A stretch of DNA of 38,642 bases, from assembly GCA_946185345.1 (NCBI GenBank), contig CAMHJC010000010.1, positions 1 through 38,642 on the forward strand. The letters are read 5' to 3'. The notes under the pieces were generated by a model that was not told the origin of the DNA, did no database searches, and saw nothing but the letters and a program-made list of their open reading frames with translations. The position numbers and the translations under genes were made by a program. Shown here piece after piece: positions 1 to 38,642 of this stretch (within the stretch, counting starts at the first letter, position 1; each line of letters begins with the position of its first letter). The stretch is from an uncultured Clostridia bacterium (GTDB lineage: Bacteria > Bacillota > Clostridia > Oscillospirales > Acutalibacteraceae).

Positions 1-1
1 C

Positions 2-385
2 ACAGCCGGATTTCTTGCTTTTTCCGCCATTCAGCTGGTGGCGCTTATTGTCAATTTCGCCCTTCTGCTCGGTCTGATGGTCAAGCTGTTCAGCGTGGAG
101 ACGATGGCGTCCCGCCTTACATATGTGATCACGGTATCCCTGGTGCTGATCGGCTATGTGGCAAGCATAAGCTATTTTTCCGGCAGCTCGGAAAAGATCG
201 GCGGCGATGAGGATTCCGAGGATGACGCCGTCGAGGATGCCGAGGAGGAAGAATTCGGTGAGGAATCCGAGGATGAGTCCCAGGAGGATTCTGGTGAAGA
301 GGTCGTCGAGGAAGCCGAGGAACCCGAGTCCGAAGGTGATGAATTATCTGAGATTATCGTTGAAAATACCGAGATAACAGAGTAA
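2..385 (+). CDS. C-terminal part of a membrane protein with an acidic tail (5' end outside window)
   Basis: The frame is open through the left edge, so the gene begins upstream; the GTG at 38 is in frame but falls inside a hydrophobic helix and is unlikely to be the start. Two membrane segments are visible, roughly bases 10-90 and 115-180. The rest, about 65 residues, is almost entirely Glu/Asp/Ser and would be a soluble, disordered tail. The family is not recognised. The TAA at 383-385 is seven bases before the next ATG, so the two genes are probably co-transcribed and translationally coupled. Confidence 0.7.
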   Translation, partial: TAGFLAFSAIQLVALIVNFALLLGLMVKLFSVETMASRLTYVITVSLVLIGYVASISYFSGSSEKIGGDEDSEDDAVEDAEEEEFGEESEDESQEDSGEEVVEEAEEPESEGDELSEIIVENTEITE

Positions 386-392
386 TGATAAA

Positions 393-1061
393 ATGAGAAA
401 GAGTTTTTTCAGATACATTGTACAATTAGGCTGCGCTGCGGTGCTGATTCTGACAGCGGCGGCGGTGACGTCATGTTCGGCCCGCCTGACTGACGACAAC
501 AACCCGACCGTGGCGTGGCAGGAATTCTGCGGATATATTTCCGACGGCGATCTGAGATCCGCTGTTGAGATGACAGGCAACACCCTGTCCGTCAGTTCGG
601 CCGATCTTGACGATGAAATCGAAGGTCAGCTGCAGAGTCTCATATTAAAGAGCGTGTCGGTGCGCTCCCTGTCCGATGCGGAGGTTTCCGGCTTCAGCGC
701 GCATCAGAAAGTGGAGATCACTCACCTGGATATGAGATTGCTCACGCAAAAGGCGCTTGCCGGCATCATGCGGGAAACCAAGGATTACGAATGGAAGAAC
801 GGTTCCTACAAGACCGACGAGGAGATTGCCGAGGCGGTGAAAAATTCGCTGATATCGCAGCTGAAAGGCGACTTCGAAGACTGCATGGTGACCGAGGAAA
901 TCACCGTGGAATTCAGATACAAGGACGACAAATGGATACCTGTCATGAGCGACGAGCTTTACAATGCACTGACAGGCTACGCATCGGAGGTTTCGGACTT
1001 TGTTGACGGCTTCTTTGAGAAGTATCAATCCGAACAGTCTGAGCCGAAGGAAAAAACATAA
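393..1061 (+). CDS. Predicted lipoprotein of unknown function
   Basis: The 222-residue product starts with a basic n-region (MRKSFFRY) and a hydrophobic stretch, followed by a lipobox-like AVTSC with Cys at about residue 28. This predicts export and lipid attachment to the outer face of the membrane. The mature part is mixed alpha/beta in character. The order of a short helical segment and then a strand-rich part ending in DDKWIPVMSDELYNAL resembles NTF2-like or DUF4878-type lipoproteins, but this is only a pattern impression. No clear Shine-Dalgarno precedes ATG 393, and the gene sits 7 bp after the preceding stop, so coupling is likely. Function unknown. Confidence 0.75.
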   Translation: MRKSFFRYIVQLGCAAVLILTAAAVTSCSARLTDDNNPTVAWQEFCGYISDGDLRSAVEMTGNTLSVSSADLDDEIEGQLQSLILKSVSVRSLSDAEVSGFSAHQKVEITHLDMRLLTQKALAGIMRETKDYEWKNGSYKTDEEIAEAVKNSLISQLKGDFEDCMVTEEITVEFRYKDDKWIPVMSDELYNALTGYASEVSDFVDGFFEKYQSEQSEPKEKT

Positions 1062-1109
1062 GCGGGGGTTTTCCCTTATCAATTAACAGCTTTGAAAGGA
1101 TGTAAAACA

Positions 1110-2381
1110 ATGGCCCAAATCAAACCCTTCAGAGGCGTTCGCTACACGGCGAAGGCAGGAGAGATGGACGATCTGCTCTGTCCTCCTTATGACATTATCA
1201 ACGAGCAGCAGAGACTTGGCTACCTGCGCAAAAATCCTAACAATATCGTCAAAATCGAGCTTCCGGTGGAGGAGGAAGGCGTGGCTGACCGCTATGCGGC
1301 TGCCGCCGCCACACTCGACGGCTGGATGAAGGACGGAATTATGCAGCGTGACCCGAAGCCTTCGCTGTATATCTATGAGGAAGAGTACTCCATCGAAGGT
1401 GAAACCAAGAGAGTCAGGGGCATCATCAGCCTGGTGAAGATAGAGGAATTTGAAAAGGGCGTCATTATGCCCCACGAATTCACTCTCTCCAAGCCGAAGG
1501 CCGACCGTCTCAACCTGATTCAGGCAACACATTCCAACATCAGCACCATTTATTCCCTTTATTCCGACGGCGATTCCCGCACGGCTTCCAGGCTGGAGCG
1601 TCTGACCGGCCGCAAGCCTGACATCGAGGCGGAGGAAGGCGACTGCACACACCGTCTCTGGGTGGTGGACGATGAAGCCGACGTGGACGCACTCTGCGGT
1701 GACTTTGACGACAGAAATCTCTACATCGCCGACGGACATCACAGATACGAAACCTCTCTCAAATACCGCAATATGTGCCGTGAGGCAGGCGCTCCGGAAG
1801 GTTCTCCCTGCGATTATGTCATGATGCTTCTGGTCAATATGGACGAGGATCAGTTTACGCTCTTCCCTACACACAGACTGATTAAAAATGTCGAAAATAT
1901 GGACGTTGAGGGATTCCTCAAAGGCATAGAGGAAAACTTTCATGTGCAGGAATTTCACGGCGTGAGCAGTATCAGACCGACCCTGAGCGAATATTACGAA
2001 CAGGGAAGCAAGGTCACCGCGTGGTATGTCGGCAACGACACATGGTATCTGCTCAGACTCAGAAGCTCCTGCGACGAGATGGATAAAATTATGCCGGACA
2101 GCAGTCAGGCGCTCAAAACGCTTGATATCAGTATTCTTCACAGGCTGGTGCTCGACAGAGTCATGCACTGCAACAACGAGGACTGTGTCAATTACACCCG
2201 TGTCTTCGCCGAGGCCATCGAGGCGGTTGACGAGGGAAGGTACCAGTGCTGCTTTATTCTCAATCCTACCAGAATTCAGGACATCAAGAACATTGTCGAC
2301 GCGGACGAAAAGATGCCCCAGAAATCCACTTATTTCTATCCCAAGCCAACCACCGGCCTTGTTATGAATGTGTACGAATAA
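1110..2381 (+). CDS. DUF1015 family protein
   Basis: This 423-residue cytosolic protein matches the DUF1015 family over its full length. The start MAQIKPFRGVRY is followed by the family hallmark LCPPYDIIN near residue 25 and by ADGHHRYET in the middle of the protein. The His/Arg/Glu of that second motif look like a catalytic or ligand site. To my knowledge no activity is firmly established for the family, which in other Clostridia often lies beside serine biosynthesis genes; that context is absent here. I chose ATG 1110 over the in-frame TTG at 1092 because GAAAGGA at 1094-1100 is a good ribosome site nine bases upstream. No strong terminator was seen after it. Confidence 0.85.
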   Translation: MAQIKPFRGVRYTAKAGEMDDLLCPPYDIINEQQRLGYLRKNPNNIVKIELPVEEEGVADRYAAAAATLDGWMKDGIMQRDPKPSLYIYEEEYSIEGETKRVRGIISLVKIEEFEKGVIMPHEFTLSKPKADRLNLIQATHSNISTIYSLYSDGDSRTASRLERLTGRKPDIEAEEGDCTHRLWVVDDEADVDALCGDFDDRNLYIADGHHRYETSLKYRNMCREAGAPEGSPCDYVMMLLVNMDEDQFTLFPTHRLIKNVENMDVEGFLKGIEENFHVQEFHGVSSIRPTLSEYYEQGSKVTAWYVGNDTWYLLRLRSSCDEMDKIMPDSSQALKTLDISILHRLVLDRVMHCNNEDCVNYTRVFAEAIEAVDEGRYQCCFILNPTRIQDIKNIVDADEKMPQKSTYFYPKPTTGLVMNVYE

Positions 2382-2504
2382 TGCAGTTGTGAATCCGACC
2401 GTTCTGTTTTGGTGACGATGAACGGCAATCGGTTACAGGCAATTGACAGTGGATAAAAGTGGCTTATTTGTATAAAAAATTAATAAAAAAATGAGTCGAA
2501 ATAC

Positions 2505-2533
2505 TTGCTTTTTTGCATGTGATGTGATATAAT
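2505..2533 (+). promoter_or_regulatory. Sigma-A promoter of the ferredoxin gene
   Basis: TTGCTT at 2505-2510, a 17-base spacer and TATAAT at 2528-2533. A TG dinucleotide one base before the -10 makes it an extended -10. It lies 33 bases before the ferredoxin ATG, so the ferredoxin is probably a single-gene transcript. Confidence 0.75.
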
Positions 2534-2565
2534 GAAGCTGCAAAAAATTTATGGAGGTGCTATTT

Positions 2566-2733
2566 ATGGCATACAAAATCAGTGAAGATTGCATCGGCTG
2601 CGGTGCTTGTGCTGCGGGCTGCCCTGTAGAGGCTATTACCGAGGGTACACCTTACGTCATCAACCCCGATGTATGCATTGACTGCGGCGCTTGCGCTGAC
2701 ACATGTCCTGTCGGAGCTCCCTCTGCTGAGTAA
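2566..2733 (+). CDS. 2[4Fe-4S] ferredoxin
   Basis: The 55-residue protein has two classical CxxCxxCxxxCP cluster motifs: CIGCGACAAGCP near the N-terminus and CIDCGACADTCP near the C-terminus. Each binds one [4Fe-4S] cluster, with the fourth cysteine of each motif swapping to the other cluster. This is the clostridial low-potential ferredoxin, a soluble one-electron carrier for enzymes such as pyruvate:ferredoxin oxidoreductase and hydrogenase. ATG 2566 is chosen over the in-frame ATG 2551 because GGAGGT at 2553-2558 is then an ideally placed ribosome site. It has its own promoter and terminator. Confidence 0.95.
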   Translation: MAYKISEDCIGCGACAAGCPVEAITEGTPYVINPDVCIDCGACADTCPVGAPSAE

Positions 2734-2781
2734 TTAATCCTACTTAAGCACAGAGCAAAATCGTTCTACAAAAAATACATT

Positions 2782-2824
2782 CGGCGGAACGCTGCCGCTT
2801 CGGAGGCGTTCCGCCGTTTGATTT
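2782..2824 (+). terminator. Rho-independent terminator after the ferredoxin gene
   Basis: A perfect 11-bp stem (2782-2792 with 2806-2816) is followed by a modest T-rich stretch (TTTGATTT). It is placed 49 bases after the ferredoxin stop. Confidence 0.75.
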
Positions 2825-2863
2825 ACCCTGTCGGAAAAGGGCTGATTTTTTATCAATAACAGT

Positions 2864-3613
2864 ATGATCGACTGCACAAGTGAACCGCTTGCGGGCGGCA
2901 GAATAATTTATGTGAGCAAAAATTCACGTTTCGGCACCGACGCGGTGCTGCTGGCCGATTTTGCCTCACCCAAGAGAATTGACCGGGCGGTCGATCTCTG
3001 CACCGGCGGCGGAATTATTCCCATGCTCTGGCTGTGCGGAGATGCCCCCGGCGGTCAGGTCATCGGTGTGGAGCTTCAGCACGAATGCTGTGAGCTTGCG
3101 CGCAGGAGCATTGAAGCCAACGGCGACGGCGAAAGACTGGCGGTGATGGAGGGCGATCTGCGGCGGATTGAGGAATATCTGCCCAGGGAAAGATTCAGCC
3201 TGGTGACCTGCAATCCGCCTTATTTTGCGGCCGGGTCGGGATTTGCCAATAAGAGCGAGAGCAGAACCATCGCCCGAAGCGAGACTATGTGCAATTCATC
3301 TGACGTCTGCCGGGCCGCCAGATATCTGCTCAAATTCGGCGGCAGGCTGTGCGTCTGCCAGCGCCCCGAACGGCTCACCGATGTCATCTGCGCCATGCGC
3401 GAAAATCTGATTGAGCCAAAGAGAATACGGCTGGTGCAGCAAAGGCCCGCCGCCGAACCGTGGCTGGTGCTGGTGGAAGGCCGCAGAGGCGGCAGGCCGG
3501 GAGTGAAATTCCTTCCGGTGCTGATGGTGGAAAACGGCAGCGGAGGCTACTCCGATGAAATGCGTGAAATTTACGGAAGGTACGGTGACCAATCCAAATG
3601 GCAGGAAAATTGA
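2864..3613 (+). CDS. yabB: YabB/TrmN6-like SAM-dependent tRNA (adenine-N6)-methyltransferase
   Basis: This is a 249-residue Rossmann-fold methyltransferase. The SAM-binding motif I is DLCTGGGIIPML (residues 43-54). The catalytic NPPYF (117-121) is the [ND]PPY signature of enzymes methylating exocyclic amino groups; in E. coli the homologue YfiC/TrmN6 makes m6A37 in tRNA1(Val). In Bacillus the order is yabB-yazA-yabC(rsmI), and the same pairing with rsmI is seen here, without the GIY-YIG gene yazA between them. The 3' end overlaps rsmI by 16 bases. ATG 2864 lacks a good Shine-Dalgarno, but the conserved N-terminal region begins soon after. The substrate is inferred from the family, not shown. 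Confidence 0.85.
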   Translation: MIDCTSEPLAGGRIIYVSKNSRFGTDAVLLADFASPKRIDRAVDLCTGGGIIPMLWLCGDAPGGQVIGVELQHECCELARRSIEANGDGERLAVMEGDLRRIEEYLPRERFSLVTCNPPYFAAGSGFANKSESRTIARSETMCNSSDVCRAARYLLKFGGRLCVCQRPERLTDVICAMRENLIEPKRIRLVQQRPAAEPWLVLVEGRRGGRPGVKFLPVLMVENGSGGYSDEMREIYGRYGDQSKWQEN

Positions 3614-4446
3614 TGTTGGTCGGCACGCCGATAGGCAATCTGGGCGATATCAGCCCGAGAGCGCTTGAAGCGATGGAAAGCTGCGATTTTATCGCCGCCG
3701 AGGATACCAGAGTGACCATGAAGCTGCTCAATCACTTCGGCATCAAGAAGCCGCTGATCAGCTATTACGAGCACAACAAGCGGTCGAGCGGTGAAGTGAT
3801 TACCGCCCGTATTCTTTCGGGCGAAACCTGTGTGCTGGTGACCGATGCCGGCATGCCGGCCATCAGCGACCCGGGAGAGAATATTGTCGACAAATGCCAC
3901 GAACTCGCTATTCCTGTGACCTGTGTGCCGGGGCCGAGCGCCGTAGTGACCGCACTGGCGATTTCCGGCATGCCTTCGGGAAGATTTGCGTTTGAGGGCT
4001 TTCTGAGCGTCAACAAAAAGAGCAGGAGAGAGCACCTTCTGGAAATTAAAAACGAAAAGCGCACCATGATATTCTACGAGGCGCCTCACAAGCTGGCGGC
4101 CATGCTTGCCGATATGTACGACGCACTGGGCGAAAGGCGGATCGCCATCGTGCGGGAGCTTACCAAGCTGCACGAGGAGGTCATCCGAACCACACTTTCG
4201 CAGGCCGCCGCCAGGTATGCTCCCGAAGGCGGAGAGACGCCAAGGGGCGAATTCGTGATTATTGTCGAAGGCGCGGCGGATCAGCCGTCCGAGGAACATT
4301 ACACGCCTGAGGAGGCGGCCGAAATGGCCCGTTCACTCATCGAGGGCGGCATGTCCCTGAGCGAGGCGGCAAAACAGGCTGCCAGGGCCGCCAATCTCAG
4401 AAAGGGCGACATTTACAGACTGCTCGTAAAAGAGGGAAATGATTGA
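3598..4446 (+). CDS. rsmI: 16S rRNA (cytidine-1402-2'-O)-methyltransferase RsmI
   Basis: RsmI uses SAM to 2'-O-methylate C1402 in the decoding centre of 16S rRNA. The 282-residue protein is of usual length. The tetrapyrrole-methylase-like N-domain has VGTPIGNLGDISPRA near residues 8-22, AEDTR near 37 and VTDAGMPAISDPG near 80-92. The last 45 residues form the small RsmI-type helix-turn-helix region (EEAAEMARSLIEGGMSLSEA). The start overlaps yabB by 16 bases, suggesting translational coupling. Confidence 0.95.
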   Translation: MAGKLMLVGTPIGNLGDISPRALEAMESCDFIAAEDTRVTMKLLNHFGIKKPLISYYEHNKRSSGEVITARILSGETCVLVTDAGMPAISDPGENIVDKCHELAIPVTCVPGPSAVVTALAISGMPSGRFAFEGFLSVNKKSRREHLLEIKNEKRTMIFYEAPHKLAAMLADMYDALGERRIAIVRELTKLHEEVIRTTLSQAAARYAPEGGETPRGEFVIIVEGAADQPSEEHYTPEEAAEMARSLIEGGMSLSEAAKQAARAANLRKGDIYRLLVKEGND

Positions 4447-4524
4447 AAAATCTGACAAAAACACAAAACTTTTATAAAAATTCAGCAGAAAACTATATTT
4501 GTTCACCATTTGTTCTTTTTTACG

Positions 4525-4533
4525 TGTTATAAT
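4525..4533 (+). promoter_or_regulatory. Extended -10 promoter for the small acidic protein gene
   Basis: TGTTATAAT at 4525-4533 is a full extended -10. No good -35 lies at 17 bases; TTGTTC copies are at unsuitable distances of 12 and 23. The gene starts 58 bases downstream. Confidence 0.45.
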
Positions 4534-4591
4534 AATAAGTAACCTGAACCTGTGGTTCTGTTAAATAAACATTTTGAAGGGAAATGATATT

Positions 4592-5017
4592 ATGAGCAAT
4601 TTCTGGAAAATAGTGGCAATGGGCGCTACCGCAGCCGCCGCTTATGTTGTCGCTAAGGAAGTGATTGAGAGACATGAGAATGGCGAGGATTGTTCTCCCA
4701 AGGCCGTTCTTATGGGCATCGGCAAGAAGTTCAGCAAGTTCTTTGAGGAAAAGTGCAGCTGCTGCTATGACGATGATTTTGATGAGTTTGACGATTTTGA
4801 GGATTTTGAGCTTGACGACGATGACGATATCATTGATTTCAGCACCGATGATATGGAGAGCGACAAGCTGACCGACGAGGGTTATATTCTCGAATTCAGC
4901 GCCGAGGAGGAAGTCAAGCCCGAGGAAACCGCCGCTCCTGAGGCTGCTCCCGCCGCCAAGCCGGAAGAAGCCGCCGATGACGAGGAAAACGATGAGGACG
5001 TCAGCACAGACGAGTAA
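4592..5017 (+). CDS. Small membrane-anchored protein with acidic tail, unknown function
   Basis: The 141-residue product has one N-terminal hydrophobic helix (residues about 5-23, rich in Ala), then a short basic/Cys patch (EEKCSCCYDDD). After that comes a long Asp/Glu-rich region with Pro/Ala near the end. It could be a single-pass membrane protein with a disordered acidic cytosolic tail. I do not recognise a family. ATG 4592 is preferred to TTG 4574 because GAAGGGA at 4576-4582 is a good ribosome site nine bases before it. It probably forms a single-gene unit between its own promoter and a bidirectional terminator. Confidence 0.75.
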   Translation: MSNFWKIVAMGATAAAAYVVAKEVIERHENGEDCSPKAVLMGIGKKFSKFFEEKCSCCYDDDFDEFDDFEDFELDDDDDIIDFSTDDMESDKLTDEGYILEFSAEEEVKPEETAAPEAAPAAKPEEAADDEENDEDVSTDE

Positions 5018-5054
5018 TGCCTGACCAGCTTCTCTTCAGATTGATCCCGAAACC

Positions 5055-5097
5055 AAAAGCCGTACAGCGTGTTTGTCACATGCCGCACGGCTTTTTT
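5055..5097. terminator. Bidirectional terminator between convergent genes
   Basis: AAAAGCCGT (5055-5063) pairs with ACGGCTTTT (5087-5095), with an imperfect inner stem. T6 lies on the right side and an A-tract on the left, so it can serve both the plus-strand acidic protein gene and the minus-strand ttcA-like gene. The TAA of the ttcA-like gene overlaps it. Confidence 0.75.
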
Positions 5098-5821
5098 ATT
5101 TTTCATTGACGCCCCAGTCGGAAATATCTCCCTGCTGCATGGCGGAAATGATTTTTTCGGTAAGCCCGGGATACTGCCTTTCAAGCGCGTGAATGGTGGT
5201 CTGCGCCAGAGTGCGCTGCGTGCAGCCGTCTGCCGGACAGCTGCTTTTCATCACCGGCAGCTGCAGTCGTTCGGCGGCTGACTGTATTTCGCTCTCACGG
5301 CAGAAAATCATCGGCCGTATCAGAATGATTCCCTTTCGGTCGAGATAGGTTACGGGCGAGAAGCTGCCTATTCGGCTGCCGGAAGTGAGATTCATCCAGA
5401 ATGTCGCGGCGGCGTCATCCATGTGGTGGCCCAGAGCAAGGCGGGTGCAGCCCTGTTCGAGCGCCATGTTGTGAAGGATGCCTCTTCTCATTCTGGCGCA
5501 GAGCGAACAGGGATTGCTCTCTCTGCGTTCCTCAAAAATGATCTCGCCCAGCCTTGACCGCCTTATTTCCAGCGGCACTTCAAGCCCGGCGCAGAAGCGT
5601 TCTATCGCCGAATAATCCGCCGGAATTCCTCCGAAGCAGGGGTCAAGACAGAGGGCGGTCAGTTCAAAATGCGACGGGTGGAAGTCTCTCATCGCCGCCA
5701 TGAGCCGCAGCAGCATGAGCGAATCCTTGCCGCCCGAGACCCCGACGGCGATTTTTTCGTTTTGTCCCAGCATGCCGTATTTGTCGGCGGCGGCACGGGT
5801 TTTGGAAAGGAGCTTTTTCAA
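5096..5821 (-). CDS. TtcA-like PP-loop tRNA 2-thiocytidine synthetase family protein
   Basis: The 241-residue PP-loop ATP pyrophosphatase has SGGKDS at residues 29-34, which binds ATP and adenylates the target base. It also has a CSLC pair near residue 113, GHHMDDAAATFWMN in the middle, and a third cysteine region SCPADGC near 200. This pattern fits the TtcA group, whose cysteines bind an Fe-S cluster and which thiolate C32 of tRNA. Start is TTG 5821, with AAGGGG ten bases upstream; no ATG fits. It lies 30 bases after the mgtE stop on the same strand, so it is probably co-transcribed with mgtE. The substrate is inferred from the family. Confidence 0.85.
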   Translation of the reverse strand: MKKLLSKTRAAADKYGMLGQNEKIAVGVSGGKDSLMLLRLMAAMRDFHPSHFELTALCLDPCFGGIPADYSAIERFCAGLEVPLEIRRSRLGEIIFEERRESNPCSLCARMRRGILHNMALEQGCTRLALGHHMDDAAATFWMNLTSGSRIGSFSPVTYLDRKGIILIRPMIFCRESEIQSAAERLQLPVMKSSCPADGCTQRTLAQTTIHALERQYPGLTEKIISAMQQGDISDWGVNEK

Positions 5822-5851
5822 ATGACCATACCCCTTGTCATACAGGTTGAT

Positions 5852-7294
5852 TTATCCGGCGAATCCGAGAATGTCGATCAGCAGAATTTTGCTGATGCCG
5901 TAATAGGTCACCACGGCGACAAGGTCGTTGATAGTGGTGATAAGCGGCCCGGAAGCGACTGCCGGGTCAATTTTGATTCTTTTGAAGAAGAGCGGAATCA
6001 GCGTGCCGACAGCGCTGGATATCAGCATGGCCAGCACCAGTGAAACGCCGATGCAGCCCGAAACGGCAAATGAGAACACCGCCGCCTTCTGCTTGAAAAG
6101 CATGATGTAAAGTCCGATCAGCACCACAGACACGGCACTGAGCAGTGTTCCGTTGAAGAAGCCGACCTTCATCTCCTTGATGACGAGGTGCAGCTTGCGC
6201 CGGAAGATCAGATTTTCATCGGTGAGCATGCGAATGGTCACCGCAAGCGACTGCGTTCCGACATTACCTGCCATGTCCAGTATCAGCGACTGGAATGCCA
6301 TGATCAGCGTGAGCTGCGCCACTACCGATTCAAATATTCCCACGACGCCCGAAACGGCGATGCCCAGTCCGAGCAGTATAATCAGCCAGGGCAGACGCTT
6401 TCTCATGCTGTCGGCCAGCGGCTCGTTGAGGTCTTCTTCTGCAATAAGACCTGCCAGACGTGCGTAATCTTCGCCCATTTCGTCGTCAACCACTTCAATG
6501 ACGCTCTGTGCGGTGATGACTCCCAGCAGGCGGTTGCCGTTATCCAGCACAGGGACAAAATCCTCTCCGTATTCCTTGAGCTTTTCTATACAGTCGTCGA
6601 TGGATTCATTGGCGTAGACGTAAGGGAACGATGTGGTTGTCAGATCTTCCAGGCTGTCGGTACTGTCGGCGGTAATAAGGTCTTTCAGGTCGACCGCACC
6701 GTAGAATTCATCGTGCTCGTCCACCGTAAACAGCGTGGAAATATTGTCATTCTGCTTGGCCTGGCGGATCAGTTCCTTCATGGCTTCTTTGATTGTGAGG
6801 TTTTCACGTATGCTGATGAAGTTGGTGGTCATGCGGCTGCCTATCTCGTCATCGTCAAATGATGCGATCAGCCGTATGTCGTCCCGTATCTCCGGATTGA
6901 GCAGCTCGATCAGCAGGCTGCGTTTTTCCTTGTTGATCTCGTGAAGCACATCGGCTGCCGTGTCGGTTTCCAGTTCGGATATGACCCGGGCCGCCTTCTG
7001 AATATCCATTTCGTCCAGATAGACCCCCGCCGATTCCTCGTCGATGTATTCGAATGTGTCGGCCAGCATATCCACCGTGCATACCCGGTACAGCTTTTTG
7101 CGTTCGTTGAGCGAGAGCGCCTCCATCGCCCGGGCAATGTCATTGCCGTGATAGTCCTCCAGCCGGCTGAGCATTACCTTCGGTGAAAGATTGCCCTTGA
7201 TGATGCCGACGATTTCCCCTTCGTAGTCGGGTCTGACCGCGGCGGAAGCATCCTGTGTCATGGCTTCCTTGATTTCCTTTGTTTCCTGGGACAT
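5852..7294 (-). CDS. mgtE: Magnesium transporter MgtE
   Basis: MgtE is a dimeric Mg2+ channel of the plasma membrane that closes when cytosolic Mg2+ is high. The 480-residue protein has all three parts: a cytosolic helical N-domain (about 20-130), a tandem CBS pair (about 135-260), and a five-helix membrane domain (about 300-480). The membrane domain holds the conserved DMAGNVGTQSLAVT segment of the pore region. Acidic residues that hold the closed state are plentiful in the N and CBS domains. ATG 7294 is chosen over GTG 7306 because GGAG is then 11 bases upstream. Transcription starts about 290 bases upstream and passes through an attenuator-like leader (7390-7581). Confidence 0.95.
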   Translation of the reverse strand: MSQETKEIKEAMTQDASAAVRPDYEGEIVGIIKGNLSPKVMLSRLEDYHGNDIARAMEALSLNERKKLYRVCTVDMLADTFEYIDEESAGVYLDEMDIQKAARVISELETDTAADVLHEINKEKRSLLIELLNPEIRDDIRLIASFDDDEIGSRMTTNFISIRENLTIKEAMKELIRQAKQNDNISTLFTVDEHDEFYGAVDLKDLITADSTDSLEDLTTTSFPYVYANESIDDCIEKLKEYGEDFVPVLDNGNRLLGVITAQSVIEVVDDEMGEDYARLAGLIAEEDLNEPLADSMRKRLPWLIILLGLGIAVSGVVGIFESVVAQLTLIMAFQSLILDMAGNVGTQSLAVTIRMLTDENLIFRRKLHLVIKEMKVGFFNGTLLSAVSVVLIGLYIMLFKQKAAVFSFAVSGCIGVSLVLAMLISSAVGTLIPLFFKRIKIDPAVASGPLITTINDLVAVVTYYGISKILLIDILGFAG

Positions 7295-7389
7295 GGTTTT
7301 GTTCACTCCGTTTCATGGTCTGATAATTAATGCTGCATTATCATATACCAACAGTAACGGACAAATGTGAAACACACCGGACGGCGTGC

Positions 7390-7423
7390 AAAAAAATCCT
7401 CTGTGATCGGTATCAGACAGAGG
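7390..7423 (-). terminator. Intrinsic terminator inside the mgtE leader
   Basis: Read on the minus strand: CCTCTGT (7423-7417), a small inner GAT/ATC pair around ACCG, ACAGAGG (7404-7398), then seven Ts (7396-7390). It lies about 95 bases before the mgtE start, downstream of the leader promoter, so it would end transcription before mgtE unless its left arm is masked. Confidence 0.85.
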
Positions 7424-7547
7424 TGACAAAATACAGCCGTATGCCAACCGGGCGGTAAAGCGACTCCGCTCGGTTCATCATTCGGTGTGGAGGCTTGGAA
7501 TTTGTCATACTATCACATTTGCCGCCGCAACTATCGCCGTTTGTCAC
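7413..7547 (-). CDS. Predicted 44-residue leader peptide upstream of mgtE
   Basis: Start is GTG 7547, with a strong ribosome site GAGGTGA (7559-7553) five bases before it. The product begins VTNGDSCGGKCDS and has SKPPHR in the middle; it ends SLYRPVGIRLYFVTSV, so the last 27 residues are basic and aromatic. The TGA stop (7415-7413) falls inside the terminator hairpin. A ribosome finishing the ORF would therefore cover the left arm and block the terminator, while one that stalls or drops off earlier would not. The Pro-Pro and later Pro resemble the proline-containing Mg2+-sensing leader peptides MgtL/MgtP of enterobacteria in principle, not in sequence. Translation is inferred. Confidence 0.55.
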   Translation of the reverse strand: MTNGDSCGGKCDSMTNSKPPHRMMNRAESLYRPVGIRLYFVTSV

Positions 7548-7559
7548 TTTACTCACCTC
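7501..7559 (-). promoter_or_regulatory. Candidate antiterminator arm in the mgtE leader
   Basis: The RNA segment UUUGUCACCUC (from 7430 to 7420) includes part of the terminator's left arm. It can pair with GUGACAAA (7547-7540), with GAGGUGA (7559-7553, the leader ORF ribosome site) or with a second UGACAAA (7507-7501). Pairing would compete with the terminator and would be affected by translation of the leader ORF. A separate hairpin (7447-7455 with 7466-7474) lies between. No M-box or other known riboswitch consensus was recognised. Confidence 0.5.
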
Positions 7560-7587
7560 GATTTTTGAATTATTCTGCAACGCCATC

Positions 7588-7616
7588 ATTATATCACAGC
7601 CTGCATGCGATGTCAA
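7588..7616 (-). promoter_or_regulatory. Consensus promoter of the mgtE leader
   Basis: On the minus strand: TTGACA (7616-7611), 17-base spacer, TGA then TATAAT (7593-7588). Both hexamers are perfect and the -10 is extended. The expected start of transcription is near 7581, giving a leader of about 285 bases. Confidence 0.85.
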
Positions 7617-7735
7617 TTCGGTATTGACTGAAAAATGTGTCTGATCCGTCATCTGCCGGTTACAATTCAGTCATTTATGATCCGGGCGAATTTGTAAACA
7701 GTTTTTTTTCCACACATGATTGTGCATTTATTTAT

Positions 7736-7764
7736 TTGACATTTATCCAATAGTATTGTATAAT
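7736..7764 (+). promoter_or_regulatory. Consensus promoter of the L,D-transpeptidase gene
   Basis: TTGACA 7736-7741, 17-base spacer, TATAAT 7759-7764, about 80 bases before the start codon. It is divergent from the mgtE promoter; the region between them (7617-7735) shows nothing else recognisable. Confidence 0.8.
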
Positions 7765-7846
7765 ACATAGTTGATTATTGTGATGTACGGGTATTGTATA
7801 TTTTTCACGTGTTGATTGAAAACGAATAAACAGGAGTGATACAGAT

Positions 7847-9508
7847 TTGAATAATAACGACTTTTTTGAGATGAACGGTTTTAATCCGAACGAGTCGCTC
7901 AACTTAGATCCCAATGCATACCGCCAGTCAAAACCTTTATCTGACGGGATGAGGCAACCCAATGACGATTCCGCTCCCCGGAACGCGGCCCCCTCTGAAA
8001 CTCCCCTCAAAAACACCGATGATGATTTTGAAAATAACAGCTTCGGTCGGGAGGCCAAAAAGACCGGTGTCAAGCTTGCTGCGCTGACCGTGATCGCGCT
8101 GGTGTCTGTGATAGGAGCATGCGCGGCCGTCCTGATGTTGTTTTCAAAGGAAGAAAAAAAGGAATTTGACGGCAACTATGACCTGAAGGAAACCGTTTTT
8201 GTCACCGAAACAGACAGCCCGGACATCAATCAGATTACAGAAGATGTGATAGGAACCGGAATGCTCTATGAGGACTGCGATATTCTTGTCTCTCCGGACG
8301 AAGGCGCCGAGGTGGAAGGCCGTCTCGAAGGCGGCAGCGATCTGATGATTTACGCTGCTGAAGGCGACTATTACAAGGTGAGCGATCCCGGCAGACTCGT
8401 TGTGGGATATGTGCTGAAGGAGAAAGTGAATACGGGTGAGATCGACCTTGGCAATCCCGAGGCTCCCGTGGAAGTGGTGGATGACACGACAGGCGCTGTA
8501 GTAACTACGGAACCTACCGGTAAGATTGCCGCAAGCGGCACGGTCAATCCTGAGGATTTTCCGGTCAACGCTTCGCCGTACTTCATTTATGTGGAAAAAG
8601 GATCCCACACCATCACCATATTCGGTAAGGACGAGAACGGCAAGTACACCGTGCCCAAGAGGACTTATCTCACCGCCACAGGACGTACCGCCGCACTCAC
8701 GCCTGTGGGAGATTTTCAGATTCTGGGTAAGGAAAAATGGCACTGCTGGGGCCATGCCTATTCGCCTTACTGCTGTAAATACTACAGAAATCTGTTTTTT
8801 CACGGGCCGATCTACGGGCAAAAGAGTTTCGGAACTCTCTCAATCGACAGCGTTTTGCAAATAGGCACTAACGCTTCCTCCGGTTGTATGAGAACCACTG
8901 CCCAGGCGGCCTATTTCATTTATCAATTCTGCTGGATCGGCACGAATGTCAAAATAGTCAACGGTTCGCCTCTCGGCAGAAGCGCATCCAAACCTTCGTA
9001 TTGGAGTCAGTACAGGGATCCGGCCACCAATCTGGTTCCGGTGGGCGAAATATCCTTCGCTTTTGACAGCAAAAACATGAATGTCGGGGATTCCGTTACC
9101 GTTTCGGTTGATTTTACGCCGCAGACCGCCAGTGAAAAGGATTGTACCTGGAGTTCGAGCAATCCCGGCGTGGTTTCGGTGAGCGGAAAAGGCGATTCAT
9201 GCCTGCTCAAGGCGAAGAAGGAAGGCAGCTCCGTCATTACGGCCTGTTCCGTAGACGGAGGTTTTACCGCTTCCTTTACCGTGACTGTGACGGATAACTC
9301 CCCGCAGGTGACTTCGTCGGAAGCCTCTTCGGTTGTGTCTGAGGATACGACTTCTTCCCAGGGCGATACCTCGTCGGACGAAAACAGCTCCACTACCCAG
9401 ACAGGCAGCCAGGAAAGCTCCACCGCCGAAACGGGCGGCCAGGATAGCTCCTCCTCCGAAGCCGGCTCCGACAACGGCGATCCGAACGAACCTTCCGGCA
9501 ATGAGTGA
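7847..9508 (+). CDS. Membrane-anchored L,D-transpeptidase (YkuD domain) with Ig-like domain
   Basis: L,D-transpeptidases make 3-3 crosslinks in peptidoglycan outside the membrane. The 553-residue protein has a cytosolic N-tail of about 65 residues and one membrane helix (about 72-95). An SH3-like extracellular region follows (about 125-190). The YkuD domain (about 240-375) carries FFHGPIYG and the catalytic SSGCMRT with Cys347. Then comes a Big_2-like Ig domain (about 398-480) and a Ser/Thr-rich tail. Start is TTG 7847 with AGGAG ten bases upstream; no ATG fits before the conserved part. The domain contains extra cysteines (HCWGHAYSPYCC), unusual for an exported Gram-positive enzyme. It is a single-gene unit. 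Confidence 0.88.
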   Translation: MNNNDFFEMNGFNPNESLNLDPNAYRQSKPLSDGMRQPNDDSAPRNAAPSETPLKNTDDDFENNSFGREAKKTGVKLAALTVIALVSVIGACAAVLMLFSKEEKKEFDGNYDLKETVFVTETDSPDINQITEDVIGTGMLYEDCDILVSPDEGAEVEGRLEGGSDLMIYAAEGDYYKVSDPGRLVVGYVLKEKVNTGEIDLGNPEAPVEVVDDTTGAVVTTEPTGKIAASGTVNPEDFPVNASPYFIYVEKGSHTITIFGKDENGKYTVPKRTYLTATGRTAALTPVGDFQILGKEKWHCWGHAYSPYCCKYYRNLFFHGPIYGQKSFGTLSIDSVLQIGTNASSGCMRTTAQAAYFIYQFCWIGTNVKIVNGSPLGRSASKPSYWSQYRDPATNLVPVGEISFAFDSKNMNVGDSVTVSVDFTPQTASEKDCTWSSSNPGVVSVSGKGDSCLLKAKKEGSSVITACSVDGGFTASFTVTVTDNSPQVTSSEASSVVSEDTTSSQGDTSSDENSSTTQTGSQESSTAETGGQDSSSSEAGSDNGDPNEPSGNE

Positions 9509-9581
9509 CGGATGATTCACCGCCTGAGACGAACCGCTTTTCAATAGAACGGAAGAACAGGGCGGTCAAATCAGAATGATT

Positions 9582-9623
9582 CAGAGGATATACATGCGCC
9601 GAGTGTGTATATCCTCTGTTTTT
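9582..9623 (+). terminator. Terminator after the L,D-transpeptidase gene
   Basis: A perfect 13-bp stem (9582-9594 with 9606-9618) is followed by TTTTT. Confidence 0.85.
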
Positions 9624-9655
9624 CCCTGTTAAAAGCATTAATGCGCTGAAGTGTC

Positions 9656-9684
9656 TTGACATTGATGCTGAAATTTGATATTAT
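9656..9684 (+). promoter_or_regulatory. Promoter of the aromatic amino acid operon
   Basis: TTGACA 9656-9661, 17-base spacer, extended -10 TGATATTAT ending at 9684. The 5' leader to tyrA is only about 45 bases, too short for a T-box or peptide attenuator, so control would have to act at initiation or by feedback on the enzymes. Confidence 0.75.
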
Positions 9685-9734
9685 AAAAAATAACATACTT
9701 ATAACAATTCCCATATTCAAGGGGCGAAAACAAT

Positions 9735-10580
9735 ATGACAGAGGTAAACAACATAGCCATTATCGGACTGGGCCTGATCGGCGGTTCGCTGGCCAAGGCG
9801 ATTGCTCAGTACACCGATTATCACATAATGGCACGCAACCGGACCCGGGCGACGCTGCTTCAGGCGATAGAGGACCGAGCCGTGCATGAGGAGCTGACCG
9901 ATGAAAACATCGGACAGGCCGACATGCTCATTCTGGGACTCTATCCGGAGGAAGCCGTGGAATACATGGAAAAAATCGGAGACAGGCTCAAAAAGGGGGC
10001 GCTTGTCATTGATGTTTCGGGTATCAAGCGGTATATTTGCGAAAAAATGCCGCCCATTGCCGAGAAGCACGGGTTTGTCTTTGTAGGCACTCATCCCATG
10101 GCAGGCAAAGAAAAGGGCGGATATTTCAACAGTGAAGCGGCGCTGTTCAAGGGAGCGAGCTTTATCATCACTCCCACCGATGAGCGTTCGGCCGAACAGG
10201 TGGAATGGCTGAGGAATTTTTCTTCACGGATCGGATTCGGGATGCAGGTGGTGTGTTCTCCCGAGGAGCACGACAGAATGATTGCCTTTACCTCTCAGTT
10301 GCCCCATGTGCTGGCCAATGCCTATGTGCAAAGCCCTCAGTGCCTTCATCACAAGGGTTTTTCCGCCGGCAGCTACCGTGATGTTTCAAGAGTCGCACGC
10401 CTCAACGAGCATCTGTGGGCGGAGCTTTTCCTTCAGAATTCCGACGCGCTTACCGGGGAACTGGAGCTGCTTATCAAAAACATCACCGAAATGTGCGACG
10501 CAATCAAGGCCAACGATCGTGAGACACTGGAAAGAATCCTCGGCAGAGGACGTATGGTCAAGGAGGAACTGGGCGAATGA
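9735..10580 (+). CDS. tyrA: Prephenate dehydrogenase (tyrosine branch)
   Basis: TyrA oxidatively decarboxylates prephenate to 4-hydroxyphenylpyruvate with NAD(P)+, the committed step to tyrosine. The 281-residue protein has the dinucleotide fold GLGLIGGSLA at residues 11-20. It also has the substrate-site motif GTHPMAGKEKGGY near 114-126 and SQLPHVLANA in the helical C-domain. It lacks the C-terminal ACT domain found in the Bacillus enzyme, so feedback by tyrosine through ACT is not expected. ATG 9735 has a GGGGCG site upstream. It is the first gene of a five-gene operon and overlaps aroB by four bases (ATGA). Confidence 0.93.
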   Translation: MTEVNNIAIIGLGLIGGSLAKAIAQYTDYHIMARNRTRATLLQAIEDRAVHEELTDENIGQADMLILGLYPEEAVEYMEKIGDRLKKGALVIDVSGIKRYICEKMPPIAEKHGFVFVGTHPMAGKEKGGYFNSEAALFKGASFIITPTDERSAEQVEWLRNFSSRIGFGMQVVCSPEEHDRMIAFTSQLPHVLANAYVQSPQCLHHKGFSAGSYRDVSRVARLNEHLWAELFLQNSDALTGELELLIKNITEMCDAIKANDRETLERILGRGRMVKEELGE

Positions 10581-11653
10581 GTTTTTCAAAAACAATACAT
10601 GTCAACACGGGAATTCCGTATGACGTGATCATAGAACGAGGTATTCTGCAAGACTGCGGCCGGCTTATAAAAAAGGTACTGCCCAAAGCCGGACGGTGTG
10701 TGATTGTGTCCGACAGCAACGTCGCTCCCCTTTATGCGGATACCGTAAGAAATTCGCTTGAAGCGGCGGGGTACAAGGCGTATATCAATGTCTTTCCGGC
10801 CGGCGAGGAAAACAAACGGCTGACTGCCATCGAGGGAATGTACAGGGCGTTTACCGATGCCGAACTGTCCCGTTCGGATTTCGCTGTGGCGCTCGGCGGC
10901 GGCGTGACGGGCGACATGTGCGGCTTTGCGGCGGCGACCTATCTGCGAGGCATTCCGTTTGTGCAGATACCGACGACGGTGCTTTCGCAGAATGATTCTT
11001 CTGTCGGCGGCAAGACCGGCATCGACCTCGACTGCGGCAAGAATCTGGTAGGCAGTTTTCATCAGCCTTGCCTGGTGCTGGCCGACGCGGATACGCTCTG
11101 CACGCTTCCGCCGAGATATGTCACCGACGGCTTCGGCGAGATCATCAAGCACGGCTGCATCCAATCGGCGGATCTTTTTGAATTGATCGAAGAGCACGGC
11201 ACCGATATGGCTATGATAGAAGAACTGACCGCCCGTTCCATTGAAATCAAAGCCGGTGTGGTGGAGCGTGACGAGAAGGAATCGGGCGAAAGAATGCTGC
11301 TCAACTTCGGACACACCATCGGACACGCTATCGAGAAATGCGCCGATTACACAGGAATTGCGCACGGCGAGGCGGTCGGAATCGGCATGCTCATGATGGC
11401 GAGAGCAGGCGAAGCGGCAGGTACTTCCTGTTCCGGAACTGCCGACAGAATCGAGACTGTTCTTAACAAATGCGGAATGCCGACCAAATGTGAATTCAGT
11501 CCGGAAAAGCTTTGCGAAGCGGCTATGCTGGATAAAAAGCGCAGAGGTGAGTACATGAACATTGTGCTTCTTCATTCGATAGGCGATGCCTTTGTTGAAA
11601 AAATCCCGTGCGGTGATCTGCTTGACTTTGTCCGGAGAGGAATGGATATATGA
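10577..11653 (+). CDS. aroB: 3-dehydroquinate synthase
   Basis: AroB converts DAHP to 3-dehydroquinate, step two of the shikimate pathway, using NAD+ and a divalent metal. The 358-residue length is typical. The NAD-binding segment GGGVTGDMCGFAAATYLRG lies at 107-124. Metal ligands are E188 (GFGEIIKHG), H246 (NFGHTIGHA) and H263 (IAHGEAVGIGM). The conserved PTTVLSQNDSSVGGKTGID is present at 132-150. It starts inside the tyrA stop (ATGA) and overlaps aroA by four bases in the same way. Confidence 0.96.
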   Translation: MSFSKTIHVNTGIPYDVIIERGILQDCGRLIKKVLPKAGRCVIVSDSNVAPLYADTVRNSLEAAGYKAYINVFPAGEENKRLTAIEGMYRAFTDAELSRSDFAVALGGGVTGDMCGFAAATYLRGIPFVQIPTTVLSQNDSSVGGKTGIDLDCGKNLVGSFHQPCLVLADADTLCTLPPRYVTDGFGEIIKHGCIQSADLFELIEEHGTDMAMIEELTARSIEIKAGVVERDEKESGERMLLNFGHTIGHAIEKCADYTGIAHGEAVGIGMLMMARAGEAAGTSCSGTADRIETVLNKCGMPTKCEFSPEKLCEAAMLDKKRRGEYMNIVLLHSIGDAFVEKIPCGDLLDFVRRGMDI

Positions 11654-12954
11654 GCGATTATTCTAATTCGATATGCAAAATACCCGGCGGCGGTTCGCTT
11701 CGGGGAACGGTGAACATTCCGCCGTCAAAGAGCGCCGCTCACAGGGCGATGCTCTGCGCTGCGCTGGCGGCCGGAAAAAGCGTGCTTTCTCCCATAGAGC
11801 TTTCCAACGATATGAAGGCAACCATCAATGCCGTTACGGCGCTCGGCGCAAAGGTGCAGCTTTGCGGTGATACACTGACGATCGAAGGAATAGGGGGCCA
11901 TTTCGGAGACGCCTCCAATGAGCCTGTGGATGTGAACTGCATCGAATCCGGCTCCACGCTGCGGTTTATCATTCCCATCGCCTGCGCCGCCGGCATTAAC
12001 GGCAGATTTATCGGAGAGGGAACGCTTGTCACCCGTCCGATCGGTTTGTACAATGAACTGCTGCCGAAGGCCGGAGTGGAGTGTCATTCCGAAGGCGGCC
12101 TTCCGCTGGTCTGCAGGGGAAAGCTGCAATTCGGCCGTTACGAAATGCCGGGCGACATCAGTTCCCAATTCATCACCGGAATGTTGATTGCCTTGCCGCT
12201 CTGCGAAGGCGACAGCCGCATTGTGCTCACCACGCCGCTGCAATCGGCCGCCTATGTGGATATGACAGTAAGCTGCATGGCGGATTTCGGCGTGAAGGTC
12301 GAGCCAACCGGAAACGGCTGGTTCATTCCCGGCGGACAGAAGTATTTGCCGAAGGCATACACCGTGGAAGGCGACTGGTCGCACGCCGGATTCTTCCTTG
12401 CGGCAGGCGCTCTGGGCAGCGAACTGACTCTCCGCGGGCTGCGGCTTGATTCGGTGCAGGGCGATAGGGCTGCCGTTGCGTTGTTCAGAGGATTCGGCGC
12501 GGAGATATCCGTTTGTGACGGAGAAATTTTGGTGCGGAAGAATCGGCTTCAGGCACAGCGCATCAACGCCCAGCAGATTCCCGACCTGGTGCCGTGTCTT
12601 GCGATCTGTGCCGCTCTCTGTGAAGGCACCACCGTCATCGACCACGCCGAGCGGCTCCGCATAAAGGAGAGCGACCGCCTGACTTCCACCGCCGCCATGA
12701 TTCATTCTCTCGGCGGCAATGCTCAGGTCACCGACGACGGCTTGATCATTCAGGGCGTAAAGCGATTGAAAGGCGGCGTGGTGGACGGATTCCGCGACCA
12801 CAGAATCGTGATGTCGGCCGCCGTAGGCGCATTGTGTGCTGACGGAGAGGTGGCCGTTACCACGCCTTACAGCGTCAACAAAAGCTATCCGTCATTCTTT
12901 GATGTATACAATTCTCTTGGAGGTAATGCAAATGTCATCGACATGGGGCAATAA
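11650..12954 (+). CDS. aroA: EPSP synthase (3-phosphoshikimate 1-carboxyvinyltransferase)
   Basis: AroA joins phosphoenolpyruvate to shikimate-3-phosphate. The 434-residue protein shows the PPSKSAAHRAM motif near residue 25 and CIESGSTLRF near 97, with GDISSQFITG near 173. RIKESDRL is near 336 and DHRIVMSAA near 377; these are the phosphate and PEP-binding motifs of the family. The end overlaps the aroC start by 23 bases. No separate shikimate kinase or shikimate dehydrogenase gene is in this operon, so those steps must be encoded elsewhere. Confidence 0.96.
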   Translation: MSDYSNSICKIPGGGSLRGTVNIPPSKSAAHRAMLCAALAAGKSVLSPIELSNDMKATINAVTALGAKVQLCGDTLTIEGIGGHFGDASNEPVDVNCIESGSTLRFIIPIACAAGINGRFIGEGTLVTRPIGLYNELLPKAGVECHSEGGLPLVCRGKLQFGRYEMPGDISSQFITGMLIALPLCEGDSRIVLTTPLQSAAYVDMTVSCMADFGVKVEPTGNGWFIPGGQKYLPKAYTVEGDWSHAGFFLAAGALGSELTLRGLRLDSVQGDRAAVALFRGFGAEISVCDGEILVRKNRLQAQRINAQQIPDLVPCLAICAALCEGTTVIDHAERLRIKESDRLTSTAAMIHSLGGNAQVTDDGLIIQGVKRLKGGVVDGFRDHRIVMSAAVGALCADGEVAVTTPYSVNKSYPSFFDVYNSLGGNANVIDMGQ

Positions 12955-14020
12955 TATAAAAATTTCGATATTCGGCGAGAGCCACGGCGTCGGAATCGGC
13001 GTGGTCATTGACGGACTTCCGGCAGGCGAAAAGCTGGATTTTGACGAGATTCAGTTCCAGATGAACCGCCGCGCGCCCGGCAACGATTCCACTTCCACTC
13101 CCCGAAAGGAGGAGGACATGCCGGAGGTTTGTTCCGGCATACTCAATGAAACCACTACCGGTGCGCCACTTTGCGCCGTTATCGAGAATTCCAACACCCG
13201 TTCGGTGGATTACGACAAGCTTCAGAGGCTTCCCCGGCCGGGACACGCCGATTACACCGGCGCCGTCCGTTACAACGGCTACAATGATGTGAGAGGCGGA
13301 GGACATTTCAGCGGCAGACTCACCGCTCCGCTGACCTTTGCCGGCGCTGTCTGCCGTCAGATTCTTGCCCGCAGAGGCGTCACTGTCGGCGGTCATATTT
13401 ACGCCATCGGCAATATGTATGACGATCCGTTTGACCCGGTGGAAGTCAACGCCGAGCAGCTCCTCAGACTACAGGAAAAATTCTTCGCTCTCAACCGTCC
13501 CGAAGCCGAGAGAGGCATGCGCCGCAGAATCGACGACGCACGCTCCGAACGTGACAGTGTGGGCGGCATTGTGGAAATTGCCGCCGTCGGCGTGCCGGCC
13601 GGTGTCGGTTCGCCCATGTTCGGCGGTGTGGAGAATGTGCTTTCCTCCATCGTGTACGGCGTTCCGGCTGTCAAGGGCATCGAATTCGGCGCCGGATTTG
13701 ACGTCGCCAGAATGAGGGGCAGCGAATCCAACGATCCCTTTACCATCGTCGGCAATCGCATAGTGACCACACGAAATGTCAACGGAGGCATTTTGGGCGG
13801 TATTACCGACGGAATGCCGATTATCCTTCGCGCGGCGGTCAAGCCGACACCTTCCATTTCCCAGGAACAGCACACCGTCGACCTCAAGGAACAGCGTGAC
13901 GCCATTCTCACTGTCGGCGGCAGACATGACCCCTGCATTGTGCCGAGGGCGCTTCCCGCCATTGAATCGGCGGTTGCCATAGGACTGGCCGATCTGATGA
14001 AGGAGGTAGGCAGGCTGTGA
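12932..14020 (+). CDS. aroC: Chorismate synthase
   Basis: AroC removes phosphate from EPSP to make chorismate, using reduced FMN that is not consumed. The 362-residue protein has FGESHGVGIGVVIDGLPAG (14-32), RRAPGNDSTSTPRKE (46-60), RPGHADY (102-108) and GGGHFSGR (122-129), the flavin and substrate motifs. I placed the start at ATG 12932, where GGAGG (12919-12923) is eight bases upstream; an upstream in-frame ATG at 12836 would add 32 residues not seen in the family. The stop overlaps the pheA GTG. Confidence 0.95.
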   Translation: MSSTWGNNIKISIFGESHGVGIGVVIDGLPAGEKLDFDEIQFQMNRRAPGNDSTSTPRKEEDMPEVCSGILNETTTGAPLCAVIENSNTRSVDYDKLQRLPRPGHADYTGAVRYNGYNDVRGGGHFSGRLTAPLTFAGAVCRQILARRGVTVGGHIYAIGNMYDDPFDPVEVNAEQLLRLQEKFFALNRPEAERGMRRRIDDARSERDSVGGIVEIAAVGVPAGVGSPMFGGVENVLSSIVYGVPAVKGIEFGAGFDVARMRGSESNDPFTIVGNRIVTTRNVNGGILGGITDGMPIILRAAVKPTPSISQEQHTVDLKEQRDAILTVGGRHDPCIVPRALPAIESAVAIGLADLMKEVGRL

Positions 14021-15171
14021 GTTTTTCCGATGTACTGAACAACATGCCCGATGACTATGATCTTTCGGATGTCCGCAGGGAAATTGACGGGATTGACAAA
14101 CAGCTCCTTGAACTCTTCGTGCGGAGAATGCACGCCGCCGAGAAGGTCGCAGCCGTCAAAAAGCGTGACGGTTCGCCCATTTACCATCCGGAGCGTGAAC
14201 AGGAAATTCTGGCGCATGTGGAGCGTGACGGCGGAGAATTCGGCGGCGGAGCACGCACGCTGATGGCTACCATTATTGACATCAGCAGCACTTATCAGCA
14301 AATGCTTCTCTACGGCGACGACGGCAAGCTGCGCAAGAAATTCATGACCGCCGGCAAGATCATCAAAGGCTCCAAGATTGCCTGTCAGGGAACAGTGGGC
14401 GCCTATTCTCACCTGGCCGCAAGGCAGTTTTTCGGAGAGGACACCGAGCCGATGTTCTTTGCCAAATTTCAGGACGTGTTTGACGCGGTGACGGAGGAAT
14501 ATGCCGATTTCGGCGTGCTGCCTCTGGAAAATACCACCGCCGGCGCTGTCAACGACGTTTACGACCTGCTGACACGGCACGGCTTCTACATTGTCGGTGA
14601 AACCGACGTGGACATCAATCACTGTCTCCTCGCTCCCAAGGGCGCCAGAATGGAGGATATCAAAGAGGTTTACGCTCATCCGCAGGCGCTCGCTCAGTGC
14701 GCGAGGTATCTTCAGATGCACGGCTTCAACACCAACGAGTACAGCAACAACGCTGTCGCCGCCAAAAATGTCGCCCGCTGGAAGGATCCTTCCAAGGCGG
14801 CAATCGCTTCCAGTGTCGCCGGAAAGCAGTTTGACCTTGACATATTGGAGGAAGGCATACAGGACATTGACGGCAATCAGACCAGGTTTATCATCATTTC
14901 CAAGCATATGGTCATCAGGGACGGCGCCGACAAGATCAGTCTGACATTTACACTCCCTCACCGCACCGGCAGCCTTTACCGTGTTCTGTCCAGATTTGCC
15001 GCCAACGGCATGAATATTTCCAAAATCGAGTCCCGTCCTCTCAAGGGGCAGAATTTCCAGTACCGTTTCTACCTCGATTTCAACGGCAATGTCCACGATG
15101 AACGGGTCTGCGCCTTAATCTGTTCCCTCAGCACCGAGATGAGCTATTTCAAATTTTTGGGGAATTACTGA
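14017..15171 (+). CDS. pheA: Bifunctional chorismate mutase / prephenate dehydratase (P-protein)
   Basis: One chain makes prephenate from chorismate and then phenylpyruvate. The 384 residues hold an AroQ-type chorismate mutase helix bundle (about 16-95, VRREIDGIDKQLLELFVRR) and a prephenate dehydratase domain (about 119-297). The dehydratase domain contains GTVGAYSHLAA, LPLENTTAGAVND and the catalytic TRF at 289-291. A C-terminal ACT domain (about 306-380) has the phenylalanine-binding KIESRP, so feedback by L-Phe is expected. Start is GTG 14017, with AGGAGG at 14001-14006 and overlap with the aroC stop. Its mutase domain also supplies prephenate to TyrA at the operon front. Confidence 0.95.
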   Translation: MSFSDVLNNMPDDYDLSDVRREIDGIDKQLLELFVRRMHAAEKVAAVKKRDGSPIYHPEREQEILAHVERDGGEFGGGARTLMATIIDISSTYQQMLLYGDDGKLRKKFMTAGKIIKGSKIACQGTVGAYSHLAARQFFGEDTEPMFFAKFQDVFDAVTEEYADFGVLPLENTTAGAVNDVYDLLTRHGFYIVGETDVDINHCLLAPKGARMEDIKEVYAHPQALAQCARYLQMHGFNTNEYSNNAVAAKNVARWKDPSKAAIASSVAGKQFDLDILEEGIQDIDGNQTRFIIISKHMVIRDGADKISLTFTLPHRTGSLYRVLSRFAANGMNISKIESRPLKGQNFQYRFYLDFNGNVHDERVCALICSLSTEMSYFKFLGNY

Positions 15172-15242
15172 AGCAGGTGACTTCATCCGTCACTGTGCCG
15201 AAGAATGGAAAACGCTCTTTCTTTACCAACAATCACCGAATT

Positions 15243-15275
15243 CTTAACCTTTTCTTAACCTTGCGGCTTTATAAT
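15243..15275 (+). promoter_or_regulatory. Pho-box-like direct repeat and -10 upstream of a small gene
   Basis: CTTAACCT occurs at 15243-15250 and again at 15254-15261, separated by TTT, a period of 11 bases. A TATAAT -10 follows at 15270-15275, with no usable -35 at 17 bases. Tandem 11-base repeats of this kind just upstream of a -10 are what PhoB/PhoP-type regulators bind, taking the place of a -35. The match is to my memory of Pho box consensus sequences; regulation by phosphate is inferred. Confidence 0.5.
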
Positions 15276-15313
15276 AGAGCCAACATCAAAAAAGGAAAGG
15301 CTGGAATCAAAAA

Positions 15314-15475
15314 ATGTACAAGACAGTAGTGATAGGTTTTACAAAGGATGCCGCTCAGCGTGCAAGACTGATCGAGGAAAAGGCCAATGAGATGTACGCT
15401 TACGGCTGGGAAGTTGTCTGTGTGACTTCCACTCCGAACTGCGGCGCCATCATTACATTCAGACAACGGGCGTAA
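15314..15475 (+). CDS. Small DUF4177-like protein (53 residues)
   Basis: The ORF starts MYKTVVIGFTKDAAQRAR and ends GAIITFRQRA. The helix followed by YGWEVVCVTSTPNCGAIITF resembles the DUF4177 small-domain pattern (a helix, then GWELVSVTP, then a strand ending in R). It is a likely soluble single-domain protein of unknown role. A purine-rich ribosome site (AAAGGAAAGG) lies 13 bases upstream, a little far. It has a dedicated promoter with a Pho-box-like repeat and its own terminator, supporting that it is real despite its length. Confidence 0.7.
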   Translation: MYKTVVIGFTKDAAQRARLIEEKANEMYAYGWEVVCVTSTPNCGAIITFRQRA

Positions 15476-15501
15476 TTACAAGGGTATCACCTCAGTTTTT
15501 T

Positions 15502-15549
15502 GAAAAGCCCCCGTTAATCGTTTTTGGGGACGGTTGACGGGGGCTTTTC
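15502..15549 (+). terminator. Terminator after the small DUF4177-like gene
   Basis: A 13-bp perfect stem, GAAAAGCCCCCGT (15502-15514) with ACGGGGGCTTTTC (15537-15549). The T-tract is within the stem end and short, so strength is moderate. The stretch 15550-15621 shows nothing further. Confidence 0.7.
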
Positions 15550-15621
15550 CGGCGGCGGATGTGTGCAGTTTGTGTGGAATATTTTGGTTGTTGATGGCAT
15601 GATGGCTGCAAACTTTTTGTT

Positions 15622-15800
15622 ATACTAATTTTCGGTTGAAAGTAGACAATTATTTGCGAGAATATTTTGTGTTCTGCAAGGAATAGCTGTCGACTCGTCG
15701 ACAGCAGGACAACGGCAGGCTGGCGCCTGCCTAGGACGATGACGCCGCAGGGCGCAAAATAGGCCGCAAAGAATGTCTGATTTTAGCTGAAAATTAGTAT
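15622..15800. mobile_element. 179-bp MITE-like element with terminal inverted repeats
   Basis: The ends are ATACTAATTTTC (15622-15633) and its exact complement GAAAATTAGTAT (15789-15800). The similarity continues inward, imperfectly, for about 36 bases (left GGTTGAAAGTAGACAATT, right complement AGCTAAAATCAGACATTC). Flanks TT and TAA permit a TA or TTA target duplication. Inside are two strong hairpins: GCTGTCGAC/GTCGACAGC (15686-15705) and GGCAGGC/GCCTGCC (15714-15731). There is no ORF, as expected for a non-autonomous element moved by a transposase in trans. It ends nine bases before the -35 of the next gene. Confidence 0.65.
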
Positions 15801-15808
15801 TAATGATA

Positions 15809-15837
15809 TTGACAGTTCGGGTCGAATATTGTAGAAT
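15809..15837 (+). promoter_or_regulatory. Promoter of the 15874 membrane protein gene
   Basis: TTGACA 15809-15814, 17-base spacer, TAGAAT 15832-15837. It begins nine bases outside the MITE-like element. Confidence 0.7.
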
Positions 15838-15873
15838 AGAATATATACAAGCCTTGAAGGGAGCAATATTTTT

Positions 15874-16776
15874 ATGCTAAACAACAAAAAAACCGCATTT
15901 GGATTTATCTGCATCGGTTTTGTCGCGATTATAGTGGCGATTTTCGTTTCGGTATTTTTCCGCAGGACGTACAGCACCGACATTCCCAAGGCGCTTGACG
16001 AGGCGGTCGCATACAGCGCTTTTGTCAATCAGGAGGTTTCGCTCTCCGACATAACGATTGACGGTAGAGCGCAGACATATGCCTATGCTCCGGTGACCCG
16101 ATCCAATTTTGAGTGCATGGGTGAAGGTCATTTGATCCTTGGATATCTTGACAAGGGCAAGAGCGTAGAGGTTTACGCTCTTTGCAGCACCATCGGTTAC
16201 GGGTTCCGCAACGGCATGCTGGTGGACAATACGGGTTCCTTCTGTATTCCGACTCTGATTGTATTTGATAAATCGGAAAACGGTCAGTACATTTTCAGGG
16301 AAGCCCGGGAAACCATGGACGGAGGATTGTTCGAGTCTTCTGTCAGGAAAATGTTTCCCGCCGAACTGGCCGAAAAGGCGATTTCCGCGCAGGGCGACAA
16401 TGAAATCAGCAGTCAGCTGCATCGTCAGTGCGATGTTTATGCGGCTGCTTATCTCAAAGCCATCGAACGTGAGGCTAAGATAAGCAGCTATCACGACGAG
16501 TCTTTTGCCATACTGCGCGATTACGGCGTATCAGCCGATGTGAGCAATGCTCTGCTTAAGCTCCGTTCGGAATACGACATCTATCTGGGCAATTTTGAAA
16601 CACTGGAAGCCGACGGACGTTATGTTTATTCAGTGAAATGGGACGGCGACGACAACGGAACCGGTACCGTCACCTACACTAAGACCCAATACGACACCAA
16701 AAAGGTGGTTGAAAAATTCGCCTACAAGGTCGAGGGCGATGAGTATTCTCTTATCAAGCCGAAGAAAAAGAAATAA
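15874..16776 (+). CDS. Membrane-anchored protein of unknown function
   Basis: The 300-residue product has one N-terminal membrane helix (about 8-29, FGFICIGFVAIIVAIFVSVFF). The rest of about 270 residues is probably outside the cell. The C-terminus is basic (KPKKKK). I see no catalytic motif or known domain. The last 70 residues read like a beta-rich domain (YVYSVKWDGDDNGTGTVTYT). ATG 15874 has GAAGGGAG upstream. It is a single-gene unit with its own promoter, convergent with lysA. Confidence 0.75.
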   Translation: MLNNKKTAFGFICIGFVAIIVAIFVSVFFRRTYSTDIPKALDEAVAYSAFVNQEVSLSDITIDGRAQTYAYAPVTRSNFECMGEGHLILGYLDKGKSVEVYALCSTIGYGFRNGMLVDNTGSFCIPTLIVFDKSENGQYIFREARETMDGGLFESSVRKMFPAELAEKAISAQGDNEISSQLHRQCDVYAAAYLKAIEREAKISSYHDESFAILRDYGVSADVSNALLKLRSEYDIYLGNFETLEADGRYVYSVKWDGDDNGTGTVTYTKTQYDTKKVVEKFAYKVEGDEYSLIKPKKKK

Positions 16777-16794
16777 TCATTCTATAAAAAATAA

Positions 16795-16838
16795 ACAGCG
16801 GTCAGATCCGATTTCCCTACATCAGATCTGGCCGCTGT
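16795..16838. terminator. Bidirectional terminator between 15874 gene and lysA
   Basis: ACAGCGGTCAGATC (16795-16808) pairs with GATCTGGCCGCTGT (16825-16838), 14 bp with one G-U. The minus-strand side is followed by a better T-rich tract, so it mainly serves lysA. Confidence 0.75.
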
Positions 16839-16856
16839 ATTGTTTCTTTGAAAAGA

Positions 16857-18134
16857 TTACTTGTCCTCGGAATCCACCTTGATGGTGGCGCCTTCAAAGT
16901 CGAAGGTCGCAAAGTAGTCGGCAGGTGTCTCGGCACGGCGGATCATTTTTACGGTGCCGTCCTCCTGAAGGAGAAGCTCAGCGGAACGGAGCTTGCCGTT
17001 GTAATTGTAGCCCATCGAGAAGCCGTGCGCGCCGGTGTCGTGAATGACAAGGAAATCGCCTATATCTATTACCGGAAGGTCACGGTCAACGGCAAATTTG
17101 TCGTTGTTCTCGCAGAGCGAGCCGGTCACATCGTAAATGACTCTCTTGCCGTGTTCGTCCTTGCCCATGACCGAGATGTAATGATAGGCTCCGTACATAG
17201 CCGGACGCATGAGATTGCAGGCGCATGCGTCTACGCCGATGTAATGCTTGTAGGTTTCCTTGCGGTGAATTGCCTTTGTCACCAGGTGACCGTAAGGCGC
17301 AAGCATGAATCTGCCAAGCTCCGTATAAATGGAGACATTGTCCATTCCGGCCGGCACCAGAATATTCTCGTACTGCATGCGGACGCCTTCGCCGATGACC
17401 ATGATGTCATTCGGCTCCTGACCGGGACGGTAGGCAATGCCTACGCCGCCCGAAAGGTTGATGAATTCAATGGAGGCGCCTGTCTTTTCTTTCAGCTCGA
17501 CTGCCAGTTGAAAAAGCTGACGGGCCAGTTCCGGATAGTAGTCGTTGGTGACGGTGTTGCTGGCCAGGAAGCTGTGAATTCCGAAGTGCTTGACGCCCTT
17601 TTTCATGAGGATTCTGAACGCCTCAAAAATCTGCTCATGGGTCATGCCGTATTTTGCTTCGCCGGGATTGTCCATAATGTCGGTGCCAAGCTCGAAATAT
17701 CCGCCGGGATTGAACCGGCAGCAGATGGTCTCGGGAATTCCGGCGACCTTTTCGAGAAAGTCGATGTGGGTGATGTCGTCAAGGTTGATGATGGCGCCGA
17801 GCTTGCGGGCAAGAGCGAAGTCCTCGGCGGGTGTGGTGTTGGAGGAAAACATGATGTCGCTGCCCACATTGCCGATGGATTTTGCGAGCAGCAGTTCGGT
17901 GTAGGACGAGCAGTCCGAGCCGCAGCCTTCCTCGCTGAGAATCTTCATAATGTAAGGATTCGGAGTGGCCTTGACCGCAAAGTATTCCCTGAAGCCCTTG
18001 TTCCACGAGAATGCCTGTTTCAGACGGCGCGCGTTTTCACGTATGCCCTTTTCATCGTAGATGTGATAGGGTGTCGGATAGGTCTTTTCGATTTCTTTCA
18101 GCTGTTCGAGCGTGACAAAGGGTTTCTTTTTCAT
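16857..18134 (-). CDS. lysA: Diaminopimelate decarboxylase
   Basis: LysA decarboxylates meso-diaminopimelate to L-lysine with PLP. The 425-residue protein belongs to fold III: PLP-lysine K55 in YFAVKATPNP, IHSFLASN near the usual active-site His, and SGGVGIAY for phosphate binding. TELGRF and active-site Cys in CENNDKF follow, then HDTGAHGFSMGYNYNG near the C-end. ATG 18134 has AGGAAGG about eight bases upstream. It has its own promoter; the leader is only about 70 bases, too short for a lysine riboswitch. Confidence 0.95.
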   Translation of the reverse strand: MKKKPFVTLEQLKEIEKTYPTPYHIYDEKGIRENARRLKQAFSWNKGFREYFAVKATPNPYIMKILSEEGCGSDCSSYTELLLAKSIGNVGSDIMFSSNTTPAEDFALARKLGAIINLDDITHIDFLEKVAGIPETICCRFNPGGYFELGTDIMDNPGEAKYGMTHEQIFEAFRILMKKGVKHFGIHSFLASNTVTNDYYPELARQLFQLAVELKEKTGASIEFINLSGGVGIAYRPGQEPNDIMVIGEGVRMQYENILVPAGMDNVSIYTELGRFMLAPYGHLVTKAIHRKETYKHYIGVDACACNLMRPAMYGAYHYISVMGKDEHGKRVIYDVTGSLCENNDKFAVDRDLPVIDIGDFLVIHDTGAHGFSMGYNYNGKLRSAELLLQEDGTVKMIRRAETPADYFATFDFEGATIKVDSEDK

Positions 18135-18213
18135 ATGTATGTTCCTTCCTCAAATTAATTAGCAAACAGAATGAATTTTTCACTTTCCCCTGAATGATAC
18201 TTTTTTAAAAAAC

Positions 18214-18242
18214 AGTATACAGAGTTTGTCCGTCAAAGTCAA
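18214..18242 (-). promoter_or_regulatory. Promoter of lysA
   Basis: On the minus strand: TTGACT (18242-18237), 17-base spacer, TATACT (18219-18214). Confidence 0.75.
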
Positions 18243-18342
18243 GCGTTTTTTCAAATGCTCATTTTTATGTATGTTCATCACATAACAGGCGCCTTACGGT
18301 GAAAAATTTTTGATGATTGATGGATGCGCCGTCCGCACTCCG

Positions 18343-18380
18343 AAAAAAGCTGCGGACACACACAATCGCATGTCCGCAGC
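18343..18380 (-). terminator. Terminator of the 18403 lipoprotein gene
   Basis: Minus-strand stem GCTGCGGACA (18380-18371) with TGTCCGCAGC (18358-18349), 10 bp perfect, followed by TTTTTT (18348-18343). Confidence 0.8.
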
Positions 18381-18402
18381 CTGCCGGGTCAATGGCTGAT
18401 CA

Positions 18403-20037
18403 TCAGCCGTTATTCTGCTTTTCGCGTTCTTCTTTTTCCTTCTGTCTTGCTTCTTCCATCTGCTGCTCAATAATCTTGGCTTCGTCAACGATGTATTCGG
18501 GACAGTTCTGCATGTAGATTCGGGTGATGAGATGGCTTTGGTTATACACATAGATGTCAATATGCTTGCGGACTTCACCCAGCATATCCGCTCCTGTATC
18601 TCCGAGATCCGTATAGGATACCGGCAGCGTTACGGTCGGAACTTCATCAGGCATTACGATGGAATAAACGGTGTATTCCTCTTCCACGGTCTTTTCAATA
18701 TAGTAGCCTTCCATGTCGGGAATGTCATATCTTTCCGGTTCCGAGGGAACGTTGGGCGTATTTGCGGCGGCTGCCGCTTTGTTTTTGTCGGCGGCATTGT
18801 CCGCGGCATTGTCCGCGGCATTGTCCGCGGCATTGTCCGCAGTTTCGCTGCCTTCCTCCTCCTCTTCTTCCACGGGATAAAGCTTTGCGTATTCCTTGCC
18901 GAATGCGTTGACAAGCTCCTTTTCCGTAGAGCCGAGAGTGATTCCCTTTGCCATCAGGATATTGACATTGGGGCCTGTCAAGCAGGCTTCCATGCTGACG
19001 GCATAGCAGTTGATGGCGGTAAGGGCGTATTTGATGTCGTAGTTATGAATCATCAGCGTCACAGCCTGATTCCCCTTGCGCATAACCAGACCGTCTACTG
19101 TGGTGCCGCTCGGCACTCTTTCGCCGTAGCCTCTTACGAATTCCCAGCCGTCGTCAATCAGCTTGCGCACAGGAATGGGCAGTGTGTAAAGATTGCCTTC
19201 GTACTTGTACGAGAAATCGGTGAACTGCTTGCCGAGAAGGTTGGGGCCTTTGTAAAGAGCGACTGAGTCGGGAATATATCTTTTTTCCTTGGAATAATCG
19301 AAAGGCTTTTCTTCTTCGGTGTCATTTTCCACGGTGATGTTGACAACCACATTGTCCGCTCCTTTGAAGCTGCCGATCGTAAAGGCAAGGAAGGAGTGTT
19401 CCGTGAGTTTATAATAAAGGGTTGCATTGGTATCTTCATCGGTATCAATGAGTTTGACATCGTTGATGGCCACGACATCTCCTGTGGATCTGAGCGTATT
19501 GACGACGTAGGAAGGCTTGCCGCAGGAATTGAGTACCACATCGTATTTGCTGCCGACAGAGAGGTCGTCCTTATTGAGAATGAAGGAGGGCAGCTCGCCG
19601 TTGTCAGCGTCCAGATGGATGCCTACCACCTGACACTCGTTGATGGCTTTTTCTTTTTTGCCGTTGTTATAGAATCTGGCGCCTATGACGATGTTGTCTT
19701 TTACAAGGGGTACATAATCGGAGTATTCGCCGCTCTCCATGACGGTATCGGCCGAATAAACCTTGACATCTGCCGTTTCGGCTGCGTCGTCGCCTTCGGA
19801 GGCCTCGTCGGAGATGGCCCAGCCTCTTACAGACAGCGCACTGTAATTCATCGGGAGAACGAGCTGGTAATCACCGAGTGTAAATTCAAAGTCGTAGATG
19901 TTGGCGGCTTCTTCGGAACTGTTCTGTTCTTCTTTGGAAAAAGAGTCATCGGCAAAGATATTGTCAGGCATGGAGCATGCCTGTATGCTGCCGAGAAGAG
20001 CTATAGCAAGTAATAATGCGGAAATTCTTTTGAACAT
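18403..20037 (-). CDS. Large predicted lipoprotein with NAAD repeats, unknown function
   Basis: The 544-residue product has a signal peptide (MFKRISALLLAIALLGS) and a lipobox ending at Cys21 (SIQAC), so it is predicted to be exported and lipid-anchored. It seems to contain two similar halves: FEFTLGDYQLVLPMNYSAL with a later NSCGKPSYVVN, and YKYEGNLYTLPIPVRKLIDDGW with a later VNAFGKEY. In each a 'surface' segment is followed by a short turn with GxP or GK. This suggests an internal duplication. An acidic stretch is followed by four NAAD repeats, then an Ala/Pro linker and a C-terminal beta region; the end is a charged helix. AGGAGG lies upstream of ATG 20037. No function recognised. Confidence 0.8.
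   Translation of the reverse strand: MFKRISALLLAIALLGSIQACSMPDNIFADDSFSKEEQNSSEEAANIYDFEFTLGDYQLVLPMNYSALSVRGWAISDEASEGDDAAETADVKVYSADTVMESGEYSDYVPLVKDNIVIGARFYNNGKKEKAINECQVVGIHLDADNGELPSFILNKDDLSVGSKYDVVLNSCGKPSYVVNTLRSTGDVVAINDVKLIDTDEDTNATLYYKLTEHSFLAFTIGSFKGADNVVVNITVENDTEEEKPFDYSKEKRYIPDSVALYKGPNLLGKQFTDFSYKYEGNLYTLPIPVRKLIDDGWEFVRGYGERVPSGTTVDGLVMRKGNQAVTLMIHNYDIKYALTAINCYAVSMEACLTGPNVNILMAKGITLGSTEKELVNAFGKEYAKLYPVEEEEEEGSETADNAADNAADNAADNAADKNKAAAAANTPNVPSEPERYDIPDMEGYYIEKTVEEEYTVYSIVMPDEVPTVTLPVSYTDLGDTGADMLGEVRKHIDIYVYNQSHLITRIYMQNCPEYIVDEAKIIEQQMEEARQKEKEEREKQNNG
18791..18838 (-). repeat. Four 12-bp tandem repeats within the lipoprotein gene
   Basis: Unit GCGGCATTGTCC on the plus strand repeats four times exactly, encoding NAAD x4 on the minus strand. 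In-frame length change by slippage is likely. Confidence 0.9.
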
Positions 20038-20108
20038 CGATAACTTTCCTCCTGTTGATCATATGCCCCTGACGCCTCGGGCGACAAGGCAGATCATTAT
20101 TTAATTCA

Positions 20109-20137
20109 ATTATATCATATCTTTTCATAAATTTCTA
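20109..20137 (-). promoter_or_regulatory. Possible promoter of the 18403 lipoprotein gene
   Basis: Minus strand: TATAAT (20114-20109), with a TG one base before it. A weak -35 TAGAAA (20137-20132) lies 17 bases further up. Confidence 0.5.
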
Positions 20138-20207
20138 CATTTATTATGGATTTTTATAAAGAAAAATTAATTTCCGGGTTGAAGGCGGCAACTGTTCACA
20201 CAATATT

Positions 20208-20296
20208 CATAAATAAAAAGCCGGAAACCCTGTTTGGTTTTAAGTTTATTTATGTTTGGGGGATTAAACTGTAACACGTAAAGAAAAACAGGGAGG
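20208..20296 (+). promoter_or_regulatory. Candidate structured 5' leader (possible pseudoknot) before the VTC gene
   Basis: CATAAATAAA (20208-20217) pairs perfectly with TTTATTTATG (20245-20254). Within its loop, CCCTGTTT (20227-20234) is the exact complement of AAACAGGG (20286-20293), which overlaps the ribosome site GGGAGG (20291-20296). The two pairings together would form a pseudoknot that hides the ribosome site. No known riboswitch consensus was recognised and no convincing upstream promoter was found. Confidence 0.35.
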
Positions 20297-20305
20297 TCAT
20301 TCCGA

Positions 20306-21019
20306 ATGAAGGACAACAGCATCTTTGAAAGATACGAAATAAAATATCTGGTCACCAACCGTCAGAGAAATATCATCATGAGAGCCATGCAGCAGCACAT
20401 GAAGCCTGACGATTTCGGCAAAAGCACCATCTGCAATATTTATTACGATACACCGGATTTTTACCTGATCAGACATTCGCTTGACAAGCCGGTCTATAAG
20501 GAAAAGCTGAGAGTGAGAAGCTACGGCACAGTGACTTCCGGCGGCAAGGTCTTTGTCGAGCTGAAAAAGAAGTACCGGAGCGTGGTCTACAAACGGCGGA
20601 TCAGTCTGCCGGAGCGTGAGGCGGCGTTTTACCTCGGCAGCGACCTGAGGGGAGGCCTTGAAGGTCAGATCGGCAGCGAAATAGATTATTTCAGATTTTA
20701 TTACAGAGATCTTGCGCCGAGGGTGTATATCTCATACGACAGAGAGGCTTTTTATGACAGGGAGGACGACAGTTTCCGCATGACCTTTGACGAGAATATC
20801 ATGTGGCGCGATTACGACCTGTCGCTCACCAAGGCGCCCTACGGAAGATTGATTCTTCCGCCGAACACGTCGCTCCTGGAGGTCAAGACCTCGGGCGGAA
20901 TTCCGCTCTGGCTGACTTCCGTGCTTTCGGAAAACAAAATCTTCAAGACCTCTTTCTCCAAATACGGAAGAGCGTACGAGGCAATCACCAAAAACAGTGT
21001 GAGCTGCGCGGCGGTGTGA
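20306..21019 (+). CDS. VTC-domain polyphosphate polymerase family protein
   Basis: The 237-residue protein matches the VTC/polyphosphate polymerase domain, a triphosphate tunnel fold that in yeast Vtc4 builds polyphosphate from ATP. The tunnel residues are in order: ERYEIKY (8-14), IYYDT (45-49), KEKLRVRSYG (65-74), VELKKK (84-89) and KRR (96-98). Then come PRVYISYDR (138-146), FDEN (161-164), LEVK (191-194) and SFSKY (216-220). It has no membrane segment, unlike yeast VTC, but is followed by the DUF4956 membrane gene, its usual neighbour in Clostridia. GGGAGG precedes ATG 20306. Whether the bacterial form makes polyphosphate is not settled. Confidence 0.88.
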   Translation: MKDNSIFERYEIKYLVTNRQRNIIMRAMQQHMKPDDFGKSTICNIYYDTPDFYLIRHSLDKPVYKEKLRVRSYGTVTSGGKVFVELKKKYRSVVYKRRISLPEREAAFYLGSDLRGGLEGQIGSEIDYFRFYYRDLAPRVYISYDREAFYDREDDSFRMTFDENIMWRDYDLSLTKAPYGRLILPPNTSLLEVKTSGGIPLWLTSVLSENKIFKTSFSKYGRAYEAITKNSVSCAAV

Positions 21020-21091
21020 AATCTTATACCGCAACAAGAAGCATCGTCAGACAGAAACAATTGATTTTATCACATAACGGAGGATATTACA

Positions 21092-21787
21092 ATGATGGAC
21101 AATATTTTTACAGGCTTATTTGAAAGCACAGCAACCGGAACACTCAGCACTTCCACCTTCTTCGCATGTATCATAGCGGCACTGGTCATAGGCACCGCCA
21201 TGGCGCTGGTTTATCAGTTCCGGACACGCAGCTCCCAGAGCTTCCTCGTTACCCTGGCTGTCATTCCCGCAGCGGTTGCGATGGTGATCATGCTGGTCAA
21301 CGGCGATTTCGGAACGGGCGTTGCGGTGGCAGGCGCATTCGGACTTATCCGCTTCCGTTCGGCTCCCGGTACGGCGAAGGAAATCGCCGCCATCTTTACC
21401 GCAATGGGCGTAGGTCTGGCCTGCGGTGTGGGATATATCGGATATGCCGCCGCGTTCGCTGTCATTATGTGCGGAGCAATGCTGCTCTTTAACATGACAG
21501 GATTCGGTTCGGCCAGAGGCGAGGAACAGCGCAAAAAGCTGACGGTTACCATTCCGGAAAACCTTGACTACGACAGAATTTTTGACGATCTGTTTGAAAA
21601 ATACACCGTCTCCCACCAACTCATCAATGTAAAGACCACCAATATGGGCAGCCTTTTCAAGCTGTCTTATGACGTGGAGCTGAAGGCCGACATAAGCGAG
21701 AAGGACTTGATTGACGAACTTCGCTGCCGCAACGGCAATCTTGAAATAAGCCTGCACCGTCAGGAAAGCGCTTCCAATGAGCTTTGA
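21092..21787 (+). CDS. DUF4956 membrane protein
   Basis: The 231-residue product has about four N-terminal membrane segments (roughly 22-42, 52-70, 76-90 and 105-135). The conserved GDFGTGVAVAGAFGLIRFRSAPGT loop is characteristic of DUF4956. A cytosolic domain of about 85 residues follows (LTVTIPENLDYDRIFDDLF), with a ferredoxin-like pattern. It lies 72 bases after the VTC gene and is probably in the same transcript. Members of this family are repeatedly found beside VTC and CotH genes; the function is unknown. ATG 21092 has CGGAGGA eight bases upstream; ATG 21095 is an equal alternative. Confidence 0.88.
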   Translation: MMDNIFTGLFESTATGTLSTSTFFACIIAALVIGTAMALVYQFRTRSSQSFLVTLAVIPAAVAMVIMLVNGDFGTGVAVAGAFGLIRFRSAPGTAKEIAAIFTAMGVGLACGVGYIGYAAAFAVIMCGAMLLFNMTGFGSARGEEQRKKLTVTIPENLDYDRIFDDLFEKYTVSHQLINVKTTNMGSLFKLSYDVELKADISEKDLIDELRCRNGNLEISLHRQESASNEL

Positions 21788-21838
21788 CGCGGATTATCAG
21801 TCGAAAGCGGACAATTGGCAGGAGACAGAATAATGAGA

Positions 21839-21867
21839 TTGAATAACGTGAATCGGCAGAGTATAAT
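21839..21867 (+). promoter_or_regulatory. Promoter of the Cthe_2159-type lipoprotein gene
   Basis: TTGAAT 21839-21844, 17-base spacer, TATAAT 21862-21867, 28 bases before the start codon. The upstream 21797-21834 resembles one end of the 15622 MITE (GTCGAAAGCGGACAATT against GTTGAAAGTAGACAATT). Confidence 0.7.
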
Positions 21868-21894
21868 GAAAACATGCAAAGGGAGTAATGCAAA

Positions 21895-23832
21895 ATGAAT
21901 ATCAGAAAAATGACGGCGGTCATTACGGCCGCTCTGGTAATAGCCTCTTTCACAGCCTGCGGCTCGTCCGAAAACAGCGGCAGCCGGGCCGGAACTCCGG
22001 TGGCGCTGCTCGACACTTCTGACATGTTCAGCAGCAGGGATATTGAAACAGGATATGATGAGTCGGATTGTACCGTCATCAGGCTCGAAGGCAGCACTGC
22101 GAGTGTGGAAGGCGATGGCGCCGGTGTTAAGGACAGCACCGTCACGATTAAATCAGAAGGCACCTATCTGATTTCCGGCAGGCTTGACGACGGAGTTATT
22201 GTTGTGGATGCAGACAGCGGCGACAAAATCCGCCTGATACTTGACGGAGTGAACATCACCAGCAGCACCGGCGCCGCCATTTACGTCAGACAGGCCGACA
22301 AGGTCTTTATCACCCTTGCCAAAGGCTCTGAAAACCTGCTCACAAATGACAAGAATTCCCAAATATCCGACAATGTTGACGCAGTGATATTCTCAAAAGA
22401 CGACCTCACCGTCAACGGTGAAGGCAGCCTTTCGATAAGCGCCAATTCGGGCCATGCCATCGTGTCCAAGGACGATCTGGTAATTTCGGGCGGCACGTAT
22501 ACCATCACTTCCGAGAAAAAGGGTCTTGACGCCAACAACAGCATACGCATTGCGGGCGGAAGCTTCAGCATTGACGCGGGAACGGATGGGCTTCACGCGG
22601 AGAATGACGATGCCGCTCTGGGATATATCTATATCGCGGACGGAACCTTCCGCATTACCTCCGGAACCGACGGCATGGACGCAAGCGGAGTCATTCAGAT
22701 CGACAACGGCACCCTTTCCGTTACAAGCGGCGGCGGCAGCAGCAACGCCAGTACCAGAAAGGACGGCGGATTCAACGGCGACTGGGGAACCTGGGGAGGC
22801 AGAGGAAGGCATATGTCGGCGGACAAAAGCGAAGATGCTCCTGTCATCAGGCTTTCATCCGCATCCGGTGCGGGAGCTTCGGATCCATCCTCCACGGAGT
22901 CTTCCAGCGCAAAGGGGTTGAAATCCGACAGCTCGGTCGCTGTCAACAACGGCACCGTTACCATAGATTCCTCCGACGACGCCATTCACTCCAACAATCA
23001 GGTGACCGTTTCCAACGGAACCATTGAGATCAAATCCGGCGACGACGGAATTCATGCCGATTCTGCGCTGAAGATCAGCGGCGGCACCGTCACCATTGCC
23101 AAAAGCTACGAAGGCCTGGAAGGCATGACCATTGACATCAGCGGAGGCGATATCAGCGTTACTTCGGCTGACGACGGTCTTAATTCCGCCGGAGGCAGCG
23201 ATCAGAGCAGCATGAACGGCAGACCCGGTCAGAATCAGTTTGCGGCGCAGGAAGGCGTGTATATCAATATTTCCGGCGGCAGACTCAGGGTGAATTCATC
23301 GGGGGACGGCATTGATTCCAACGGTGATGTGACCGTTTCGGGCGGAGAGGTTTATGTTTCCGGCCCGGCCGACAACGGCAACGCCGCGCTGGACTTCAAC
23401 GGCGAGGCAGTTATTACGGGCGGCACGTTCGTTGCGGCTGGAATGAGCGGTATGGCGCAGAATTTCGGCACATCATCGACGCAGGGCGCCATGATGGTGA
23501 ATGTGGAAAATCAGACGAGCGGCAGTGAGATTGTTCTCAAAGACAGCAGCGGCAAAGCCCTGGTCTCCTTTACTCCCGAAAACAATTACAACAATGTGGT
23601 GATCAGCACGCCCGATATCAAAAAAGGCGCCTCCTACACGGTTTCCACAGGCTCGGCCAGCACCGCCGTCCAGATGGATTCCCTGATCTACGGTTCCGGC
23701 GGAATGGGCGGCATGAGAGGCGGCAATATGCCCGGCGGCCCTGACGGAGGCAATATGCCGGGAGGAAACCCGCCGGACGGCAATATGCCCGGCGGTCAGA
23801 ACGGCGGACGAAAAGGCAGACGTATGGGCTGA
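21895..23832 (+). CDS. Cthe_2159-family (carbohydrate-binding, beta-helix) lipoprotein
   Basis: The 645-residue product has a lipoprotein signal with FTAC, Cys at about residue 22. From about 65 to 560 it shows many short repeats such as ISGGTYTITSEKKGLDANN and INISGGRLRVNSSGDGIDSNG. The pattern [IV]xGGxxxIxSxxDGIDAxxxxxIxGG is the parallel beta-helix of the Cthe_2159 family, whose founder from Clostridium thermocellum binds acidic polysaccharides and calcium. A Ser-rich insertion (about 280-345) and a Gly/Met/Pro-rich tail with GGNMPGG repeats flank the helix. It has its own promoter but follows the VTC-DUF4956 pair by 107 bases. Binding is inferred from the family. Confidence 0.88.
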   Translation: MNIRKMTAVITAALVIASFTACGSSENSGSRAGTPVALLDTSDMFSSRDIETGYDESDCTVIRLEGSTASVEGDGAGVKDSTVTIKSEGTYLISGRLDDGVIVVDADSGDKIRLILDGVNITSSTGAAIYVRQADKVFITLAKGSENLLTNDKNSQISDNVDAVIFSKDDLTVNGEGSLSISANSGHAIVSKDDLVISGGTYTITSEKKGLDANNSIRIAGGSFSIDAGTDGLHAENDDAALGYIYIADGTFRITSGTDGMDASGVIQIDNGTLSVTSGGGSSNASTRKDGGFNGDWGTWGGRGRHMSADKSEDAPVIRLSSASGAGASDPSSTESSSAKGLKSDSSVAVNNGTVTIDSSDDAIHSNNQVTVSNGTIEIKSGDDGIHADSALKISGGTVTIAKSYEGLEGMTIDISGGDISVTSADDGLNSAGGSDQSSMNGRPGQNQFAAQEGVYINISGGRLRVNSSGDGIDSNGDVTVSGGEVYVSGPADNGNAALDFNGEAVITGGTFVAAGMSGMAQNFGTSSTQGAMMVNVENQTSGSEIVLKDSSGKALVSFTPENNYNNVVISTPDIKKGASYTVSTGSASTAVQMDSLIYGSGGMGGMRGGNMPGGPDGGNMPGGNPPDGNMPGGQNGGRKGRRMG

Positions 23833-23871
23833 TATTTCGGTAAGCGGATTCGTATAACAAACAATCAATCA

Positions 23872-23936
23872 AAAAAATCCCCGGGATACCGGGCGTATCA
23901 ATTTACCGATACGCTCCGGCTTCGGGGATTTTTTTA
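23872..23936 (+). terminator. Terminator after the beta-helix lipoprotein gene
   Basis: AAAAAATCCCCG (23872-23883) pairs with CGGGGATTTTTT (23923-23934), and an inner GCGTATC/GATACGC stem lies at 23893-23899 and 23908-23914. T-tract at the end. Confidence 0.85.
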
Positions 23937-23983
23937 CTGAATGGCTGCGGCCTTCCTGAGGTCGTTCCGATGATGGGAGAGAA

Positions 23984-26860
23984 TCAATTATCCACTATGA
24001 CCGAGACATAGGCTATGTTGGAGTAAACCTGCCGGCCGTCGCCGTTGGTCACAACGCAGTAGACCCTCATGCCGTCGTACTTCATGATGGCATAGCCGTA
24101 TTCGGGAGGAGTTGAAGCGGCGGTCGCCCCGTCCCATTTCTTCCATTCGGTTTCGTTTTTGCCGCGGCAGTACCATTGGTAGGTCATGTTGCTTCCGTTG
24201 GCCTGCACGGAGAAGGACATATTCAGTCTGTCCTCATCATTGATATAGGAGTAGTTGCCAAGGTCGCTTGTGTAGAACAAGAGGTTTTCAGGCTGTTTCG
24301 TTATCCGAAAATCTCCTTCTTCGTATGGAAGTATGGTTACCTGAATCGTTTTGGAATCAAGCGTGTTGCCGTACATGTCGGTTATTTTGCAATAAATCTG
24401 CATGCCGTCCCATGTGTTATTGGAAAACGGCTCTATCGCTGCCGTTCTGTAATCCTTCCAAACCGACCAGCCGGAAGAGGTGGTTTTTTTATAATACCAC
24501 TGATAACTGAGGTTGGTTCCTTTGGCCGCAACGCTGATGGAGACTTTGCTGCCTGCCTTTGTACTCACATCGGATGGCTGAGAGGTAATGGTGATGGGAT
24601 GATCCGCAATCGTGATTCTGGCAATGTCCGAATAAAGCTCTTCGCCGTCGCCGTTGGTGATCACACAGTAAAACATCATGCCGTTCCACGTTGCGGTCGG
24701 CTGGCAGGTTGTTGAAGCGGTGTTGTGTCCGCTCCACACACTCCAGCCGGACTGACCGGGTTTGCTGCAATACCATTGGAAGGTCATGCCGGTGCCGTTT
24801 GCATCCACCGAGAAGGTAATCCTTCGACTGGACAGACAGGACTTTCCGAGGATAACACTCTGCGGCTGCTTCAGAATTCTAAAATCATTCCCGTCCGCAG
24901 GAAGGATCGTGATGGTTGCGGCGTTGGAGTAAATGCTGTTGTCGTTTGCGTCGGTGATCAAGCAGCGAACCTGCATGCCGTCCCATGAATTGTTGGCGGG
25001 AGGTGTGATGGCGGCGGTTTTGAATTCATACCAGATTGACCAGTCGGAAGCGCCTTTTTTTCTGTAATACCACTGGTAGCTCAGGTCGTCCCCTTCCGCG
25101 GCAACGCTCATGGTGACCCTGCGGTTGGCTTTGGTGCTGATATTCGACGGCTGGCGTGTGATAGTGATAACCTGCTTTACAATCGTGACAGTGGCCGAGG
25201 AAGAGTAAACGGTGTTGCCGTAGTAATCCCTGACCTGACAGCGGACGTTCATTCCGTTCCATGTGTCGTTGGCCGTGGCAGTGGTAGAGGAAGCCGTGTG
25301 ATTCTTCCAAAGACTCCATGAGGAGGCCCCTTTCTTTTTATAATACCACTGATAGCTCAGACTGTCGCCTTCCGCTTTTACCGCAAAGGTGACTTTGCCG
25401 CCCGAAACGGTGCTGACGTCCCGGGGCTGCGTTTTGACGGCCAGGGCCGTACGTTGAATCGTGACGGTGGCGGCGGATGAAGACAGTGTTTTTCCGTTGC
25501 TGTCTTGGATGACGCAGCAGACCTTCATTCCGTCCCATGTGTCATTGGCCTTGGCGGAAGTAGCGGCGGATGTGTGTCCTTTCCAGAGACTCCATGCGGA
25601 GGCGCCTTTTTTCTTGAAATACCATTGGTAGCTCAGGCCGGTGCCGCTTGCCGTTACCGAGAACGAACATATCTCGCCGGGGGCGGCCGTAACGTCTTTC
25701 GGTGATTCCACCAGCTCGGTCTTGCCGGTAATGGTCACGACAGCCGCATTGGAATCAATCTTTTCGCCGCTGCTGTCGGTCACGAGACAGCGAACCAGCA
25801 TGCCGCTCCATGAATCGTTTGCGGTGGCGGAAGTGGAGGCGGTGGTGTGGCCTTTCCAGAGACTCCATGAGGTGGCGCCCTTCTTTTTGTAATACCATTG
25901 ATACTTTACGCCGCTGCCCTGCGCCGTTACAGTGAATCTTACCACTGTGCCGGAATCGGCGGTTACGTTTCGCGGCTGAAGTACAATTTCGAGCACGTCT
26001 TTTAATCTGACGGATGCTGTCCTTGATGTGATGGAATGGCCGCTTCCGTCAGTGATGACGCAGTAAATCTCGGCTTTGTGGAACGAACGGTCAACCGCAA
26101 AGGTGATCTCCGAGGTGTTCATTTCCTTCCACCTTACGGCGGATGCATCGCCGGCTTTTCGGATGTACCATTTATAGGTGAGGTCTTTGCCGTAGGATTT
26201 GACGCTTAGGGAAGGCGTCTGCCCTGTGGCAGTGGTCAGGTCGTTCGGCTGGCTGTAAATTTCCAGTATGTCGCTGAGCGTAACGCTGACGGTTTTTGAT
26301 GTGAATGAATTGCCGTACGCATCGACAGCCGCGCAATACAGCTGAATGTGGTTCCATGTGGAATTAGTCTGCGCCCATGTCGTTGACTGGGTATGACCTT
26401 TCCAAAGCGTCCACGAAGGGCTGTTATTCTTTTTGAAATACCACTGATAGGTCACATCTTTGCCTTTCACCTCATAGGTAAAGGAAATGCTTTTGCCGGT
26501 TTCGGCGGTGACGGATTTGGGCTGTGTGACGACGCAGGGTTTGATTTTTACGCTGACGTCGTATGTTGCGGACTGTCCGCCGTAACTGACGGTGACCTTC
26601 TGGCTGCCGTCCTGTGTAAAGGTTTTGGGCGTGCAGGTCAGGCCTGAACTGACGTCAAGAGTGGTGCCATCGGATAATCTGGCACGTATGGAGAGTCCCG
26701 TGGTGCTGAGGGAATCCCCGACATAATATTCCGTCCTGACCGGCATACTCTTGATTTCGATTGAGAGCACGGAAGCGGCAGCATATGCCTTTGCGTACAC
26801 AAAGGACATCAGCACAGCGACCGTCAGTGCGAATACAGTTGATATGGCTTTCTTTTTCAT
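23984..26860 (-). CDS. Secreted protein with one Big_3 and nine Ig-like repeats
   Basis: The 958-residue protein has a signal peptide (MKKKAISTVFALTVAVLMS, cleavage probably after AYA). A Big_3-like domain (about 35-108) holds YYVGDSLSTTGLSIRA. Nine Ig-like repeats of about 90 residues follow, each starting near QPxxVT and containing YQWYxKKxG...W.W......T followed by a W/DGM.V.C.VxDxxG motif. No sortase motif, dockerin, transmembrane end or enzyme domain is visible, so it may be soluble or held by its partners. Start ATG 26860 has GAGGT six to seven bases upstream. It is a single-gene unit with a consensus promoter. Repeats 6-9 are more diverged than 3-5. Confidence 0.85.
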   Translation of the reverse strand: MKKKAISTVFALTVAVLMSFVYAKAYAAASVLSIEIKSMPVRTEYYVGDSLSTTGLSIRARLSDGTTLDVSSGLTCTPKTFTQDGSQKVTVSYGGQSATYDVSVKIKPCVVTQPKSVTAETGKSISFTYEVKGKDVTYQWYFKKNNSPSWTLWKGHTQSTTWAQTNSTWNHIQLYCAAVDAYGNSFTSKTVSVTLSDILEIYSQPNDLTTATGQTPSLSVKSYGKDLTYKWYIRKAGDASAVRWKEMNTSEITFAVDRSFHKAEIYCVITDGSGHSITSRTASVRLKDVLEIVLQPRNVTADSGTVVRFTVTAQGSGVKYQWYYKKKGATSWSLWKGHTTASTSATANDSWSGMLVRCLVTDSSGEKIDSNAAVVTITGKTELVESPKDVTAAPGEICSFSVTASGTGLSYQWYFKKKGASAWSLWKGHTSAATSAKANDTWDGMKVCCVIQDSNGKTLSSSAATVTIQRTALAVKTQPRDVSTVSGGKVTFAVKAEGDSLSYQWYYKKKGASSWSLWKNHTASSTTATANDTWNGMNVRCQVRDYYGNTVYSSSATVTIVKQVITITRQPSNISTKANRRVTMSVAAEGDDLSYQWYYRKKGASDWSIWYEFKTAAITPPANNSWDGMQVRCLITDANDNSIYSNAATITILPADGNDFRILKQPQSVILGKSCLSSRRITFSVDANGTGMTFQWYCSKPGQSGWSVWSGHNTASTTCQPTATWNGMMFYCVITNGDGEELYSDIARITIADHPITITSQPSDVSTKAGSKVSISVAAKGTNLSYQWYYKKTTSSGWSVWKDYRTAAIEPFSNNTWDGMQIYCKITDMYGNTLDSKTIQVTILPYEEGDFRITKQPENLLFYTSDLGNYSYINDEDRLNMSFSVQANGSNMTYQWYCRGKNETEWKKWDGATAASTPPEYGYAIMKYDGMRVYCVVTNGDGRQVYSNIAYVSVIVDN

Positions 26861-26956
26861 TAAAATACCTCGCTTTCGCCACGGAATAGATGATTTACCG
26901 ATTCAATGAATGTCTGATAATCTGCCATACGGTCGTATTTTCTTTATCATGGCTTT

Positions 26957-26985
26957 ATTATATTCGTTCAGAGCTGAATTGTCAA
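26957..26985 (-). promoter_or_regulatory. Consensus promoter of the Ig-repeat protein gene
   Basis: Minus strand: TTGACA (26985-26980), 17-base spacer, TATAAT (26962-26957). The leader is about 90 bases; nothing else was recognised between 26861 and 27078. Confidence 0.85.
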
Positions 26986-27078
26986 ATTATTTTTCAAAAT
27001 TCCATCACACGGACAGTCCGGATAAGGCGTATCGAATAAAAAAATTTATTGTTTTAAAGAATTAAAGTACTAAATATA

Positions 27079-27107
27079 TTGACAAATTGTTAATGCTTCA
27101 ATATAAT
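27079..27107 (+). promoter_or_regulatory. Consensus promoter of putP
   Basis: TTGACA 27079-27084, 17-base spacer, TATAAT 27102-27107. It overlaps the ATG at 27106, excluding that codon as the putP start. The leader has a hairpin TGCCCT/AGGGCA (27153-27158 with 27162-27167). Confidence 0.85.
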
Positions 27108-27189
27108 GGATAGGTACCTCGTTCGCAACAGGCTGCGGACAACCATATTATTTGCCCTGAAAGGGCAGGAAAGGATTGATTTAAGTTTG

Positions 27190-28887
27190 ATGACCAAAGA
27201 AACAATCGAACTTAGCGCTATCGCTATTTACTTTGTGCTTGTCATAGGAATAGGTATATTCTTCTTTGTCAAGTCAAAAAAGAGCGAGAGCGAAAAGGAG
27301 TATTTCCTGGGCGGAAGAAACATGAACGGTCTTGTGGCCGCTCTGAGCGCAGGAGCCTCCGACATGAGCGCTTGGGTGCTCATGGGTCTGCCGGGTTCCA
27401 TCTATCTGGCAGGCGTCGGCAAGGTGTGGATCGCAGTCGGTCTGCTTGCCGGAACTATCAGCGCATGGATATTTGTTGCGCCTAAACTGCGCAGATTTTC
27501 CATCAGAGCGAATGATTCCATTACCATTCCTCAGTTCCTTACCAACCGTTTTCTGACCAGGAACAAGGCGCTCCAGATTATCTCGGCCATTGTGTTTGTG
27601 ATCGTCTACTGCGTGTATTCCGCATCCAGCATCGTCGCCTGCGGCGATCTCTTCAAGACGGTTCTCAATGTTGACCCGAAGATTTCAATGATAGTGGCCA
27701 CGGTTATTATCGTGCTCTACACCTTCCTCGGAGGATTCAACGCCGTATGCTGGACCGACTTCTTCCAGGGACTGCTTATGCTGGGCGCATTGATGCTCTG
27801 CCCGATTATTGCTCTTTTCGCGGTCAAGACAGGCAGCCATGAGATTCTCAGCGGCGCCGCTCTTCCCGAGAATTATTACAATGTCCTGTCGAGCGGTTCC
27901 TTTGATTGGGCAAGCATTGCCGACATACTGACCGGCTTCGGCTGGGGACTTGGCTATTTCGGCATGCCTCACATCATCGTGAGATTCATTGCCATCAAGT
28001 CCGAGAAGGATATGAAAAAGTCCCAGATCGTCGGAAGCTGCTGGACGGCCATTATTCTCACCATGTCCGCCATTGTCGACCTTTTCGGCAGATATCTGTT
28101 TGCCGATTCACTCACCGAAAACAAGAGCCTTGTTTTCGTCAACATGGTCAGAACATTTTTCCCGGCATTTATTTCAGGAATACTGCTTTCCGCTATTATC
28201 GCCGCTGCCATGAGCACTGCCGATTCGCAGCTGCTCGCCTCCTCGTCGGCATTTTCTTCCGACGTCTACAAGGCGGTTATCCGCAAGAAGGCTTCCAACA
28301 AGGAAATGATGTGGGCCGGCAGAATCGTGGTCGTCATTATCGCGGTTGTCGCCTTCTTTATCGCCACCAATCCGAGCTGCAAGGGCATTATGGAACTGGT
28401 GGAATGTGCCTGGGGATTCTTTGGCGCCTCCTTTGGCCCGGTCATTCTTCTGGCGCTTTACTGGAAGAGATTTACCTATTCCGGCGCTGTGGCAGGCATT
28501 GTCACCGGTTTTGCCGCGGATATGGTGTGGTATTCACTCTTTACCGGAGATTCCGGCATATTCAAGGTGGGTCTTTTCAACACCGGTATTTACGAGATCA
28601 TTCCCGGATTCTTCTGCGGCCTGATTGCCGCTGTGCTGGTTTCCCTCATCAGCAAGAAGCCTTCTGATGAAGTGCTTGCGCTCTTTGAGCTTGCCAAGCA
28701 GCCCATTGATGCCGCCGCTGTCGAAGAAGTTTCCTCGGAAGAAGAAGTTTCTTCCGAAGAAGAAGTTTCCTCCGAAGAAGAAGTTTCTTCCGAAGAAGAA
28801 GCCGCCGCTGCCGAAGAAGAAGCTGCCGCTGTCAAAGAAGAAGCTGCTGCTGCCGAAGAAGAAGCTGCTGAATCTGACGCAGAGTAG
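27190..28887 (+). CDS. putP: Sodium/proline symporter PutP with acidic C-terminal extension
   Basis: PutP takes up proline with Na+ (SSS family). The N-terminus has YFLGGRNMNGLVAALSAGASDMSAWVLMGLPG in segments typical of PutP; here YFLGGR is at about 38-43 and SAGASDMSAW at about 53-62. About 12 to 13 membrane segments follow to near residue 500. The start ATG 27190 is used because the promoter -10 overlaps ATG 27106; TTG 27187 is an alternative. The tail of about 55 residues is unusual: four VSSEEE repeats and then Ala/Glu-rich blocks. Proline as the substrate is inferred from high similarity to the conserved PutP motifs. Confidence 0.88.
   Translation: MTKETIELSAIAIYFVLVIGIGIFFFVKSKKSESEKEYFLGGRNMNGLVAALSAGASDMSAWVLMGLPGSIYLAGVGKVWIAVGLLAGTISAWIFVAPKLRRFSIRANDSITIPQFLTNRFLTRNKALQIISAIVFVIVYCVYSASSIVACGDLFKTVLNVDPKISMIVATVIIVLYTFLGGFNAVCWTDFFQGLLMLGALMLCPIIALFAVKTGSHEILSGAALPENYYNVLSSGSFDWASIADILTGFGWGLGYFGMPHIIVRFIAIKSEKDMKKSQIVGSCWTAIILTMSAIVDLFGRYLFADSLTENKSLVFVNMVRTFFPAFISGILLSAIIAAAMSTADSQLLASSSAFSSDVYKAVIRKKASNKEMMWAGRIVVVIIAVVAFFIATNPSCKGIMELVECAWGFFGASFGPVILLALYWKRFTYSGAVAGIVTGFAADMVWYSLFTGDSGIFKVGLFNTGIYEIIPGFFCGLIAAVLVSLISKKPSDEVLALFELAKQPIDAAAVEEVSSEEEVSSEEEVSSEEEVSSEEEAAAAEEEAAAVKEEAAAAEEEAAESDAE
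28729..28800 (+). repeat. 18-bp tandem repeats in the putP tail
   Basis: Four units beginning GTTTCNTCNGAAGAAGAA encode VSSEEE x4. The units differ only at silent positions. The repeated Glu/Ser tail is followed by EEEAA-type blocks. Confidence 0.9.
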
Positions 28888-28903
28888 TTGAGTAGATGTT
28901 AAA

Positions 28904-28953
28904 AAAAGAGCCTTTCCCCCATAAGCTGCCGCTTGATGTGGAAAGGCTCTTTT
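28904..28953. terminator. Bidirectional terminator between putP and the GDPD gene
   Basis: AAAAGAGCCTTTCC (28904-28917) pairs with GGAAAGGCTCTTTT (28940-28953), 14 bp perfect, with A/T tracts on both sides. Confidence 0.85.
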
Positions 28954-28957
28954 ATTG

Positions 28958-29953
28958 TTATTCGAATAACCTGCGAAAAAAAATAATGATTCTGTCCAGC
29001 AGCGAAAGAGTGCTTTCGTCAGGCTCAGTTACGGGTGGTTCCTCCGTCACGTCCGGCTCCGTTTCTTTGTCATTCTCCGGTTCGTGGGATTCAGCAGCCT
29101 TTTTAGTAGGCTGAGACAGCGGCGCAAGGGTATTTGTTGTGATTGCCGTCACGCCAAGAGACCTGAACCGATTTGCCATGGCAACATCGTCCACAGTCCA
29201 TACCATTGATTTCAGTCCGGATTCATGCAGTATGTCAATCATGCTTCCGGAATTCGATATGTAAAAATCAATGCCGTCAATTCGGTTCTCAGTGCAAAAA
29301 GAAATATCTTCCATGGAAAATTTCCTTGTTACAAGATATAACTTGATATCGGGTAAAATATTTCTCAATGCAAGCAGTATGTTTTTATTGAAGCTGATGA
29401 CGATAAATCTCTCTTTTTCCTCACGAAAGGCAAGAATATCGGCAAGACTTTCTATTGACGCTACATTTACGTCGCATTTTATCTCCATAACCGCATACAT
29501 TTCATATTCCTTGCAGATATCCAGATAATCTTTTAGAAGAGGGATCTTTTCATCAGGAAACTGATCCAGTCCGTTGCCTGCGTCAACGGTATACTCCAGA
29601 ATATCGGAATAATTCATTTCGGCAGCGCAGCCTTCGCCGTCTGTCGTGCGATTGATTCTGTCATCGCGAAGGATAATCCACTCGCCGTCAGCGGTCTGTC
29701 TTATGTCACACTCTGCACCCCAGAATCCGTACATGCCTGCCAGTCGGAATGCCGCCAGCGTGTTTTCGGGAGCGGCGGAAGAATACCCTTTATGGGCGAT
29801 CATAGAGACTCCTTCTTCGGCGGACTCTCTGGAACCCGCATATGCGGAGGACATTTCGTCAGCATTACCGGCTGCGAAGGTTCTCACAGGCATATAAGAT
29901 ATGATCAGGAAAAGAAGCAGCGCACAAACGGCCTTTTTCCGATTGACTGTCAT
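28958..29953 (-). CDS. GDPD-family protein (glycerophosphodiester phosphodiesterase fold), altered active site
   Basis: The 331-residue protein has a signal peptide or N-terminal anchor (residues about 7-28), then the GDPD barrel with IAHKGYSSAAPENTLAAF (52-69) and metal ligands E81 and D83 (GAECDIRQ). The usual HRG is HKG here. The second catalytic His expected before DD..xRTT is Arg96 (LRDDRINRTTDG). E. coli-type enzymes need both His residues, so activity may be reduced or changed. The rest (EIKCDVN, WTVDDVAMANRF) keeps the family fold. The end is Pro/Glu-rich and closes with IIIFFRRLFE, perhaps a membrane-binding helix. Start is ATG 29953, with GGAG nine bases upstream. Confidence 0.85.
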   Translation of the reverse strand: MTVNRKKAVCALLLFLIISYMPVRTFAAGNADEMSSAYAGSRESAEEGVSMIAHKGYSSAAPENTLAAFRLAGMYGFWGAECDIRQTADGEWIILRDDRINRTTDGEGCAAEMNYSDILEYTVDAGNGLDQFPDEKIPLLKDYLDICKEYEMYAVMEIKCDVNVASIESLADILAFREEKERFIVISFNKNILLALRNILPDIKLYLVTRKFSMEDISFCTENRIDGIDFYISNSGSMIDILHESGLKSMVWTVDDVAMANRFRSLGVTAITTNTLAPLSQPTKKAAESHEPENDKETEPDVTEEPPVTEPDESTLSLLDRIIIFFRRLFE

Positions 29954-30035
29954 AATTACACACTCCATCATTGTTTACTGTACCGTCGTACCTTTGGTAT
30001 TTTTAAAAATTGAGAGGGAAATATAAAACGCTTTC

Positions 30036-30064
30036 ATTGTATCAAATATGATAGTATTTGTCAA
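30036..30064 (-). promoter_or_regulatory. Promoter of the GDPD gene
   Basis: Minus strand: TTGACA (30064-30059), 17-base spacer, TACAAT (30041-30036). Confidence 0.75.
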
Positions 30065-30176
30065 TGAAATTCATGATATTGAGCAGGGCAATGGCATGAA
30101 ATCAAAAAACGCTGTCAAGGCTCGCTTTTGATTTGACTGCAAACCTAAAGAATTGCTTAAGATTGCATCGGAGGCA

Positions 30177-30204
30177 TTGATTGCCCAAAGAAATGTGATA
30201 AAAT
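30177..30204 (+). promoter_or_regulatory. Probable promoter of the Cys-rich gene pair
   Basis: TTGATT 30177-30182, 16-base spacer, extended -10 TGATAAAAT ending at 30204, 34 bases before the start codon. Between 30065 and 30176 I see nothing else beyond a weak inverted repeat (ATCAAAA/TTTTGAT). Confidence 0.55.
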
Positions 30205-30238
30205 ATGGTTATCATTTCAGGCGAAAGGAGCAGTGAAC

Positions 30239-30685
30239 TTGTCAAAGACAAAGGTCATGGAGCTGGTCATGCCGGATTTCTGCCTATCCAAGTACATCAG
30301 CGTGCCGTACACCGAAGAAATGCCAGATCTGCGGACGGCCGCCGAACGGCTCAGCAGTCAGTTCAATGGTTATGCGGCATTTGACATGTTGGACGATCCG
30401 TTTTGCGTCAGGGAAAACCAGCGCAGGGTATATATTAAGGTATCGCACATCGCCGAGATCACCGAATCGGAACGTGAGCTTATGACACGTGAGGAATATG
30501 CGCAGACCCTCAGACGCACGATACTTGAAAAATGCATCAACTGCCGGCGGTTTGTCAGCGAGGAGGACTGCATAAACGGCTATTGCGGCAGGATTACTCA
30601 ACATCAATTTGACCGTGACAAAATCGGCATGTGCAGAAAATTCAAACCAAAAGGAGAACAAAACAATGAAGGTACTGGAAATTGA
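30239..30685 (+). CDS. Cys-rich protein of unknown function, paralogue A
   Basis: The 148-residue product (start TTG 30239, with AAAGGAG eight bases upstream; GTG 30233 is too close to the ribosome site) has no signal or membrane segment. The N-part is acidic and mixed. The C-terminal segment reads KCINCRRFVSEEDC...CGRITQHQFDRDK...CRKF, with five Cys in a spacing that would suit a zinc or iron-sulphur site. A REEYxxxLRR element lies just before. The next gene has the same arrangement. Function unknown. Confidence 0.75.
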   Translation: MSKTKVMELVMPDFCLSKYISVPYTEEMPDLRTAAERLSSQFNGYAAFDMLDDPFCVRENQRRVYIKVSHIAEITESERELMTREEYAQTLRRTILEKCINCRRFVSEEDCINGYCGRITQHQFDRDKIGMCRKFKPKGEQNNEGTGN

Positions 30686-31046
30686 CTACGACATATGTAT
30701 TTATCCGGAAGGAGTAAGCACGCCGGAAGATTTCGGGGCGTACCTGCAGGCCCATTCCGGCAGGTTCATTGAAATGCGTTATTTCCGAAGCGACAACTGC
30801 ATTGATCCGTATTATATCGAGGAAGAAACCGGGAGCAAATTCATCAATCCGGCCATGGTGAGCGTATTCAAAGAGAGTGAAGTGACGGTGCTTTCCCGTG
30901 AGGAATACGACAGGAGACTTGCCGAAACGGAAAAGAAGAAGTGCGCAGGGTGCGCCAATTATCACCTGAACGGCGGCGAATGTGAGGAAAACATACGGGG
31001 CAATCTCTGTCTTGACGGCAAATGCTGGAATTTTGAGAGATCATAG
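30666..31046 (+). CDS. Cys-rich protein of unknown function, paralogue B
   Basis: The 126-residue product starts at ATG 30666, with AAGGAG at 30652-30657 inside the previous gene; the two ORFs overlap by 20 bases. Its C-terminus KCAGCANYHLNGGEC..NLCLDGKCWNF and the preceding LSREEYDRRLAE parallel the first gene's MTREEYAQTLRR...KCINCRRF...CRKF. The N-parts share little, so this is a diverged tandem duplication with conserved tail. Soluble, no known domain. Confidence 0.75.
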   Translation: MKVLEIDYDICIYPEGVSTPEDFGAYLQAHSGRFIEMRYFRSDNCIDPYYIEEETGSKFINPAMVSVFKESEVTVLSREEYDRRLAETEKKKCAGCANYHLNGGECEENIRGNLCLDGKCWNFERS

Positions 31047-31078
31047 ACACATGCTCCATATTTTTTTGCAAAAAAGTA

Positions 31079-31108
31079 TTGACAACACCGCCGCATTAAT
31101 GCTATAAT
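31079..31108 (+). promoter_or_regulatory. Promoter of the rplU-prp-rpmA operon
   Basis: TTGACA 31079-31084, 18-base spacer, TATAAT 31103-31108. Confidence 0.85.
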
Positions 31109-31114
31109 CATAAG

Positions 31115-31210
31115 GCCGCTTGTTGCGGGCTTTTTTAAGTCTGGTTTTTTAAAGGAAAACCTCCGCCCGTCAGCAGCGAGTCTATTGTATAAGGCAGGTG
31201 CCGTAAAATT
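31115..31210 (+). ncRNA. Candidate L21 leader (autoregulatory 5' UTR of rplU)
   Basis: The roughly 95-base leader has GCGGGC (31125-31130), which can pair with GCCCGT (31165-31170), enclosing GGTTTT/AAAACC (31143-31148 with 31156-31161). Structured leaders that bind L21 are known upstream of rplU in Firmicutes. I recognise the position and general shape, not a sequence consensus. Confidence 0.45.
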
Positions 31211-31516
31211 ATGTACGCAGTTATCGAAACAGGCGGAAAGCAGTTCAAGGTTGAGCAGGGCGACGAAATCTATGCAGAGCTTCTCAATGCAGACGCAGAC
31301 GATGTTGTAGAGCTCAAGGTGATCGCTCTCGGCGGTGAGGATGGAATCAGGGTTGGCAGCGATGTCGCCGGCGCAAAGGTTCTGGCTAAGGTTGTCAAGA
31401 ACGGTAAGGCAAAGAAGATCACGGTCTTTACTTACAAGCCCAAGAAGAGCTCTTCCCGCAAAATGGGTCACAGACAGCCCTACACCAAGCTCGCTATCAC
31501 TGACATCATTGCGTAA
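31211..31516 (+). CDS. rplU: 50S ribosomal protein L21
   Basis: The 101-residue product begins [18 protein letters not shown] and contains [20 protein letters not shown], the rRNA-binding basic region, both standard for L21. It is first in the rplU-prp-rpmA operon and is followed by prp after eight bases. Confidence 0.97.
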
Positions 31517-31524
31517 TTTCCGCT

Positions 31525-31851
31525 GTGGTCAGAGTAGAGCTTTATTCCGCACCGGAGTCGGATGATTCTCCTGCGGGATTCAGGGTGAGCGGCCATACCG
31601 GCGTCAGAGGTGAATCCATCGTTTGCGCAGCGGTTTCTTCGGCCTGTTATATGGCGGCCAACACCATTACCGAGATATTGCACATTGATGCGGATATTTC
31701 GGTGTCCGACGGATACATGAGCGTCATCGTGAGCGGTGACGACATTCCAAAGGCCAATGCGATACTTGCCGGTCTGCGGCTTCACATGGAGCAGCTTGCC
31801 CAGCAGTATCCGGATCAGATTAAATTGAAATTTTCGGAGGTGCATCAGTAA
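31525..31851 (+). CDS. prp: Ribosomal-processing cysteine protease Prp
   Basis: Prp cuts the N-terminal extension of L27. The 108-residue protein carries the family site [20 protein letters not shown] with catalytic H24 and C34. Position between rplU and rpmA is the conserved one. The start is GTG 31525; its stop overlaps the rpmA ATG by one base. It acts on the neighbouring rpmA product (see L27). Confidence 0.95.
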
Positions 31852-32135
31852 TGCTGAAGGTAAATATACAGCTTTTCGCTCATAAAAAAGGTATGGGCTC
31901 CACCAAGAACGGCAGAGATTCGGAATCCAAGCGTCTTGGCGTCAAGAGAGGCGACGGTCAGTTTGTCCTCGCGGGCAACGTTCTTGTCCGTCAGAGAGGC
32001 ACAAAGATCCATCCCGGCACAAACGTAGGCAAGGGCGGCGACGATACTCTCTTTGCTACATGTGACGGTATTCTTCGCTTCGAGAGACTCGGCAGAGACC
32101 GCAAAAAGGCTTCTGTCTATCCCGTAGAGCAGTAA
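31851..32135 (+). CDS. rpmA: 50S ribosomal protein L27 with cleavable N-terminal extension
   Basis: The 94-residue protein starts [19 protein letters not shown]. The Firmicutes L27 pre-sequence MLKxNIQLFA is removed by Prp, leaving the mature protein beginning at HKKGMGS, whose N-terminus reaches the peptidyl-transferase centre. The rest ([21 protein letters not shown]) is standard. The start overlaps the prp stop by one base. Confidence 0.97.
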
Positions 32136-32205
32136 TCTAATAGTCGGGCTGATTTTTTTCGGTCGGACGGATTTTGTAAGCGTGTAATCATATCAACATT
32201 CAAAC

Positions 32206-32244
32206 AAAAACCCGGGACCATTTTTGCAGTCTCGGGTTTTTGAA
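32206..32244 (+). terminator. Terminator of the rplU-prp-rpmA operon
   Basis: AAAAACCCGGGAC (32206-32218) pairs with GTCTCGGGTTTTT (32229-32241), 13 bp with one G-U. It lies 70 bases after rpmA and just before the next gene. Confidence 0.8.
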
Positions 32245-32268
32245 CTTTCTTTCAAGGGGGAAATTCAA

Positions 32269-32724
32269 ATGAAATCTATGATCAAATTGATTTACGGCTA
32301 TTCGGCCATCACCTATGCCATGCTGTTTTTTGGAGTGCTGATCAGCGATACGCTTTATGAGGAGAAGGCGAGAATTCTCTGCGCTTCTTCCGTGACCAGA
32401 GTGCATGTGCCGGGAATCATGAATGTGCCTACCGTGGTGCCGTGGCTGCTTTATTTGCTCATGATTGCCGCGACAGTGGTTTGTGCCGTCGTGCTGAAGC
32501 AGTTTACGCTCGGCGTCGGCATTTCCAACGGAATCATCGGTCTTTACACCCTGATCGTCTATGGCAGTGTGCTTAAGAATTTCTTTCCGCTGTCATTTGA
32601 GATGCCGACCGTGCGTTCGGCGTTTCTGGTGATCGGGTCTTACATTATCGTACTTATGTCGGTTGTCATGGCGCCCATTATCATTTTCAGCAAGGAAGAA
32701 GATCAGTTTGACCGGATCTGGTAA
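32269..32724 (+). CDS. Four-helix membrane protein of unknown function
   Basis: The 151-residue product (ATG 32269 with AAGGGGG eight bases upstream; upstream in-frame codons fall inside the terminator) has four hydrophobic segments: about 5-25, 57-77, 82-102 and 112-138. The loop between helices 1 and 2 is about 30 residues; the other loops are short. No recognised family. It sits between rpmA and obgE, 44 bases before obgE, and may be transcribed with obgE. Confidence 0.7.
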   Translation: MKSMIKLIYGYSAITYAMLFFGVLISDTLYEEKARILCASSVTRVHVPGIMNVPTVVPWLLYLLMIAATVVCAVVLKQFTLGVGISNGIIGLYTLIVYGSVLKNFFPLSFEMPTVRSAFLVIGSYIIVLMSVVMAPIIIFSKEEDQFDRIW

Positions 32725-32768
32725 GGTTGTTTGTTTTTCCGCAAAAAAATGGATAAGGGGGCGAAAGA

Positions 32769-34034
32769 ATGTTTATTGACAAGGCTAAAATCAAGCTCAA
32801 AGCCGGCAACGGAGGAGACGGCGCCGTTTCTTTCCACCGTGAGAAATATGTTGCGGCAGGCGGCCCTGACGGCGGAGACGGCGGCAGGGGCGGCAACATC
32901 GTCTTTGTGGTGTCGACGCATCTTTCCACGCTGGCCGATTTCCGGTACAAGCGCAAATACAAGGCGGAGGACGGCGGCAACGGCAAGCCGGGCAGAGGCT
33001 TCGGCAAGAAAGGCGCCGACCTGATTGTGCAGGTGCCTCTTGGCACGGTGGTGCGTGAGGCGGAAAGCGGCAGGATCATTGCCGATATTTCGGACGATCA
33101 GCCGCACATCATCGCCAAAGGCGGCAAGGGCGGCTGGGGAAATACCCACTTTGCCACTCCGACCAGACAGGTGCCGAAATTTGCCAAGCCGGGTATTCCC
33201 GGGGAGGAAATGGAAGTGCTCCTCGAACTCAAGCTGCTTGCCGATGTCGGTCTTGTGGGATTTCCCAATGTGGGCAAATCTTCCCTGATCAACGAGGTCA
33301 GTGAGGCCAATTCCGTGGTGGGCAATTATCACTTCACGACGGTGGAACCGGTGCTGGGCGTGGTTCGCAGGGGAGAAGGGCAGTCCTTCGTCATGGCGGA
33401 TATTCCCGGACTCATCGAAGGCGCAGGTGACGGCGTCGGTCTGGGTCATGAATTTCTCAGGCATGTGGACAGATGCAGGCTGCTGGTGCATATCGTTGAC
33501 GTTTCGGGCAGTGAGAGCCGTGATCCGATAGAGGATTTCGAGACTATCAATGCCGAGCTGAGCAAATACAGCGAGGAGCTGGCCGGGCGTCCGATGATCG
33601 TTGCCGGCAACAAGATCGATCTCGCCGACGATCAGCAGATGAAGCGCTTTGAAGAATACATCCGCGGCAGGGGCTACGAATATTTCCCGATGTCCGCGCC
33701 GATCCATTACGGCGTTGACGAGCTGATTGCCAAAATCGTGGAAATGCTTTCCAAGCTGCCGCCGATAGCGGTTTACGAGCCGGAGCCGGTTGTTTTGGAA
33801 CAGGTCGAGGACAAGCGTGAATTCAGCATCAGAGTCGAGGACGGCATTTACATCGTGGAGGCGCCCTGGCTGCTGAACATTATGCGCTCGGTCAATTTCG
33901 ACGATTACGAGTCCATGCAGTATTTCGAGCGAGTGCTTATCAGCAGCGGCATTATTGACGGCCTGCGCAAAGCCGGCGTGCAGGAGAAGGATACGGTCAG
34001 TATCTACGATTTTGAATTCGACTTCATCAACTAA
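32769..34034 (+). CDS. obgE: Obg-family GTPase
   Basis: Obg is a ribosome-associated GTPase acting in 50S assembly and stringent control. The 421-residue protein has the glycine-rich Obg domain (1-158), then the G domain with P-loop GFPNVGKSS (164-172), switch NYHFTTVEP, DIPGLIEGA (211-219) and NKID near 283-286. The OCT domain (about 340-421) follows. ATG 32769 has GGGGGCG upstream. The gene follows rplU-prp-rpmA as usual in Firmicutes. Confidence 0.96.
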   Translation: MFIDKAKIKLKAGNGGDGAVSFHREKYVAAGGPDGGDGGRGGNIVFVVSTHLSTLADFRYKRKYKAEDGGNGKPGRGFGKKGADLIVQVPLGTVVREAESGRIIADISDDQPHIIAKGGKGGWGNTHFATPTRQVPKFAKPGIPGEEMEVLLELKLLADVGLVGFPNVGKSSLINEVSEANSVVGNYHFTTVEPVLGVVRRGEGQSFVMADIPGLIEGAGDGVGLGHEFLRHVDRCRLLVHIVDVSGSESRDPIEDFETINAELSKYSEELAGRPMIVAGNKIDLADDQQMKRFEEYIRGRGYEYFPMSAPIHYGVDELIAKIVEMLSKLPPIAVYEPEPVVLEQVEDKREFSIRVEDGIYIVEAPWLLNIMRSVNFDDYESMQYFERVLISSGIIDGLRKAGVQEKDTVSIYDFEFDFIN

Positions 34035-34071
34035 TTGACATAATTCTAGACAATAGGAGAGGATTTGAAAA

Positions 34072-35472
34072 ATGAAAGAAAAAACACTGGCTGAGAAGCT
34101 CCGTGAAGAGCTTACCTACAAGCCGAAAAACGGCGGATTTGTGCTGACCGAGGATCAGATCAAACGGGCATACGAATTCTGCGACGATTACAAGGAATTC
34201 CTTGACATCGCCAAGACGGAGCGTGAAGCGGTGGCTGAGTCGGTGAGACTGGCCGAGATCGCCGGATTTGTTCCCTTTGAGAAGGGACGGGTCTACAAGG
34301 CAGGCGAAAAGGTCTACAAGGTCAACCGCGGCAAGTGCATTATGCTCGCCGTCATCGGCAGCAAGCCGGTCAGCGAAGGCGTGCGTCTTGCCATAGCCCA
34401 TATCGATTCGCCCCGTCTGGACTTAAAGCCCAATCCTCTTTATGAGGCGGATGAAATCGCCATGTTCAAGACACATTACTACGGCGGCATCAAGAAATAC
34501 CAGTGGACGACCATTCCGCTGGCCATGCACGGCGTCATCTGCCTTGCCGACGGCAGCAAGCTGGAGGTGCGCATCGGCGAGGAGGAAGGCGATCCGCAGT
34601 TCTGCATTACCGACCTGCTGCCTCATCTGGGCTACGAGCAGGAGAAGAAGCCGCTCGGCACAGCCATTCCCGGTGAAAACCTGAATATCCTTGTGGGCAG
34701 CCTGCCCATCAATGACGAAAAGGGCAGCGATCTTGTCAAGCTCAACACCCTGAAGCTTCTCAATGAGAAATACGGACTGATCGAATCGGATTTCCTCTCG
34801 GCCGAGATTGAATTTGTACCCGCATCCAAGGCCCGTGACGTCGGCTTTGACCGTTCGATGATCGGCGCCTACGGCCACGACGACCGTGTGTGCGCTTATC
34901 CGGCGCTCATGGCGGCCCTTACCTGCAACAATCCTGATCATACAGCCATCACCGTGCTCACCGACAAGGAAGAAATCGGCAGCGAAGGCAATACCGGTCT
35001 CCAGTCTTCCTACATGAAGTACTTTATTTATGACCTTGCCGACATGCAGGGCGTAAAGGGAAGAGACGTGCTCTCCGCTTCCCAGTGTCTTTCGGCGGAT
35101 GTCAATGCGGCATTTGACCCGACCTATTCCGATGTGTACGAGAAGAGAAACGCCTGCTGCATCAACAAGGGCGTTTGCATTACCAAATACACCGGTGCGA
35201 GAGGCAAGAGCGGCACTTCCGACGCTTCCGCCGAGTACATGAGCAGAATCAGAACCCTCCTTGACAGAACCAATGTTCTCTGGCAGATTGGCGAGCTGGG
35301 CAAGGTGGACATCGGCGGCGGCGGAACCGTTGCCAAGTTCGTCGCCAAGCTCGACGTTGACACTGTCGACCTCGGCGTTCCGGTTCTTTCGATGCATGCG
35401 CCGTGGGAAATTGTCGCCAAGATTGACGTCTACATGGCTTACAGAGCCTTCTATGAATTCTTCCTCGACTGA
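34072..35472 (+). CDS. M18-family aminopeptidase
   Basis: The 466-residue enzyme is a dinuclear zinc aminopeptidase of family M18 (aspartyl aminopeptidase/yeast ApeI type), expected to remove N-terminal residues in the cytosol. Metal or catalytic motifs: AHIDSPR (109-115), GHDDR (268-272) and DKEEIGS (298-304). The latter holds the base Glu and the bridging acids. A His in SMHAPWE lies near the C-end. It lies 37 bases after obgE with its own ribosome site and ends at a strong terminator. Confidence 0.92.
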   Translation: MKEKTLAEKLREELTYKPKNGGFVLTEDQIKRAYEFCDDYKEFLDIAKTEREAVAESVRLAEIAGFVPFEKGRVYKAGEKVYKVNRGKCIMLAVIGSKPVSEGVRLAIAHIDSPRLDLKPNPLYEADEIAMFKTHYYGGIKKYQWTTIPLAMHGVICLADGSKLEVRIGEEEGDPQFCITDLLPHLGYEQEKKPLGTAIPGENLNILVGSLPINDEKGSDLVKLNTLKLLNEKYGLIESDFLSAEIEFVPASKARDVGFDRSMIGAYGHDDRVCAYPALMAALTCNNPDHTAITVLTDKEEIGSEGNTGLQSSYMKYFIYDLADMQGVKGRDVLSASQCLSADVNAAFDPTYSDVYEKRNACCINKGVCITKYTGARGKSGTSDASAEYMSRIRTLLDRTNVLWQIGELGKVDIGGGGTVAKFVAKLDVDTVDLGVPVLSMHAPWEIVAKIDVYMAYRAFYEFFLD

Positions 35473-35490
35473 TTTCCGTCGGTCGTTTTT

Positions 35491-35542
35491 ACCCGAAGCA
35501 TATGAAAATCATGCCCGATGATTCACATGCTTCGGGTGTTTT
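35491..35542 (+). terminator. Terminator after the M18 aminopeptidase gene
   Basis: ACCCGAAGCAT (35491-35501) pairs with ATGCTTCGGGT (35527-35537), 11 bp perfect, followed by a T-rich tract. Confidence 0.85.
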
Positions 35543-35604
35543 TGTTTTTTCAGCCGACAATTCATTAAAAATGTTTGAATTATTATGACAAATTATTAAA
35601 AACA

Positions 35605-35633
35605 ATTGAATTGCCGGAAGATTTTTGATATAA
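35605..35633 (+). promoter_or_regulatory. Promoter of the CotH gene
   Basis: TTGAAT 35605-35610, 17-base spacer, extended TGATATAAT with TATAAT at 35628-35633. Confidence 0.75.
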
Positions 35634-35684
35634 TAATATGAAAATTAATGAATTATCCGAAAAGTTTTGCGGGAGATGATAAAA

Positions 35685-37184
35685 GTGGGAACTGCTGTTA
35701 AAAAAATAACGGCATGTCTGGCGGCTGCGTTCATTGTTCTGACCATGATCAACATTGTCGGAATCAGTCCGGCCCATGTTTCCGCCGACAGTGTTTTTGT
35801 CGATGATGAACAGACTTATCAGGAACTTGATCAGCAGGCGGTTTATGACGAGCTGTTTGATCTGAACAGCGATGTGGATATTTCGATCGACATCTCAAAG
35901 GAGCAGCTCGCTAATCTTCAGAAGGATTTTGAATACTACCGGCAAAAACATTCCCGTTCATCTGTCTACCGCATTGCCGACACTGTCACCTTTACTGTCA
36001 ACGGAAAAAAATATGTCATTGACGACGTCGGCATCCGTCTGAAAGGCACCACTTCCCGCTGCAATTTTTTTGACGATGTGCTGGGAATCTACAACCTGGT
36101 CAATTTCAGGATATGCTTCAACTGCACATTTGAGGATATGGAGGATTACGGACTCGAAACCCGCATCTGGAAGACCAAAGAGGAAAAGGAAAAACGTGAA
36201 AACCGCACCTTTGCCACTATGAAAAGCATGGAGCTGAAATGGAATATTACCGCCGACAACACCTATGTCCGCAATATTTACATGCAGGAGATGTTCAAGG
36301 ATTACGGCGTGCCTGTCCAGAACTGCCGGCTGACCACTCTGAGCCTTGGCGGCTCCAGGATGGGAATTTATCGCCTGTTTGAGCCGATCGACGAGGAATT
36401 CATCCACAGATATTTCCCGAAGGAAGACTGGGGCGGCGATCTCTACAAGGTCAGATGTACCGACAGAAGCCCTGCGACTTACACCCTCGGCAACGATTAC
36501 GGCATCGCCAGCAAAAAAAAGGCGATCGACTACAATTTTGACCTTAAAACCAATATTGACACGAGCAGGCAGGAGTCGATGAAGCATTTTCTGGAGGTGA
36601 TCAACAATCCCTCCGCTTCCAAAGATGATTTTGAATCGGTCGCTGACATGGATGAAATTGCCACGGTGCTGGCCGTCAATTTCGCTATGGGAAATCAGGA
36701 CGACATGCGCAACAATTACAACAATCACTACCTCTACTTCCGCAAGAGCGACGGCAAGGCGGTCATTATCCCTTATGACAATGAGATTGTGATGGGCGAC
36801 ACTTACGTGTGGACGCTGTACGATTCCGCCATGACAGATGTCTCTCCCTATGAGGAGTATAACGTGCGTTTTGATCATCCGCAGGAAGTGCCGTTTATTC
36901 GCCAGACGGTGCTTAAGGGTGGATATTTCACCGACCGCTACACCGACTGCCTCAGGAGGATCGCTTCGGGCAAATGGATGACCACCGCCAATTACCTCAG
37001 ATATTACAGAAACGCCAAGTCCCATTACGGTGACAAGGTTATCTCAAAGTACAACTTCCTCAGCACGGTCAAAATGAACATCGAGTTTTCCATGGAAGGC
37101 GGAGAAGGTTTTAACGGCAATATGTCGATTGATGAGTATATGACGAAAATGAAGGCCAATATCGACCGCTATATTGATCCGTAA
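35685..37184 (+). CDS. Secreted CotH-family protein kinase-like protein
   Basis: The 499-residue product has a signal peptide (hydrophobic about 9-26, cleavage near SADS). It carries the CotH core: DDVGIRLKG (113-121), ATMKSMELKWN (177-187) and LGGSRMGIYRLFEPIDEEFI (221-240). NFAMGNQDD (332-340) and IPYDNEIVMGD (362-372) follow. In Bacillus CotH is an atypical kinase that phosphorylates spore-coat proteins; here secretion suggests a surface role. GTG 35685 is the best start, with GGGAGA eight bases upstream; ATG 35676 is abutted by the ribosome site. It is followed by an acetyltransferase gene at 13 bases. The VTC/DUF4956 genes usually near CotH are 13 kb away. Confidence 0.88.
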   Translation: MGTAVKKITACLAAAFIVLTMINIVGISPAHVSADSVFVDDEQTYQELDQQAVYDELFDLNSDVDISIDISKEQLANLQKDFEYYRQKHSRSSVYRIADTVTFTVNGKKYVIDDVGIRLKGTTSRCNFFDDVLGIYNLVNFRICFNCTFEDMEDYGLETRIWKTKEEKEKRENRTFATMKSMELKWNITADNTYVRNIYMQEMFKDYGVPVQNCRLTTLSLGGSRMGIYRLFEPIDEEFIHRYFPKEDWGGDLYKVRCTDRSPATYTLGNDYGIASKKKAIDYNFDLKTNIDTSRQESMKHFLEVINNPSASKDDFESVADMDEIATVLAVNFAMGNQDDMRNNYNNHYLYFRKSDGKAVIIPYDNEIVMGDTYVWTLYDSAMTDVSPYEEYNVRFDHPQEVPFIRQTVLKGGYFTDRYTDCLRRIASGKWMTTANYLRYYRNAKSHYGDKVISKYNFLSTVKMNIEFSMEGGEGFNGNMSIDEYMTKMKANIDRYIDP

Positions 37185-37197
37185 AGGAAGGAATCGA

Positions 37198-37821
37198 ATG
37201 TACGGAAAAAACGAAAAGAAAAAGATGCTCTCCGGCCGGCTGTATCATTCGTCAGGCGATCCGGAACTGCAGAAGGACGAAAAGAAATGCCGCATGCTGG
37301 TCAGGCTCTTCAACGGCACGACGGAGGAACAGAAGAATTACCGCAGTCAGCTGCTTTCCGAGCTGTTGGGAAGCAGAGGAGAACGCTGCACCTTTGAGCC
37401 GCCGATTCACTTTGATTTCGGCTGCCATACGTATATCGGAGAAAAATTCTATTCCAATTTTGACTGCATTATTCTCGATGTCAACAAGGTGGTGATTGGC
37501 GACAATGTGATGTTCGGCCCGAGAGTCAGTATCTTTACCGCCGGGCATCCCATCGATCCGGAGGTTCGCCGTCTTGATCTCCAATACGGCTATCCTGTGA
37601 CCATCGGGAATAATGTCTGGGTTGGCGGAAATACCGTCATTAATCCCGGAGTGACCATCGGCGACAATGTGGTGATCGGCTCCGGTTCCGTGGTAACCAG
37701 GGATATTCCGGCCAATGTCGTGGCGGCCGGCAATCCTTGCCGCGTCATCCGTGAAATTACCCCGAAGGACAGGGAATTCTGGGAAGCGCAGCGTGATGAG
37801 TACTTTGAGAACGATGACTGA
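37198..37821 (+). CDS. Sugar O-acetyltransferase (maltose/galactoside acetyltransferase family)
   Basis: The 207-residue protein has an N-terminal helical part (LSGRLYHSSGDPELQ) and a left-handed beta-helix of hexapeptide repeats (from about 80) with GDNVMFGPRVSIFTAGHPID. VTIGNNVWVGGNTVINPGVT follows, typical of Maa/LacA/NodL; the His in AGHPI is the catalytic base. It moves acetyl from acetyl-CoA to a sugar hydroxyl in the cytosol. ATG 37198 with AAGGAAGG upstream is chosen over an upstream in-frame ATG at 37174 lying in the CotH end. Probably an operon with CotH. The acceptor sugar cannot be read from sequence. Confidence 0.9.
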   Translation: MYGKNEKKKMLSGRLYHSSGDPELQKDEKKCRMLVRLFNGTTEEQKNYRSQLLSELLGSRGERCTFEPPIHFDFGCHTYIGEKFYSNFDCIILDVNKVVIGDNVMFGPRVSIFTAGHPIDPEVRRLDLQYGYPVTIGNNVWVGGNTVINPGVTIGDNVVIGSGSVVTRDIPANVVAAGNPCRVIREITPKDREFWEAQRDEYFENDD

Positions 37822-37823
37822 AA

Positions 37824-37854
37824 AGGCCCGGAATGGCGTGATTTGGCCTGTTTT
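37824..37854 (+). terminator. Possible weak terminator after the acetyltransferase gene
   Basis: AGGCC (37824-37828) with GGCCT (37845-37849), then TTTT. Only five base pairs, so weak. Confidence 0.3.
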
Positions 37855-37920
37855 CCGCATTTCGACAAATTCAATCCAAATTAAGGGCGTATAATGGATT
37901 ATATTTGGTGTTTTATCTAA

Positions 37921-37949
37921 TTGAATTAACGATGGAGATAATTTATAAT
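37921..37949 (+). promoter_or_regulatory. Promoter of the acidic repeat protein gene
   Basis: TTGAAT 37921-37926, 17-base spacer, TATAAT 37944-37949, 65 bases before the start codon. Confidence 0.65.
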
Positions 37950-38014
37950 TGATTGGTGAAAGGCTATATTAATAATCGTTGTTTTGTTCTTATAACAGGA
38001 AATGAGGGTACGAT

Positions 38015-38642
38015 ATGGATTTTGAAGAAATGGAATTAAATCCCGAAGAAAAGGTGCAGGACACGGCCGAGGAATTGCCCGCCGCAAGTGAGGACGATGC
38101 TGTTCCGGAAGCGGCAATCGAAGAAGCGGAAAAGACGGGAGCGGAATGTGTTGAAGAAGGCCCGACGGACAATGATCCGGAAATGATGGCGGACGAAAGC
38201 ACGGATGATTCGGATGGTTCGGATTTTCCCGAAGGCTTTGAAAACGATTCGGACGACGTTTTTTCGGAGGAACCCGAAGCATCTGCCGAAGAAGCGGCCG
38301 AGGAATTGACAGAGGAACCCGAAGCATCTGTCGAAGAAGAAGCGGCCGAGGAATTGACAGAGGAATCCGAAGCATCTGCCGAAGAAGAATCGGCGGAGAA
38401 ATTGACAGAGGAACCCGAAGCATCTGCCGAAGAAGAAGCGGCCGAGGAATTCACAGAGGAATCCGAAGCATCTGCCGAAGAAGAATCGGCGGAGAAATTG
38501 ACAGAGGAACCCGAAGCATCTGCCGAAGAAGAAGCGGCCGAGGAATTCACAGAGGAACCCGAAGCATCTGCCGAAGAAGAAGCGGCAGAGAAATTGACAG
38601 AGGAATCCGAAGCATCTGCCGAAGAAGAAGCGGAGAAATTGA
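38015..38642 (+). CDS. Acidic repeat protein of unknown function (3' end outside window)
   Basis: ATG 38015 has GAGGG (38004-38008) six bases before it. The first 83 codons encode an acidic, Ser/Asp-rich sequence with no signal or membrane helix. From 38264 the protein is a tandem repeat of 16 residues, pattern [LF]TEE[PS]EASAEEE[AS]AE[EK], cut by the window end. Net charge is strongly negative. It may be a disordered linker of a larger protein whose functional domain lies downstream. Not recognised. Confidence 0.7.
   Translation, partial: MDFEEMELNPEEKVQDTAEELPAASEDDAVPEAAIEEAEKTGAECVEEGPTDNDPEMMADESTDDSDGSDFPEGFENDSDDVFSEEPEASAEEAAEELTEEPEASVEEEAAEELTEESEASAEEESAEKLTEEPEASAEEEAAEEFTEESEASAEEESAEKLTEEPEASAEEEAAEEFTEEPEASAEEEAAEKLTEESEASAEEEAEKL
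38264..38642 (+). repeat. 48-bp tandem coding repeats, at least eight copies
   Basis: A short first unit (38264-38305) is followed by 48-bp units from 38306; the last, 38594-38638, is one codon shorter, and another begins at 38639. Copies are near-identical, with a few silent and Pro/Ser, Ala/Ser, Glu/Lys and Leu/Phe changes arranged in alternation. The array continues beyond the window. Confidence 0.9.

Follow-up and report, generated by a model that had tools for sequence, protein, structure and literature searches.

A candidate leader-peptide attenuator upstream of the magnesium transporter gene mgtE in Clostridia

In Firmicutes, the usual explanation for how mgtE responds to Mg2+ is the M-box riboswitch. 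MgtL, the leader of E. coli mgtA, is a short ORF before an Mg2+ transporter gene that encodes acidic N-terminal residues; in the part of the source available, these are Glu2 and Asp4 of an EPDP motif, and ribosome loss at low Mg2+ turns the transporter on (PMC11282234). MgtQ is an ORF of 8 amino acids before Salmonella mgtB, in which, according to the accessible sections of the report, the Asp2 and Glu5 codons are needed and ribosomes that leave early are proposed to expose a ribosome site that is otherwise sequestered (PMC8092293). In the tandem attenuators of Salmonella mgtCBR the leader ORF, MgtP, overlaps alternative stem-loops before the Mg2+ genes, and the M-box (ykoK, RF00380) controls mgtE in Bacillus, both as given in the available text of PMC3641672. 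Finally, the mgtE motif SRC-65-1 is a predicted cis element before mgtE, which the accessible part of its description gives only from Thioalkalivibrio, as a riboswitch candidate that takes in the Shine-Dalgarno sequence (SD) and the start codon of the gene behind it (PMC11109978).

The leader upstream of mgtE described here is likewise a short ORF before an Mg2+ transporter gene, with acidic N-terminal residues as in MgtL. However, MgtL is associated with MgtA, a Rho-dependent terminator and the EPDP motif, whereas the present leader has MgtE, an intrinsic terminator, a D-S...R core with CGA and AGU codons, and a helix (P1) that spans the ORF, and it belongs to a different phylum. An EPDP-like acidic/proline motif is absent from the leader of the analysed locus, which reads GDSCGGK at this point. 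As with MgtQ, a hairpin here covers the ribosome site of the transporter gene, mgtE; but MgtQ is intergenic and has only 8 codons, and neither an intrinsic terminator nor fixed CGA/AGU codons are described in the available part of its report. MgtP has 17 codons with three consecutive prolines, whereas the mgtE leaders are poor in proline, which makes up 3.2% of residues 2-12 over 69 leaders (L071 and L074 have NPVPPR). The M-box differs in being an RNA aptamer without an ORF. Among the matches listed in a search of open full texts, with preprints and subscription papers outside its scope, there was no leader peptide before mgtE in Clostridia, and the available main text of surveys of structured RNAs does not mention mgt except for the Thioalkalivibrio mgtE motif. 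Thus, the mgtE leader looks like a leader-peptide attenuator of an Mg2+ transporter that is no M-box, lacks the EPDP of MgtL and is apparently unreported.

The leader and mgtE in the analysed locus

The window, that is, the whole stretch of 38,642 nucleotides that was analysed, contains the following features of the locus:

7588..7616, minus strand: sigma-70 promoter serving leader and mgtE, TTGACA-17-TATAAT, its -10 hexamer preceded by TG (12/12 matches)
7553..7559, minus strand: leader SD, GAGGTGA
7413..7547, minus strand: leader ORF of 44 codons, VTNGDSCGGKCDSMTNSKPPHRMMNRAESLYRPVGIRLYFVTSV, with a GTG start at 7547 and the stop at 7415-7413 (start and N-terminal frame kept in 16/16 genus loci)
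7518..7538, minus strand: conserved leader codons 4-10, GDSCGGK, likely the ribosome-sensing part (mostly third-position changes in the genus)
7420..7431, minus strand: TTTTGTCACCTC, overlapping the left arm of the terminator and able to pair with the leader SD and start, 7559-7540
7390..7423, minus strand: intrinsic terminator whose loop contains the leader stop, followed by a run of seven T (direct reading and script)
7356..7361, minus strand: TCCGTT, left arm of a hairpin covering the mgtE SD, within TTTGWCCGTTRCTR (TTTGWCCGTTRCTR in 16/16 genus loci)
7307..7312, minus strand: AACGGA, right arm of the same hairpin, including part of the mgtE SD
5852..7294, minus strand: mgtE, magnesium transporter with MgtE_N, CBS and MgtE domains (TIGR00400 and Pfam)

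These coordinates confirm the arrangement read in the initial annotation, namely promoter, strong ribosome site, 44-codon ORF, terminator holding the stop of that ORF, and then mgtE, all on the same strand. Hexamers similar to those of the promoter are aligned in most rows of the genus alignment. The terminator consists of the arms CCTCTGT (7423-7417) and ACAGAGG (7404-7398) followed by an A and seven T (7396-7390), with the TGA stop in the loop; it is absent from the list of a simple scan that allowed only loops of 3-8. Both copies of TGACAAA (7546-7540 and 7507-7501), as well as GAGGTG of the ribosome site, are each able to pair with TTTTGTCACCTC (7431-7420), in agreement with the earlier reading that they can pair with the terminator's left arm. 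The best single helix of the window's leader (L001) involves TTTGTCAC, a part of TTTTGTCACCTC, and is not significant alone (z 0.92, p 0.15). The same holds for the window's own helices in general, which counts against the attenuator model. The product of mgtE matches TIGR00400 with 268.9 bits (cut-off 232.75), and its real start is probably the ATG at 7294 with an SD at 7309-7303, because the GTG at 7306 given in the ORF list sits within the mgtE SD. Covariance models of Rfam gave no match at gathering anywhere in the window, and a search of 7280-7700 returned only chance miRNA and snoRNA matches (E 7-10) and no M-box up to E 10, so that the absence of an M-box noted initially stands.

A second conserved element, which the initial annotation did not contain, is formed by TTTGTCCGTTACTG (7365-7352) and AACGGAGTG (7312-7304), which are able to pair over the mgtE SD. 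The pattern TTTGWCCGTTRCTR...AACGGAGTG precedes mgtE in 16/16 genus loci, and 99% of the cells of this hairpin in the genus alignment are paired; since the element is almost invariant, it is complementarity that speaks for the hairpin. In a collection of 84,980 species the exact pattern occurs in 13 stretches, all of them genus loci, from records of uncultured Clostridia or Ruminococcus metagenomes, two of which are labelled goat abomasum and omasum.

In the neighborhood, a second perfect promoter (12/12, 7736-7764, plus strand) drives a divergent gene for a protein of 553 amino acids (7847-9508, plus strand), which has no NCBIfam match but contains an SSGCMR stretch that we take to resemble an L,D-transpeptidase active site. 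The product of the gene after mgtE (5096-5821, minus strand) resembles a tRNA-modifying enzyme of the TtcA/TilS type, with scores below the curated cut-offs.

Reading frame, distribution and codons of the leader

The genus sample comprised 18 genomes including the window's own, 16 of which carry mgtE of this subtype, and the leader is found upstream of it in all 16. Its N-terminus has the form V-(T/S)-x-(xx)-GDS(C/Y)GGK, in which an indel of two codons (6 nt) stays in frame. Among the seven codon columns of GDS(C/Y)GGK, 0, 1 and 5 are variable at codon positions 1, 2 and 3, respectively, and the codon differences between the eight distinct rows are synonymous in 51 and non-synonymous in 12 instances, as against a synonymous share of 0.21 for random single changes. 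The reading frame, whose conservation among relatives had been named as one check on the initial proposal, is thus kept. For the next 11 codons in an 11-member clade the corresponding counts are 58 and 95, which indicates that the strong codon constraint stops after GDS(C/Y)GGK. From this pattern we infer that the leader ORF is probably translated.

The C-termini of the leaders, SLYRPVGIRLYF included, differ among the genus relatives, and the position of the stop relative to the terminator varies too; the suggestion that the end SLYRPVGIRLYF is a conserved stalling or drop-off element is therefore not borne out. SLY is present in 8/11 members of one genus clade, while its DNA letters are kept in 10/11 even where the frame is shifted (L011, L018), as would be expected of an RNA strand and not of a peptide. 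Similarly, the letters of the late P1 strand (GTCGCTTTAC and variants, see below) are kept in 11/16 genus loci and lie in other frames in L011 and L018, which points to a constraint on the RNA. Of the 16 genus leaders, only the 11 in the aforementioned clade have the proline part (SKPPH and variants). A C-terminal arrest peptide of the SecM/TnaC type was considered and rejected, given that the C-termini differ even within the genus and that the PSVF-like endings of some order leaders correspond to the P1 strand.

Conservation at the peptide level of residues 4-10 within the genus might be taken to mean that the leader encodes a small functional protein of the mgtE operon, followed by an ordinary terminator. 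This appears highly improbable, as only about 10 residues are conserved while the remainder and the length (19-60 amino acids) drift, the scanned leader peptides (five and four) have no Pfam or NCBIfam match, and there would be no reason for the start to pair with the end, or mid-ORF with the stretch past the stop.

Beyond the genus, genomes were searched via the MgtE protein and then the upstream DNA (398 in the family, 394 in the order and 391 in the class). The leader lies upstream of 69 of the 78 evaluable genes of the window's MgtE subtype (genus 16/16, family 13/13, order 23/30, class 17/19); the nine evaluable genes without it count against the attenuator model. Two loci (L094, L140) had been dropped at contig edges before the total of 78, and an ORF with an SD 450 nt upstream in L141 (MESMRL...) was left out of the leader count. 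A script using an exact SD word of at least 5 bases located 67 of the 69 leaders, and L070 and L119, which lack such a word, were added by eye. Leaders of the first set were chosen by their N-terminus after reading, and ends, helices and codons played no part in the choice. Because leaders were thus recognised partly by the N-terminus, counts of the N-terminal motif are not independent; D or E occurs within residues 2-8 in 69/69 leaders, this being partly a recognition criterion. Typical N-termini are MDGSSCSRS, MDSCDSHGRSRS, VDAGDSCDKRGKR, VANGDSCGSNGR, VDSCDNCGRSR and MESNPVPPRSS, and outside the genus they mostly follow M-D-x...D-S...R, where the window has GDSCGGK; the DS core of the latter is common to many order and class leaders. 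In L123, L126 and L133 mgtE seems to have a long acidic N-terminal extension, with the leader correspondingly farther upstream.

An element restricted to the genus had been suggested by a genus-based model and by the exact pattern of the 3' element, and was overturned by the upstream DNA in the family, order and class. Of the weak matches to the genus-based model (E 0.002-0.1), six (L034-L037, L041, L049) were inspected and yielded no leader. Every counted leader precedes mgtE since only upstream DNA of mgtE was inspected. A search with the pattern AGGTGA..TGGA..CGAAGT before any gene in 192 order genomes gave 22 sites (14 with the pattern backwards as control), of which three are leaders, all before mgtE, 18 others are on inspection not leaders and L161 is the remaining site; as the pattern would miss most leaders, this is a weak test for leaders before other genes.

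Outside the genus, the first arginine within the first 14 codons is encoded by CGA in 43/52 leaders, at codons 7 to 12, compared with 50/890 arginine codons of mgtE at these loci and 7/92 in the rest of all leaders. Likewise, serine is encoded by AGT in 107/172 instances over all 69 leaders, but in 167/2,084 in their mgtE genes. Averaged by genus (35 genera), the leader and mgtE values are 0.76 and 0.059 for CGA, and 0.65 and 0.080 for AGT. In the non-genus leaders these letters are locked to the reading frame although their distance to the start changes, with CGAAG in frame in 26/27 cases (codons 7, 8, 9), CGAA in 39/47 and GA[CT]AG in 34/37. Two observations count against the attenuator model: without context, CGA is in frame in only 51/83 occurrences, and the window's genus has no CGA in its sensor codons. 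In L134 the motif GGCGAAGT is kept, 23 nt into the ORF, out of frame with the leader start, which hints either at an assembly slip in the metagenome or at a role at the RNA level. Given that the motif is frame-locked in most leaders and yet kept out of frame in L134, both the reading frame and the RNA letters seem to be under selection.

Long-range helices and the second MgtE subtype

Two predicted helices connect distant parts of the leader, and in the window their strands are:

7543..7552, minus strand: P1 5' strand GTAAAGTGAC, over the leader start codon (genus covariation; 10/10 pairs form in the window)
7455..7464, minus strand: P1 3' strand GTCGCTTTAC, late ORF codons
7498..7506, minus strand: P2 5' strand GACAAATTC, mid-ORF, at the second TGACAAA copy (7/9 pairs form in the window)
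7425..7433, minus strand: P2 3' strand TATTTTGTC, adjoining the left arm of the terminator

P1 reflects a complementarity between the region -8 to +22 around the leader start and the last ~10 codons of the same ORF. Over the 69 leaders its mean z is 2.27, with p<0.05 in 33, and its score in cis averages 21.98 against 16.32 (sd 3.76, 785 pairs) when a start is paired with the end of another leader. The excess has its maximum, 5.8, some 30 nt ahead of the stop and falls to between -0.8 and 1.2 behind it. P2, the second peak of the two-dimensional map, connects the middle of the ORF to the ~36 nt that follow the stop (mean z 1.73, p<0.05 in 28/69), and in many leaders it lies beside or over the left arm of the terminator. 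That fewer than half of the leaders reach p<0.05 for either helix counts against the attenuator model. With one mean per genus and dinucleotide shuffles, P1 has a z of 2.64 (p 4e-9) and P2 of 1.67 (p 1.5e-4), and they are positive in 32 and 30 of 35 genera, respectively. These values are for ungapped helices, which replaced unrestrained duplex energies (mean z -0.82) that proved too loose.

Within the genus alignment, 88.5% of the cells of P1, P2 and the mgtE SD hairpin are paired, and 4/9 pairs of P2 have changed on both sides among the 16 rows. The covariation score of 0.205 exceeds that of shuffled (0.104 +- 0.014; 0/500 reach it) and slid (0.064-0.121) controls; related rows can outscore shuffles without structure, and the cross-clade helix test above is independent of the genus alignment. 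The leader is thus more than chance: its start is kept in 16/16 genus mgtE loci, and its pairings covary.

P1 and P2 cross each other, their strands following in the order start, mid, end and after-stop, as in an H-type pseudoknot. In 31/103 leaders, a total that includes those of the second subtype described below, each of the two helices has z>1.5; among these 31, the start and mid or the end and after-stop strands overlap in just one, and the mid and end strands overlap in four others (negative L2; two by one base). As strand overlaps are rare, P1 and P2 could either form a pseudoknot or be alternatives. It is conceivable, though unlikely, that the RNA comes first, with P1 and P2 coexisting in an H-type pseudoknot, stabilised by Mg2+ or another ligand, in which the leader start is buried, and with the ORF carried along or merely reporting the fold. 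The strand order and the rarity of the first kind of overlap would suit this arrangement, as would the codon-level constraint, the out-of-frame motif of L134 and the persistence of the P1 strand in shifted frames (L011, L018), the last three of which suggest selection on RNA letters. However, the frame lock over changing distances, the SD words in 67/69 leaders, the in-frame 6-nt indel and the synonymous pattern indicate that translation of the sensor matters; furthermore, the overlaps of mid and end strands in 4/31 and the lack of any Rfam family near mgtE in the window or in 53 loci of the subtype tell against it.

A terminator was placed by script in 50/69 leaders, some with clearly misplaced arms, and was not accepted in the other 19. 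Inspection by eye of L073, L074, L075, L118, L119 and L120 shows a terminator-like hairpin directly before mgtE that holds the mgtE SD, with the T-run ending at the ATG; such a hairpin could block transcription and translation alike. Only that of L118 was placed at the mgtE SD by the script. In seven order leaders (L096, L097, L100, L103, L104, L105, L109), also read by eye, the left arm starts with a recurring CCATTGTC or CGTTGTCC, and TTTTTNTGCCC recurs behind the T-run; several of the seven have PSVF-like residues at the C-terminus, which represent the P1 strand.

Ten distant MgtE genes (27-28% identical), meant as a negative control, have a leader-like ORF before four and an M-box before two others. 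A further distant set comprised 60 upstream stretches of MgtE genes 24-29% identical, from the same family and picked by rank for genus variety, not randomly. By a rule of an SD word of at least 5, an ORF of 15-60 amino acids and an acidic residue 2, 34/60 of these genes have a leader; this rule was fixed after the ORF list of the set had been seen and before helices and codons were counted, so that the acidity of residue 2 is no result. On the opposite strand, 3/47 ORFs with an SD have D or E at residue 2. In the distant set P1 has a mean z of 3.01 (p 5.5e-8; 0.81 for 15 other SD ORFs), P2 is weaker (mean z 0.90, p 4e-3), and both peaks are in similar places. The codons also agree, with CGA as the first arginine in 22/27 and AGT in 42/68 serine codons.

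Control by the M-box or by another Rfam family was rejected for the window's subtype, as none was found in the window or in 53 scanned loci of the subtype (RF00380 in 0/53). The latter scan excludes the class loci and L014, L016, L018, L023, L141 and L142, and its tRNA, FMN and Gut-1 matches are neighbours, not control families of mgtE. Overall, the M-box was found in 7/103 scanned loci, all of the second subtype (7/50 distant genes), including 5/40 scanned of the 60 distant stretches. In two distant loci (L168, L173) mgtE is preceded by an M-box in series with a short ORF resembling the leader, possibly as two Mg2+ controls in tandem.

A proposed attenuation mechanism and its significance

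The comparison of sequences supports a conserved reading frame, conserved codons and helices, and a conserved target gene. We consider it fairly probable, therefore, that the leader is a translation-dependent attenuator of the magnesium transporter, in which the speed or stability of the ribosome on the early codons selects the RNA fold, and hence termination or expression of mgtE. The initial proposal that leader translation controls mgtE is in line with this, given that the frame is conserved, the M-box is absent and the pairing of the start and mid-ORF with the later leader is conserved. In such a mechanism, the strong promoter and ribosome site would launch the leader ORF, whose first ~12 codons would be the sensor, with an early acidic residue, often a D-S core and, outside the genus, two codons that are slow in other systems, AGU for serine and CGA for arginine, the latter at codons 7-12. 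P1 would tie the start of the ORF to its last codons, and P2 its middle to what directly follows the stop, alongside the terminator's left arm or across it; where ribosomes pause, drop off or finish would then decide which helices form and whether transcription terminates before mgtE. As a guess at the polarity, a ribosome held near codons 7-12 may block P1 and leave the mid-ORF free for P2 as an antiterminator. In the genus, the hairpin over the mgtE ribosome site could act as an additional translational gate.

Equilibrium folding with ribosome masks does not reproduce the proposed polarity and suggests no uniform switch. From 50 leaders with placed terminators, sets of 31 and 29 were picked by hand as credible; in the 31, the mean terminator probability is 0.67 with the leader free of ribosomes, 0.78 with a paused ribosome and 0.57 with one at the stop. 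Before the right arm is made, the pairing of the left arm with the mid-ORF in the 29 leaders is 0.52, 0.21 and 0.47 in the same order. Individual leaders (L076, L113, L118) fit the proposed polarity well, but many others go the opposite way. For the window's leader, placing the ribosome at the stop lowers the terminator probability from 0.91 to 0.00 by construction of the mask; a ribosome there would cover the left arm of the terminator, so that the opposite polarity is possible at this locus.

An arrangement of early fixed codons and alternative helices is also the layout of ordinary amino-acid attenuators, in which the ribosome awaits a charged tRNA (Arg, Ser, Gly or Pro), and mgtE could accordingly follow a nutritional signal. 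According to reports, Salmonella mgtA and mgtCBR have proline-rich leader ORFs that respond to proline; for MgtP such a response is described in the accessible text of PMC3641672. Several distant leaders contain PRS or PP. We nonetheless regard this as quite unlikely. No run of a residue is common to the 69 leaders, single cases such as RSRRRR in L073 being the exception, the residues flanking the fixed codons vary, and the 69 N-termini contain no codon run of the trp/his type for an operon end product, mgtE making no amino acid. In addition, mgtE lies behind every counted leader, among the mgtE loci inspected, and the search independent of mgtE also found its three leaders before mgtE.

For the translation-dependent attenuator we infer that Mg2+ is the signal, that it acts through the ribosome on the early codons and that mgtE is turned on when Mg2+ is low, since the controlled gene is an Mg2+ transporter and early acidic residues serve the same purpose in MgtL and MgtQ. 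More speculatively, and with considerable doubt, the sensor might be made of codons: decoding of the fixed, weak codons AGU and CGA (the latter by inosine wobble) at about codons 5-12 would slow at low Mg2+, and a pseudoknot as long as the ORF would convert the delay into transcription of either MgtE subtype. In a Salmonella his-leader assay, as far as the available part of the report goes, CGA is translated slowly and AGU is among the strongly stalling codons (PMC4046918).

The leader thus precedes most evaluable genes of one MgtE subtype, from genus to class, and, for a second subtype sampled within one family, more than half of 60 genes. With CGA and AGU under tight constraint in a conserved frame, the leaders, of which 103 natural variants are available, could serve to examine whether the speed of decoding acts as a signal. 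Should the leader prove to sense Mg2+, sensing by the ribosome as in enterobacteria would also exist in a distant group, with other letters and another transporter, and the question of convergence would become testable.
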